Positions 1 through 45,013 of a stretch of DNA of 45,013 nucleotides are shown here, piece after piece. The stretch's first letter is position 1. Every line of letters starts with the position of its first letter. Position numbers and translations under genes: made by a program. The notes under the pieces were generated by a model, which searched no databases, was not told where the DNA came from, and was given only the letters and a program-made list of their open reading frames with translations. Origin of the DNA: Lachnospiraceae bacterium Zagget2 (GTDB lineage: Bacteria > Bacillota > Clostridia > Lachnospirales > Lachnospiraceae); the NCBI GenBank assembly GCA_001941045.1, contig MSHD01000013.1, positions 47,409-92,421 of the forward strand. The letters run 5' to 3'.

Positions 1-551
1 TCGTCGGCATCAATGTAAAGTGTCTTCACCTGCCGTTTTTCTGCTGGTACAGGAGACGCAGGAAACTCCAACATGTGTAGCTTTTCCATGACAGTCACCT
101 TACTAACGGCATCCCCAGCAATACTGGCATTTAGTCCACCTTTCCGGTAGCTGCTGTCAGCTGCTTCCTCCAGTATTCGGGCAACTGCATCCTCCGTCAG
201 CCGTTCTCCCGGTTCAAAGCCCATCAGCCGATCCAGGAGATAGCATCGTTCTCCCGTCACTGAATTATGGAAATACGTTTTATGGTAGACCACTTCGCCT
301 AACGAAGTCAGCTTCGACACCCTGTCACGTCGGATCACCTGCCACCCTGGACGCAGATCCTTCCGGTCACGCAGCAGCTGGTCATAAAACTCCCATTCCT
401 CTGCAATCATGGACAGGCCAAGTTTTACGACGTTCTCTGTCACGCCCGCCACCATCTCTGCTACCTTTGTGAGATCTGATGAATAATCAACAAAAACTTT
501 TTCTAAATTTTTTACCCCTTCTGCCTGGAACTGTTGTATACTGTTAATCAT
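1..551 (-). CDS. ISLre2-family transposase, 5' part (runs off left edge)
   Basis: The reading frame starts at ATG 551 (AAGGAAGG ribosome site just upstream) and is still open at base 1, giving about 183 residues. It begins MINSIQQFQAEGVKNLEKVF and contains a tyrosine/arginine-rich region and, at the window edge, LYIDADE. This start, and the YIDADE acidic motif after about 180 residues, are typical of ISLre2 (UPF0236) transposases, which cut and join the insertion sequence ends. Only the N-terminal part is visible, so it cannot be said whether the gene is intact. The assignment rests on recalled family features, not a search. Confidence 0.8.
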   Translation of the reverse strand, partial: MINSIQQFQAEGVKNLEKVFVDYSSDLTKVAEMVAGVTENVVKLGLSMIAEEWEFYDQLLRDRKDLRPGWQVIRRDRVSKLTSLGEVVYHKTYFHNSVTGERCYLLDRLMGFEPGERLTEDAVARILEEAADSSYRKGGLNASIAGDAVSKVTVMEKLHMLEFPASPVPAEKRQVKTLYIDAD

Positions 552-621
552 AGAAAGCACCTTCCTTATCTGCGGATTTTGTCTGTCAACTTAATCCTAA
601 CACAAAGTTGGTGCTTTCTAT
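550..621 (-). promoter_or_regulatory. Long-range hairpin covering the transposase start codon
   Basis: A 12-bp perfect inverted repeat, ATAGAAAGCACC (550-561) and GGTGCTTTCTAT (610-621), is separated by 48 bases. In the - strand transcript the inner arm includes the first two bases of the transposase ATG, and the ribosome site falls in the loop beside the stem. A TTGACA box lies between the arms (591-586), so a transcript begun inside the element would lack the outer arm while read-through transcripts would fold. Several insertion sequences limit transposase from outside promoters this way; for this element it is inference. Confidence 0.45.
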
Positions 622-718
622 TCTGTCTTTTTTCCTACAAAAACTTTACCCTAGCTAAGAGGTTTGTTTCGCCCCGGTCTTTTTCAGCACAATTGGCAGT
701 CCATTTTTTCACCGCTCC

Positions 719-1936
719 TTACTCTGTCAGTTCCACATATACGCCCGGATAGACATACCAGTTCGCATTCATAGCAATGGAGACGTTCATTCCGAAATAT
801 CCATATGTCTCATAAAAATATTCCAGTGTCTCATGTGGGATAATGGCCTCTCCCGATTTCATATCAAGTTCTGTGACGGGAAGCTCTCCATAATAAGGAT
901 CTCCTTCTTCCTCAAACCAGTAATTAGAGGAATAGAAGGTTTCTCCGTCTCCCATCTCACAGGTGATCACCAGATCCTCCCCCGAAGAAATGGACAGGTT
1001 GTCAGGTGCGCTCAATGAGGCCAGCGCCACATCATGGCTGCTGAGACAGGTAATCGAACAATATTCAGCCTTGTCCAGACTGATCGTGCTCCCGTCCTTC
1101 CGGATCAGGGTATAATAATATTCCCGCTCAGTCGTCTGCAGCGCCAATCCTTCTGCTTTCAGCGTGACGGCAGATCCATTCTCCGAAATCTCATACAGCT
1201 CGCTTGACAACATCTGTTCCGAGGACATAAAATCCATCGAATCCGTATGCTGTACCCCGACGATTGTATTCTCTCCCAGATTTGCGAGATACAGAACGAT
1301 GTCCTCCGGCGTGTCCTGATAAAAGAAATTTGTGTTGTAATTATTTCCCTGCTCAATAAGCAACGGCGTGTCCGGCGTGAAATCCGTCGTATCATAGATT
1401 TCTGTGTAATAGGAATTATATTGAGCGCCCTGATCCATTTTCAGAAACAAATAGTAACTGCCTGCTTCTACATTTTGATAAGCGGATTCCCGCAGGAGCA
1501 GCACTTCGCCATTCTTAACAACAGAAACCTCGTCCGCTGAAAATTTTCCAACAATTCCATTCGCATCGCAGAACATCCCGCCCTCGATCTCACACTCTCC
1601 ATCATCCCATGGATAATAGCAGTCGCCGCTCGTATCCTTAAAAACAGCGAACGCCGTCGTATCTTCCTCACCGCCATGCAAGCCGATAAAGATGTCCTCG
1701 CCATACTCCGCGACTTCCGGCAGGGAACAGAACATCTCATAAGGGCATGGATAATCTACGGTAAGCTCCGCTTCCGGCGCAATCTCGCCCTCGTCCGCCG
1801 TCTCGATCACTTCGTTTTCCTGAATCAGTCCCTCCGGCAGCAGCTCCGGCTTCAGCCAGAGTACTGCCATAAAAGCGACAACTGCCAAAGCTCCCAGAAG
1901 CAGCAGGATTTCGATCAGTCTGCCAATCCATTTCAT
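719..1936 (-). CDS. Exported or membrane-anchored protein of unknown function
   Basis: 405 residues from ATG 1936, chosen because AGGA lies 8 bases upstream; a TTG five codons earlier has no ribosome site. Residues about 5-28 form one hydrophobic segment after a short basic start (MKWIGRLIEILLLLGALAV), so the protein is a signal-anchor or secreted protein. The rest is acidic, tyrosine-rich and beta-like, with a repeated style of short strands ending in Tyr/Phe/Asp, as in cell-surface proteins. No lipobox and no catalytic motif is seen. The next gene downstream in transcription is the transposase; the next upstream is the lipoprotein at 2039, with about 100 bases between. I do not recognise the family. 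Confidence 0.7.
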   Translation of the reverse strand: MKWIGRLIEILLLLGALAVVAFMAVLWLKPELLPEGLIQENEVIETADEGEIAPEAELTVDYPCPYEMFCSLPEVAEYGEDIFIGLHGGEEDTTAFAVFKDTSGDCYYPWDDGECEIEGGMFCDANGIVGKFSADEVSVVKNGEVLLLRESAYQNVEAGSYYLFLKMDQGAQYNSYYTEIYDTTDFTPDTPLLIEQGNNYNTNFFYQDTPEDIVLYLANLGENTIVGVQHTDSMDFMSSEQMLSSELYEISENGSAVTLKAEGLALQTTEREYYYTLIRKDGSTISLDKAEYCSITCLSSHDVALASLSAPDNLSISSGEDLVITCEMGDGETFYSSNYWFEEEGDPYYGELPVTELDMKSGEAIIPHETLEYFYETYGYFGMNVSIAMNANWYVYPGVYVELTE

Positions 1937-2038
1937 ATTCCGATTCCTCAACTTTATCTTTCATTTCGGGACAATATGAAGAATCCACAGTTTCATCACT
2001 TCTGTCCCTGAGAACTTTTCACTTTGTCAGAATCTGAT

Positions 2039-2638
2039 TTATTCGACCACGGCCAGGCTCGCCCACAGGGCGGCCTCCTCCGCGCTCAGCTCTTCCTCCG
2101 GATAGTAGATGTAGAGGCAGCCATAAGCCTCCTCACTCTCCAGCAGCGTATAGTAGACCTGCCGTCCATCCTCCTCGTACACATACTGCGCGGAGAGATT
2201 CCCGTAACTGTCCTCCTCAAAATCCGTGCCATCGGGAAGTGGTTGCCTGATACCGGCTCTCGATGAAAGATCCGCAAGATCTGTCGGCATCTCCACTCCG
2301 GCGGCGCTGTAAACACTCTCATCCATGCGTAAGAGGACGATGTAGATATCCCCCTTATAGTACGCGGTTATCGTCATATTCTCCATGCCCGGCTCGGCTT
2401 CCTCGTCAACCTCAAAGCCCTCAGGCAGATAGAGCGTTCCGACTCCCGCGGCTGCGTACTCCGTCAAATCGTCTGTGCCCTCCTGTGCAGCTTCCGTCCC
2501 CGCTTCCTCCACATCTGCATTGTCCTCGTTTTCTTCCGTTACTTCCACTTCTTCACCGGAAGCGCTCTCCGAGCAGCCTGTCAGTACAACCGCTGTCAGG
2601 CACAGGGCCAGCAATACAGTCATTACTTTCTTTTTCAT
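2039..2638 (-). CDS. Small acidic lipoprotein
   Basis: 199 residues from ATG 2638 with an AAGGAG site 10 bases upstream; the frame is open for 65 codons further but has no ribosome site there. The N-terminus MKKKVMTVLLALCLTAVVL followed by TGC is a lipoprotein signal with the lipobox Cys at residue 22, so the mature protein should be lipid-anchored outside the membrane. A Glu/Asp-rich linker (about residues 24-55) leads to a folded domain of about 140 residues rich in Tyr and Glu. No enzyme motif is seen. It probably forms a pair with the exported protein at 719. Function unknown. Confidence 0.75.
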   Translation of the reverse strand: MKKKVMTVLLALCLTAVVLTGCSESASGEEVEVTEENEDNADVEEAGTEAAQEGTDDLTEYAAAGVGTLYLPEGFEVDEEAEPGMENMTITAYYKGDIYIVLLRMDESVYSAAGVEMPTDLADLSSRAGIRQPLPDGTDFEEDSYGNLSAQYVYEEDGRQVYYTLLESEEAYGCLYIYYPEEELSAEEAALWASLAVVE

Positions 2639-2677
2639 GTTGTCTTTCTCCTTTTCGTGTAGTGTGATTTGAGTTAA

Positions 2678-2841
2678 TCCAAAATGTGTACGTTCCTGTA
2701 AGCACCTGCTTTTATTGAATCCTTGTCTATGATACCATATCAAACACCTATTTTCCACAATAAAATCCACAAATTTTGCCAATGAACACACCTCGTTTTC
2801 AGGCTGAAAAAGGGCTGTCCAAAACGTACACATTCCTGTAA
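2678..2841. repeat. Two 24-bp repeats whose central 10 bp are inverted
   Basis: Copies lie at 2678-2701 and 2818-2841. Both read TCCAAA, then a 10-bp core, then TCCTGTAA. The core is ATGTGTACGT in the first and ACGTACACAT in the second, which is its exact reverse complement. The outer parts are direct repeats while the core is flipped. The second copy ends 10 bases before the stop codon of the serine recombinase, so these may be recombination or binding sites for it; this link is only positional. Confidence 0.5.
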
Positions 2842-2851
2842 ATTTGCCCGC

Positions 2852-3460
2852 TTACAATAACTTGGCTTTTTCGTAAACATCCGCCCGATACCGAAAGGTT
2901 GACATTGGCATCCCGCATTCCCGCGCTGCCACTAAACCTGTGATTTTTCCCGCTTTCCATCGCTGATAGACTGAATGAAAGTTCGCCGGAAGGGGAGCGG
3001 GCGGCCTGCCGAACCGCACGCCGCGCGCTTTTGCCGCTGCGATCCCCTCCGCTTGGCGCTGCCGGATGTTCGTTCTCTCATTCTCCGCCACAAAGGAAAG
3101 CACCTGGAGCACGATGTCAGACAGGAAAGTTCCCATCAGATCTTTGCCGCGGCGCGTATCCAGAAGCGGCATATCAAGGACTACAATGTCCACCCTTTTT
3201 TCCTTCGTCAGTATCCGCCACTGTTCCAATATTTCCTCGTAGTTGCGTCCCAGTCGATCAATGCTTTTGATGTAAACCAGATCATCCGGTTTTAATCTCC
3301 GAAGCAGTCGTTTATACATGGGACGATCAAAGTCCTTGCCGGATTGCTTGTCCATATAAATATTTTTTTCAGGGATATTCAATTCCTGAAGCGCGATCAT
3401 CTGTCTGTCCTCATTCTGATCACGCGTCGAGACTCTCACATATCCATATACATTTGCCAT
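2852..3460 (-). CDS. Serine recombinase (resolvase/invertase type)
   Basis: 202 residues from ATG 3460 (AAAGGGG 6 bases upstream). The N-terminus NVYGYVRVSTRDQNEDRQ carries the catalytic Ser in the YxRVST motif; SIDRLGRNY is the conserved DRLxR motif of the catalytic domain, and ENERTNIRQRQAEGIAAAKARG matches the long E-helix that leads to the DNA-binding part. A short C-terminal helix-turn-helix (about residues 165-200, GLVAARECGMPMSTFRYRA) follows. The size is that of Tn3-type resolvases and DNA invertases, not large serine integrases. It cuts DNA with a 5'-phosphoserine link and resolves or inverts segments. Two repeat sites with flipped cores lie directly downstream. Confidence 0.9.
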   Translation of the reverse strand: MANVYGYVRVSTRDQNEDRQMIALQELNIPEKNIYMDKQSGKDFDRPMYKRLLRRLKPDDLVYIKSIDRLGRNYEEILEQWRILTKEKRVDIVVLDMPLLDTRRGKDLMGTFLSDIVLQVLSFVAENERTNIRQRQAEGIAAAKARGVRFGRPPAPLPANFHSVYQRWKAGKITGLVAARECGMPMSTFRYRADVYEKAKLL

Positions 3461-3612
3461 ACGCGTCCCCTTTCTCCAACAAAAAGTGCCGATGATCTGT
3501 CGCTCGGTCAACATTGTTTTCCTGTGCAATTCTGCCGCGTGTCCGTCTGAAATTTGGTAAGTCCTCATTTTGATGACTTACCACTTCCTTGAATAGCAGA
3601 CAGAAACCACGA

Positions 3613-3909
3613 TCAGCTCTGATGCATGTTACCCTTCATACCGTACTCCTTCGCCCACTCGCTCTGCTTCCTCCGGCGCTCATCGGAGTACGGGCGGGTC
3701 ACATGGATGCTGATCCGCTTCTTGTCCACTATGAAGAAGTAGCCGCAATTTTCTTCCACCTTATCTAACTGGCACAGCTCCGGAAACTCCTCGCTGAGCG
3801 CCGTCAGCTTCCGGATCAGCTTTGGGTCGTTGGTGCGTATCTGCATGGGATCGTTGGTCTGGTTATACCAAATGTCGGTGTCTCTCTCTCTTTTTGCAAG
3901 CCTGTACAT
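3613..3909 (-). CDS. Small mobile-element protein, homologue of the 4448 gene
   Basis: 98 residues from ATG 3909 with GGAGG 5 bases upstream (the frame opens four codons earlier at an unlikely start). The protein is basic with the pattern YRLAKRERDTDIWYNQ at the N-terminus and VDKKRISIHVTRPYSDERRR near the C-terminus. The 101-residue product at 4448 has the same layout (KLSKYEKETIINFNE and IDKSRLSIRFVPPYSEERK), so the two are clearly related. Proteins of this type are common in Clostridia conjugative elements and prophages; their job is not known to me. The gap to the 4448 gene is filled by a hairpin array. Confidence 0.75.
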   Translation of the reverse strand: MYRLAKRERDTDIWYNQTNDPMQIRTNDPKLIRKLTALSEEFPELCQLDKVEENCGYFFIVDKKRISIHVTRPYSDERRRKQSEWAKEYGMKGNMHQS

Positions 3910-4123
3910 AGGAACCTCCAAAATTTTGATTTTTTCTCTGAGGGGGCTTTTTCGAGCATTATTCTCCGATTGGCGAAATGGCGTTTTTTCCGGATTTGAA
4001 GCTGTCGTAAGTCCCGATGGGTAGTTATCCGTATAGAAATGCTGAGAATCGCAATTTTTCCGATTTTACCGAGTGACGACTGATTTTTACTGGATTTTCT
4101 TCCGTCCGATGCGCCGCCCATTT

Positions 4124-4429
4124 TGGTGGTGGTCAAAATGTCCACCACCACAGATCGGAAATCAAGTTACCATTTTGGGAACTTGATTTCACGCGTCAAT
4201 CGCCGCAAGTTCTGAAAAGCAGAACTTGCGGTCAATCCTTCTCTTCGAGAGACTGATCTGCGCGGCGGCACCGCAAATGGACAAAATGTCCATCGTAGTA
4301 AATTACTCATTTTGAGGAACTGAACTGAGCGCCGCACCGCAAGTTGTCAAAATGGCAACTTGCGGGTCAATGCCGCATTCTGAAAATCAGCTCGAAATCG
4401 CCGCAAGTCCTCAAAATGAGGACTTGCGG
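4124..4429. repeat. Array of hairpins, several with the same AAAAT loop
   Basis: At least six inverted repeats follow one another in the 538-base gap between two genes. They lie at 4124-4150 (TGGTGGTGG arms, TCAAAATGT loop), 4158-4190 (11-bp perfect stem, loop holding ATTTT), 4203-4231 (12-bp perfect stem beginning CCGCAAGT, loop AAAAG), 4277-4293 (ATGGAC stem, loop AAAAT), 4337-4365 (CCGCAAGTTG stem, extendable to 12 bp through a G-T pair, loop AAAAT) and 4401-4429 (CCGCAAGTCCTC, 12-bp stem, loop AAAAT). Three share the outer stem CCGCAAGT, with changes near the tip matched on both arms. GTCAAT follows three of them. The rest of the gap (3910-4120) shows nothing else clear. Confidence 0.8.
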
Positions 4430-4447
4430 TCAGCAGCTATAACAAGG

Positions 4448-4753
4448 TCAGGCGATTTTCTTCTCCAAAGCAGCAATCTGAAAGCCATGTTCCTTTGCAT
4501 ATTTCCGCGCGGCGGCCTTCCTTTCCTCGCTGTACGGCGGCACAAACCGGATTGACAGCCGCGATTTGTCAATCGTGTAAGTCACGCTCCCCTCGGCAGT
4601 GCTGCGCGTCAGATAGCAGAGAGAAGGGTAGCACCTGCTGAACTCCGCGAGTCTCCGTTTCAGGCCCGCGTTGAACGTGTAGATCGTGGCGTCCTTCTCA
4701 CCCTCATTAAAGTTGATAATCGTTTCTTTCTCATACTTAGACAGCTTTATCAT
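4448..4753 (-). CDS. Small mobile-element protein (paralogue of 3613 product)
   Basis: 101 residues from ATG 4753, preceded by GAGGAGG 6 bases upstream; longer in-frame starts lack such a site. It overlaps the stop of the 4737 gene by 17 bases, so the two are translated together. The motifs KLSKYEKETIINFNE and RFVPPYSEERKAAARKYAKEHG match the related 98-residue protein at 3613. In other Clostridia elements this short, basic, Tyr-rich protein family is often annotated only as hypothetical. The first hairpin of the array stands 18 bases past its stop. Function unknown. Confidence 0.75.
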   Translation of the reverse strand: MIKLSKYEKETIINFNEGEKDATIYTFNAGLKRRLAEFSRCYPSLCYLTRSTAEGSVTYTIDKSRLSIRFVPPYSEERKAAARKYAKEHGFQIAALEKKIA

Positions 4754-5039
4754 ACAAATCCTCCTCATCACACAGATAATCTTCATCGGCTTCAATCAGC
4801 CGCACAGACCGGACTGCTTTATCATAATCTCTGATCTCATTTCGCGTGATCTGGTAACAGCAGGGATACCATTGCGCGAATTTCTCCGTGTCGATCTTCT
4901 TAAGCAGCGCCAGCATCCGGCGTTTCCCCCTGGGATCAACCATAAAGCTGGTCAGGTATTTCAACCGTTCCACAGTGTTCTTGTGGCTGGGACAGCCATA
5001 GTAGTACAACACATACTTTTCAAAAATATTCAGCCTCAT
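4737..5039 (-). CDS. Small mobile-element protein, unknown
   Basis: 100 residues from ATG 5039 (GGAGG 5 bases upstream; the ATG four codons earlier carries the ribosome site inside it). The sequence MRLNIFEKYVLYYYGCPSHK and a middle KRRMLALLKKIDTEKFAQWYPCCYQITR recall the layout of the two neighbouring small proteins, but similarity is weak. The C-terminus is acidic. It is the first gene of a - strand group with the 4448 gene. It has no signal peptide or membrane segment. Not recognised. Confidence 0.65.
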   Translation of the reverse strand: MRLNIFEKYVLYYYGCPSHKNTVERLKYLTSFMVDPRGKRRMLALLKKIDTEKFAQWYPCCYQITRNEIRDYDKAVRSVRLIEADEDYLCDEEDLYDKAV

Positions 5040-5311
5040 AAATTCCTCCATTTCCGGAGCAGCATCGCGGCTCCTGTGGTGGGCAACTGCGCGCAGTCAC
5101 CCTTATTAAAAAGTTACATTACGCAAAGCTGCTACAATCTTCCTACCCGGGAATCTCACCCCGGCGTATTGCTCCCTTTGGTGCGCTCATGTCGTCGCGT
5201 CACTTCCCTAGAGAGCATATGCCACTCACAGCCCGCTGTTCAGTTGTCAAGGTCCATCATTTCAGTGAAGCCATCATACTGAAAAAAGCGAGCTTCTCCC
5301 GTATATCCGAA

Positions 5312-5485
5312 ACGTTGGAAAAGCCGCTGATGACAGAATATTTCCACGCTTATGGAAATCCGTTACAATCTCCTGAAAAGGCGGAATCCGCTCCGTTGAA
5401 AGTCCGCAATCATCTGGACGCCATTGTGAAGGGCATCCGCGCCGCGCGCCAGAAAAGCCACACAACTGCCAGCCCAAACCTTTCG
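5312..5485 (+). pseudogene. Decayed, internally deleted copy of the XRE regulator gene
   Basis: Bases about 5315-5381 repeat the promoter/operator of the XRE gene (5660-5732) nearly base for base, including ATTTCCA-N6-TGGAAAT at 5340-5359. Bases about 5412-5480 then match the inside of that gene around 6306-6374 (shared stretch GGACGCCATTGTGAAGG). Everything between, the whole HTH part, is missing. This is therefore a deletion remnant of a second XRE copy lying upstream of the intact one. The remainder of 5040-5767 has no gene I can support; a 38-codon - strand fragment near 5521-5640 reads like the start of some protein but stops early. Confidence 0.7.
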
Positions 5486-5693
5486 ATCAGTACCTCTTTA
5501 TTGTAAAAAGAAGTCTTTTATCACGGGAGTGACTGGTAGTCACACTCAGGTGGTACTCTTAGTACCCCCCCCCTGTTAAACCGCTCCTCCTGAAATCGCT
5601 TTGCCACATCTGACAATTCTGTAATCACTGTCAACATCTGTTCTCTTTTCGCAGTACAGTTGGAAATGTTGGAAAAGTCGCTGAAAACAGAAT

Positions 5694-5723
5694 ATTTCCA
5701 CACTTACGGAAATCTGTTATAAT
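5694..5723 (+). promoter_or_regulatory. Promoter with overlapping operator for the XRE gene
   Basis: A -35-like TTTCCA (5695-5700) and a perfect -10 TATAAT (5718-5723) are 17 bases apart. The -35 lies inside an inverted repeat, ATTTCC(5694-5699)-N8-GGAAAT(5708-5713), which is where a regulator would block the polymerase. The same arrangement is kept in the upstream remnant (with TACAAT as -10). Self-repression by the XRE protein is the likely reading; it is inference from position. Confidence 0.6.
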
Positions 5724-5767
5724 CTTCTGAAATGGTTGGAAAACGCGCCGCGAAAGGAGAGAAGCAA

Positions 5768-6634
5768 ATGGAAGTAAAGCTGACCATACAGGAACGGTTA
5801 AAGGATTTGCGGGTAGTCGATAAGCACCTTACCCTGGAACAATTATCAGAGCAGACCGGCCTCTCGCGTTCCGCGCTGGGCAATTATGAATCCAATGATT
5901 TTAAAGACATTAGCCCATTGGCCATCGCCACCCTTGCAGAGTTTTACGGCGTTTCCACCGACTATCTGCTGGGATTGACTGAAAATAAAAATCATCCAAA
6001 TACAGAGTTGCAGGCCCTACATCTGAATGACGATATGGTGAAACTATTGAGCAGCGGCAAAATCAATAACCGGCTGCTCTGTGAGATGGCGCTCCATCCT
6101 GGTTTTCTCCAGCTCATGACAGATATTGAAATCTGTGTTGACCGGATCGCGGATATGCACATCAACGATATGAACCAGCTTTTAGAGACAATGCGCCAGG
6201 CTGTCATCAGGAAATACGCCCCGGAAGATCATGATCTGAATGTTCGGACACTGGAGCTTGCCCAGGTCAGCGAAGATATTTTTTACAGCCATGTCATCCA
6301 TGATGACATGGACGCCATTGTGAAGGACATCCGCGCCGCGCACCAGAAAGACCGCACGACCGCCGATCCAGACCATGACACAGCCGCTACCGTAGAGGAA
6401 GTGCAGGAAATGTTGGAAAAAGCATTTAACTACGAAGGAAACCTTGACCAGAAGCGGGCGTATTATATCTGCCAGTCATTAAAGATTGATTATGAGCGGC
6501 TCTCCCAGGATGACCAGGAGGCGCTATCTCGCATTGCCAGGAAGTCGCCTGTGTTGACAACGGCTTTCAGCCAGCGCGGAAAAGCAGCTTTCTATCAACA
6601 GAAAAATTCCGGCAAAAGGAAACGGAAAAAGTAA
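5768..6634 (+). CDS. XRE-family transcriptional regulator
   Basis: 288 residues from ATG 5768 (AAAGGAGA 7 bases upstream; a start 12 codons earlier lacks a site). Residues about 5-70 form a Cro/CI-type helix-turn-helix: IQERLKDLRVVDKHLTLEQL, then LSRSALGNYES as the recognition helix and FYGVSTDYLLG as the typical closing helix. The remaining 210 residues are helical, charged, and end in a Lys/Arg tail. It should bind DNA as a dimer, probably the ATTTCC-N8-GGAAAT repeat in its own promoter. It stands between mobile-element genes and the phage region, so it may control either; there is no ATTTCC repeat visible inside the phage. Confidence 0.85.
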   Translation: MEVKLTIQERLKDLRVVDKHLTLEQLSEQTGLSRSALGNYESNDFKDISPLAIATLAEFYGVSTDYLLGLTENKNHPNTELQALHLNDDMVKLLSSGKINNRLLCEMALHPGFLQLMTDIEICVDRIADMHINDMNQLLETMRQAVIRKYAPEDHDLNVRTLELAQVSEDIFYSHVIHDDMDAIVKDIRAAHQKDRTTADPDHDTAATVEEVQEMLEKAFNYEGNLDQKRAYYICQSLKIDYERLSQDDQEALSRIARKSPVLTTAFSQRGKAAFYQQKNSGKRKRKK

Positions 6635-6938
6635 ACCTTTGCCGGACATGAAAAAGCGCCCAGCCTGTTACAGTTGGACGCTCTCATGGGTTTTCTGTGG
6701 AATTGTTATTGGCAGTGCTCGGTATTTTACAATAATTTCCGGAGCCGGAAAACCTTCTTCAAATGACGCAGATTCCGCGCTGCTGGGCATACCCATATAT
6801 TTTATACCTTTACGGATTGCACGCTTGAAAAGATTGGCTCCAGAGCCGCGATTTTCAGCCTTAAAATGCAGATTAACGCTTTCTAAGCGAGGATTTTTGC
6901 CCTCTGCCAGCGTCGGCATTTTCAAAAGATATTTCCGC
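6635..6938. other. 304-base gap with no supportable gene
   Basis: Open frames exist on both strands (for example 6668-6925 on the - strand), but none has a ribosome site or a recognisable product. It lies between the convergent XRE and tnpV genes. I see no strong terminator hairpin and no repeat of the phage palindrome here. Confidence 0.4.
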
Positions 6939-7316
6939 TCAGTTGTAGATCATCTCTGACCGGAGAGTTTCTTCGGCACGGCTCTGGATATTTCCCATGC
7001 GCTGCACCCAGCCCCACCAGTCCCGGCGCTTTAAATCTTCGGTCACTCCCTCGGCAACTTTCATCTGCTTGATGATAAGCTCCAACCGGGCCTGCGCCTG
7101 CTCATTCAAATCTGCCAGATATGTCCAGAGCTTGCCGGATATAACCAGATCACTGTATGCAGCCGGACGGTACTCCTTCAGATAATCGCGGTGCATCCGC
7201 CCCCATTTTCCAATCGGGCGGCGCTCCTCTGGCAGAAGTAAATCTGGTATGTAATAGTCCCCGACCAGGTGATAGTCAATGCCATTTTCTGTGATTTTTT
7301 CGGGTAATTCTTTCAT
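6939..7316 (-). CDS. tnpV: TnpV-type transposon protein
   Basis: 125 residues from ATG 7316. The pattern [35 protein letters not shown] followed by [21 protein letters not shown] and a C-terminal [19 protein letters not shown] is the one seen in TnpV proteins of Tn4451-type and related Clostridia mobilisable elements (quoted here in parts: [16 protein letters not shown] and [10 protein letters not shown]). Its biochemical role is not established in the family. It marks the 3-7 kb stretch as a mobile element rather than core genome. The ribosome site is GGAGGTCGAGC just before the ATG. Confidence 0.85.
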
Positions 7317-7515
7317 GCTCGACCTCCTGTATTCAATTTTTCAGAATCCAGTTGATCGTGTCCCTGTCCATGTGAAATTCAAGGCAACTGAACTCTTCAC
7401 ATAGGATTATGGAATATCGCTTCGCGACTTTTGATATGGAATGTTCGGCGTGCTCCTTGTGAGAACGTAACAAAGCAATACACCAATCAGAGAAAGGAAA
7501 GGAGCACATTGACAA

Positions 7516-7767
7516 ATGAATAAGGCACAGAAAAGGTTAGAGGAAATGCAGACACTCGTTGACATGTATGAGTATCTCATACGCCAGATTGCGGACTGCG
7601 AAGAAACCGAGGCGGACTATCGGGAGCGCGACCAGAAGGAGCAGGAGGAAAACCCGGATACCTATGGACAGCAGACCCGTCACTACTGGTTGGAGTCGGC
7701 GGAACGTGAGGCCGAGAAAGCGGAGGTGCGTAAGGAACTCGCCGAGAAGCTCTACAAAATGATGTAA
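7516..7767 (+). CDS. Small coiled-coil protein, unknown
   Basis: 83 residues from ATG 7516; AAAGGAG lies about 11 bases upstream. The sequence is almost entirely charged helix (MNKAQKRLEEMQTLVDMYEY, then EREAEKAEVRKELAEKLYKMM), predicting a coiled coil with a central proline/glycine-poor break around DTYGQQTRHYW. No signal or membrane segment. It is followed after 13 bases by the 7781 gene in the same direction. It may belong to the phage's left edge or to the flanking transposon; the sequence does not decide this. Not recognised. Confidence 0.65.
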   Translation: MNKAQKRLEEMQTLVDMYEYLIRQIADCEETEADYRERDQKEQEENPDTYGQQTRHYWLESAEREAEKAEVRKELAEKLYKMM

Positions 7768-7780
7768 GGAGGGGTGGCAG

Positions 7781-8083
7781 ATGTTAGTGACAAGCCCGAG
7801 GAGGAACATGTACATTCTGTGGGACGGAGATTTTCGTTACCTCCAGAGCTATGAGACAGTGATAGCCCGTATCTATTGCGGGAACGGATGCCGGGAAGAC
7901 CTTGTGGTCTCCCCGGACTGGGAGTATTCGAAGACGACACTTTCCCATCTCAAGCAGTTTATCGAGGCTTATCTTCCGGAGCTGTACGGGGAGGGGCTGA
8001 GCAAGCGGCAGATAGAGCGCCTGATTGAGCGAGATGAAATCCATCTAGCACGGGAAATTGAGAATCCCAGAGATTACCTGTAA
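7781..8083 (+). CDS. Hypothetical 100-residue cytosolic protein
   Basis: ATG 7781 with AAGGAGGGG 6 bases upstream, and 13 bases after the stop of the 7516 gene, so the two form an operon. The N-terminal half is aromatic (YILWDGDFRYLQSYETVIAR), the C-terminal half is helical and charged and ends LAREIENPRDYL. No membrane segment or metal motif is seen. The alpha-beta look would suit a small DNA- or protein-binding adaptor but nothing specific supports that. Not recognised. Confidence 0.65.
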   Translation: MLVTSPRRNMYILWDGDFRYLQSYETVIARIYCGNGCREDLVVSPDWEYSKTTLSHLKQFIEAYLPELYGEGLSKRQIERLIERDEIHLAREIENPRDYL

Positions 8084-8132
8084 ACCAAATCGCCCTTGCG
8101 GTAGGTGGTCAGACCGCAGAAAGGACTACACA

Positions 8133-8360
8133 GTGGCAAAGAGAGAACACGAACTCTATATTTACAAATTGAACGAGCAACACCCGGCATGGAAATATGG
8201 ATACAGATACGATGTGAAAGTTTTCATACATCCGGATTCACACAGGGAAACAGCCTACTACTCAGGAGTTGGTAAGTATTGCAGGACACGCGAAGAAGCT
8301 AACACATATGCCGAAAGCTTCCCTTTTTCAGTTCGTACGTACGAACTTTTTGTTGCGTGA
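8133..8360 (+). CDS. Hypothetical 75-residue protein with the phage palindrome in its 3' end
   Basis: The start is taken as GTG 8133 with AAAGGA 7 bases upstream; the frame is open earlier but those codons have no site. The product (VAKREHELYIYKLNEQ...) is basic and aromatic with a DVKVFIHPDSHRETAYYSG middle and a REEANTYAESF helix. Its last residues, SVRTYELFVA, are encoded by the 18-bp palindrome at 8330-8347, so the palindrome was accommodated in the coding end. It is the leftmost gene that carries a phage palindrome and so may be the leftmost true phage gene. Not recognised. Confidence 0.6.
   Translation: MAKREHELYIYKLNEQHPAWKYGYRYDVKVFIHPDSHRETAYYSGVGKYCRTREEANTYAESFPFSVRTYELFVA
8330..8347. 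repeat. 18-bp palindrome AGTTCGTACGTACGAACT, copy 1
   Basis: Perfect palindrome inside the 3' end of the 8133 gene, 53 bases before the 8401 start. It is the same sequence as at 12112, 14417, 15245 and 16609. It is followed by TTTTT on the + strand. Confidence 0.95.
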
Positions 8361-8400
8361 ATTTAATTTTCGTGATACTCTTTTTTTGGAGGTAAGTGTT

Positions 8401-8685
8401 ATGATTTTTCTTTTGAATGTGGCAATATTGGCAGATATCGTGTTCATGCTATGGCAGATAGGTGAACTGATTTCCATAAACGGCAGGAAGAACGCACTGC
8501 GGGAAGAGCGGGAAGAGACAGCCCGTAACGGCATGGGGTGGTACAGAGTAAATTTTGCACGTTCATGGGATGAAAAGCTTGACGAGGTAATTCTGCGGGA
8601 AAAGGTCAGGTATCTCTTTTATGGAGGCATGGGATTTATTGTATTATTCCTGATACGGATGTATTTTGAAGTTATCACAGTGTAG
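8401..8685 (+). CDS. Small double-membrane-segment phage protein, paralogue of the 11648 product
   Basis: 94 residues from ATG 8401 (GGAGGTAAGTGTT upstream; a longer frame from 8269 is less likely). Layout: membrane segment at residues 2-24, a basic cytosolic stretch (NGRKNALREEREETARNGMGWYR, in two parts: NGRKNALREEREE and TARNGMGWYR), then a second membrane segment at about 73-92. The 98-residue protein at 11648 has the same order and shares the R-x2-E-x-TA-R-GMG-x2-R-x2-F core. The two lie on the + strand, opposite to the phage structural genes. Likely a membrane protein of assembly or host takeover; not recognised. Confidence 0.7.
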   Translation: MIFLLNVAILADIVFMLWQIGELISINGRKNALREEREETARNGMGWYRVNFARSWDEKLDEVILREKVRYLFYGGMGFIVLFLIRMYFEVITV

Positions 8686-8694
8686 GAAATCATG

Positions 8695-8729
8695 AATGGA
8701 GCGGCAGGTTATAAACCCACCGCTCCATT
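8695..8729. terminator. Bidirectional hairpin between convergent genes
   Basis: AATGGAGCGG (8695-8704) pairs with CCGCTCCATT (8720-8729), with inner GGTT/AACC pairing. It sits between the stop of the + strand 8401 gene and the stop of the - strand 8746 gene. There is no long T run, so it may stop transcription weakly or protect RNA ends. Confidence 0.55.
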
Positions 8730-8745
8730 ACATATGCGTTTAACA

Positions 8746-8994
8746 TCAGGCAAAAGGTATCAAATTCCAGAGTGTTTTAATAACAGCAACAGCAACACGG
8801 AATATGTAAAATACCACTGCGATACGCAGTATTGTTACAATCGTCCCACAGGGTAGCATATAGAGCACACCCTTTATGAGTGAGATTGCATCCTGATAGA
8901 CTAAACTGCTATAATCGAACGTTATAGAAGGAAGCGCAGAAGCTACAGCCTTTATGAGCGAAAAGAAAAACGATATAGTTTTTTCAACAATCAT
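8746..8994 (-). CDS. Small hydrophobic phage protein, pVI-like by position
   Basis: 82 residues from ATG 8994 (GGGGG 7 bases upstream), 13 bases after the stop of the 869-residue gene, so the two are one transcription unit. It has a hydrophobic N-terminal helix, a middle loop (PSITFDYSSLVYQDAI) and a long C-terminal membrane stretch containing MLPCGTIVTILRIAVVFYIF. The LPC turn in the membrane stretch faintly recalls the LLPVCIPV and CLPACIAV of the two coat proteins. In filamentous phages a small membrane protein (pVI) follows the large adsorption protein (pIII) and caps the same virion end; this gene has that position and size. The assignment is inference. Confidence 0.6.
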   Translation of the reverse strand: MIVEKTISFFFSLIKAVASALPSITFDYSSLVYQDAISLIKGVLYMLPCGTIVTILRIAVVFYIFRVAVAVIKTLWNLIPFA

Positions 8995-9007
8995 AATTTA
9001 CCCCCTT

Positions 9008-11617
9008 TTATCTCTTAACATGAAGCTCATTATATTCCGCACGAAGCTCCCCAGATTCTGAATCAGTTGAAAATCCATAGTGCAATACACTACCACCCTG
9101 AATAATACTAGGCAGGTTCAGTATCAGCCGCCAGAGGAACACTAACCACAGGAATGCACTGATTATGGCATCCCCATATTTCTTATAATCCGCATACCAT
9201 GAGAAATCTACTAAGGCAATCATGTCACCGTATTTAAAGTTTTCAGACGTGGCGGCACTCAGGTCGATGTAAATCACAGGTGGTTCTGCATCCTCTTCGA
9301 ATATGCTGATTATATCTTCATAAACTGTTATCAGCGTATCTATGAACGGGAAACCAGAGCGAAGTTCTGATATCTCGTCAGTAATCGCATAGGATGAAGG
9401 AACAAACAGCGTTTCAAGGAGTGCAGACAGCAGGTTGATAATGTCAGCAGGAATTGCAATTATCGTTGAGATTATATCTTCCAGTGTAGCAACTATTGTA
9501 GCAGGTACAGACAAGATTGCATCTATGATTTTCTGTAGCCATTCCCAGAGCAAATCCCACGCAGAAGACAGCGCGACTGTTATTGTATCCGGGATTGATA
9601 TGATTAAGTCCCCAATACCTTCAACAGCTCCGACAATCGCGCCCGGGATATCAAGCGTGCCAATCGCTTCCGCGACAGCGGCAGGAATCGCGGTAATACC
9701 GTCAATGATATCTGTCAGGAATGCGGGAATCGTCAGGCCATCAAGCACCTCTTCAATGTAGTTTGCAATGGACAAGGGTATTCCCGTCAGTACGTCAAGG
9801 ACATTACTTAACGCGCCCGGGATGGAAGACTTTTCAAGCACGTCCCCAATCGCGTCAGGTAAGCCTACTGTAATACCCGTGAGCACATCTGATATACTAC
9901 TGGATATGCCCGTCAGCGTATCATCAAGCCCCGGGAAGGTATCAGCGATAGCATCCGCGAGGGACTGCGTTTGCGCGTATAGCGCATCTGTGACACCAGA
10001 TAGCAATGATTGAAGCAGAGAATCGAGCCCGCTAAACGTGTCTGTTATCGTGTCAGCAACATCTGATATGTAGCGCGGTATGGACTGAACAGAAGCCAGT
10101 GTATTTGACAGATACCCGTACAGGACGGCAAAGAGGGACGATAGCCCCAAAGCGTTTGCAATCAGCGAAGGTAGGTCAACAATCGTGTTGACGATTGCTT
10201 GTAAACCAGATATAATACTATTTGTATTTGACACCGACTGCTGATTGAGAGCTTCCGTAGAGTCCTCTATGTCAGAGGCGTCAATAGTACCCGCAGGGTC
10301 GATAGTCGTAGGGACATAGACCGTTGATTCTTCGTCCGTATCGTCTACAGCCTCATCATAGGTTGTGGAAACAGCAAGCGCGTCAGAGACAGCTTGTACA
10401 AAGATTGCTTGTTGTTCGGTATCCGTCAGGTCAGGATTATCCGCGATAGCGGCGGCAACTGCCGCTTCCGCTATTTCATAGATATCAACGTTGTTGAACG
10501 ATATCGAGGTTGCGTTGTCCTGATAGGGCGCAGTGTCAACCATTGAGGAGGAATCGACTGCAAAGTCAGTCTCAAGATCCACGATTGTACTATCATCATC
10601 GAAATAGCATTCAAGACCATATTGGTCAATATAAATACAATTAGCCGCATTGCTCTGTGAAGTTGAACATAAAGACGGCATAAAGTCTCCGATGATATAG
10701 AATTGCGTCAAGTAGAAATTATAACTTTGGTCATTACTATTGTTAAGAAGTCCAAATGAATAAATTGTATAATAGTTCCATAAACCTGAAATTAAATTAT
10801 TTAATTTATCAGCAGAACCAACAGAACCAAAATTATATAGATACGTTGCATTAGAATACTGAGAAGTTGAACCCGTATACCATCCATCATAATCAGAGGC
10901 ACCAATAGATGAAGAGGGAACAAAACCAAATGTAATATAAGTACCGTTAGAAGTAGAGTTAATATAACGAATACTCATAATTCCCTGAAAACTGTTAATA
11001 TAACTAACAAAATCATTATAACTTGAGGAATCATAATTACTTGCCGCAGAGAGCCAATCCGATAAGGGCATATCATTGTAGTCACCAATATCGCCTAATA
11101 TATCTACAGAGAGTGACGTTACGTGTCCACCGTATGAGCCAGTGTTGGAGACAGTACCCACAGAGGCATCATAAGTGAACACGTTTTTCAGGAACGTGTA
11201 GAGGGCAGAGGCAACGTAACTAACTTGTGCGGCATCGTTGGCTATGGTAATGATAGGGCTTGTGTCACCACTCAGGGTATCATCTAAACCGTATAAGATA
11301 TCCAACACGCTATTAGCAGTCGTACCGCCGACAATAAGACCTGAATCTGCATAGATTTCAAGCCAGTCAAAGAAATCACCTGTTAAAATAGAAGCATCTT
11401 TTGAGCTTATGTTAGATACGCCCATAGAAGGAAGGAGCGCAGATATAAGCGCCGCACTGCCAGAAAGCGCAGAAATCAGAAGACCATATTCGAGGCCAGT
11501 TGCGTTGACTTCATACGTTTTCTTTGAATCAAGATAAGTTGAAACAGGCGATAGGAACAGTATCAGGACTGCCAGTGAAAAACACAAAGCCCGTTTACAA
11601 TATTTTGTTAAACGCAT
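9008..11617 (-). CDS. Large exported phage protein, candidate pIII-like adsorption protein
   Basis: 869 residues from ATG 11617 with AGGAGG 5 bases upstream. A signal peptide lies at about residues 1-33 (KRALCFSLAVLILFLSPVSTYL). The N-terminal 350 residues are Ser/Asn/Tyr/Asp-rich, as in cell-surface binding domains. From about 470 to 760 runs a long amphipathic repeat of roughly 18-25-residue units with the recurring pattern (L/I)-x-x-IP-x-x-(I/L)-x-x-x-(I/L) and GLDD/GL-L. Near the C-terminus is one membrane segment (IISAFLWLVFLWRLILNLPS) and a short basic tail. Signal peptide, long outside part and C-terminal anchor match filamentous-phage pIII in plan, but the protein is about twice pIII's length. 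The middle is AT-rich in places (10.7-11.0 kb). Confidence 0.65.
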   Translation of the reverse strand: MRLTKYCKRALCFSLAVLILFLSPVSTYLDSKKTYEVNATGLEYGLLISALSGSAALISALLPSMGVSNISSKDASILTGDFFDWLEIYADSGLIVGGTTANSVLDILYGLDDTLSGDTSPIITIANDAAQVSYVASALYTFLKNVFTYDASVGTVSNTGSYGGHVTSLSVDILGDIGDYNDMPLSDWLSAASNYDSSSYNDFVSYINSFQGIMSIRYINSTSNGTYITFGFVPSSSIGASDYDGWYTGSTSQYSNATYLYNFGSVGSADKLNNLISGLWNYYTIYSFGLLNNSNDQSYNFYLTQFYIIGDFMPSLCSTSQSNAANCIYIDQYGLECYFDDDSTIVDLETDFAVDSSSMVDTAPYQDNATSISFNNVDIYEIAEAAVAAAIADNPDLTDTEQQAIFVQAVSDALAVSTTYDEAVDDTDEESTVYVPTTIDPAGTIDASDIEDSTEALNQQSVSNTNSIISGLQAIVNTIVDLPSLIANALGLSSLFAVLYGYLSNTLASVQSIPRYISDVADTITDTFSGLDSLLQSLLSGVTDALYAQTQSLADAIADTFPGLDDTLTGISSSISDVLTGITVGLPDAIGDVLEKSSIPGALSNVLDVLTGIPLSIANYIEEVLDGLTIPAFLTDIIDGITAIPAAVAEAIGTLDIPGAIVGAVEGIGDLIISIPDTITVALSSAWDLLWEWLQKIIDAILSVPATIVATLEDIISTIIAIPADIINLLSALLETLFVPSSYAITDEISELRSGFPFIDTLITVYEDIISIFEEDAEPPVIYIDLSAATSENFKYGDMIALVDFSWYADYKKYGDAIISAFLWLVFLWRLILNLPSIIQGGSVLHYGFSTDSESGELRAEYNELHVKR

Positions 11618-11647
11618 AAATACCTCCTGAAAGGATAAAACAAACAA

Positions 11648-11944
11648 ATGTTATGGACAGTAGCAACTATCATATTTAATATACTTTTAATAGCCATGAT
11701 AGCCTTTATCATTATGGCTATCTCAGCTTATATAAGTATCTGCACAAGAAACTACAGGGAACGGAAAACAGCAGAGCGCGGAATGGGTTTGTTCAGGATT
11801 TACTTTTCTAAATCTAAAAGCGAATTGTCTGATGAAGAAATGTTAAATAGTTATTTGAAGTATGCGATTATTTGTTTTTTTTCAATGGTAGGTGTATTAG
11901 CTTTTACTGAATTGATAGAACATATAATAGGGTATTTTTCATGA
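11648..11944 (+). CDS. Small double-membrane-segment phage protein, paralogue of the 8401 product
   Basis: 98 residues from ATG 11648; AAAGGA stands about 13 bases upstream, so initiation may be weak. A membrane segment spans about residues 3-30, followed by a basic loop (CTRNYRERKTAERGMGLFRI) and a second membrane segment at about 70-95. The GMG-x2-R-x2-F core and overall layout match the 8401 product. The gene starts 30 bases from, and divergent to, the 869-residue gene. Not recognised outside this element. Confidence 0.7.
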   Translation: MLWTVATIIFNILLIAMIAFIIMAISAYISICTRNYRERKTAERGMGLFRIYFSKSKSELSDEEMLNSYLKYAIICFFSMVGVLAFTELIEHIIGYFS

Positions 11945-12093
11945 TTTTTTATGATACCATTCCTAAACCCCTTCGTCCTTCGCCCCCCCCCTTTCCCCTC
12001 TCCAGAGGGGGGCGGGACAGTCAACACATTTCCGTCTTTAAAGGGGACGGAAATATGTTGAGCAAGATGCGCGGGGAAGTTCTGTTTTATGTT
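11945..12093. other. Hairpin-rich gap between convergent genes
   Basis: Two folded parts are seen. A poly-C/poly-G pair, CCCCTCT (11994-12000) and AGAGGGG (12004-12010), follows a run of nine C at about 11981-11990. Next, AACACATTTCCGTC (12023-12036) pairs with GACGGAAATATGTT (12046-12059), 14 bp with one mismatch and a 9-base loop. This could be a two-way terminator for the 11648 gene and rep, or part of the phage replication or packaging region. Confidence 0.55.
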
Positions 12094-13158
12094 TTACGCT
12101 TTTGCCGCGAAAGTTCGTACGTACGAACTCTTTTTCTCAAGCGGGACAATTCTGCACGGCCTGAATACGCGAAGGGACTTTTTGTCAATGAACTCATACA
12201 GATTGAACTTGCGGATATTCTTGTCAAATGTTTCCTTGCTTCTCTTCGCATTCTTTGAATCAATCGGTTCATTGTTTTCGCCAGTTTCGATATAGTAGAT
12301 ATCGCGATTACACTGCGGGACATGTGTTTTCTTGATACAGTCCATATGCCCGGAAAGGTTCTCTAGGATTTTCATATGGTTCTCGATGTATACTTCGTCA
12401 CATACGTCCTTCGCCCGTACTGTATTGCGGGAGCACCAATAGCGGTGGCGGCCATGTAAAAGACCTTCTGTGTCTTTCGTGATATACTTCGCGATATAGT
12501 TGCTTACTTTCCCAGTGTGGCCTACTTCCGTAACCGTATTAAAGCCATACTTCCATGAAGGGATATTGTAAATCACGTTCCCTTTCTTATCAAACTTGCC
12601 AGAAACACGGAGCTGTAGGCCGCTACAGTTCGCCAGAAGCCCATGCAGGTGGTAATGCTCCCCATCCTTGTGAAGCTCCGGGACAAGCACGTATTTCAGG
12701 TCAGGGCATAAGCGGGAGCGGATATTATTAAGCCACTTTCCCGCTTTATGGCAGACTTCCTCATAGTTGGAAGAATCAACCAATTTCTGGTTGAAGGTGA
12801 AAGTGATGAAATAGTCCCATCTGTTTGCGCGGCAGATTCCAATCAGGCTTTGCTTAGAACGGTTCAAGGAAACTTGTTTATTCCGCTCAGCTTGTTCCAT
12901 GTCAACGATATACTCGACTGTATTGGTAAACGGATTAAACGTGCCTTTCCTCTTTTTCAGTTCTTCCCGTGCTTCCGCCAGTTTTTCCATGCGGTCAGCT
13001 TTTTTTGGATTCTCCTTGCGGAGATTCTTCTCGATACGGCTTTCAAGCTCCTTTTTCATGAGCTTTTCCGATTCTGACATTTTTGTAACTGGACGGGAAT
13101 ATATGCGGTATTGCGTCCCGGTCACATAGTAGTATACTTTCAGGTTGTACTTTTCCAT
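12094..13158 (-). CDS. rep: Rolling-circle replication initiator (HUH endonuclease)
   Basis: 354 residues from ATG 13158. Motif I is FITFTF (117-122); the metal-binding HUH motif is in HYHLHG (His170, His172); motif III is NYIAKYITKD with candidate catalytic Tyr221 and Tyr225 flanking Lys224. These are the three motifs of rolling-circle initiators that nick the origin and stay joined through a phosphotyrosine. A coiled, basic N-terminal part precedes the catalytic domain. The start has no clear ribosome site; instead an 18-bp palindrome sits 9-26 bases upstream, which suggests tight control. The last codons (SSYVRTF) lie in a second palindrome. Filamentous phages and small plasmids use such proteins; the neighbours favour phage. 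Confidence 0.9.
   Translation of the reverse strand: MEKYNLKVYYYVTGTQYRIYSRPVTKMSESEKLMKKELESRIEKNLRKENPKKADRMEKLAEAREELKKRKGTFNPFTNTVEYIVDMEQAERNKQVSLNRSKQSLIGICRANRWDYFITFTFNQKLVDSSNYEEVCHKAGKWLNNIRSRLCPDLKYVLVPELHKDGEHYHLHGLLANCSGLQLRVSGKFDKKGNVIYNIPSWKYGFNTVTEVGHTGKVSNYIAKYITKDTEGLLHGRHRYWCSRNTVRAKDVCDEVYIENHMKILENLSGHMDCIKKTHVPQCNRDIYYIETGENNEPIDSKNAKRSKETFDKNIRKFNLYEFIDKKSLRVFRPCRIVPLEKKSSYVRTFAAKA
12112..12129. repeat. 18-bp palindrome, copy 2
   Basis: Perfect AGTTCGTACGTACGAACT inside the last codons of rep. It has AA before and CT after, the flanks also seen at 14417 and 15245. Confidence 0.95.
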
Positions 13159-13316
13159 TGTCTTAAAGTTCGTATGTACGAACTTTTCCCCTTTCCCAGT
13201 GTAGCTTTCACTCGTTCTGAGTGAAAAATGTTGCTATTGTCAAGTATGCGCTCCGCGCTCCGTTTCGGCGCACGCGCCGAGGCGGGAGCGCGGTGCGGAG
13301 GCATGGCAACAGCAAC
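13159..13316. promoter_or_regulatory. Candidate phage origin/packaging region
   Basis: The 158 bases between rep and the Zot gene fold almost entirely. First comes palindrome copy 3 (13167-13184, AGTTCGTATGTACGAACT, one mismatch, extendable by AA/TT). Then TTTCACTC (13206-13213) pairs with GAGTGAAA (13219-13226). Then a large imperfect cruciform runs from 13230 to 13316: GTTGCTATTGTCA pairs with TGGCAACAGCAAC, the middle is GC-rich, and the tip is CGGCGC-AC-GCGCCG. It ends one base before the Zot stop codon. Filamentous phages keep their plus-strand origin and packaging hairpin in such an intergenic region; the assignment is inference from structure and place. Confidence 0.55.
13167..13184. 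repeat. 18-bp palindrome, copy 3 (one mismatch)
   Basis: AGTTCGTATGTACGAACT, upstream of rep by 8 bases, where the ribosome site should be. AA/TT flanks extend it to 22 bp. The centre TATG replaces TACG. Confidence 0.9.
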
Positions 13317-14159
13317 CTATTCTGATTCAGTCGTTGGCACGTCTCGCGGCAGGAAGCCGCTTTTTGTGAGACTGTCAATTACGGCATACGTGTCGTATGC
13401 GTTGCGGATTCTATCCGTATGGGTGAAGCAGTAAAAGCCCCGGCTTTTCCACTCGACTACTTCGCCCTTGTCGTTCAGGACAGGGGCTTTACAGCGGACG
13501 ATTGTGAAGCAATGCAGGATTGTCATGCAATCCCGCACTTCCGTGGCCTGAGAGCGGATTGCCTTTGCGAGCAGATAGAAGTTCTGCGCAGTACCCAATA
13601 TAATACGACGGTTTTTTCTGTTCTGAGTGATAATTGAAAGCATTTCAGGCGGGAAGTTGCGGGAGGCGTTTGAACCAAACCAGTTTTGCAGTTCGTCCAT
13701 TCCGACAATAACGCCTTTCACATCATTTTTATAGTCTGTGAGCATACGCCAGTCTTCGAGAAAGCAATCTTCATATTTGTATCCAAAGTTTGTAATACAC
13801 TTTGCTTTCGGATAGCAGTCTTGTAAGTGAAGCATATACTCCACCATGGAGACAGTTTTTCCCATACCTTGACGCCCGGTGAAGATAATCATCCCTTGCG
13901 GGTTGAAGAAATCAGCGGGACGAGACATGTAGTCACTGACCATCTGGCGGGGTGCAAGGATAAAGAGTGAGTAAAATATGTTCGGACGCTTTAAATGCTT
14001 CACAGACGTTTTCGCAGGACGGATACCTTTTGCATAAGCAAGTATCAGATAGAAAAAGTAGATCATCATGAAAACGGCATAAAGCCCGACTATAATAAGC
14101 AAAGGCCATTTCAGGATATTCAGAAACGCCAGTAACATATTTAAAAAAGAATCGAGCAT
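13317..14159 (-). CDS. Zot/pI-type phage assembly ATPase
   Basis: 280 residues from ATG 14159 (GGAG 8 bases upstream). A strong membrane segment lies at about residues 15-43, at the N-terminus. Walker A is GRQGMGKT (95-102) and Walker B is VIVGMDE (150-156) followed by LQNWFGS. ITQNRKNRRIILGTAQ matches the sensor region of Zot/pI proteins. These inner-membrane ATPases drive extrusion of filamentous phage through the envelope. Gram-negative pI carries its membrane segment after the ATPase domain; the N-terminal anchor here fits a phage of a single-membrane host. Lies between the coat-like zinc protein and rep. This is the clearest inovirus marker in the window. Confidence 0.9.
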   Translation of the reverse strand: MLDSFLNMLLAFLNILKWPLLIIVGLYAVFMMIYFFYLILAYAKGIRPAKTSVKHLKRPNIFYSLFILAPRQMVSDYMSRPADFFNPQGMIIFTGRQGMGKTVSMVEYMLHLQDCYPKAKCITNFGYKYEDCFLEDWRMLTDYKNDVKGVIVGMDELQNWFGSNASRNFPPEMLSIITQNRKNRRIILGTAQNFYLLAKAIRSQATEVRDCMTILHCFTIVRCKAPVLNDKGEVVEWKSRGFYCFTHTDRIRNAYDTYAVIDSLTKSGFLPRDVPTTESE

Positions 14160-14447
14160 AGTATTTTCTCCAATCGTAAGGTAGTGGCAACCACAAGGTT
14201 ACAAGGGGCACTTAAGGCCGCTGAGCGGGAAAAGCGCCACTCAGCGACGCTAAGCCAGTTTTCGTCCATTCCATAATCAGTAAACGGCAAGAGCTTACGC
14301 TTCGAGTGCCGCACAGCTCCGTTTCACTACGCTGTACGGCCTCAACCGTTTGACTGATTTTCCATGGACTTGGCAAGCGTCAGGTTATCACAGGACTGCC
14401 AGAGGGGCGGCTTCAAAGTTCGTACGTACGAACTCTAGCCCCGGGAG
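14160..14447. other. 288-base gap with several hairpins and palindrome copy 4
   Basis: No gene is supported here. CGCTGAG (about 14219-14225) pairs with CTCAGCG (about 14240-14246), and GCCGCACAGC (14308-14317) pairs with GCTGTACGGC (14331-14340, one mismatch). Palindrome copy 4 is at 14417-14434. A small hairpin TAGCCCCGGGAGCTA overlaps the stop of the zinc protein gene. Like 13159-13316 it could hold replication or packaging signals, or serve as the leader of the Zot gene. Confidence 0.55.
14417..14434. repeat. 18-bp palindrome, copy 4
   Basis: Perfect copy, 14 bases past the stop codon of the zinc-motif coat-like gene, in the leader of the Zot gene. Flanks AA and CT as in copies 2 and 5. 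Confidence 0.95.
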
Positions 14448-15227
14448 CTACGCGCTGTTCATGGTATCACGGATAAAGGCTATTGCTTTGCGGATACCCA
14501 GTGCAGAGACAAGGACAGCGATACAGGCCGGGAGACAGTAGAGGATATAGGCGAACATGTAGGACGGGTCAGTCAGGACTGTGAGCCACGATGAATCCTC
14601 CATAAGCTTCATATTTACATAGGTAAAATAATCGACCAAAGAATAAACAACACCAGTGCCGTCACAATTAGCACAGGTACCATAAGCCTTAATATTGCCG
14701 CTTCCATCACAGGTAGTGCAATCTACAGTTTGCGAAACAATACCAGAAGTACCACAGTCGCCACACATGGTGTATTCTGTCAGAGCGCCGGAGCCTAAAC
14801 AGGTATCACAGGTGTAATAAAAAAAACCAATGCCGCCACAGGTAGAGCAGGTTTCCGTATACTCTACGGGATTTCCTTCTCCGTCTGTATCATAAATGGT
14901 AATAGTACCCATACCAGAGCAGTCGGAACACATTTCCATAAACGACCCAACGCCGCCACAGTTTGAGCAAGCAATTTCATACTCTGTATAACCAAAACCG
15001 CCACACATAGAACAGGCCGCGTCCTCATAGGTAAAACCATTACCACCACAGGAAGGGCATGTCTCATAACCTAAAAAAACTACCCCAGAGCCGTCACAGG
15101 AAGAGCAGGTCGTGGCAACACTATGAGAAGAAGCGCAGACCGGGACGCAGAGCATGGGGACGACCAGAAGGACGGCAAGGATTATATATTTGAGCTTGAT
15201 ATGATTTTCATGTTCTTGAGTATTCAT
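14448..15227 (-). CDS. Exported zinc-finger-like protein with a coat-protein C-terminus
   Basis: 259 residues from ATG 15227 (AGAGG 10 bases upstream). Residues about 12-32 are a signal peptide (KYIILAVLLVVPMLCVPVCA). Residues about 38-200 hold ten CxxCxxxG motifs (CSSCDGSG, CPSCGGNG, CSMCGGFG, CSNCGGVG, CSDCSGMG, CSTCGGIG, CDTCLGSG, CGDCGTSG, CTTCDGSG, CANCDGTG), the DnaJ-type zinc-centre pattern in which two motifs bind one Zn. The last 36 residues, YCLPACIAVLVSALGIRKAI then AFIRDTMNSA, match the major coat protein end LLPVCIPVMVSFIGLRKAI then AFVRSILQSA. It is thus probably a minor virion protein that displays a zinc-rich or disulphide-rich domain outside. I know of no described filamentous-phage protein of this design. 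Confidence 0.8.
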   Translation of the reverse strand: MNTQEHENHIKLKYIILAVLLVVPMLCVPVCASSHSVATTCSSCDGSGVVFLGYETCPSCGGNGFTYEDAACSMCGGFGYTEYEIACSNCGGVGSFMEMCSDCSGMGTITIYDTDGEGNPVEYTETCSTCGGIGFFYYTCDTCLGSGALTEYTMCGDCGTSGIVSQTVDCTTCDGSGNIKAYGTCANCDGTGVVYSLVDYFTYVNMKLMEDSSWLTVLTDPSYMFAYILYCLPACIAVLVSALGIRKAIAFIRDTMNSA

Positions 15228-15244
15228 AAGCCACACCTCTCAAA

Positions 15245-15262
15245 AGTTCGTACGTACGAACT
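15245..15262. repeat. 18-bp palindrome, copy 5
   Basis: Perfect copy 17 bases upstream of the start of the zinc-motif coat-like gene, with the ribosome site between. Confidence 0.95.
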
Positions 15263-15280
15263 CTAAAAAACGATAAATCT

Positions 15281-15317
15281 GAAAATGCCCTCCGACACAT
15301 GGAACGTGCCAGAGGGC
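15281..15317 (-). terminator. Hairpin after the major coat gene
   Basis: On the - strand GCCCTC-T-GGCAC pairs with GTG-TC-G-GAGGGC (15317-15287), followed by ATTTTC. A smaller GCGGGC-TT-GCCCGC hairpin lies between it and the coat stop. A partial stop here would make more coat than minor coat mRNA, as filamentous phages need. Confidence 0.5.
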
Positions 15318-15350
15318 AACCCACCTTTCAGGCGGGCAAGCCCGCTAGGA

Positions 15351-15497
15351 TTAAGCGGACTGAAGGATACTACGGACGAAGGCAATCGCCTTGCGCAGGC
15401 CGATGAAGGACACCATCACCGGGATGCAGACCGGGAGCAGAGCCACGATCTCGTCAAGCACGCCATTGAGCATGGCGGAAGTTACAACCTCAGACAT
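15351..15497 (-). CDS. Major coat protein of the filamentous phage
   Basis: 48 residues from ATG 15497 with AAAGGAG 8 bases upstream. The order is: an acidic amphipathic N-terminus (MSEVVTSAMLNGVLDEIVAL), a hydrophobic core (LPVCIPVMVSFIG), and a basic C-terminus (LRKAIAFVRSILQSA). This acid-hydrophobic-base plan and length are those of inovirus pVIII proteins; there is no cleavable signal peptide, as in the Pf3 coat. Its own promoter and a downstream hairpin surround it. Its C-terminal half is repeated in the 14448 product. Too short for ordinary gene callers, so easily missed. Confidence 0.82.
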   Translation of the reverse strand: MSEVVTSAMLNGVLDEIVALLPVCIPVMVSFIGLRKAIAFVRSILQSA

Positions 15498-15559
15498 AGG
15501 ACACTCCTTTCCTCCACAGTTTTACATGCGGTGCACCACAGGCAAAACGGGATAATTTT

Positions 15560-15588
15560 TCTATAGGCAAGTGCTTCATTGCGTCACA
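15560..15588 (-). promoter_or_regulatory. Possible promoter of the major coat gene
   Basis: On the - strand TGTGAC (15588-15583) and TATAGA (15565-15560) are 17 bases apart and 63 bases upstream of the coat start. The fit to consensus is moderate. Confidence 0.35.
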
Positions 15589-15629
15589 GGGAGTGCGCGG
15601 CGAAGTCACTGGCTATACAGTTAAAATAG

Positions 15630-15779
15630 TTAATCTTCGGAATCTTTTACGTATCCATCTGGATAATAGTCCTTAAGGAAATCATATCTATCCTCATCAA
15701 CATCTTCCTCATATTCTATATCGCTGCATATACATCTTCCCTCGAGACAATCTAAAGCAGCCCAATCACAGTCAAACAT
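15630..15779 (-). CDS. 49-residue acidic, Cys-containing phage protein
   Basis: ATG 15779 with AGAGAGGA 6 bases upstream, starting directly after the stop of the 15782 gene (2-base gap), so translation is coupled. The product begins MFDCDWAALDCLEGRCICSD and is strongly acidic afterwards (EYEEDVDEDRYDF), with four Cys in the first 18 residues. No membrane segment. It may bind metal or a basic partner. Not recognised. Confidence 0.65.
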   Translation of the reverse strand: MFDCDWAALDCLEGRCICSDIEYEEDVDEDRYDFLKDYYPDGYVKDSED

Positions 15780-15781
15780 TA

Positions 15782-16063
15782 CTATTCCTCTCTATCATTT
15801 ATGTCTTCCTCGGATTCTACAGTCTGCTCAGGGAGCTGTTCAAACATAAGGGAATCGTCTCTAAATTCCCGCATATGCTTGTCCAGTTGCGCGCCGGGAG
15901 CCTTTACAGCAGGCTTTTTCTTGTGCCGGGAAGGGCGCTTGCCAGACTGCGAAGCTTCCCGCTGTCTGTCACCAAGGACAGACAAGAGGGAACGGTTGAA
16001 GGACTTATATTCCTTTATGTATACGACAGCGATAATCACAAAACACACGATTAACAGGGACAT
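15782..16063 (-). CDS. Small membrane protein with a basic cytosolic tail
   Basis: 93 residues from ATG 16063 (AGGAGG 5 bases upstream, overlapping the end of the 16075 gene). One membrane segment at residues 2-17 (SLLIVCFVIIAVVYI) is followed by a basic stretch (SGKRPSRHKKKPAVKAPG) and an acidic end (VESEEDINDREE). A membrane protein with a basic tail could gather phage DNA at the membrane for assembly, but nothing proves this. It is in the middle of a four-gene run 16587 to 15630. Not recognised. Confidence 0.65.
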   Translation of the reverse strand: MSLLIVCFVIIAVVYIKEYKSFNRSLLSVLGDRQREASQSGKRPSRHKKKPAVKAPGAQLDKHMREFRDDSLMFEQLPEQTVESEEDINDREE

Positions 16064-16074
16064 GGTATCCTCCT

Positions 16075-16587
16075 TTAAAAGAACATGTTAAAGAACTTGT
16101 ATGTGTAGCGGAGCAGGATGATAAGCAGGAACACGATAAGCAGACACGCGATTGTGCCGTTTACGTCAATCAGGGAATCGAGCTTTTCATTGGCAAGGGC
16201 AATCTGCTCCAGTTGCAAAGTTTCCAATTCAGATGAATCATAGCTTGTTTCAGAATCTTCCGTACTGTCAGAATCTTCTGTTTCTTCGGAATCTTCCGTA
16301 GTTTCAGACTCTACACTATTAGACGAACTATTCGATACAGAACCCTCCGAACCAGATACCGAAGGAACTGAAACACTACCTTCGGAAGATGTACCAGAAG
16401 TCTCACCACTACCTTCTTCCTCACTTTCTTCTGCGCTTTCTTCTACATTGCTATCCTCTGAAACCTCAGACTCCGAAGCGCTTGCTCCGCTGTTTGTCTC
16501 CTCCGTATTGTTTCCGGATTCTGCTCCGGAGCCTGAATTTTCAGATGCAGAAATTTCAGAGGAATCATTTTCAGTTGTATTACCCAT
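16075..16587 (-). CDS. Ser/Glu-rich protein with C-terminal membrane anchor
   Basis: 170 residues from ATG 16587 (AAAGGA 9 bases upstream). Residues 1-115 are almost only Ser, Glu, Asp, Thr, Gly and Asn in short irregular repeats (for example SESEVSEDSNVEESAEESEE). Then comes a helix (LETLQLEQIALANEKLDSLI) and a C-terminal membrane segment (TIACLLIVFLLIILLRYTYK). No signal peptide, so the topology is either tail-anchored or N-out. Such a low-complexity acidic stalk on a phage-encoded membrane protein would suit surface display or a minor virion tip protein. Not recognised. Confidence 0.7.
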   Translation of the reverse strand: MGNTTENDSSEISASENSGSGAESGNNTEETNSGASASESEVSEDSNVEESAEESEEEGSGETSGTSSEGSVSVPSVSGSEGSVSNSSSNSVESETTEDSEETEDSDSTEDSETSYDSSELETLQLEQIALANEKLDSLIDVNGTIACLLIVFLLIILLRYTYKFFNMFF

Positions 16588-16608
16588 GTTGATATCCTTT
16601 CTTGTGGA

Positions 16609-16626
16609 AGTTCGTACGTACGAACT
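16609..16626. repeat. 18-bp palindrome, copy 6
   Basis: Perfect copy in the 45-base gap between the stop of the 16633 gene (6 bases away) and the start of the 16075 gene (21 bases away). Confidence 0.95.
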
Positions 16627-16632
16627 CTGTTA

Positions 16633-16956
16633 TCAGGTAAAGGGAAGGTAATCCCCTTCACGGGAATCATCATCAGCGCGCGGCGGGCAATACTCAGGCG
16701 GCATACCACAGGGAAAGAACCCAATCGTGGCAATCTTCTCGCGGAGCGTTTCAAGCGCCTCCGCCTCGTCAAGGGACAGGAAATCATAGCCCGGGAGCTG
16801 TAATACACCACTGATGCTGTAGAGGCATGAGCGCGTAAAGCTCAGGCTATTGCAGATAGCAATCAGCTCAGCCCGGGAAAGGCTTATGGTCACAGGCTTG
16901 TCGCTGTAATCATCAGGATTTACATCTGTGTATATCATTTTTTTCGTTTCGATCAT
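16633..16956 (-). CDS. Hypothetical 107-residue phage protein
   Basis: ATG 16956 with GAGGT 6 bases upstream. The start MIETKKMIYTDVNPDDYSDK precedes a helical middle (SLSRAELIAICNSLSFTRSC and SLDEAEALETLREKIATIG); the end is Pro/Asp-rich (GMPPEYCPPRADDDSREGDY). It looks cytosolic. A strong hairpin separates it from the gene before. Possible replication or regulatory accessory, by position next to the candidate ssDNA-binding gene. Not recognised. Confidence 0.6.
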   Translation of the reverse strand: MIETKKMIYTDVNPDDYSDKPVTISLSRAELIAICNSLSFTRSCLYSISGVLQLPGYDFLSLDEAEALETLREKIATIGFFPCGMPPEYCPPRADDDSREGDYLPFT

Positions 16957-16988
16957 ATATGTACCTCATAAGGTTGTTGTCAAGGGAG

Positions 16989-17014
16989 GTGCCCACGGGA
17001 ATGAACCCGTGGGC
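16989..17014. terminator. GC-rich hairpin between phage genes
   Basis: TGCCCACGGG and CCCGTGGGCA pair around a 6-base loop (about 16989-17014). It stands downstream of the 17041 gene on the - strand. No T run follows, so it may act as an RNA-processing or stability stem rather than a full stop. Confidence 0.5.
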
Positions 17015-17040
17015 ATAGACAAAGGGACAGAAAAGGCAGT

Positions 17041-17304
17041 TTACGAATGCGCCGGGACGATGGACTTCTCCGTCTTGATGTCAACATCCGTGATACGCAT
17101 ATACTGATACTTATCATCATAGACCCCGGTCAGGACATAGGAACAGAAGGGCTTGACCAGATTATAGGCCGCTTCTGTACAGGAAATGCTTCCGGCCTGC
17201 GTACCCTGCATGATAGCCAGAGTATAGGACGGCTTGCCAGTGCTCTCAACGATTCTTGTTTCCTTCTGTAATACACTTGCTTCGATTTTTGCAGTTACTC
17301 TCAT
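17041..17304 (-). CDS. Candidate phage ssDNA-binding protein
   Basis: 87 residues from ATG 17304 (GGAG upstream in AAAAGGAGAAAAAC). The sequence alternates short beta strands (MRVTAKIEASVLQKETRIVE, SYTLAIMQGTQAGSISCTE, YVLTGVYDDKYQYMRITDV) and lacks hydrophobic segments. Length, beta content and position beside replication/structural genes fit the gene V-type ssDNA-binding proteins that coat filamentous phage DNA before assembly. The family match is by pattern only; other small OB-fold proteins would look similar. Confidence 0.5.
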   Translation of the reverse strand: MRVTAKIEASVLQKETRIVESTGKPSYTLAIMQGTQAGSISCTEAAYNLVKPFCSYVLTGVYDDKYQYMRITDVDIKTEKSIVPAHS

Positions 17305-17350
17305 TTTGTTTTTCTCCTTTTCGTTTGGTATGTTTGGTATTTTTAAGAGG

Positions 17351-17368
17351 AAGCCCCTTACGGGGCTT
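17351..17368 (-). terminator. Hairpin after the 17376 gene
   Basis: AAGCCCC (17351-17357) pairs with GGGGCTT (17362-17368) around a 4-base loop. On the - strand it is followed by CCTCTTAAAAATACC, so it could end or attenuate the transcript before the 17041 gene. Confidence 0.5.
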
Positions 17369-17375
17369 GCCCTAC

Positions 17376-18161
17376 TTAACAGGTTGGATAGGATATGCCG
17401 ATATCAATACCGACTGCACGATCATCAGGCATAGTAGCGATATAGCTTTTCAGCGTCTCGCAGAGGTGAGTGAGATACTCCGTATCAGAAAGGCTTTTCT
17501 GCATTTCGTCACAGTCCAGAAACGACACGACAGAGAGATATGTACGAACCTTTCCCTGCTCGCCCTCAGCGTCCTCAGAATCGCCCTCAGAGCTTTCTCC
17601 ACTGGAATTGCCACCAGTTGCACCTTCCTCAGATTCTTCCTCAGAATCCTCGTCAGAGCCGATCAGGCCGCTTTCAGAATCCGCCTCGATACACTCCATA
17701 ACCTCTTTCTTCTTCGCTTGCATTTCCCGTGCGGTCATGGACGGAGTAAAGAACTCCAAATACTCGTCAGGGACAGTCAACAGAATGCAGAGCTTTGAGA
17801 AGGTGAACTTCTCAACTTCTGGAATCAAGCCAGAGGCATCCCCGGTCAGAAGATTGCCCTCCGTATCCTTTTTGCCGAAGCGCTTGATTATGTTAATGTA
17901 GTTACAGGTCGTGCCACGCGCGATACAGAAAGTCTCAGCGGCGAAGTCATAAATCGACTTGTGGCCGTCAATCGCGAAATACTTCTTGTCATACACTTCC
18001 GCCAGAGCAAAAGCGATAGCAAGGGTACTCTTCTCGACCTTCTTGTACTCGCGGGACATAGAGCCGATAATCTTGTTGTACTCAGCTTTTTGCTCAGGGG
18101 TGAATGTAGAGCTAAGATGGACTTTTGAATCGTCGTAGACGCTCAGGTTTGTGTTTGCCAT
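17376..18161 (-). CDS. 261-residue phage protein with acidic linker, possibly DNA-binding
   Basis: ATG 18161 with AAAGGAGGAAG upstream; first gene of the long - strand phage run. Residues 1-140 are helical, with YDFAAETFCIARGTTCNYIN resembling a helix-turn-helix (SIYDFAAE... then IARGTTCNYINIIKRFG). Residues about 165-200 are a Glu/Ser/Gly linker (SDEDSEEESEEGATGGNSSG). The C-terminal 60 residues (VVSFLDCDEMQKSLSDTEYL) form a second small domain. At the junction the bases 17540-17556 are 16/17 identical to the right half of palindrome copy 3, encoding VRTY as other palindromes do. It could be the phage regulator or replication accessory. Not recognised with confidence. Confidence 0.6.
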   Translation of the reverse strand: MANTNLSVYDDSKVHLSSTFTPEQKAEYNKIIGSMSREYKKVEKSTLAIAFALAEVYDKKYFAIDGHKSIYDFAAETFCIARGTTCNYINIIKRFGKKDTEGNLLTGDASGLIPEVEKFTFSKLCILLTVPDEYLEFFTPSMTAREMQAKKKEVMECIEADSESGLIGSDEDSEEESEEGATGGNSSGESSEGDSEDAEGEQGKVRTYLSVVSFLDCDEMQKSLSDTEYLTHLCETLKSYIATMPDDRAVGIDIGISYPTC

Positions 18162-18197
18162 AAGGTGCTTCCTCCTTTGTTTTTGTCTTCGCTACAC

Positions 18198-18203
18198 ATT
18201 ATA
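18198..18203 (-). promoter_or_regulatory. Possible -10 box for the phage - strand operon
   Basis: TATAAT on the - strand, 37 bases upstream of ATG 18161. No good -35 stands at 16-18 bases, so activation or an extended site may be needed. It lies back to back with the yqeB promoter. Confidence 0.35.
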
Positions 18204-18237
18204 AAATTTTCAGAAAAAGGAATGGGTCTTTTAACGA

Positions 18238-18266
18238 TTGAAAGGACGGAACCGAAATGTTATAAT
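18238..18266 (+). promoter_or_regulatory. Strong promoter of yqeB
   Basis: TTGAAA (18238-18243), 17 bases, TATAAT (18261-18266). It gives a leader of about 33 bases before ATG 18306. The phage element must end to the left of it. Confidence 0.75.
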
Positions 18267-18305
18267 ATCCGGGAATGCAAATTATGGGAAGTCCAGGAGA
18301 AAGTT

Positions 18306-19130
18306 ATGAACAGAGAAAAGCAGCTCATCATTGTGAGGGGCGGCGGCGACATCGCCACAGGTACGATCCACCGGCTGCACCGCTGCGGATATCCGGTCAT
18401 TGTGCTCGAGACGAGCAGTCCGTCGGCGATTCGCCACAGAGTGGCTTTCTGCGAGGCGGTGTATGACGGGCTGAGCGAGATCGAGGGCGTCGTGTGCAGA
18501 AAGGCATCTGACTATATGGAGGCACAGGAGATTCTTTCCCAGGGGGAAATTCCGATCCTTGTGGATGCCTCCTGCAGGATTCTTGAAGAGGTGCGTCCCT
18601 GGGCGCTGGTCGACGCGATTCTTGCGAAACGCAATTTCGGCACGTCGAGAGTGATGGCGGATAAAACGATCGGCCTTGGCCCCGGTTTTACGGCAGGCGA
18701 GGATGTCGATATTGTGATCGAGACGATGCGCGGTCATGATCTGGGACGCGTGATCGAAGCAGGCAGCGCCCAGCCGAATACCGGCACGCCGGGAATTATC
18801 GCGGGTTATGGAAAGGAACGGGTGATCCACTCTCCTGCGGCAGGTACTTTCCGGAGATATGCCGAGATCGGCGATCTCGTGAAAAAGGGGCAGGTGATCG
18901 CCGCTGTGGAGACGGAGCAGGGCAGCGTGGAGGTACGCGCATCGCTCACCGGTCTGTTGCGCGGTATCATCCGGGATCAGTATCCGGTGACAAAGGGCTT
19001 CAAGATCGCGGACATCGACCCGCGGGAGAGTGAGTACAGGAATTGCTTCACGATCTCGGATAAGGCGCGCTGTATCGGCGGTTCGGTCCTCGAGGCGCTT
19101 CTGTATCTGGAGCAGAGACAGGGGTATTAG
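18306..19130 (+). CDS. yqeB: YqeB/EF2563-type selenium-dependent molybdenum hydroxylase accessory protein
   Basis: 274 residues from ATG 18306 (AGGAGA 6 bases upstream; the frame opens earlier without a site). The N-terminus IIVRGGGDIATGTIHRLHRC is a Rossmann-type nucleotide-binding start, and LGPGFTAGEDVDIVIETMRG and GSAQPNTGTPG are conserved in the EF2563/YqeB family; the C-terminal 100 residues form a biotinyl/barrel-like domain (SPAAGTFRRYAEIGDLVKKG). The family always occurs with selenium-dependent xanthine-dehydrogenase-like enzymes and is thought to help mature their cofactor; the exact reaction is not established. Operon with the next gene (3-base gap). Confidence 0.88.
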   Translation: MNREKQLIIVRGGGDIATGTIHRLHRCGYPVIVLETSSPSAIRHRVAFCEAVYDGLSEIEGVVCRKASDYMEAQEILSQGEIPILVDASCRILEEVRPWALVDAILAKRNFGTSRVMADKTIGLGPGFTAGEDVDIVIETMRGHDLGRVIEAGSAQPNTGTPGIIAGYGKERVIHSPAAGTFRRYAEIGDLVKKGQVIAAVETEQGSVEVRASLTGLLRGIIRDQYPVTKGFKIADIDPRESEYRNCFTISDKARCIGGSVLEALLYLEQRQGY

Positions 19131-19133
19131 TAT

Positions 19134-20393
19134 ATGAAACTTGCAATGATCTATATGGCGTCCGGATTCGGACGCCGTTTTGGCTCCAATAAGCTCTTGG
19201 TTCCGCTGGAGGGACAGCCGCTGTACCAGCATGGACTCCGGCACCTCCTGGAAGCAGCGGGGCGCCTGGAGGCTTCCGGGGGCTTTCAGACGAGTGTGAT
19301 CGTGGCCTCGCAGTATGAGGAGATTCTGGAGTATGCCCGCTCACTGGGGGCAGGAACTGTCCATAATCCCTATAGTGCGGAGGGCATCACCGCGTCCATC
19401 CGGCTGGGGACAAAAGGTGCGCCTGCGGACACAGAGCTTTATCTCTATTTCGTCGCGGATCAGCCATATCTTTCCGCGGAGAGTGTTGTACGCCTCGTGG
19501 AAGGCTTTGTGGCGAGCGGCTGCGGTATCGGGAGTGTGAAAAAGGGGAGTCCCTGTATCTTTGCGGCGAAGTATCGGGAGGAGTTGCTGGCGCTCACGGG
19601 AGACCGCGGCGGAAGACAGATCATCCGGCGTCATCCGGAAGATATCTGGGAGATGGAGGTTCCGGACGAGGAGCTGCGGGATATTGATTTACCTGAAGAC
19701 ATGCCCTTTCGTATCGCAGTCATCGGCGCGGGAGGAAAGACGACGGCGGTAAAACAGCTCGCTGCGGCGGGTGCGGAGCGCAGTGTGCTGCTCACCACCA
19801 CGACGCATATGTATCCGGTCGAACCACCGGAGTGCAGAAAGCTGCTTCTGAATCCAACGGCGGAGGAGCTGATGGAGGAAGTAAAAAAGCCGGGGATTCT
19901 CTGCGCGGGAAGCGGAGCGGAGAACGGAAAGATGGGAATTTTGCCGGATACCCTTCTGGAACAGGCTGTACGCGTGGCGAAATTGACGGTTTACGAGGCA
20001 GACGGCGCGAAACGCCTGCCGCTGAAGTTGCACCGTCCAGGGGAACCCGTGATCCTGGCGGGAACGGATATCTGTCTTGTCGTAGCAGGCCTTTCTGCGC
20101 TTGGAAAGCCAGTGGGCAAAGTGGTTCATCGCTATGAGAGGAATCCTGCCTGGGCAGCGGAGCCTGAGAAGCCTGTAGGCCCGGAGAAATTTCTGTACTG
20201 TGTGTTGGAAAATGTCCGTTCCTGTGAGCTGCCTGCGGATCGCATCCGTGTGTTGCTGAACCAGGCGGATAGTCTGGCCGATACGCAGGTAGGAGAGCAG
20301 CTTGTCTGCGCACTGCGCGCGAAAGGGCTGGACTGCAGGATGGGAAGCCTGCAGCGTGAGCCGGAACTTTTGAGAACGTGGGTATTTACTTAA
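19134..20393 (+). CDS. MocA-like nucleotidyltransferase fused to YqeC
   Basis: 419 residues from ATG 19134. Residues 1-190 are a molybdenum-cofactor cytidylyltransferase-type domain: ASGFGRRFGSNKLLVPLEGQ is the GxGxRxGxxK nucleotide site and FVADQPYLS the metal-binding D-P region. Residues about 195-419 are YqeC: IGAGGKTTAVKQLAAAG (a P-loop-like GAGGKT), TTTTHMYPVEP and VYEADGAKRLPLKLHRPGEP. In many genomes these are separate genes (mocA and yqeC), here one chain, which supports that they act on one cofactor. MocA joins CMP to molybdopterin; YqeC's role in selenium-dependent hydroxylases is not settled. Stop at 20391-20393. Confidence 0.85.
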   Translation: MKLAMIYMASGFGRRFGSNKLLVPLEGQPLYQHGLRHLLEAAGRLEASGGFQTSVIVASQYEEILEYARSLGAGTVHNPYSAEGITASIRLGTKGAPADTELYLYFVADQPYLSAESVVRLVEGFVASGCGIGSVKKGSPCIFAAKYREELLALTGDRGGRQIIRRHPEDIWEMEVPDEELRDIDLPEDMPFRIAVIGAGGKTTAVKQLAAAGAERSVLLTTTTHMYPVEPPECRKLLLNPTAEELMEEVKKPGILCAGSGAENGKMGILPDTLLEQAVRVAKLTVYEADGAKRLPLKLHRPGEPVILAGTDICLVVAGLSALGKPVGKVVHRYERNPAWAAEPEKPVGPEKFLYCVLENVRSCELPADRIRVLLNQADSLADTQVGEQLVCALRAKGLDCRMGSLQREPELLRTWVFT

Positions 20394-20584
20394 TCATTTT
20401 TTTAGAATTGCCGTCTTGACAGATGAACTTATGGCAGCTAGAATAAAACAAGCAGTAGTGGTTAATCTGAAATTCATGCCAGGTGGCAGTCAGGCGTTTC
20501 GCCGTATTTTCAGAGAATGAAGTTGAATACTGGCGAAACGAAAGAGCAACTTGCCTTTCTCGCAGTTTCGCCGGAAGGAGGACT
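20394..20584. other. Gap with one stem-loop
   Basis: GTTTCGCCGTATT (20496-20508) pairs with AATACTGGCGAAAC (20526-20539), one bulge, and TTTCGCC recurs a third time at about 20568. It precedes the broken Rpn-type gene and may be its old end or control site. Confidence 0.4.
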
Positions 20585-21275
20585 ATGGGAAGGAAAGAAG
20601 AACCTCTTGTAAAGTATTATGAGAATGCGGAGCATTTTGCGGAGCTCATGAATGGCTGGCTGTATGCAGGAAGCAGGATTCTGACATCGGAACAGGTGCA
20701 AGCGAGGAATATTCGTTATACAGGGAAGACAGGGAAGGGGCGTGCGACGCGGTATCGCAGCAGATATCGCGATATTGTGAAATATGTGGATGGACTGCAT
20801 CCCCGATTATAATATTAAGGTACTGGATATTCGGCGCATGTCTGATGAGCGGTTGTTGGAATTTCCAGATGATATAGCCTGTATGTTTCTGATTATAAAA
20901 TATGAGAAAGAAGCGGCGATGCTGAGAACGGTAATGCAGGGGATATCTGCGTTTCGGAATATGGGAGAAGATGCATATGATACGGTATGGCATTTTGTGA
21001 GTGATCACCGGATGCTCGAACAAAATATACGTATGGAAAATGAAACTGGAGGGGTGAACATGTGCAAGGCAATTGATGACATCTATGCGGAAGGAAAAGC
21101 GGAAGGAAAAGCAGGGGAGATTGGAATTATCCGCCGTATGTATGAGCGGAATATGAAGACGAAAGCGGCAGCGGAGCTTCTGGGCTTTTCCGATTCGTAT
21201 ATTACGCAGATTTACCTGATGTTCAGAGATTATCCGGAGGAAAATGATATGCAGATTGCCGCGCGGAGCCTGTAG
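20585..21275 (+). pseudogene. Broken Rpn/PD-(D/E)XK transposase-type nuclease gene
   Basis: Two pieces in different frames. The first, from ATG 20585 (GGAGG just before), encodes MGRKEEPLVKYYENAEHFAE with FAELMNGWLYAGSRILTSEQ, the usual N-terminus of Rpn-type recombination-promoting nucleases. The second (about 20784-21275) encodes the usual C-terminal part: IPDYNIKVLDIRRMSDERLL, then the tail GKAEGKAGEIGIIRRMYERN and AAELLGFSDSYITQIY. Between them about 100 residues including the nuclease core are missing and the frame changes at about 20785-20812. It is a relic of a mobile gene family common in Clostridia. Confidence 0.75.
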
Positions 21276-21289
21276 ACCTTTAAAATAAT

Positions 21290-21321
21290 GTCACATTCCG
21301 GGTGAATAAGCGGAATGTGAC
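21290..21321. terminator. Bidirectional terminator of the selD operon
   Basis: GTCACATTCCG (21290-21300) and CGGAATGTGAC (21311-21321) form an 11-bp perfect stem with a 10-base loop. On the - strand it is followed by ATTATTTTAAAG. It lies just after the selD stop codon. Confidence 0.75.
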
Positions 21322-21327
21322 ATATGA

Positions 21328-22365
21328 TTATTCAATAATGAGTTTCTGGTCTTTTAATTCCGTCACATAACCTATGATCTTTACCCCGTCCATCTGTGCC
21401 TGCAGCTCGCTTAGCAGCGTCTGTGCGTCCCGTTCGGCGACGGCAATCAGCAGCCCGCCGGAGGTCTGCGGGTCGAAGAGGATGTCCTGCATCGGACGCG
21501 GAACTGCCTTATCCCATTTTACATGATGTTCCACATAGTCGCGATTACGATAGGCTCCGGCGGGGACGAACCCCATGTCCGCCATCTCCCAGGCCTCATG
21601 GTGATAGGGAATTTCGCTCGTCATGAGATGAATCGTGCATTCACTGCCGGCTGCCATCTCGTAGCTGTGCCCCATGAGGGAGAAGCCGGTTACGTCGGTA
21701 CAACTGTGGATTTCATATTTTATCATGCTGTCGCGGGCGGCGCGGTTGAGCTGCGCCATCTGCGCGTAGAGCTTCTGCATGGTAGAGTTTTCCACGAGAT
21801 CAGCCTTTGCTGCGGTCGTCAGGATGCCGACGCCGAGCGGCTTCGTCAGGATGAGCGCGTCGCCGGGCTTCGCGCCGGAATTTTTCAGGACGCGCTTCGG
21901 ATGGACGAAACCGGTCACAGAGAGCCCGTACTTTGGTTCCAGGTCTTCGATCGTATGGCCTCCGGCGATGATAGTGTCCGCCTCATATGCTTTTTCATAA
22001 CCGCCGCGCAGAACTTCCTGCACGGCCTCGTGTGTCATCTCGTTCGAAATGGTCATGATATTGAGCGCCAGCTTCGGTTCGCCGCCCATCGCGTAGACGT
22101 CGCTGAGCGCGTTGCAGGCCGCGATCTGGCCAAAGAGGCGCGGGTCGTCGACGATCGGCGGGAAAAAATCCAGTGTCTGGACGATCGCGGTGTCGTCGTC
22201 CACCACATAGACGCAGGCGTCGTCGCTCTTGTCATAGCCGACGAGCAGGCGTTCGTCGTAGCGGACGGGTAGATCGCTTAGCAGCTTTACGAGCATGCCT
22301 GCGCCGACCTTGGCGCCGCAGCCCGCGCAGGAAGCGAGTTTTGTCATTTTGATATCTTCACTCAT
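21328..22365 (-). CDS. selD: Selenide, water dikinase (selenophosphate synthetase)
   Basis: 345 residues from ATG 22365 (AAAGGAG 6 bases upstream). The catalytic loop is SCAGCGAKV: the position that is Sec or Cys in this family is Cys here, followed by the essential Lys. Other family marks are GYDKSDDACVY (metal-binding Asp), DFFPPIVDDPRLFGQIAA, IAGGHTIEDLEPKYGLSVTG, TDVTGFSLMGH and DPQTSGGLL. It makes selenophosphate from selenide and ATP, the Se donor for Sec-tRNA, Se-tRNA and Se-molybdenum enzymes. Last gene of the - strand operon yedE, yedF-like, DUF3343, selD. Confidence 0.96.
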   Translation of the reverse strand: MSEDIKMTKLASCAGCGAKVGAGMLVKLLSDLPVRYDERLLVGYDKSDDACVYVVDDDTAIVQTLDFFPPIVDDPRLFGQIAACNALSDVYAMGGEPKLALNIMTISNEMTHEAVQEVLRGGYEKAYEADTIIAGGHTIEDLEPKYGLSVTGFVHPKRVLKNSGAKPGDALILTKPLGVGILTTAAKADLVENSTMQKLYAQMAQLNRAARDSMIKYEIHSCTDVTGFSLMGHSYEMAAGSECTIHLMTSEIPYHHEAWEMADMGFVPAGAYRNRDYVEHHVKWDKAVPRPMQDILFDPQTSGGLLIAVAERDAQTLLSELQAQMDGVKIIGYVTELKDQKLIIE

Positions 22366-22383
22366 AAGGTTCTCCTTTCGGTA

Positions 22384-22629
22384 TCAGCTGTCTTCCGCGC
22401 GGTATACGCATTCGTAGCCCATATCTGTCACACGGACAATCTGCTCGATCTCTCCATGCTGGTCGTGGAAGTCCGCTGACTCCGACACGAACTCCACACA
22501 GGTGCCGCAGGAGGAGCTTAAATTCCGTGGGACGGGCATGATCGTCCCCTTAAGTCCCTGCGCGCGCAGCTCCCGGCCAAAGCGGATCGCCCCAAAGTGG
22601 GAGTAGAAGGTTGCGATGTAATGGCTCAT
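22384..22629 (-). CDS. DUF3343 small protein of the selenium operon
   Basis: 81 residues; ATG 22629 overlaps the stop of the previous gene by 4 bases (ATGA), so the two are coupled. The start SHYIATFYSHFGAIRFGREL and PVPRNLSSSCGTCVEF are the DUF3343 pattern (the family resembles a putative Se/S-binding partner with a CGxC at residues about 42-45). In many Firmicutes this gene follows yedF or is fused to it. The CGTC pair could carry persulfide or perselenide, which is inference. Confidence 0.82.
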   Translation of the reverse strand: MSHYIATFYSHFGAIRFGRELRAQGLKGTIMPVPRNLSSSCGTCVEFVSESADFHDQHGEIEQIVRVTDMGYECVYRAEDS

Positions 22630-22826
22630 CGCGTAAGCGTCAGGAGGAAGTCGTCCCCCTTCTCTTCGATATGGACTTCGTAGCCGCTGTGCTCGGCGAA
22701 GCGGGTCACATTCTCGACCGAGACGTGGTTGTCGACCAGGATTTCATAATTGTTTTCTTTTGATTCCAGAGCCTTCTTCAGCATGATGACCGGCTCCGGA
22801 CAGGATCTTCCTCTTGCATCTACCAT
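22626..22826 (-). CDS. TusA/SirA-family selenium/sulfur carrier (YedF N-terminal type)
   Basis: 66 residues from ATG 22826. MVDARGRSCPEPVIMLKKAL holds the CPxP motif of TusA-like carriers with the active Cys at residue 9. The whole chain is one TusA fold, so it lacks the C-terminal domain of full-length YedF; DUF3343 follows as a separate gene. Its place after yedE suggests it takes Se from the YedE transport step towards SelD. AAAGGAG stands 6 bases upstream. Confidence 0.85.
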   Translation of the reverse strand: MVDARGRSCPEPVIMLKKALESKENNYEILVDNHVSVENVTRFAEHSGYEVHIEEKGDDFLLTLTR

Positions 22827-22840
22827 TTTGTATTCTCCTT

Positions 22841-23914
22841 TTATTCTTTATGGAAGGTATTAGCCGCAGCAATTACGGTCACGACGACAAGGCCGATAAC
22901 GACAGCGAGCTTTCCGTTTGCGGTCGCGCCTGCCGTGGAGGAGGCGAGACCAAAGTTGTGCGCGCAGGCCGCTCCGACAAGCAGGCCGATAAAGGTTACA
23001 GCAGAGTCCACATTGCCCTCGCCCGCGAGCACGAGCTGGCGTAAGGGGCAGCCGCCGAGCAGCGCACAGCCGTAGCCGACCAGCAGCATGCCGAGAAAAT
23101 TCCACAGACCGTCGCTGTGCGCGATCGGCTGGTCGACAAAGCCGAGGCTGAAGGAGCCGACGAGCAGATTGCAGACCAGAGCCGCGACAATGATCATGAG
23201 GAAACCGACAAGCAGCCGCGTCTGGCGGAAGAGCAGGAAATCACGGATGCCTCCGACCATGCAGAGTCGTGTCACCTGCGCGAGCGCACCGACGATCAGA
23301 CCTGCCGCCAGAGAAATCAGGATCGGCGCATGCAGCGCGCCGGGTCCGCCGCCCGCCTCGGTGAAGTAGATAAAGGCAGGAGCCGCGATCAGCAGGATGA
23401 GCATGGCCACCTCGATGACCGGCAGAACCACGCCTTCCGCCACGGGCTGCCGGTAGGTGCGCTTCAGCGAGTAACCATGGTTCAGGAAGAGGATGCCGAT
23501 ACCGATGCCGACTGCGAAGCCGACGAGCCCGACGAGCGCGTTCAGGTCGCCACCGCCGATGCGCAGCACCATGCGGAAGGGGCAGCCGAGGAAGACCAGG
23601 CAGCCGATCATCACGAAGAACCCGATGACAAAGCGCGTCAGCGGTGCGGAGCCGCCTCGCGGCGAGAACTCTTTGCGGAATACCGCCATGAGAAAGGCTC
23701 CGAGCACCAGCCCGATGATCTCCGGGCGTATGTACTGAACTGCAGCGGCCTGATGGAGCCCGAGTCCGCCCGCCGTATCGCGGATAAAGCAGGCGATGCA
23801 GAAGCCCATGTTCGCCGGATTTCCGAAGACGGTCAGTGCCACAGCGATGACGCCAATGACGAGACCAACGACGGCAATGATGAGAGTTTCATTTCTGGAT
23901 GTTTTCATAGTCAC
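22841..23914 (-). CDS. yedE: YedE-type putative selenium transporter
   Basis: 357 residues from GTG 23914 (AGGAG 6 bases upstream; an ATG two codons later is also possible). About nine to ten membrane segments. Conserved YeeE/YedE marks are CIACFIRDTAGGLG near residue 40, GCPFRMVLRIGGGDLNALVG and a second GCPLRQLVLAGEGNVDSAVT, the repeated G-C-P-x-R half-sites that pass thiosulfate in YeeE and are believed to pass a selenium species in YedE. First gene of the selD operon. Strong GC-rich codon use like its neighbours selD and yqeB. Confidence 0.88.
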   Translation of the reverse strand: MTMKTSRNETLIIAVVGLVIGVIAVALTVFGNPANMGFCIACFIRDTAGGLGLHQAAAVQYIRPEIIGLVLGAFLMAVFRKEFSPRGGSAPLTRFVIGFFVMIGCLVFLGCPFRMVLRIGGGDLNALVGLVGFAVGIGIGILFLNHGYSLKRTYRQPVAEGVVLPVIEVAMLILLIAAPAFIYFTEAGGGPGALHAPILISLAAGLIVGALAQVTRLCMVGGIRDFLLFRQTRLLVGFLMIIVAALVCNLLVGSFSLGFVDQPIAHSDGLWNFLGMLLVGYGCALLGGCPLRQLVLAGEGNVDSAVTFIGLLVGAACAHNFGLASSTAGATANGKLAVVIGLVVVTVIAAANTFHKE

Positions 23915-23951
23915 GTATTCTCCTTCGTTTGCATGAAAAAGTGTTCACTTT

Positions 23952-23957
23952 ATTATA
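23952..23957 (-). promoter_or_regulatory. -10 box of the yedE-selD operon
   Basis: TATAAT on the - strand, 38 bases upstream of GTG 23914. The 17-base upstream spacer contains AACGAACCGTT, an 11-bp inverted repeat (AACG/CGTT), a possible regulator site overlapping a poor -35 (TGGCAG). The LysR protein at 34011 is one candidate regulator. Confidence 0.5.
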
Positions 23958-24033
23958 ACAGAACGGTTCGTTCCCTGCCATTCTTTTATCTGATATTTCA
24001 AATCAAGCTATTGACAAAAACGATAAATAAGAG

Positions 24034-24206
24034 AAGGAGATGATATTATGAGTATGGAAAAAGCAGCCACATAAGCGATGATAAAAATGTCACAAATAAA
24101 AAATGACAAAAAAATCATCAGAAAATGCTTGACTGAAGTTAAAAATAATGTTATGATTCTTGCAGAACAGGAAAATACCGTCATTAACAGTGGCGACTGC
24201 TCTTGA
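24034..24206 (+). other. Two very short frames before the restriction promoter
   Basis: AGAAGGAG then ATG 24048 reads MSMEKAAT and stops, eight codons with a good ribosome site. ATG 24078 opens 42 codons (MIKMSQIKNDKKIIRKCLTE...) that run across the strong promoter at 24129 to a stop at 24204-24206. Either could be a leader or remnant of a gene at the island's edge; neither has other support. Confidence 0.3.
24129..24157 (+). promoter_or_regulatory. Strong promoter of the restriction-modification operon
   Basis: TTGACT (24129-24134), a 17-base spacer, TATGAT (24152-24157). Transcription would begin near 24164 and leave about 140 untranslated bases before the first gene at 24304. Confidence 0.75.
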
Positions 24207-24296
24207 CGGTACTCTCATTGGTTGATATCTCACTAGCATGATAGCAAAATCCTGCCTGCTTGTCAATGAGAGCCTGTTACTCTTGAGAAAGGAGGC
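24158..24296 (+). promoter_or_regulatory. Structured leader of the restriction-modification operon
   Basis: TACCGTC (24175-24181) pairs with GACGGTA (24205-24211) around an inner AGT/ACT stem. CTCTCATTG (24212-24220) pairs with CAATGAGAG (24264-24272) across 43 bases, ending about 20 bases before the ribosome site. Such a fold could adjust expression of the first gene; it matches no riboswitch class I can name. Confidence 0.45.
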
Positions 24297-24303
24297 TGCT
24301 GTC

Positions 24304-24507
24304 ATGCGTTTTTACGTTAATAAAAAAGCGCAGTCTGGCGGTGAACATGAGGTACATAAAGCTACTTGTTATAAGCTGCCGGACGCAGAAAATCGTCAGT
24401 ATCTTGGCGAATTTTCTCGATCACAGGATGCAGTGAGGGCGGCAAGAAAATATTACAGCCAGGTAGATGGTTGTTTCTGGTGTTGCCGTGAATCCCATAC
24501 CCGTTGA
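24304..24507 (+). CDS. Small Cys/His protein heading the restriction operon
   Basis: 67 residues from ATG 24304 (AAAGGAGG 8 bases upstream). MRFYVNKKAQSGGEHEVHKA, then CYKLPDAENRQYLGEFSRSQ, a helix DAVRAARKYYSQ and the end VDGCFWCCRESHTR. The Cys/His set (H-x2-H, C, CxxCC, H) may hold a metal. Proteins of this short pattern are found in many bacteria as hypotheticals. It is the first gene behind the promoter and is followed by a strong hairpin. Function unknown. Confidence 0.75.
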   Translation: MRFYVNKKAQSGGEHEVHKATCYKLPDAENRQYLGEFSRSQDAVRAARKYYSQVDGCFWCCRESHTR

Positions 24508-24514
24508 TCGTCGT

Positions 24515-24544
24515 CATCCCGCCTGTGTTATCGCAGGCGGGATG
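24515..24544 (+). terminator. Strong hairpin between the first gene and the restriction genes
   Basis: CATCCCGCCTG (24515-24525) and CAGGCGGGATG (24534-24544), 11 perfect pairs, 8-base loop, followed by AATTGAAAAAGGAG, without a T run. It may attenuate or process the transcript so that the restriction genes are made less than the small protein. Confidence 0.55.
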
Positions 24545-24564
24545 AATTGAAAAAGGAGTAGACC

Positions 24565-25161
24565 ATGGAAGCGATGAAGCTAATCCAGATAGCAGATTTA
24601 CAGTGTGGCCTTGTATTAAATCGCAAGAAAGCGGATGCGTTCGGAACGGAAAAGAAATATTATAAACGCCTGAATATGCGTTCCCTTCAGGAGAACGGTT
24701 GTCTGAACAAGAGTGAACTTGATGATTATTATTCAGCGGAAGAGCTTGACAGCCAGTTTCTGACGCAGCCATCGGATATTATTGTGCGTCTGTTTATGCC
24801 GCTTTATCCGGTGCTGATAAGGGAAGATGAGGCAGGTTGCGTCATTCCCTCTCAGCTTGCTGTGTTCAGGCTAAAAGAAGGCCCAATTGTTTTGCCGGGA
24901 TATTTGAGGTGGTATCTGTCATCAACAATGGTATCTGACAGGCTGAATCTGACGGAAAACACCCAGATACAGAGATCAGTTAAGGTTGGCGATTTATCAC
25001 AGTTGCAGATACCCATTCTTCCATTGGAGAAGCAGGAGCTTATTATTCACATTCATGACACAGGTGTCAGACGGGAGAAACTGTACAGAGATTTAATGGA
25101 TCAGGAATCCATATACATGAACGGCCTGTTACAAAAAACAATCAGGGGGATGGCAGAATGA
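24565..25161 (+). CDS. Half-size HsdS-like protein (single recognition domain)
   Basis: 198 residues from ATG 24565 (AAGGAG 6 bases upstream). MKLIQIADLQCGLVLNRKKA and the later VGDLSQLQIPILPLEKQELI followed by a helix (HIHDTGVRREKLYRDLMDQE) are the pattern of one target-recognition domain plus its conserved helix in type I S subunits. A full S subunit has two; the operon's own hsdS (27565) is full length. The stop overlaps the hsdM start (ATGA), so it is made with the methylase. It could be an alternative or dimerising specificity subunit, or a remnant that still serves. Function is inferred. Confidence 0.7.
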   Translation: MEAMKLIQIADLQCGLVLNRKKADAFGTEKKYYKRLNMRSLQENGCLNKSELDDYYSAEELDSQFLTQPSDIIVRLFMPLYPVLIREDEAGCVIPSQLAVFRLKEGPIVLPGYLRWYLSSTMVSDRLNLTENTQIQRSVKVGDLSQLQIPILPLEKQELIIHIHDTGVRREKLYRDLMDQESIYMNGLLQKTIRGMAE

Positions 25162-26723
25162 GTACAACAAGAAAAGAGATTGAAAATGCTTTGATGCGCG
25201 GGGCAGATTCCCTTCGAGATACGATTGATGCAGCAAATTATAAGGATTATGTTCTTCCGTTAATGTTTGTAAAGTATCTGAGTGACACCTATATGGAAAA
25301 GGTACAGGAACTGGAAAAGAAGTATGAAGGAATTCGTCTGGAACGGCAAAAAAGCTATCTGCCATTTACCCTGTCACAGGAGTGTCTGTTTTCTGCTTTA
25401 TATGAACAGCGCTATTCGAATAATATCGGTGAACTGATCAATATGTCCATGCGCCGGATTGAAAATGATAATAATCAGCAGTTGTCCGGTGTGTTGAGCA
25501 GCACGGATTTCAACAGTGAAAACGCGCTGGGGACCAGAGAGCACAAGAATGCGATCCTCAGGGAACTGCTGGAAGATCTGAATCCGCTGGATCTGCGACC
25601 GTCTCAGATTGAGGTAAAAGAGGATCAGATTCCGGCCGATGTGATAGGCGACGCATATGAATACATGATCGGGCAATTTGCCAGCATGGCAGGAAAAAAA
25701 GCAGGTTCTTTTTACACTCCGACAGCTGTTTCCGAGATCATGGCACGGATCGTGGCTGTGAGACCGGGGGATCGTCTGTACGATCCGACCTGCGGTTCGG
25801 GCTCACTTTTAATAAAATCCGCTAAACAGGCTCGTTCCAGGCAGATTTCCATATACGGGCAGGAGGTAAATGGTTCTTCTGTTTCCATGGCAAAAATGAA
25901 TATGTATATTCATGAGATTCGTGATGCGAAGATTGCCTGGGGAGATACGCTTGCCAATCCTGTATTTAAAGATGAGGATGGGAATCTCCTTACCTTTGAT
26001 GCGATTGTGGCCAACATGCCTTTCTCGAAGGATAAGTGGGCTGCCGGTTTTAATCCGGGAGGCGAGTCCAGCGGGAAAGGGAAAAAAGAGTTCAAAATGG
26101 AAGCTTCTCTGGATAAGTATCACCGCTTTGACTGGGGAGTGCCTCCGGCGAGTAAAGGTGACTGGGCTTTTTTGCTGCATATGATTGCCAGTCTGGCAGT
26201 TGGCGGACGGATTGCAGCCGTAGCGCCGCACGGCGTTTTGTTCCGTGGAGCTGCAGAGGGAAGAATCCGTCAGCGTGTAGTGGAGGAGAATCTTTTAGAC
26301 GCTGTGATAGGACTGCCTGAAAACCTGTTTTATGGAACCAGTATACCGGCATGTATTCTGATTCTCAAAAAGGGAAGAAAAAATACGGATGTCTGTTTTA
26401 TTGACGCCAGCAAAAAGGACGAGAACGGCGACTTGCGGTACATAAAAGCGCCAAAGCAGAATGAATTGTCTGTAAAACATGTTAATGATATTGTTTCTGC
26501 ATATGAAAATCGTGTTGATGTGGATAAATTTGTGCACATCGCCACGCTGGAGGAAATCAGAAAAAATGAATACAATCTGAATATTCCCCGTTATGTAGAT
26601 ACGTTTGAGGAAGAACCTTTGGTCGATATAGAAGCAGTGCAACAAAACATTGTCCGTTTAAAAAGGGAAATTGCCGAGGCAGAAAAACAGATGGATGCAT
26701 ATTTAAAGGAGTTGGGTCTGTGA
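25158..26723 (+). CDS. hsdM: Type I restriction-modification N6-adenine methylase subunit
   Basis: 521 residues from ATG 25158, overlapping the previous stop. An N-terminal helical domain (LRDTIDAANYKDYVLPLMFV) precedes the methylase fold: AGSFYTPTAV, motif I DPTCGSGSLL (about residue 210) for S-adenosylmethionine and motif IV NMPF (about 285), a variant of NPPF/Y that flips the target adenine. RIAAVAPHGVLFRGAAEGRI and GLPENLFYGTSIPACILIL are further family marks. With HsdS it methylates the recognition site; with HsdR it forms the restriction complex. Operon position second. Confidence 0.95.
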   Translation: MSTTRKEIENALMRGADSLRDTIDAANYKDYVLPLMFVKYLSDTYMEKVQELEKKYEGIRLERQKSYLPFTLSQECLFSALYEQRYSNNIGELINMSMRRIENDNNQQLSGVLSSTDFNSENALGTREHKNAILRELLEDLNPLDLRPSQIEVKEDQIPADVIGDAYEYMIGQFASMAGKKAGSFYTPTAVSEIMARIVAVRPGDRLYDPTCGSGSLLIKSAKQARSRQISIYGQEVNGSSVSMAKMNMYIHEIRDAKIAWGDTLANPVFKDEDGNLLTFDAIVANMPFSKDKWAAGFNPGGESSGKGKKEFKMEASLDKYHRFDWGVPPASKGDWAFLLHMIASLAVGGRIAAVAPHGVLFRGAAEGRIRQRVVEENLLDAVIGLPENLFYGTSIPACILILKKGRKNTDVCFIDASKKDENGDLRYIKAPKQNELSVKHVNDIVSAYENRVDVDKFVHIATLEEIRKNEYNLNIPRYVDTFEEEPLVDIEAVQQNIVRLKREIAEAEKQMDAYLKELGL

Positions 26724-27553
26724 AGACTGTTGAGAAGTACAGTGAAAAGACATTTGAAGATATCAAGCACATCAATGAAAATGGGCAGGAATTCTGGTTC
26801 GCACGGGAGTTGAAAGATGTGCTGGAGTATGCCCAGTGGAGAAGATTTTCGGAAGCGATTGAAAGAGCAAAGCTTGCCTGTAAGAACAGCGGTTTTTCTG
26901 TAGAAGACCATTTTGCCGACGTTGGCAAAATGGTTCCCATAGGTTCGGCGGCGAAAAGGCAGATTGATGATGTAATGTTATCTCGATACGCCTGCTACCT
27001 TATTGTTATGAACGCAGATCCGCGAAAGGAAATTATTGCAGTTGGCCAGACTTATTTTGCCGTTAAGACAAGACAGCAGGAGCTTATCGAACACTATGAC
27101 GATCTGAGTGAAGATCAAAAGCGACTGGCTATCCGGGGTGAAATGATCGCTCATAATAAGTCTCTTGCAGAGTCGGCAAAAATGGCAGGCGTTGTGGAAC
27201 CGAGAGACTACGCGATTTTTCAGAACAGAGGATATCAGGGACTGTATGGCGGACTGGGTGCAAAGGAAATTCATCAAAGAAAAGGATTAAAAAAGAGTCA
27301 GAAAATTCTGGATCACATGGGCAGCACGGAACTGGCAGCAAATCTCTTCCGTGCAACACAGACAGATGAAAAGCTCAGGCGTGACAAGGTCCAGGGAAAA
27401 GAAGCGGCATGCGAAACTCATTATCAGGTTGGGGCGAAGGTTCGTCAGACGATTGGAGAACTCGGAGGAACCATGCCGGAGGATTTACCCACACCGGAGA
27501 AAAGCATTCAGCAGATAGAGCGTGAACAAAAATCGTGGAACCAGATTCAATAA
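26720..27553 (+). CDS. dinD: DinD-type DNA-damage-inducible protein
   Basis: 277 residues from GTG 26720, overlapping the hsdM stop (GTGA). The start YSEKTFEDIKHINENGQEFW and WFARELKDVLEYAQWRRF show the Bro-N-like domain, and AEMAKM-type motif SLAESAKMAGVVEPRDYAIF with YQGLYGG and HQRKGLKKSQKILDHMGSTE are typical of DinD. E. coli DinD is LexA-controlled and inhibits RecA filaments; here it sits inside a restriction operon, between hsdM and hsdS, where it could dampen recombination at cut DNA. No LexA box is visible; expression is by the operon. Confidence 0.9.
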   Translation: MKTVEKYSEKTFEDIKHINENGQEFWFARELKDVLEYAQWRRFSEAIERAKLACKNSGFSVEDHFADVGKMVPIGSAAKRQIDDVMLSRYACYLIVMNADPRKEIIAVGQTYFAVKTRQQELIEHYDDLSEDQKRLAIRGEMIAHNKSLAESAKMAGVVEPRDYAIFQNRGYQGLYGGLGAKEIHQRKGLKKSQKILDHMGSTELAANLFRATQTDEKLRRDKVQGKEAACETHYQVGAKVRQTIGELGGTMPEDLPTPEKSIQQIEREQKSWNQIQ

Positions 27554-27564
27554 GGAGTCAAAAC

Positions 27565-28866
27565 ATGACCGAAGAGATAAAGGCGAGGGCTGCACAGATA
27601 CAGGAGGGCGAGGTACCGGAAGGTTATCAGCGAACACCGGCCGGTGTCATTCCGCTGGACTGGGATGTTGCAAAGCTGGGGGATGTCGTAAAAAAGATTG
27701 AGGAAACGGCGGGGAGTCGGGAATATGAAACACTCAGCATCTCTGCTGGCATAGGTTTTGTGAATCAGGCAAAAAAATTTGGAAGGGAACTGTCAGGAGC
27801 ACAGTATTCCAGATATACGGTACTGCATCGGGGTGACTTTTCCTACAATAAAGGAAATTCCAGCTTGTATCCGCAGGGCTGTATTTATCGATTAAAAGAT
27901 CGGGAGACAGCAGCTGTTCCAAATGTTTTCGAGAGCTTCCGCTTTGAGTCTTTGAATGGCGAGTATTACGATCAGCTTTTTACCGCGGGATATTTAAACA
28001 GGCAGCTTTTTCCAAAGATCAATCATGGCGTGCGGGATAATGGCCTCTTAAACCTGACAGGGCAGGACTTTTACAGCTGCTATATTCCGATTCCTCCGCT
28101 TGCAGAACAGCAGAAGATAGCGGAAATTCTTGCGCAGTGTGACACTTTAATGAAGTATAAACGGGATAAAATTGCGGAAATCAAAAACCTGAAAGTGGCT
28201 TATCTGGATAAGATGTTTCCAAAGAAGAACTGCAATGTTCCAGAAATAAGATTTCCAGGATTTGCGGATGTTTGGGAACAGCGGAAGGTTACTGAACTTG
28301 GAGAAATTTATATCGGATTAGTGACAACCATGACAGCTCACTATACAGATCATGGTACGTTACTAATAAGGAATTCAGATATAAAAGATGGAAAGTTTGA
28401 GTTCGATACCGATCCAATTTACCTAGATGATGAATTTGCAGAAGCAAATAAATCGAGAATGCATAAAGTGGGAGATGTTATTACAGTTCATACCGGAGAT
28501 GTCGGAACATCTGCTGTGATTACTGAAAATGAAGCAAATTCAATAGGTTTCGCAACAATTGTCACGAGGCCAAATAAAGAAATTTTAGATTCATATTATT
28601 TGTCTACATTTCTAAATACAAATAAACACAAGAACTGGGCTGTGCAAATGTCAACAGGAGATGGACGAACAAATTATAATTTACGAGAATATACAGAATT
28701 AATTGTTCCAGTTCCATCTATAAGCGAACAGAAGAAAATTGCGAAGTATATTATTGCACTGAATACCCTTATCGCCCTTCATCAGCGAGAACTGGAAGAA
28801 ACACAAAATTATAAGAAAGCATTGATGCAGCTCTTGTTGACTGGACTTGTGAGGGTGGGACAATAA
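27565..28866 (+). CDS. hsdS: Type I restriction-modification specificity subunit
   Basis: 433 residues from ATG 27565 (AAGGAG 7 bases upstream). Two target-recognition domains: first about residues 18-200, ending NLTGQDFYSCYIPIPPLAEQ; second about 233-405, ending NLREYTELIVPVPSISEQKK. Each is followed by the conserved coiled helix (QKIAEILAQCDTLMKYKRDK and KIAKYIIALNTLIALHQREL). The domains read the two halves of a bipartite site. The second domain is much more AT-rich (about 28310-28740) than the first, which suggests it was exchanged. Middle gene between dinD and hsdR. Confidence 0.93.
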   Translation: MTEEIKARAAQIQEGEVPEGYQRTPAGVIPLDWDVAKLGDVVKKIEETAGSREYETLSISAGIGFVNQAKKFGRELSGAQYSRYTVLHRGDFSYNKGNSSLYPQGCIYRLKDRETAAVPNVFESFRFESLNGEYYDQLFTAGYLNRQLFPKINHGVRDNGLLNLTGQDFYSCYIPIPPLAEQQKIAEILAQCDTLMKYKRDKIAEIKNLKVAYLDKMFPKKNCNVPEIRFPGFADVWEQRKVTELGEIYIGLVTTMTAHYTDHGTLLIRNSDIKDGKFEFDTDPIYLDDEFAEANKSRMHKVGDVITVHTGDVGTSAVITENEANSIGFATIVTRPNKEILDSYYLSTFLNTNKHKNWAVQMSTGDGRTNYNLREYTELIVPVPSISEQKKIAKYIIALNTLIALHQRELEETQNYKKALMQLLLTGLVRVGQ

Positions 28867-28918
28867 CGAGGCAGAGTGATTTCTGCAGAAGATAAAACCA
28901 AATGAAAGAGGGAAATGA

Positions 28919-31900
28919 ATGCCTGACCATACTATATTTAATGAGCGTCCCGAATTGCAGGATCGGGCGCTGGCAGTATTGGAAAAATTGGGATACTCGG
29001 TTGTTACCAGAAGCGAGGCGGAGAAAAAGCGTGGTTCTCGCAGGGCGGTACTGTTTGAGGATGAACTGCAGAATTATCTGAGTCGGCAGACATACTCCTA
29101 TAATGGTACAGAGAGATATTTTTCCGGCGCTTCGATTGCAGCGGCAGTTCGCGCTGTCGATCTGCAGAGCGCAGCGGGATTATATGCCGCAAATAAAGAA
29201 TTCTATGATCTGATTTGCTCAGGAAAGAGCATGGAGGAGACACTGCCAGATGGCGGCAGACAGTCTTTTGATATCAATTATATTGACTTTGAACATCCGG
29301 AAAATAACATACTTCAGGTGACGGATGAATTTGAAGTAGAACGGGCGAACGGAAAGTATGCCCGCCCGGATATTGTTGTTCTGGTGAATGGCTTCCCGCT
29401 CGTGGTAATAGAGTGTAAAAAATCCAGTGTCGATGTCATGGAGGGTGTAAAGCAGAACATTCGTAACTGGGGCAACGATTATATTCCACGTCTCTTTCAG
29501 TATTCGCAGCTGGTACTCGCGGTCAATCCAGATAAGGTGCTGTATGGAACTTGCGGGACATCAGCGAAATATTTTGTATCCTGGCATGAGGACAATGAGG
29601 GAAACATACAAAACGAAGAAAATGGGAAGTGGTTGCAGCAGTGGTGTGAAAAATGCTCTCCTGATGGAAGAATAAAGGAACAGGATCGGGCGCTGGTTTC
29701 CTTGCTTCATCCAGAACGTCTATTGGATTTGATACGTAATTTCATTATCTACGACAACAATGTCAAAAAAATTGCCCGTTATAAGCAATACTTTGCGGTG
29801 AAAAAATGTATGAACCGGATTCTACTGAAGGATGGGAAGGATACTCGAAATGGCGTTGTCTGGCACACGCAGGGCAGCGGAAAGACGCTGACCATGATCA
29901 TGCTGACAAAGATGATTTTGCGGGAGAGTATGAAACCGGGTAGTTCGATCAGACGTCCTCGTTTTATTCTGGTCACAGACCGTATTAATCTGGATAAGCA
30001 GATACGGGACAACTTTATTTTTACTCAGATGAGCCCGCATCGGGCAAAGACCGGAAAGGGGCTTATTGAACTTTTGCAGGATGAGGAAAATACGGTTATA
30101 ACAGCGTTGGTAAATAAATTTGAAACTGCCATGAAACAGGGCTATCGTAACGAGAGCAGCAATTTGTTTTTGTTTATTGATGAAGGACACAGGACGCAGT
30201 ATGGGCGTCTGAATCTCTATATGAATACGGTGCTGCCGAATGCGGTCAAGATAGCGTTTACCGGTACGCCGCTTATCAAAAGACCCAGAAGCAATGACAG
30301 TCGCGCTATTGAAAGTGCAAAGAATACTTATCTGAAGTTTGGTCCGCTGATTGATCGATATAATTTACAGGATGCCATTGATGACAAAGTGACGGTTCCG
30401 CTTGTCTACGAGGGAAGAGTCGTGCCACAAAAGGTCACGAGCCAGCAGATCAATGATCATCTCCGGTACATTACAGTTGGGCTTACAGATGAGGCTCGCA
30501 GTGATCTGGAAAAAAAATACAGCCGTTTCGTTGCGCTGGCACAGACCGAACAGCGTCTTAACATGATTGCCTTTGATTTACATGAACATTTTACGACGTA
30601 TGTGAAACCAAAGCATTTTAAGGCGATGCTGACCTGTTCCTCACGTGCAGCGGCGGTACAGATGTTTTACAGACTTCGTGAGCTTGGCGGGATAAACCCG
30701 GCGGTGGTTATCACGCCCAACAGCGCAAAAGAGGGGGAGGATGAGGAACTATCGGCGCAATCACGGAAGATTGTCGGAGATTTCTTCCGAAAAGAAGTTG
30801 ATCCACTGTATAAAAATAATTATGATGCCTATGAAGATTCTGTGACGGGTGAATTTATTGATCCTGAGGGAGAGATTGATCTTTTGATTGTGAAGGATAA
30901 GCTTCTGACTGGATTTGATGCGCCGGTTGTCGCGGTTCTGTATGTGGATAAAAGATTGCAGGATCATACGCTCCTGCAGGCGATTGCAAGGGTAAATCGC
31001 GTGTATGAAAATAAAGAATTTGGCCTGATTGTAGATTACATCGGTATTTTTAAAAAGCTTAACACGGCGCTTGATTTGTACAGTGACGAGCTTTCCGGTA
31101 TGAACACTTTTGACAGCACAGATATTGAAAATGTCCTCTCAGCTGTGTCTGACGAAAAAACAAAATTGGAGGAGGCCTGGGAGAATCTCTGGAAGATTTT
31201 TGAGGGAATTTTAAAAGATGAGAAATCCGCGGATGTCTGGCAGGAGCGACTGCGCGAATTTGCCATCCGCAGGGAATTCTACGAACGACTTTCTACTTTT
31301 GCCAAACTGACGGATTTTATGTTTTCCAGTTATGAATTATATCAGGCTGTTGGGGAGCAAAAGGCCGAGGAATATCGAAATGACTACTTATTTTTCAAAA
31401 AATTGAAAGGAGATGTGTCACTGCGCTTTAATGACAGTGTTGATTTCTCAAAATATGAAGACGGCATTTACCGTCTGTTGAATACCTACGTGAACGCTGA
31501 CGATGTAAAAACAGTTATTGAACCTCTGGATATTTCCAATAAGAAAAAAATGGAGGAACAATTGGCGCGGCTTGGCTCTAAAGAGGCGAAGGCAGAAGCA
31601 ATTCAGACCCGTCAGGTAGAAGTGCTGGAGAGCCATAAATACGAAGATCCGATTCGCTATATGACTTTTATGGAGAGAATCAATAAAACCATTCAGGACT
31701 ATTTGACAGAGCGTGACAGTGAGAAATATTTGGCATCTATGGAGCAGATGGCAGAGGACTATCGATCAGGCAGAGGGACTGCTTCCTATCCGGAGTCTAT
31801 TATGCATGACGGTATCGCAAAGTCTTTCTATGGAGCAGTTTGCAGTGGTATTCAAAAAGCGCAGGGTGAAGTCCGTGCAGGTGAAGAGGAGAGCCTTGGG

Positions 31901-32104
31901 GAGCTGTCGCTAAACATAAAGAAGAGCGTGGCGTCCAATGCGAAAAGAGACTGGCGCGACAATGTGATGGTTCATCGGAATATAAAAAAAGAACTGGATG
32001 ATCTTCTTTTTGATTATATGGAGGAGCATGAGCTGAACTGGTCTTTGGAAACGATCGATATTATCATTGACGAGGTGATGATGATCGCAAGGAAAGTGTA
32101 TTAA
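28919..32104 (+). CDS. hsdR: Type I restriction subunit (nuclease/translocase)
   Basis: 1061 residues from ATG 28919 (GAGGG 6 bases upstream). Nuclease domain: ARPDIVVLVNGFPLVVIECK gives the PD-(D/E)XK residues Asp151, Glu165 and Lys167. SF2 translocase: Walker A HTQGSGKT (about 316-323), Walker B FIDEGHRTQ (DEGH, about 418), then AFTGTPL and KLLTGFDAPVVAVLYVDKRL, LLQAIARVNR as motifs V-VI. C-terminal helices contact HsdM. It pumps DNA towards the complex and cuts when blocked. Full length with no breaks. The next gene starts two bases after its stop. Confidence 0.95.
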   Translation: MPDHTIFNERPELQDRALAVLEKLGYSVVTRSEAEKKRGSRRAVLFEDELQNYLSRQTYSYNGTERYFSGASIAAAVRAVDLQSAAGLYAANKEFYDLICSGKSMEETLPDGGRQSFDINYIDFEHPENNILQVTDEFEVERANGKYARPDIVVLVNGFPLVVIECKKSSVDVMEGVKQNIRNWGNDYIPRLFQYSQLVLAVNPDKVLYGTCGTSAKYFVSWHEDNEGNIQNEENGKWLQQWCEKCSPDGRIKEQDRALVSLLHPERLLDLIRNFIIYDNNVKKIARYKQYFAVKKCMNRILLKDGKDTRNGVVWHTQGSGKTLTMIMLTKMILRESMKPGSSIRRPRFILVTDRINLDKQIRDNFIFTQMSPHRAKTGKGLIELLQDEENTVITALVNKFETAMKQGYRNESSNLFLFIDEGHRTQYGRLNLYMNTVLPNAVKIAFTGTPLIKRPRSNDSRAIESAKNTYLKFGPLIDRYNLQDAIDDKVTVPLVYEGRVVPQKVTSQQINDHLRYITVGLTDEARSDLEKKYSRFVALAQTEQRLNMIAFDLHEHFTTYVKPKHFKAMLTCSSRAAAVQMFYRLRELGGINPAVVITPNSAKEGEDEELSAQSRKIVGDFFRKEVDPLYKNNYDAYEDSVTGEFIDPEGEIDLLIVKDKLLTGFDAPVVAVLYVDKRLQDHTLLQAIARVNRVYENKEFGLIVDYIGIFKKLNTALDLYSDELSGMNTFDSTDIENVLSAVSDEKTKLEEAWENLWKIFEGILKDEKSADVWQERLREFAIRREFYERLSTFAKLTDFMFSSYELYQAVGEQKAEEYRNDYLFFKKLKGDVSLRFNDSVDFSKYEDGIYRLLNTYVNADDVKTVIEPLDISNKKKMEEQLARLGSKEAKAEAIQTRQVEVLESHKYEDPIRYMTFMERINKTIQDYLTERDSEKYLASMEQMAEDYRSGRGTASYPESIMHDGIAKSFYGAVCSGIQKAQGEVRAGEEESLGELSLNIKKSVASNAKRDWRDNVMVHRNIKKELDDLLFDYMEEHELNWSLETIDIIIDEVMMIARKVY

Positions 32105-32106
32105 TC

Positions 32107-32832
32107 ATGGAATGTATTGATATTATTCTGCCATCTTCCGGGCAGAGTTGTTGTGTGGCAATTGACCGGAAAAACATGAAAACCTGTCGGCTCAAGGTAT
32201 ATCCGGATCGATCTGTTGTCATAGCCGTGCCGCGGCAGACTCCATCTGACTGGATTGAAAAGTTTCTTACACAGAAAGCACAATGGATAGAAAAAAAACT
32301 TGAATTATTTGAAAAGACGGCAGGATATGCGGCCACTACGGAAATACGAAACGGACTGTCAATCCGAATGCTGGGAGAGGATCTGGTCTGTCAGATATTG
32401 AAAACAGAAAAATCTGACATATACAGAAAAGGAAACATTCTATATATCGCAGGACCGAATACCTGCTCACAGGAAAAGCTATTTCAACAGTTTGACAGGT
32501 GGTGGCGTAAGGAGGCACAGCTTGTTTTACAGAAACAGGTAGATGAATTGTATCCGGTTATTGGGAAATATGGAATTGAGAAACCGCAAATTGCCCTGCG
32601 GAAAATGAAGACGCTTTGGGGAAGCTGCAGTGTGAATCGGAAAATGATTACATTCAATCAGTATTTGATAAAGGCCCGGCCTGCCTGCATTGAATATGTG
32701 GTATTACATGAGTTGGTACATTTTATTTATCCAAATCACAGCAGACAGTTCTATGATTTTTTAAGCATTCATATGCCCGACTGGAAGGAACGCAAGAAAA
32801 TTCTTGATTTAGATGTAGTCCATGGATTGTAG
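32107..32832 (+). CDS. YgjP-like (DUF45/WLM-type) metallopeptidase
   Basis: 241 residues from ATG 32107, two bases after hsdR. The zinc motif is [20 protein letters not shown] (HELVH with a third ligand His six residues on), within the C-terminal domain; [20 protein letters not shown] just before is the second family signature. An N-terminal strand domain ([20 protein letters not shown]) binds the substrate side in this family. Such SprT-like proteases often stand directly behind hsdR, where they may clear DNA-bound protein such as stalled restriction subunits; that role is inference. Confidence 0.88.
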
Positions 32833-32866
32833 TCTGATGGTATCAAATGTATGTGAGGAGATATTT

Positions 32867-34030
32867 ATGCAACCCATCTATTTCGACCAGGCCGCCACGT
32901 CCTACCCGAAGCCGCCCGGCGTGCCGGAGGCGATGCTTCGCTATATGACGGAGATTGGCTGCAATGTGAACCGCGGCGGCTACGCGGCGGCCTATGCCGC
33001 GGAAGACGTGCTGTTTGAGACGCGGGAGGCGATCGCGAAGCTGTTCGGCGCAGGGGATTGTAAGAACGTCGTCTTTACCTCCAGCGTCACGCTGTCGCTG
33101 AACATTCTGCTGAAGGGACTGCTGCGCCCCGGCGATCATGTACTGGTCTCCTCCATGGAGCATAATGCCGTGATGCGTCCGCTGCAGCAGCTGAGGCGGC
33201 AGGGCGTCGCGTTCGACCGCATTCCCTGCGCGGCGGACGGGAGCATGGATGTGTCCTGTCTTCCCGGAATGCTGCGGGAGAATACGCGGGTGGTCGTGAC
33301 GACGCACGCGTCCAATGTCTGCGGGACGCTGCTGCCGGTCGCGGAGATCGGAAAATTCTGCCGGGAAAACGGACTTCTGTATATCTTGGACAGTGCGCAG
33401 ACTGCGGGAGTCTTTCCGATTGATATGGAGACGATGCAGATCGACGCGGTCGCCTTCACCGGACACAAGGGTCTGCTCGGACCGCAGGGCATCGGCGGTT
33501 TTGTCCTGCGGGAAGGGCTCGCGGAGAAGATCGAGCCGCTCATATCGGGCGGTACGGGGAGTATCTCGCACACGGAAGAGATCCCGACGTTTATGCCGGA
33601 CCGCTTCGAGGCGGGAACATTGAACCTTCCGGGCATTTACGGCCTGCATGCCGCGCTGCGGTATATTGAGGAGACAGGGCGGGAGGAAATTCTGCGGAAG
33701 GAGCTTGCGCTGACCGGGCAGTTTCTCGCCGGAACGGAGAAGATCATGGGTTTGAAAATTATCGGACCGCGGGGCATCCGGAACCGCGCGCCGGTCGTCT
33801 CCGTGCAGACGAAAGGAATCGAGCTTGCGCGTTGCGCTTATCTGCTCGACGAAAAGTACCATATCCAGACCCGCGTGGGTTTGCACTGCGCGCCGTCGGC
33901 GCATAAAACACTTGGGACTTACCCGGAGGGGACAATCCGTTTTTCATTTGGACACGGGAACACGGAGGAAGAGGTGGAGCGCTGCCTTACTGCGCTGAAG
34001 GAGATTTGCGATGGAGTTCCGACAACTTGA
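32867..34030 (+). CDS. Cysteine desulfurase family protein (EF2568 type)
   Basis: 387 residues from ATG 32867 (GAGGAG 7 bases upstream; a start 15 codons earlier has no site). Class V aminotransferase fold: [20 protein letters not shown] at the start, [28 protein letters not shown] (PLP-binding Asp), [13 protein letters not shown] with the PLP Lys, and the sulfur-carrying Cys in [20 protein letters not shown]. The family (EF2568 in Enterococcus) sits in clusters with EF2563/YqeB and SelD, and is thought to mobilise S or Se for the hydroxylase cofactor. Overlaps the next gene by 20 bases. Confidence 0.9.
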
Positions 34031-34901
34031 AGCCTTTGTGGCGGTTGCTGAGAAGAAGAGCTTCTCACTCGCGGCGGATGAGCTGTATCTGTCTCAGTCG
34101 ACGGTCAGCTCGCATGTGAAAAATCTGGAGAAGGAGCTGGAGCGGCAGCTCATCATCCGCACGACGAAGAGCCTGCATCTGACGCCGGAGGGAGAGACCT
34201 TCCTGCACTATGCGAAGCGTATCGTGGAAACCAGGGACGCGGCGCTCGCAGCAATTTCCGAGCGTTCTCAGGGTGTGTTGCGTATCGGCGCTTCCTCCAT
34301 TCCTTCCGCCTTTCTGCTGCCGGAGCTCATCCGTCGTTTTCAGGCGGGGCATCCCGACGCCGTCTGTGAGGTGCGGCAGGGAGACAGCAGAGATATCCAT
34401 GAAATGCTGCAGGATGGGACGGTCGACGTCGGCTTTCTTGGACAGGAATTTCCTTCTGCGAAGTGCAGCTATATTCCGCTCTGCGCCGATCGGCTGGTAC
34501 TCGCCGCACCGGCCAGCGACGCGTATCGGCGTATGAAGGAAGAGGGGAGGGAACTCCGTGAAATCCTGAAATCGCCCTATATACAAAGAGAGCGCGGCTC
34601 AGGTACGGAAGCAGTCTCCGCGCAGATTCTCAGAGAACTGGGAATGTCGCTGGCTGCTTTACATATCGTGGCGGGAACCAACGATCTGCAGTCGCTGACG
34701 CGGATGATCGAGGAGGGCGTCGGAATCTCGATCTGCTCCGAACTCGCCGTCAGAGAACTGGCGGAGCAGGGCAGGATCCTCATCTGGCCGCTGAATACGT
34801 CTGCGACGCGCAGCTTTTATATCGCGTATGCCAGTGAGAGGAAGCGTAGTCCGCTGCTGCGGGAGTTTATCGACGGCGTGGTGGAATTGTATCATGGATG
34901 A
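34011..34901 (+). CDS. LysR-family regulator of the selenium locus
   Basis: 296 residues from ATG 34011 inside the end of the previous gene. [40 protein letters not shown] is the winged HTH; residues 90-296 are the LysR ligand domain ([20 protein letters not shown]...). Translational overlap with the EF2568-type desulfurase is the arrangement of the LysR regulators that accompany selenium genes. Targets may include the desulfurase gene and the yedE promoter. The ligand is unknown. Confidence 0.88.
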
Positions 34902-34967
34902 GCAGACTGCAGTGTGTTCGTAATTATATTGTCTGAGGGGTGGTATGAAGCCAGTACTCTATTCCTG

Positions 34968-35375
34968 ACGATTATGGAGAACGTTGCCGGTTTGACGCTT
35001 AAAACCGTTCTCTGCAACGAGGCCAGAACCTATCTGCGGGATTTGAGTCGCCAGCGGAAACGGGAAACCGAGTTTAGTGCCTTGTCCTAGCATGAAATGG
35101 ACAAGCTTTGCACGGTAGACGAATACCTAAGCGACAACATTGTGTTTACGGCCTTTGGCTGCAACCTGCATATCTGGGACGAGCTGGTGGCCGATGCCTT
35201 TGCAAGCCTGCCAGAACAGGAGCAAAGCATTTTGATCCTGTATTGTGTGTTGGAACTGACAGATGGTGAGATTGGTTGTATTGCAGGGATGTCCCGCAAT
35301 GCCGTCAAACGGCACAGAACAAAGACACTGAACAAACTGCGAAAAGACTTACAATCCCAAGGAGTGAAAAACTAA
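34968..35375 (+). pseudogene. Conjugative-element sigma factor fragment with in-frame stop
   Basis: From 34968 the frame reads RLWRNVAGLTLKTVLCNEAR then TYLRDLSRQRKRETEFSALS and meets TAG at 35088-35090, then continues in frame HEMDKLCTVDEYLSDN to a stop at 35373-35375. The first part is the usual N-terminal region of the small sigma-70-like regulators of Tn916/Tn1549-type elements; the second has sigma region 4 (LTDGEIGCIAGMSRNAVKRH). A TGA at 34965 closes the frame upstream, so the 5' end is lost too. The 92-residue second part could still be translated from ATG 35097, without a good ribosome site. Confidence 0.7.
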
Positions 35376-35376
35376 T

Positions 35377-35613
35377 ATGAAGCAATCAGCTTTTAATGGC
35401 AGAGTGCTTTTGCCCATGGATGTAATCGAAGCAGCCTGCGCTGGTGACCTGTTGGCATTGGAGCGTATTTTGTGGTATTACGACCGCTATATCAACAAGA
35501 TTTGCACGCGCACGCTCTATGATAAAGACGGTTTGCCGTATGTCGGCATCGACGAGTATATGAAGCATTGCTTACAGGCGAAATTGGCGCAAGCTATTGT
35601 AGTCAAGAAATAG
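35377..35613 (+). CDS. Helix-turn-helix protein of a conjugative element
   Basis: 78 residues from ATG 35377, directly after the sigma fragment (AAGGAGTGAAAAACTAAT upstream). LPMDVIEAACAGDLLALERI then LWYYDRYINKICTRTLYDKD and YMKHCLQAKLAQAIVVKK are the standard short HTH-type partner found after the sigma-like gene in Tn916-like elements. With the sigma pseudogene it shows that a conjugative element has decayed here; no relaxase, T4SS or integrase is in the window. Confidence 0.75.
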   Translation: MKQSAFNGRVLLPMDVIEAACAGDLLALERILWYYDRYINKICTRTLYDKDGLPYVGIDEYMKHCLQAKLAQAIVVKK

Positions 35614-35627
35614 TAAAGTTAAAGGAC

Positions 35628-35668
35628 GCCGTCAAGGTTCGAGATGAACACTCCGCGCCCTTGACGGC
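35628..35668. terminator. Hairpin after the HTH gene
   Basis: GCCGTCAAGG (35628-35637) pairs with CCTTGACGGC (35659-35668), 10 perfect pairs with a 21-base loop. Followed by TTCCTCCATCTTTGTTG. Confidence 0.55.
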
Positions 35669-35689
35669 TTCCTCCATCTTTGTTGTATG

Positions 35690-35727
35690 GTAACCAAGAG
35701 GGCGCAAGCAGAAATCCGTTTGCGCCC
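35690..35727. repeat. Diverged hairpin repeat, left copy
   Basis: 38 bases ending in GGGCGCAA-N12-TTGCGCCC (35700-35727). 31 of 38 positions agree with 37192-37229. The two copies enclose the 41-residue and 256-residue genes. The rest of 35614-35851 holds no gene I can support. Confidence 0.7.
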
Positions 35728-35851
35728 GGTGGTTTATTCACATCTGCGTGGCTGTCAGATATTCTTATCGTTGAAAATGAGCTTAATGTATGGACGCTAA
35801 TACTGTATTCCTAAAAGTTAATTTCAACTATGCAAATTTCAGGCCACAAAA

Positions 35852-35885
35852 AATCAAGGCTCTGTGCCGGAACAGAGCCTTGATT
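35852..35885 (-). terminator. Rho-independent terminator of the 35891 gene
   Basis: AATCAAGGCTCTGT (35852-35865) and ACAGAGCCTTGATT (35872-35885), 14 perfect pairs, 6-base loop; on the - strand a run of T (TTTTTTG) follows. It stands 5 bases after the stop codon. Confidence 0.85.
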
Positions 35886-35890
35886 ATCAG

Positions 35891-36016
35891 TTAACCGCGA
35901 TATTTTTCGCGAGGAATTCGCAGGCAGAACACCTTGAGCCCATATTGTGAAGCCCAGATGCGCACACCCTTGCGAGTAATGTACGGAGTGTATACCAGTA
36001 CATATTCTTTATCCAT
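35891..36016 (-). CDS. 41-residue basic protein, unknown
   Basis: ATG 36016 with AGGAGG 10 bases upstream and a perfect terminator directly behind, so it is a real small gene. The product begins MDKEYVLVYTPYITRKGVRI and ends FCLRIPREKYRG; it is basic and beta-like, without a membrane segment. It resembles the short proteins carried as cargo in conjugative elements. It follows the 36172 gene on the same strand, 155 bases away. Not recognised. Confidence 0.65.
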   Translation of the reverse strand: MDKEYVLVYTPYITRKGVRIWASQYGLKVFCLRIPREKYRG

Positions 36017-36171
36017 AGGGCGGTCACCTCCTTTTGTGAAGGCTCCTCTTGAAATCCGCAACAAAGTATGGTACATTTTAATGTGTAAATCATGCACCCC
36101 GGCATACAAGTTGGTGGAGTCTGTGCTGCAACACAGATTCAAGAGGCAGATCACCTATGGGTGGTCTGCTT

Positions 36172-36942
36172 TTATTTTTCCAACTCTTCTTTTAGGTTGG
36201 AAATAAAAGTAGGTAACATATTTTGGATATAGAGTGTGATGAAATCCAAATCTTTTTCGGTCACATCTTGCGGAATCACAACTTTTGCTACAGATCCCGA
36301 AAGAGTTGGTATTGTAAAGCAATATCCTGGCTGATCTGTTGGCAACAAGACATCCGCTTTAGCCTCAGTAATAGCTTCGCTTTCGTGAGCACCTCTAGTA
36401 GGACTTACTTCTTCAAGAGAGTCAACGTTGCCTTCATCCGACTCTAAAAGAATGATCCCGTTTTTCAATATGTCAATTTGCTCAGCACTTTCAATAAACT
36501 TTGCGGCGGCAATGTCTTTGGCACTTTTGGTTAGATTGTATTCCAAAAGAAGAATATTTCCAAGTTTATCAGGACTAGGTAGTGCCTGATTTTCATATCT
36601 TTCGACTATCTTGCGATATAGTGGAGCAGATAAGAAGCTTTCCAATACAGCTTGCTTCATATCCTGGTCATTAATTGAATAAACAATCCGCTTAGCAAGC
36701 TCTGTTGTTTCAATAGTTCCGCTCGAACCTCGAATCAGTCCAAACTGTTTTGCAGTACTGATTTTTGATTTAAAGGAGTTTGTCTTAATACTAGTTCCGA
36801 GAACACTAGCTATGGTGTTTACCGATACACGTTTTCCACCAATTTTCACGATCGCCTTAACAAAATCTATAATTTCGTTAATAGAAAACACCGGGTATAG
36901 TGGGCTTCTTTCCTTCACTTTTTTTTCAACTGGTTGAGTCAT
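36172..36942 (-). CDS. 256-residue protein with winged-helix-like N-terminus
   Basis: ATG 36942 with AAAGGAGGACTCCAT upstream. Residues about 15-95 look like a winged helix (SINEIIDFVKAIVKIGGKRV, SVNTIASVLGTSIKTNSFKS, then GLIRGSSGTIETTELAKRIV). The middle is helical; residues about 165-195 are an acidic linker, and the last 60 residues (FTIPTLSGSVAKVVIPQDVT, then LDFITLYIQNMLPTFISNLK) form a second domain. AT-rich codon use unlike the neighbouring host genes points to transfer. It may be a regulator or a cargo defence gene; I do not recognise it. Confidence 0.65.
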   Translation of the reverse strand: MTQPVEKKVKERSPLYPVFSINEIIDFVKAIVKIGGKRVSVNTIASVLGTSIKTNSFKSKISTAKQFGLIRGSSGTIETTELAKRIVYSINDQDMKQAVLESFLSAPLYRKIVERYENQALPSPDKLGNILLLEYNLTKSAKDIAAAKFIESAEQIDILKNGIILLESDEGNVDSLEEVSPTRGAHESEAITEAKADVLLPTDQPGYCFTIPTLSGSVAKVVIPQDVTEKDLDFITLYIQNMLPTFISNLKEELEK

Positions 36943-37191
36943 ATGGAGTCCTCCTTTTCTTGCACTGAATTTATTATAGCATCAAAAGCTGCTCACGTTA
37001 ACACTCAAACTAAATTAGATTTGCATTATATCAAAATTTGAGTTTTTGACGTTCTTGCTTTTGGCTCAAATTGAGAGGCTCATGTTTTGCAAATCATCAA
37101 AGTGCAAGAATACAAAACGTATGCTATTGACAGAATGCACTCAAGCATTCTTCTTTCTTGGTGGAAGACAGCTATAGTTGTTTGCTGTTCG

Positions 37192-37233
37192 GTAATCAAG
37201 TGGGCGCAGGCAGATATTTGCTTGCGCCCACTT
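37192..37233. repeat. Diverged hairpin repeat, right copy
   Basis: AAGTGGGCGCA (37198-37208) pairs with TGCGCCCACTT (37223-37233), 11 perfect pairs. The first 38 bases agree with the left copy at 31 positions, in the same orientation. Confidence 0.7.
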
Positions 37234-37371
37234 GATATTATGGTGTTTGTATTTACGCATTTAGAGAGAAAAAGATCTGATGCTGCCGAGCTTTTCAAGT
37301 CCGATTAACGTGCTGGAAGTATCTTACCATTCTTATCCTTGTAAATACAGTTTTAAATACGTAGAAAAGAA

Positions 37372-37409
37372 AACCGACGTGCATTTCATTATGAAATGAC
37401 ATGCCGGTT
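37372..37409 (-). terminator. Terminator of the adenine deaminase gene
   Basis: AACCGACGTGCATTTCAT pairs with ATGAAATGACATGCCGGTT (two small mismatches), and on the - strand TTTTCTTTTC follows. It is about 130 bases past the ade stop. Confidence 0.75.
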
Positions 37410-37540
37410 CATTTTAGCACCCCTGTTTGTCAGCCGTTAAGTTAATATGTTTTTGATACTTCCTTATTGGCGTTCATCAAATGGCATTTTTCTTTTTCGA
37501 TGAAAATGTGTTAAGATCTGTCGTTAACTTCAAAAGCCGC

Positions 37541-39277
37541 TCAGAAAAACGCTTCCAGCATCTCCTGCTTTCCCACGTCGACGATCCCGCGCGTGGTCAG
37601 CCGCAGCTGCGGGATGACCGGCAGACTTACGAAGCCAAGCGTCATGAAGGGGTCGATGCCCTCCGAAAGACCGATATCGCGGCACAGTTTTTTTAATTTT
37701 TCCAGGCGTTCTTCTGTTTCCTCGGCGGAGAGCTCACTCATCAGACCGGCGATCGGGAGCGGAAGTTCTCCTGCGACCCTTCCGTCAATCACGACGGAGA
37801 GCCCGCCGCCGTTTTTGCGCACGCAGTTTGCGGCCAGCAGGATATCCTGGTCACTTGCGCCGATTACGATCAGATTGTGCGAGTCGTGCGCGACGCTGGA
37901 GGCAACCGCGCCTTTTTTGATCCCGTAGCCTTTGACGAAGCCGATGCCCCGGTGTCCTGTATTCTTATGCCGTTCAAACACAATCGCCTTCAGAATATCC
38001 TGATCAGGATCCACGCCGATCGGGAATCCGGCTTTTTCAATTTTCGGTATAAGCAGCTCTCTGGTCAGCAGTTTGCCCGGAATCAGTTCGATGACGCGCT
38101 CGATCGAACCGTTCGTCCGGATGGTCAGATCTGCTTCTGAAACCTCCGGCATGTGGAAGGAATCCCAGACACGGGGATAGTCTGTTCGCGGCTTCGGCGC
38201 TTTCTTCTCGGCTTCAAACGCGGGTTTGCCATCTTTATATACGCCGCACACGCGGAAATTTGTGAGATCCTCCAGTATGACGAGATCAGCGCGGTATCCG
38301 GGAGCAACGGCGCCGCGGTCATGGAGTCTGAAATACTGCGCAGGATTCCAGGTGGCCATTTTGATTGCATGAACCGGGTCTGCTCCCAGCCGTACCGCTT
38401 TTCGGATGATGTAGTCGATATGGCCCTTCTCAATCAGATCGCCGGGGTGTTTATCGTCGGTCACGAACAGGCAGCGCTGATAATATGGCGCCTCACAGAG
38501 GGAGATCAGTGCTTCGAGGTTCATCGCAGCAGTCCCCTCGCGGATCATGATCCACTGACCAAGGCTCAGCTTCTCGATGGCCTCCTGTGCATTCGAGCAT
38601 TCGTGATCGGAGAGGACGCCGGCTCCGGCATAGGCATTTAAGCCATTTCCGGAAAGAAGCGGCGCATGGCCGTCGATGAGTTTTCCGCAGTTTTTCACAT
38701 CCGCAATTTTCTGAAGAATGTCCTCCTCCTTATTGATGACGCCGACGGAGTTCATCATCTCGGCGAGACCGAGGACGCGCTCCTGCGCATACCAGGGGCG
38801 GATATCTTTCGCCTCAAAGACGGCTCCCGATTCGTCGATGGCAGTGCAGGGTACGCAGGCGGGCATCATCACGTAGACGTCCAGCGTCAGTCCCTCCGTT
38901 TCATCCAGAATATAGCGCAGGCCGTCGGCACCCGCCACGTTTGTGATTTCGTGCGGGTCTGTGACAACCGATGTCGTGCCGTGAGGCAGTACCGCGCGCT
39001 CGAATTCGCGCGGCGAGACCATGGAGCTCTCGAGATGAATATGCCCGTCCATAAATCCCGGACAGACGTATTTTCCTTCAAGGTCAATCTCAATACCGCC
39101 ATGATAACGTCCGATACCGGCGATCGTGTCGCCAAGAATGGCAACGTCCGCTTCCTCAATTCTTTCCGTGAAAACATTGATAATCCTGGCGTTTTTCAGA
39201 ACGATATCCGCCTTTACGGTTCCCGCAGCCACGTCGATCAGGCCGCGCAGTTCGTCTGTTGTTATATTCTTCTTCAT
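37541..39277 (-). CDS. ade: Adenine deaminase
   Basis: 578 residues from ATG 39277 (AAAGGAG 6 bases upstream). Amidohydrolase with composite N-terminal strands (TVKADIVLKNARIINVFTER), the metal motif CPGFMDGHIHLESSMVSPRE, HGTTSVVTDPHEITNV, and FVTDDKHPGDLIEKGHIDYI; the C-terminal domain (VASSVAHDSHNLIVIGASDQ) is specific for Ade. It turns adenine into hypoxanthine and ammonia. Beyond the permease gene and a terminator, in line with a purine-salvage or purine-fermentation role. Length is typical. Confidence 0.95.
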   Translation of the reverse strand: MKKNITTDELRGLIDVAAGTVKADIVLKNARIINVFTERIEEADVAILGDTIAGIGRYHGGIEIDLEGKYVCPGFMDGHIHLESSMVSPREFERAVLPHGTTSVVTDPHEITNVAGADGLRYILDETEGLTLDVYVMMPACVPCTAIDESGAVFEAKDIRPWYAQERVLGLAEMMNSVGVINKEEDILQKIADVKNCGKLIDGHAPLLSGNGLNAYAGAGVLSDHECSNAQEAIEKLSLGQWIMIREGTAAMNLEALISLCEAPYYQRCLFVTDDKHPGDLIEKGHIDYIIRKAVRLGADPVHAIKMATWNPAQYFRLHDRGAVAPGYRADLVILEDLTNFRVCGVYKDGKPAFEAEKKAPKPRTDYPRVWDSFHMPEVSEADLTIRTNGSIERVIELIPGKLLTRELLIPKIEKAGFPIGVDPDQDILKAIVFERHKNTGHRGIGFVKGYGIKKGAVASSVAHDSHNLIVIGASDQDILLAANCVRKNGGGLSVVIDGRVAGELPLPIAGLMSELSAEETEERLEKLKKLCRDIGLSEGIDPFMTLGFVSLPVIPQLRLTTRGIVDVGKQEMLEAFF

Positions 39278-39306
39278 AGCTGCTCCTTTCCGCTGCGATT
39301 GGTTTT

Positions 39307-39340
39307 AGAAAAAGACCCGGCGGAAGTGACTCCGCCAGGC
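39307..39340 (-). terminator. Terminator between the purine permease and ade
   Basis: On the - strand CCTGGCGGA-GTCAC-TTCCGCCGGG is followed by TCTTTTTCT: a GC stem (GGCGGA/TCCGCC core 39319-39336) with a T run. Adenine deaminase would therefore be made from read-through or from its own start in the remaining 30 bases. Confidence 0.75.
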
Positions 39341-39373
39341 CCTGGGTATGAAGTTGGTCGCCCTTAACTGGTT

Positions 39374-40714
39374 TTACAGGAAAATGTATTTCAGGATAAA
39401 CAATACCGCCAGCACGTACATGAGCGGGGTGATCTTCTTCGCCTTGCCGGAGCAGAGGTTGATCACGACGTAAGAGATGACGCCAACGGCGATGCCCTCG
39501 GAGATGCTGTACATCAGGGGCATGGCGATCAGACACAGGTAGGCGGGCAGCGCCTCCGTGATGTCGTTAAAGTCGATGTCGATGACCGCGGTGATCATCA
39601 GGAAGCCGACATAGATCAGCGCGGAGCCCGTTGCGAAGCTCGGGATCGCGATGAAGATCGGGGACAGGAAGATTGCCAGCAGGAACAGAAGGCCGGTGAC
39701 AGCCGCTGTGAGTCCGGTGCGCCCGCCCTCGGATACGCCGGAGGAACTCTCGACGAAGGTTGTGACGGTCGATGTGCCGCAGATCGCGCCCGCGGTGGTG
39801 CCGATCGCATCCGCGAGCAGTGCCGGCTTGATGCGCGGCAGTTTGCCTTCTTCATCGAGCATATCTGCCTTATTCGCTACGCCGATCAGTGTGCCGAGCG
39901 TGTCAAACACATCTACGAACAGGAAGGCGAAGATGATGACGACAAAGTCAAGAATCCGCACGCTGCTGAAGTCTACGTTGAAGCACTGCCCGAAGGTCTG
40001 CCCGATCGCGCCGGGGTTGAAGTTCGACCAGACCGGATAGAGTGAGGAACCTTGGTAGATGCCGAGCGCCTGGCAGATCATGCCGATCACCCAGGTGGCG
40101 ATGATACCGATCAGGATGGAACCCTTGACCTTCTTCACGGAAAGTACCGCGATGATGAAGACGCCGATGATGCAAAGCAACGCGCTGATGCCGGTCGTAT
40201 TGAAGTCTGACACGAAGCTGGTGATCGCCACGAGCGTGGAATCATCGTTCACGACCAGGCCGCCGTTCTGCAGACCGATGAAGGCGACGAAGAGACCAAT
40301 GCCCACCGATACGCCCTTTTTGAGCTGAGCGGGTATCGCATTGAAGATGGCCTCACGCACATTGGTCAGGGAGAGCAGAATGAAAATAAGTCCCTCCACG
40401 AAGACCGCGAGCAGGGCAAACTGCCAGGAGTAGCCCATGCTGCCGCATACCGTGTAGGCGAAGTAGGCGTTCAGGCCGAGCCCGGGCGCCAGTGCGAAGG
40501 GATAATTCGCGAGCAGCGCCATTGCCATGGTACCGATGAAGGATGCGATTGCGGTCGCCATCAGGACCGCATTTGCGTCCATGCCGGAAGCGGACAGGAT
40601 CGACGGGTTCAGCGCCAGAATATAGGCCATGGTCATAAAGGTCGTAACCCCGGCGATGACTTCCGTTCTCACATTTGTGCCGTTTTCCTTGAGTTTAAAC
40701 AGGTTCTCTAACAT
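39374..40714 (-). CDS. NCS2-family purine (adenine/hypoxanthine type) permease
   Basis: 446 residues from ATG 40714 (GGGGG 8 bases upstream). Starts ENLFKLKENGTNVRTEVIAG then VTTFMTMAYILALNPSILSA, the AzgA/PbuG-type opening; about 12-14 membrane segments. ALAPGLGLNAYFAYTVCG and FVDVFDTLGTLIGVANKADM and STVTTFVESSSGVSEGGRTG are the substrate-binding motifs of that subgroup. It imports adenine, hypoxanthine or guanine by proton symport; with ade next to it adenine is the best guess. No purine riboswitch is visible in its 66-base leader. Confidence 0.93.
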   Translation of the reverse strand: MLENLFKLKENGTNVRTEVIAGVTTFMTMAYILALNPSILSASGMDANAVLMATAIASFIGTMAMALLANYPFALAPGLGLNAYFAYTVCGSMGYSWQFALLAVFVEGLIFILLSLTNVREAIFNAIPAQLKKGVSVGIGLFVAFIGLQNGGLVVNDDSTLVAITSFVSDFNTTGISALLCIIGVFIIAVLSVKKVKGSILIGIIATWVIGMICQALGIYQGSSLYPVWSNFNPGAIGQTFGQCFNVDFSSVRILDFVVIIFAFLFVDVFDTLGTLIGVANKADMLDEEGKLPRIKPALLADAIGTTAGAICGTSTVTTFVESSSGVSEGGRTGLTAAVTGLLFLLAIFLSPIFIAIPSFATGSALIYVGFLMITAVIDIDFNDITEALPAYLCLIAMPLMYSISEGIAVGVISYVVINLCSGKAKKITPLMYVLAVLFILKYIFL

Positions 40715-40780
40715 TTTTCTTACCCCCTCTTTGAAATGTTAATCTGGAACAGGTTTACGGTTGCACGACAGTTACATAAG

Positions 40781-41725
40781 TTACATATGGATCCGCGTCC
40801 CCGTTTCTCCGAGGATGCCTTCCTTTGCTTTTTCCAGCAGGGTAATGAGTGCCTGGCGACCCTCCTTTGAAGAGGCGAAATCGACGGCGGCCTGCACCTT
40901 CGGCAGCATCGAACCGGGTGCGAAGTGTCCCTCCGCGATATAGCGCTGCGCCTCCGGGACGCTGAGCTCGTCGAGCCACTCTTCATCGGGCTTACCGTAG
41001 CGAATCGCGACCTTCTCGACCGCAGTCAAGATGATCAGGAAATCCGCGTCCAGTTCCTTTGCAAGCAGGCAGCTCGCGAAATCCTTGTCAATTACGGCGC
41101 TGGCGCCCTTCAGATGGTTGTCCTGGCGGACGACCGGGATACCGCCTCCCCCACAGGCGATGACCAGGTCTCCGGAATCTACCATCGTCCGGATCGTGCC
41201 GATCTCGACGACCTCGACCGGTTTTGGAGAAGCGACAACCCTGCGCCAGCCGCGTCCGGCGTCCTCCTTCATGATATAATCATATTTCCGGGCGAGTTCA
41301 TCGGCAGCTTCTTTCGTGACAAATTTTCCGATCGGCTTCGATGGATTCTGAAACGCAGGATCATCAGCATCTACGCGGGTCTGCGTGATCATTGTGGCTA
41401 CCGGAATGTCGGTGATGCCGCGGTTCAGCAGTTCTTCGCGCAGCGCGTTCTGCAGGTCGTAGCCGATGTAGGCCTGACTCATCGCGACGCAGACGGAGAG
41501 CGGCGTATTGGGCTGCTCCGGATCCTCGTGTGTCAGCGCGATCATCGCATTATTTACCATGCCGACCTGCGGACCGTTGCCATGTACGATGACGACCTCG
41601 CAGCCTTCCTCGATCAGATCGACGATCGCCCGCGAAGTGATCTTCACAGCGGCCATCTGCTCCGGAAGCGTATTCCCGAGCGCGTTGCCGCCCAGAGCGA
41701 TCACGACACGTTTCTTTTTCAGCAT
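40781..41725 (-). CDS. arcC: Carbamate kinase
   Basis: 314 residues from ATG 41725 (GGAGG 7 bases upstream). Amino-acid-kinase fold: KRVVIALGGNALGNTLPEQM at the start, VIVHGNGPQVGMVNNAM, RRVVASPKPVEVVEI, IACGGGGIPVVRQ and DKDFASCLLAKELDADFLII are the family motifs. It forms ATP from carbamoyl phosphate. In E. coli the homologue in the purine/selenium cluster is yqeA; here it follows ygeW directly (14-base gap), so the pair should split a carbamoylated compound to carbamoyl phosphate and harvest ATP. Confidence 0.94.
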   Translation of the reverse strand: MLKKKRVVIALGGNALGNTLPEQMAAVKITSRAIVDLIEEGCEVVIVHGNGPQVGMVNNAMIALTHEDPEQPNTPLSVCVAMSQAYIGYDLQNALREELLNRGITDIPVATMITQTRVDADDPAFQNPSKPIGKFVTKEAADELARKYDYIMKEDAGRGWRRVVASPKPVEVVEIGTIRTMVDSGDLVIACGGGGIPVVRQDNHLKGASAVIDKDFASCLLAKELDADFLIILTAVEKVAIRYGKPDEEWLDELSVPEAQRYIAEGHFAPGSMLPKVQAAVDFASSKEGRQALITLLEKAKEGILGETGTRIHM

Positions 41726-41739
41726 ATGACACCTCCGTC

Positions 41740-42933
41740 TTATTTCATGACGCGCGGCGTTCCTTTTTCTTCAAGCTGTTTCAGTAAAGCAGCCGGGTCC
41801 GCAAACTTCGCGAGGAAGATCATCGCCGCGATGATATAGGGTTTAAAGCTGGCCTCTTTATAGAGCGGAGTGCGGTAGCGGTCAAAGACGCTTCCGTCCA
41901 CTTCGCCTTTCTCGCAGCTCACGCCGCTGATATCGGCCGGCAGACAGTGCAGGTAAAGTGCTTTGCCATCCTTTGTCAGGGACATCATCTCCTCGGTGCA
42001 GCTCCAGTCCTTATGCTCTGCATTTTGCGCGAGCAGCTCTTTCTCAAGGGCGTCGATACCGGCCTGGTCGCCCTGCGCGTAGAGATCAGTCCTCTTCTCC
42101 ATCGCTGCAAAGGGAGCCCAGCTCTTCGGGTAGACGATATCGGCGTCCCTGAAAGCTTCTTCCATGGTGGAAACTTTTTTGTAGGAACCGCCGGATTTCG
42201 CCGCGTTCGCAGCCGCGACTTCCTCGACCTCCGGGAAGATATCATAGCCCTCCGGGTGTGCGAGTACGACATCCATGCCGAAGCGGGTCATCAGGCCGAT
42301 GACGCCCTGCGGAACGGAGAGCGGCTTGCCATAGGACGGAGAGTAGGCCCAGGTCATCGCGATTTTCTTGCCCTTCAGATTTTCCACGCCTCCGAACTCG
42401 TGAATGATGTGGAGCATGTCGGCCATCGCCTGTGTCGGATGGTCGATGTCGCACTGCAGGTTGACGAGCGTCGGTTTCTGCTCGAGGACGCCGTCCTTAT
42501 GACCCTGCGTCACTGCATCGACGACGCCATGCATGTAGGCGTTTCCCTTTCCGATATACATATCGTCGCGGATACCGATGACGTCCGCCATGAAGGAGAT
42601 CATGTTCGCCGTCTCGCGCACGGTCTCGCCGTGGGCGATCTGCGACTTGCCCTCATCGAGATCCTGCACTTCGAGACCGAGCAGATTGCAGGCCGAGGCG
42701 AAGGAAAAGCGGGTGCGCGTCGAGTTGTCGCGGAAGAGGCTGATGCCCAGGCCGCTCTCGAAGACCTTTGTGGAAATATTGTGCTCCCGCAGGTAGCGAA
42801 GCGCGTCGGCGACGGTGAAGACCGCCTCAATCTCATCGTCCGTCTTCTCCCAGGTGAGGAAGAAGTCGCCCTCGTACATATCCTTAAAATTCAGCGAATT
42901 CAGCTTGTCGATGTAATCCTGCAATGTTTTCAT
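41740..42933 (-). CDS. ygeW: YgeW-type knotted carbamoyltransferase
   Basis: 397 residues from ATG 42933 (AGGAGG 7 bases upstream). The carbamoyl-phosphate motif is FRDNSTRTRFSFASACN (S-T-R-T-R), followed by IAHGETVRETANMISFMADV, DIDHPTQAMADMLHI and LYLHCLPADISGVSC. The N-terminus MKTLQDYIDKLNSLNFKDMY and length match YgeW rather than ornithine or aspartate carbamoyltransferase. The true substrate is not established; the purine context suggests a ureido compound of purine breakdown. Confidence 0.93.
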   Translation of the reverse strand: MKTLQDYIDKLNSLNFKDMYEGDFFLTWEKTDDEIEAVFTVADALRYLREHNISTKVFESGLGISLFRDNSTRTRFSFASACNLLGLEVQDLDEGKSQIAHGETVRETANMISFMADVIGIRDDMYIGKGNAYMHGVVDAVTQGHKDGVLEQKPTLVNLQCDIDHPTQAMADMLHIIHEFGGVENLKGKKIAMTWAYSPSYGKPLSVPQGVIGLMTRFGMDVVLAHPEGYDIFPEVEEVAAANAAKSGGSYKKVSTMEEAFRDADIVYPKSWAPFAAMEKRTDLYAQGDQAGIDALEKELLAQNAEHKDWSCTEEMMSLTKDGKALYLHCLPADISGVSCEKGEVDGSVFDRYRTPLYKEASFKPYIIAAMIFLAKFADPAALLKQLEEKGTPRVMK

Positions 42934-42951
42934 GTCAATCCTCCTAAATGG

Positions 42952-44262
42952 TTATTCGTTGAAATATTTCGTCGGCAGCATCGCGTAGACGGCGGCGCAG
43001 GTCACGAGATCCTGCTTCCAGGTCTTCTCATTCGGGGCGTGTGCCTGCGCCTCCGCGCCCGGCCCGAAGCCGATGCAGGGGATACCGTTGCGGCCCATGA
43101 TTGTGACGCCATTTGTCGAGAAGGTCCACTTGTCGACCAGCGGACGGGACTGCCGCATTTCCAGAGTCTCCGGTGCGCCGATGCGCTGCTCTCCGAAGAG
43201 ACTCACATGTGCGGCCTCGAGCGCCTTTGTGACCTTGTGATCCTTCGGGATGGCCCAGGTCGGGAAATAGCACTCGATCTCGTAGACGCAGCCGGTGTAG
43301 GACGGACGGTCATAATTGTACATGGAGACGACGACGTCGTCTCCGTATTTCTGTACGGACGGGAGTGCACGAATCTCATCGAGACAGCTCTCCCAAGTCT
43401 CTCCGTAAGTCATGCGGCGGTCGAGTGAGACGGAGCAGGAGTCCGCCACCGCGCAGCGGCTCGGCGAGGTGTAGAAGATCTGCGAGACCGTTATCGTGTC
43501 TTTTCCGAGGAAGCGCGCCTCCTCATAGCCGGGATTGTACTTCGGGTCGAGCATTTTCACGAGTCCCTTGATCTCGGTGCCGTCCTCAGCGTCATTCTCA
43601 TTCAGCGCGCGGACGTCCTGGAGAATATCGGCCATCTTGTAGATCGCATTGTCGCCGCGCTCCGGTGCAGAGCCGTGGCAGGAGACGCCGTGTACGTCAA
43701 CGCGGATCTCCATCCGTCCGCGGTGTCCGCGGTAGATGCCGCCGTCAGTCGGCTCCGTCGAGACGACGAATTCCGGACGGATCTTGTCTTCTCTGATAAT
43801 GTACTGCCAGCAGAGGCCGTCGCAGTCCTCCTCCTGGACGGATCCGACGACCATGATTTTGTACCCTTCGGGGATCAGATCGAGATCCTTCATGATGCGT
43901 GCGCCGTAGACGCTGGAGACGATGCCGCCCAGCTGATCGGAAGTGCCGCGTCCGCCGATCTCGATATCATTTTCATAGCCCTCGTAAGGGTCGAAATCCC
44001 AGTTGTCCATATTTCCGATACCGACCGTGTCAATGTGCGCGTCGTACGCAATGATCCGGTCGCCGGAACCCATATAACCGATCACATTGCCCTGCGGGTC
44101 GATCGTTACCTCGTCAAAACCGACCTTCCGCATCTCCGCTGCGATCGTGTCAATGTGTGCCTTCTCATCGCAGCTCTCGCCCGGGTTGCGGACGATCGCG
44201 CGCAGAAAAGCGACCATGTCTTTTTCGTAACCTTTCGCTGCATTCCTGATTTTTTCTTCCAT
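42952..44262 (-). CDS. ygeY: YgeY-type M20 hydrolase linked to selenium metabolism
   Basis: 436 residues from ATG 44262 (AGGAGG 7 bases upstream). M20 metallohydrolase: metal ligands in [11 protein letters not shown] (His, Asp) and GTSDQLGG, catalytic Glu pair in [12 protein letters not shown], then [20 protein letters not shown] and the closing [15 protein letters not shown] (His). This family is annotated as selenium-metabolism hydrolase because it occurs with ygeW and the selenium hydroxylase genes; it is likely to cleave an amide or ureido intermediate. Second gene of the operon. Confidence 0.92.
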
Positions 44263-44278
44263 AACCTGACCTCCTGTT

Positions 44279-44926
44279 TTATTTATTAATATTTACGTAG
44301 TTGTATAAAGTATATTTGGAAATACCAAAGTGTTCCGCGATCCGGTCGCCGGCTTTTGTGATAAGAAATGCGCCGGCTTCGTTCAGAAACTGAATCGCCC
44401 GGATCTTCTCCTCGCGGTTCATCAGCGGCGCAGGTACGCCGACGCTCAGGTAGGCCTGATTGATCAGCTCGTCGAGCAGGCTGTTTACATCGATCGGCAC
44501 GGTTCCAGGCTCTGCAGAGCTGCCGTCCACTTCCTTCGGCTGTGTGCCGGTCAGGTAATGGATGCTGTTCTCCAGCGCGAGGAGATTCGTGATATCATAG
44601 TTGATCGAGAGAATGTAGTGCGGTTTGCCGGAATCATCATTGATGTAGAGAGTACTGCATCGCAGGATGTGTCCGGATGCGGTCTTCGAGAGATAGGCGA
44701 GGTGGTCTGTCATCGGCGCATCCGGGTGCTGGATTGCCTTGAGCACGACGCCGGAGAGGCCTTCGCCGACGGCCCTGCCGGTAACCTGCCCATTCTCGAT
44801 GTAGACGATAGAATCCTCGACGGAGTTCTTCGACAGGTCATGGATCACCACTTCACAGTCATTGCCAAACTGCGCGGCGAGTCCGTGCGCGATCTGTTTT
44901 AACAGTTCCAGTTTCGAATCGGGCAT
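44279..44926 (-). CDS. PAS/HTH (YheO/DauR-type) transcriptional regulator
   Basis: 215 residues from ATG 44926 (CAGGAGGTGACCGA upstream). Residues about 5-115 are a YheO-type PAS domain ([38 protein letters not shown], then [20 protein letters not shown]). The C-terminal 55 residues are a DauR-like HTH ([38 protein letters not shown]). First gene of the operon, so probably its own and the operon's regulator, sensing a small metabolite. Overlaps no gene; 16 bases to ygeY. Confidence 0.88.
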
Positions 44927-44963
44927 TCGGTCACCTCCTGTTCTTTTCTCTTTCTTTTATGAT

Positions 44964-44991
44964 ATCATAATAATTGGAAAAAGCAACACAA
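44964..44991 (-). promoter_or_regulatory. Likely promoter of the ygeY-ygeW operon
   Basis: On the - strand TTGTGT (44991-44986), 16 bases, TATGAT (44969-44964), about 38 bases upstream of the regulator start. ATGATATCAT beside the -10 is a 10-bp palindrome that could be its operator. Confidence 0.5.
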
Positions 44992-45013
44992 AATTACAAA
45001 AATTTTTAGTTGC

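Follow-up and report, generated by a model that had tools for sequence, protein, structure and literature searches.

In Ff phages, pIII is the adhesin at the virion tip, and pVII and pIX act at one end of the filament. The coat protein pVIII has been turned into a carrier of foreign domains in type 8+8 phage display, an engineered coat display. The cysteine repeats of DnaJ comprise four motifs, and programmed -1 frameshifting at X_XXY_YYZ sites is known in phage tail-assembly chaperones and in IS elements. No published description of the protein design reported here, or of the putative frameshift, was found among titles and abstract openings, most subscription papers lying outside the coverage of the search. 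Filamentous phage is mentioned once in the accessible part of PMC5009743, with regard to frameshifts in phage-display libraries, and frameshift has 0 occurrences in the main text of PMC6813254, which deals with cryptic inoviruses. The present analysis concerns a 45,013-nucleotide stretch of DNA from Lachnospiraceae bacterium Zagget2 (hereafter the window; C13:47409-92421), and follows up an earlier note on one of its exported proteins.

An inovirus prophage in the window

Judged by its gene content, the locus is an inovirus prophage, encoded on the minus strand and carrying genes for a coat, Zot and Rep as well as for pIII-like and pVI-like proteins (Table 1); the short single-helix coat gene lies near Zot, and the Rep is of the rolling-circle type, as expected of an inovirus. 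From position 18161 downwards, the genes encode proteins of 261, 87 and 107 aa, then an acidic one of 170 aa that ends in a transmembrane (TM) segment, and proteins of 93 and 49 aa, followed by the coat, the Cys-rich protein, Zot, Rep, and the pIII-like and pVI-like proteins, the pIII-like gene being displaced to a position after Rep. Zot shares 50-51% identity with the Zots of viral contigs L016 and L017, and the acidic protein matches a 43-aa protein upstream of the coats of L016 (3e-6). The right boundary was placed near 18212, where homology with prophage L057 (Clostridiales bacterium contig) ends.

Table 1. Coordinates of prophage features in the window.
Feature	Position	Strand	Remarks
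Coat-tailed exported Cys-rich protein	14448..15227	-	ATG start, 259 aa
Cys-rich protein, alternative GTG start at 15236	14448..15236	-	262 aa
Signal peptide region of Cys-rich protein	15129..15227	-	residues 4-36 (262-aa numbering); sequence reads KLKYIILAVLLVVPMLCVPVCA
Cys-rich ectodomain	14652..15107	-	residues 44-195; ten CxxCxxxG motifs
Coat-like C-terminal tail of Cys-rich protein	14448..14567	-	residues 224-262; coat-only HMM
Major coat protein, 48 aa	15351..15497	-	67-73% identity to L016 and L017 coats
Zot/pI-like assembly ATPase	13317..14159	-	PF05707 20.0 bits, just below cut-off 20.3
Rolling-circle replication initiator (Rep)	12094..13158	-	PF23343 E 6.1e-12; phrog_3419 E 2.4e-17
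pIII-like protein, 879 aa, own signal peptide	9008..11647	-	phmmer to pIII-position proteins: L017 3e-18, L016 2e-17
pVI-like membrane protein, 82 aa	8746..8994	-	phmmer to pVI-position proteins: L017 2e-9, L016 7e-6
Acidic Ser-rich protein, C-terminal TM	16075..16587	-	upstream of coat (pVII/pIX position)
261-aa protein, prophage right end	17376..18161	-	phrog_15077
18-bp perfect palindrome	15245..15262	.	just upstream of Cys-rich gene
18-bp perfect palindrome	14417..14434	.	just downstream of Cys-rich gene

Two similar ORFs for small membrane proteins (8269-8685 and 11648-11944, both on the plus strand; E 9e-8) share their orientation and flank the displaced pIII-pVI block, which lies on the opposite strand. 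An 18-bp palindrome (AGTTCGTACGTACGAACT) occurs in six copies, at 8330, 12112, 13167, 14417, 15245 and 16609, one of them with a central change (0 copies expected from shuffles); apart from the pair around the Cys-rich gene, one copy lies immediately before Rep and one within its 3' end, and three copies are identical in L057. With at most one mismatch, the 16-bp core was found at 8 sites in the genome, these six plus two, at C13:37390-37457, beside an IS30-type transposase that has 66 relatives in viral contigs. The palindromes may serve as operators or cassette-exchange sites, or may form RNA hairpins. Genes of serine recombinase, primase/helicase and mobilisation type, recognised by eye, were located at L078:6376-8067, 8835-10241 and 10873-12372; their position between the prophage and the IS30 element suggests a composite mobile island.

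An exported Cys-rich protein with a coat-like tail

The earlier note had treated 14448..15497 as one item; this span consists of two minus-strand ORFs, the coat and the Cys-rich protein. Read from its ATG, the latter has the 259 residues that had been reported, and the ten CxxCxxxG motifs described there were counted again, nine of them satisfying the stricter CxxCxGxG pattern by eye. The ectodomain matched the DnaJ central domain (Pfam PF00684) with 52.2 bits (cut-off 32.7; E 7.6e-14). No Pfam J-domain match was obtained in the protein up to E 1, nor did a pIII C-terminal HMM that included the window pIII among its seeds match it at E 1e-3. The structure model of the whole protein was unusable (pLDDT 37), the signal region appearing as a helix (4-37) in this low-confidence model.

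The relationship between the tail and the coat was evaluated with an HMM seeded with 20 coat proteins and zero tailed proteins. In a search of 25,371 stop-to-stop frames, the window tail scored 28.3 bits (E 1.7e-6), compared with a maximum of 2.1 bits in 2000 shuffles of the last 45 residues, so that a chance similarity between membrane segments was rejected. The match between C-terminus and coat pointed out previously is thus upheld, far above the shuffled segments that had been named as its possible undoing. The coat of the same prophage was the top match of the tail when ranked against 17 coats, and tails were paired with the coat of their own locus with P 5e-5 (permutation over 17 loci), a value that partly reflects kinship. 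Among the relatives, the L023 tail was weak (8.1 bits; best shuffle 4.6), and the tails of L024, L064 and L165 gave no coat-HMM match at E 0.05. An HMM of the tails of 19 relatives reached only 15.2 bits (E 0.0089) on the window tail, which therefore resembles the coat of its own phage more closely than it does those tails, and the window form could have arisen through separate copying of that coat. A second type of coat (VLLPVGLTIMGIMIAVSLIPRIIYKFF-like) was observed in L165, L198, L199, L205 and L243, where the tails share its PVGL-type core; the tail thus varies with the coat type across lineages.

The coat-tailed design in related inoviruses

Searches with Zot recovered many related inoviruses. 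On the evidence of their predicted proteins, the combination of signal peptide, ectodomain and coat-like tail is widespread among them, usually encoded shortly after the coat gene. The tailed gene follows the coat in the window, L057, L016, L022, L023 and L061, and in L050 a single small gene separates the two; in L016, L022, L023, L050 and L061 it encodes a signal peptide, an ectodomain that lacks Cys repeats, and a coat-like tail, the N-terminal part in L061 lying in another frame. A unique, one-off design was accordingly rejected. The proposal of the earlier note, an inovirus protein of structural type in which a coat scaffold is fitted with an exported Cys-rich domain, is upheld; the coat tail is not the one-off that it was taken for, given its occurrence with non-Cys ectodomains, and only the Cys-rich ectodomain is rare.

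Those ectodomains of the relatives that were compared with Pfam and PHROGs received no usable name. For L016, the signal and tail helices were the only confident portions of the model; the tail came out as a single long helix, confident towards its end (block pLDDT 93-95 over residues 181-200), matching the expectation for a filamentous coat subunit, and a Foldseek search with this model gave 0 of 48 matches at E <= 0.001. The segment that precedes the slip site in the relatives (see below) could not be detected in the protein of the window, where its score was equalled or exceeded by 980 of 1000 shuffles, and descent of the window ectodomain from theirs is unsupported. Immediately upstream of the coat, a conserved TM protein (43-254 aa) was found in the window, L016, L017, L046, L060, L061, L063 and others; in L050 it sits after the coats instead.

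A -1 overlap with slippery sites between the tailed gene and pIII

Behind the tailed genes of L016, L022, L023, L050 and L061, the pIII C-terminal domain has no signal peptide of its own, because, as a reading of all frames showed, the pIII frame stays open in -1 from where the ectodomain ends, beginning with a Gly/Ser/Thr/Asn-rich linker. A total of 118 Zot-bearing loci, incomplete contigs and some duplicates included, were scanned with either frame permitted for a first ORF of at least 100 aa ending in a TM segment and a second frame with a linker-like start, overlapping by 90-300 nt. All 20 rows retrieved were in -1; with one duplicate removed, they represent 19 distinct loci (L016, L022, L023, L026, L050, L061, L146, L165, L198, L199, L200, L204, L205, L207, L215, L218, L221, L223 and L243). 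Most of the relatives with a tailed protein have its gene overlapping pIII in this way.

A slippery heptamer was present at the junction in all 19 distinct loci if G_GUU_UUU is included: U_UUU_UUU in 13, G_GUU_UUU in five (L016, L050, L165, L200 and L215) and A_AAU_UUU in L218, the A-site codon being UUU throughout; beyond the junction, the same ORFs contained 35 such heptamers in 3754 codon pairs. G_GUU_UUU is not a classical heptamer, which counts against these five sites, and both this motif and the linker criterion were chosen after the first loci had been seen. With the canonical XXXYYYZ alone, 14 of the 19 junctions were positive vs. about 10% expected per junction window (P about 1e-10). 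The Gly/Ser/Asn-rich composition of the linker starts at the slip site. In the 17 of 19 loci where a start codon was found in the second frame, the linker precedes the first one, and in L200 and L205 the scanned second frame contained none; an internal start giving a headless pIII is less likely for this reason. Transcriptional slippage alone is also less likely, since the T-runs are only T5 in L016, L050, L165, L200 and L215, and T4 in L218.

In the overlap, no codon position was spared from substitution, which is the pattern expected where both frames are coding (12/9/16, 20/18/23, 19/17/28 and 19/13/32 at positions 1/2/3 in four close pairs, which are non-independent and have no control, with a third-position excess in the last two); the alignment was built on the zero-frame proteins, so that its whole-codon gaps arise by construction and have no evidential value. 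RNA folding of the 80 nt past the slip site gave z <= -1.9 in four of eight loci (seven of the 19 plus L024) and -0.6 to +1.2 in the rest, a pattern that does not point to a conserved stimulator. A scan under other criteria found the overlap in -1 in eight loci and in +1 only in L145, a pair that was taken as spurious (a 27-residue piece); L024 showed the overlap by those criteria and is absent from the 20-row scan. In a looser scan, 10 of the pairs were in -1 and five in +1; the five +1 pairs, together with those of L177, L230 and L242 and one L251 pair, were read as ordinary overlaps of neighbouring genes.

Uncoupled forms

In the window and L057, the tailed protein shows no pIII overlap. 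The -1 and +1 frames of the window are closed by many stops after the ectodomain, and frameshifting in the window phage itself was rejected on account of the closed -1 frame. L064 combines a 223-aa tailed gene with an in-frame signal-ectodomain-pIII gene; L216, and probably L220, for which no start of its own was found, have a tailed gene with a separate pIII. A long pIII with no tailed protein was found in L017, L047, L060, L063, L065 and L070, among others; L066, the record of Lachnospiraceae bacterium COE1, likewise carries the pIII form alone. On a midpoint-rooted Zot tree (77 usable rows of 111, with 19 rows labelled PRF, L024 included and L199 absent, and five labelled SEP), all three large clades contained the overlap form, interspersed with other forms; the window fell in a clade of 25 rows (starred) with five PRF and three SEP rows, and L026 on a long, unsure branch. 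This pattern fits an old trait with subsequent losses, and repeated gain of the overlap form is possible.

Distribution and divergence of the Cys-rich version

The same Cys-rich protein was found in L057 with 90% identity, one Cys of one of the ten motifs being replaced. No copy was detected in the other 16 of 17 genomes of the genus (E <= 1e-10) or in the other 298 of 299 genomes of the family (E <= 1e-25), nothing was found in viral contigs, and the search against phages returned one unannotated record (E 4e-6). The Cys-rich ectodomain is therefore rare, found in the window and L057 only. The absence of homologues near coat and Zot genes had been proposed as a refutation: tailed proteins do adjoin such genes elsewhere, and the Cys repeats do so in a single other locus.

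Between the window and L057, the single pair on which these rates are based, the ectodomain (residues 36-200) had dN 0.082 and dS 0.195, while the last 62 residues (201-262) showed zero amino-acid changes; dN was 0.002-0.014 for the coat, ORF261, the first 240 codons of Rep, and Zot, which was compared in two pieces. The protein thus has a fast outer domain and a frozen anchor. Fast change in the ectodomain fits contact with a host or a rival, as far as one sequence comparison can indicate. The Zot gene of L057 is split into two frames (L057:9001-9843), so that this copy looks broken or carries a sequencing error. Another protein with ten CxxCxxxG motifs, of 600 aa, is encoded on contig C62 of the window's genome (L002:715-2517), and its C-terminal part resembles a Hint domain by eye.

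Discussion

On balance, we favour the reading in which the window protein is a minor virion protein that holds an exported Cys-rich domain on a coat-like anchor, the corresponding genes of most relatives found with such a protein being putative -1 frameshift pairs, of which the window has an uncoupled form. The signal peptide would take across the membrane a Cys-rich domain that probably forms zinc-binding hairpins like those of the DnaJ central domain, and the coat-homologous helix would let the protein join the assembling filament, like a natural coat-display fusion; the domain may thereby take part in contact with the host or the surroundings. In these relatives, the tailed gene would be the zero-frame half of a programmed frameshift pair: unshifted ribosomes would end in the coat-like helix, and shifted ones would read through the Gly/Ser/Asn-rich linker into the pIII tip anchor. 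One exported domain would then receive two anchors; their ratio would depend on frameshifting in the relatives and, in the window, on there being two genes.

Three other roles were weighed against incorporation as a displayed domain. The tailed protein might stay in the lysogen membrane with its domain outside, excluding phages that use the same receptor and never entering virions. This is unlikely, even though the tail is also a plain membrane anchor behind a signal peptide, pIII N-domains can block superinfection in Ff phages, and the unshifted product of the overlap loci, which shares its ectodomain with pIII, is expected to be the more abundant. Exclusion alone needs no likeness between the anchor and the phage's own coat, and the Cys-rich and pIII domains exported by the window phage are unlike each other. 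A place at one filament end, as an end-cap protein of pVII/pIX type with an enlarged outer domain, would agree with the coat-like helix and with a gene inside the structural block; we regard it as quite improbable, since the pVII/pIX position upstream of the coat is already taken by the conserved TM protein in the window and several relatives, the tailed gene stands where pIII is expected and shares an overlap with it in 19 distinct relatives, and many relatives show no tailed protein.

The third role, in which the Cys-rich domain assists envelope proteins or assembly as a thiol or zinc chaperone and is not a binding domain on display, appears slightly less probable still. It draws on the match to the DnaJ central domain, which comes with no J-domain match, and a fast-changing ectodomain (dN 0.082) that has lost a Cys from one of its ten motifs in L057 is unlike a conserved catalytic or client-binding site.

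Returning to a displayed domain on two anchors, we consider it quite probable that many inoviruses, some at least in Bacillota, practise natural display: a -1 frameshift at a U-rich heptamer would select the coat-type helix or the pIII tip anchor, placing the same domain at the tip and elsewhere on the filament in a set ratio, and the window lineage would be one with separate genes, with a ten-motif zinc-type domain on the coat-anchored one. If the frameshift is real, recoding within the structural genes of filamentous phages would determine the ratio between the two anchored forms of a single surface domain, and laboratory coat-protein display would have a counterpart in nature; since the N-terminus of pIII lies in another frame, gene callers would overlook pIII in these phages or shorten it. 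The odd Cys-rich protein of the window would then be explained by an anchor able to bear many different domains, of which this is one.

Compared with known systems, the design shares with pIII of filamentous phages an exported N-terminal domain, a flexible linker and a C-terminal membrane anchor, as well as, in the relatives, a gene between the coat and pVI/Zot; it differs in that the exported domain ends in a coat-like helix, the overlap relatives reaching the pIII anchor by a putative -1 shift. The Cys-rich domain has the CxxCxGxG-type repeats of the DnaJ central domain, above the Pfam cut-off, but with ten motifs instead of four, and in an exported protein that lacks a J-domain. As in programmed -1 frameshifting elsewhere, the relatives combine a slippery heptamer, a -1 overlap, and one N-terminus with two predicted C-termini, although the choice would lie between two virion anchors and five of the 19 sites are G_GUU_UUU. 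Finally, as in pVIII-based type 8+8 display, an exported domain is fused ahead of a coat helix with a normal coat gene alongside, except that here the fusion is natural and, in the relatives, is apparently made through the choice of reading frame.
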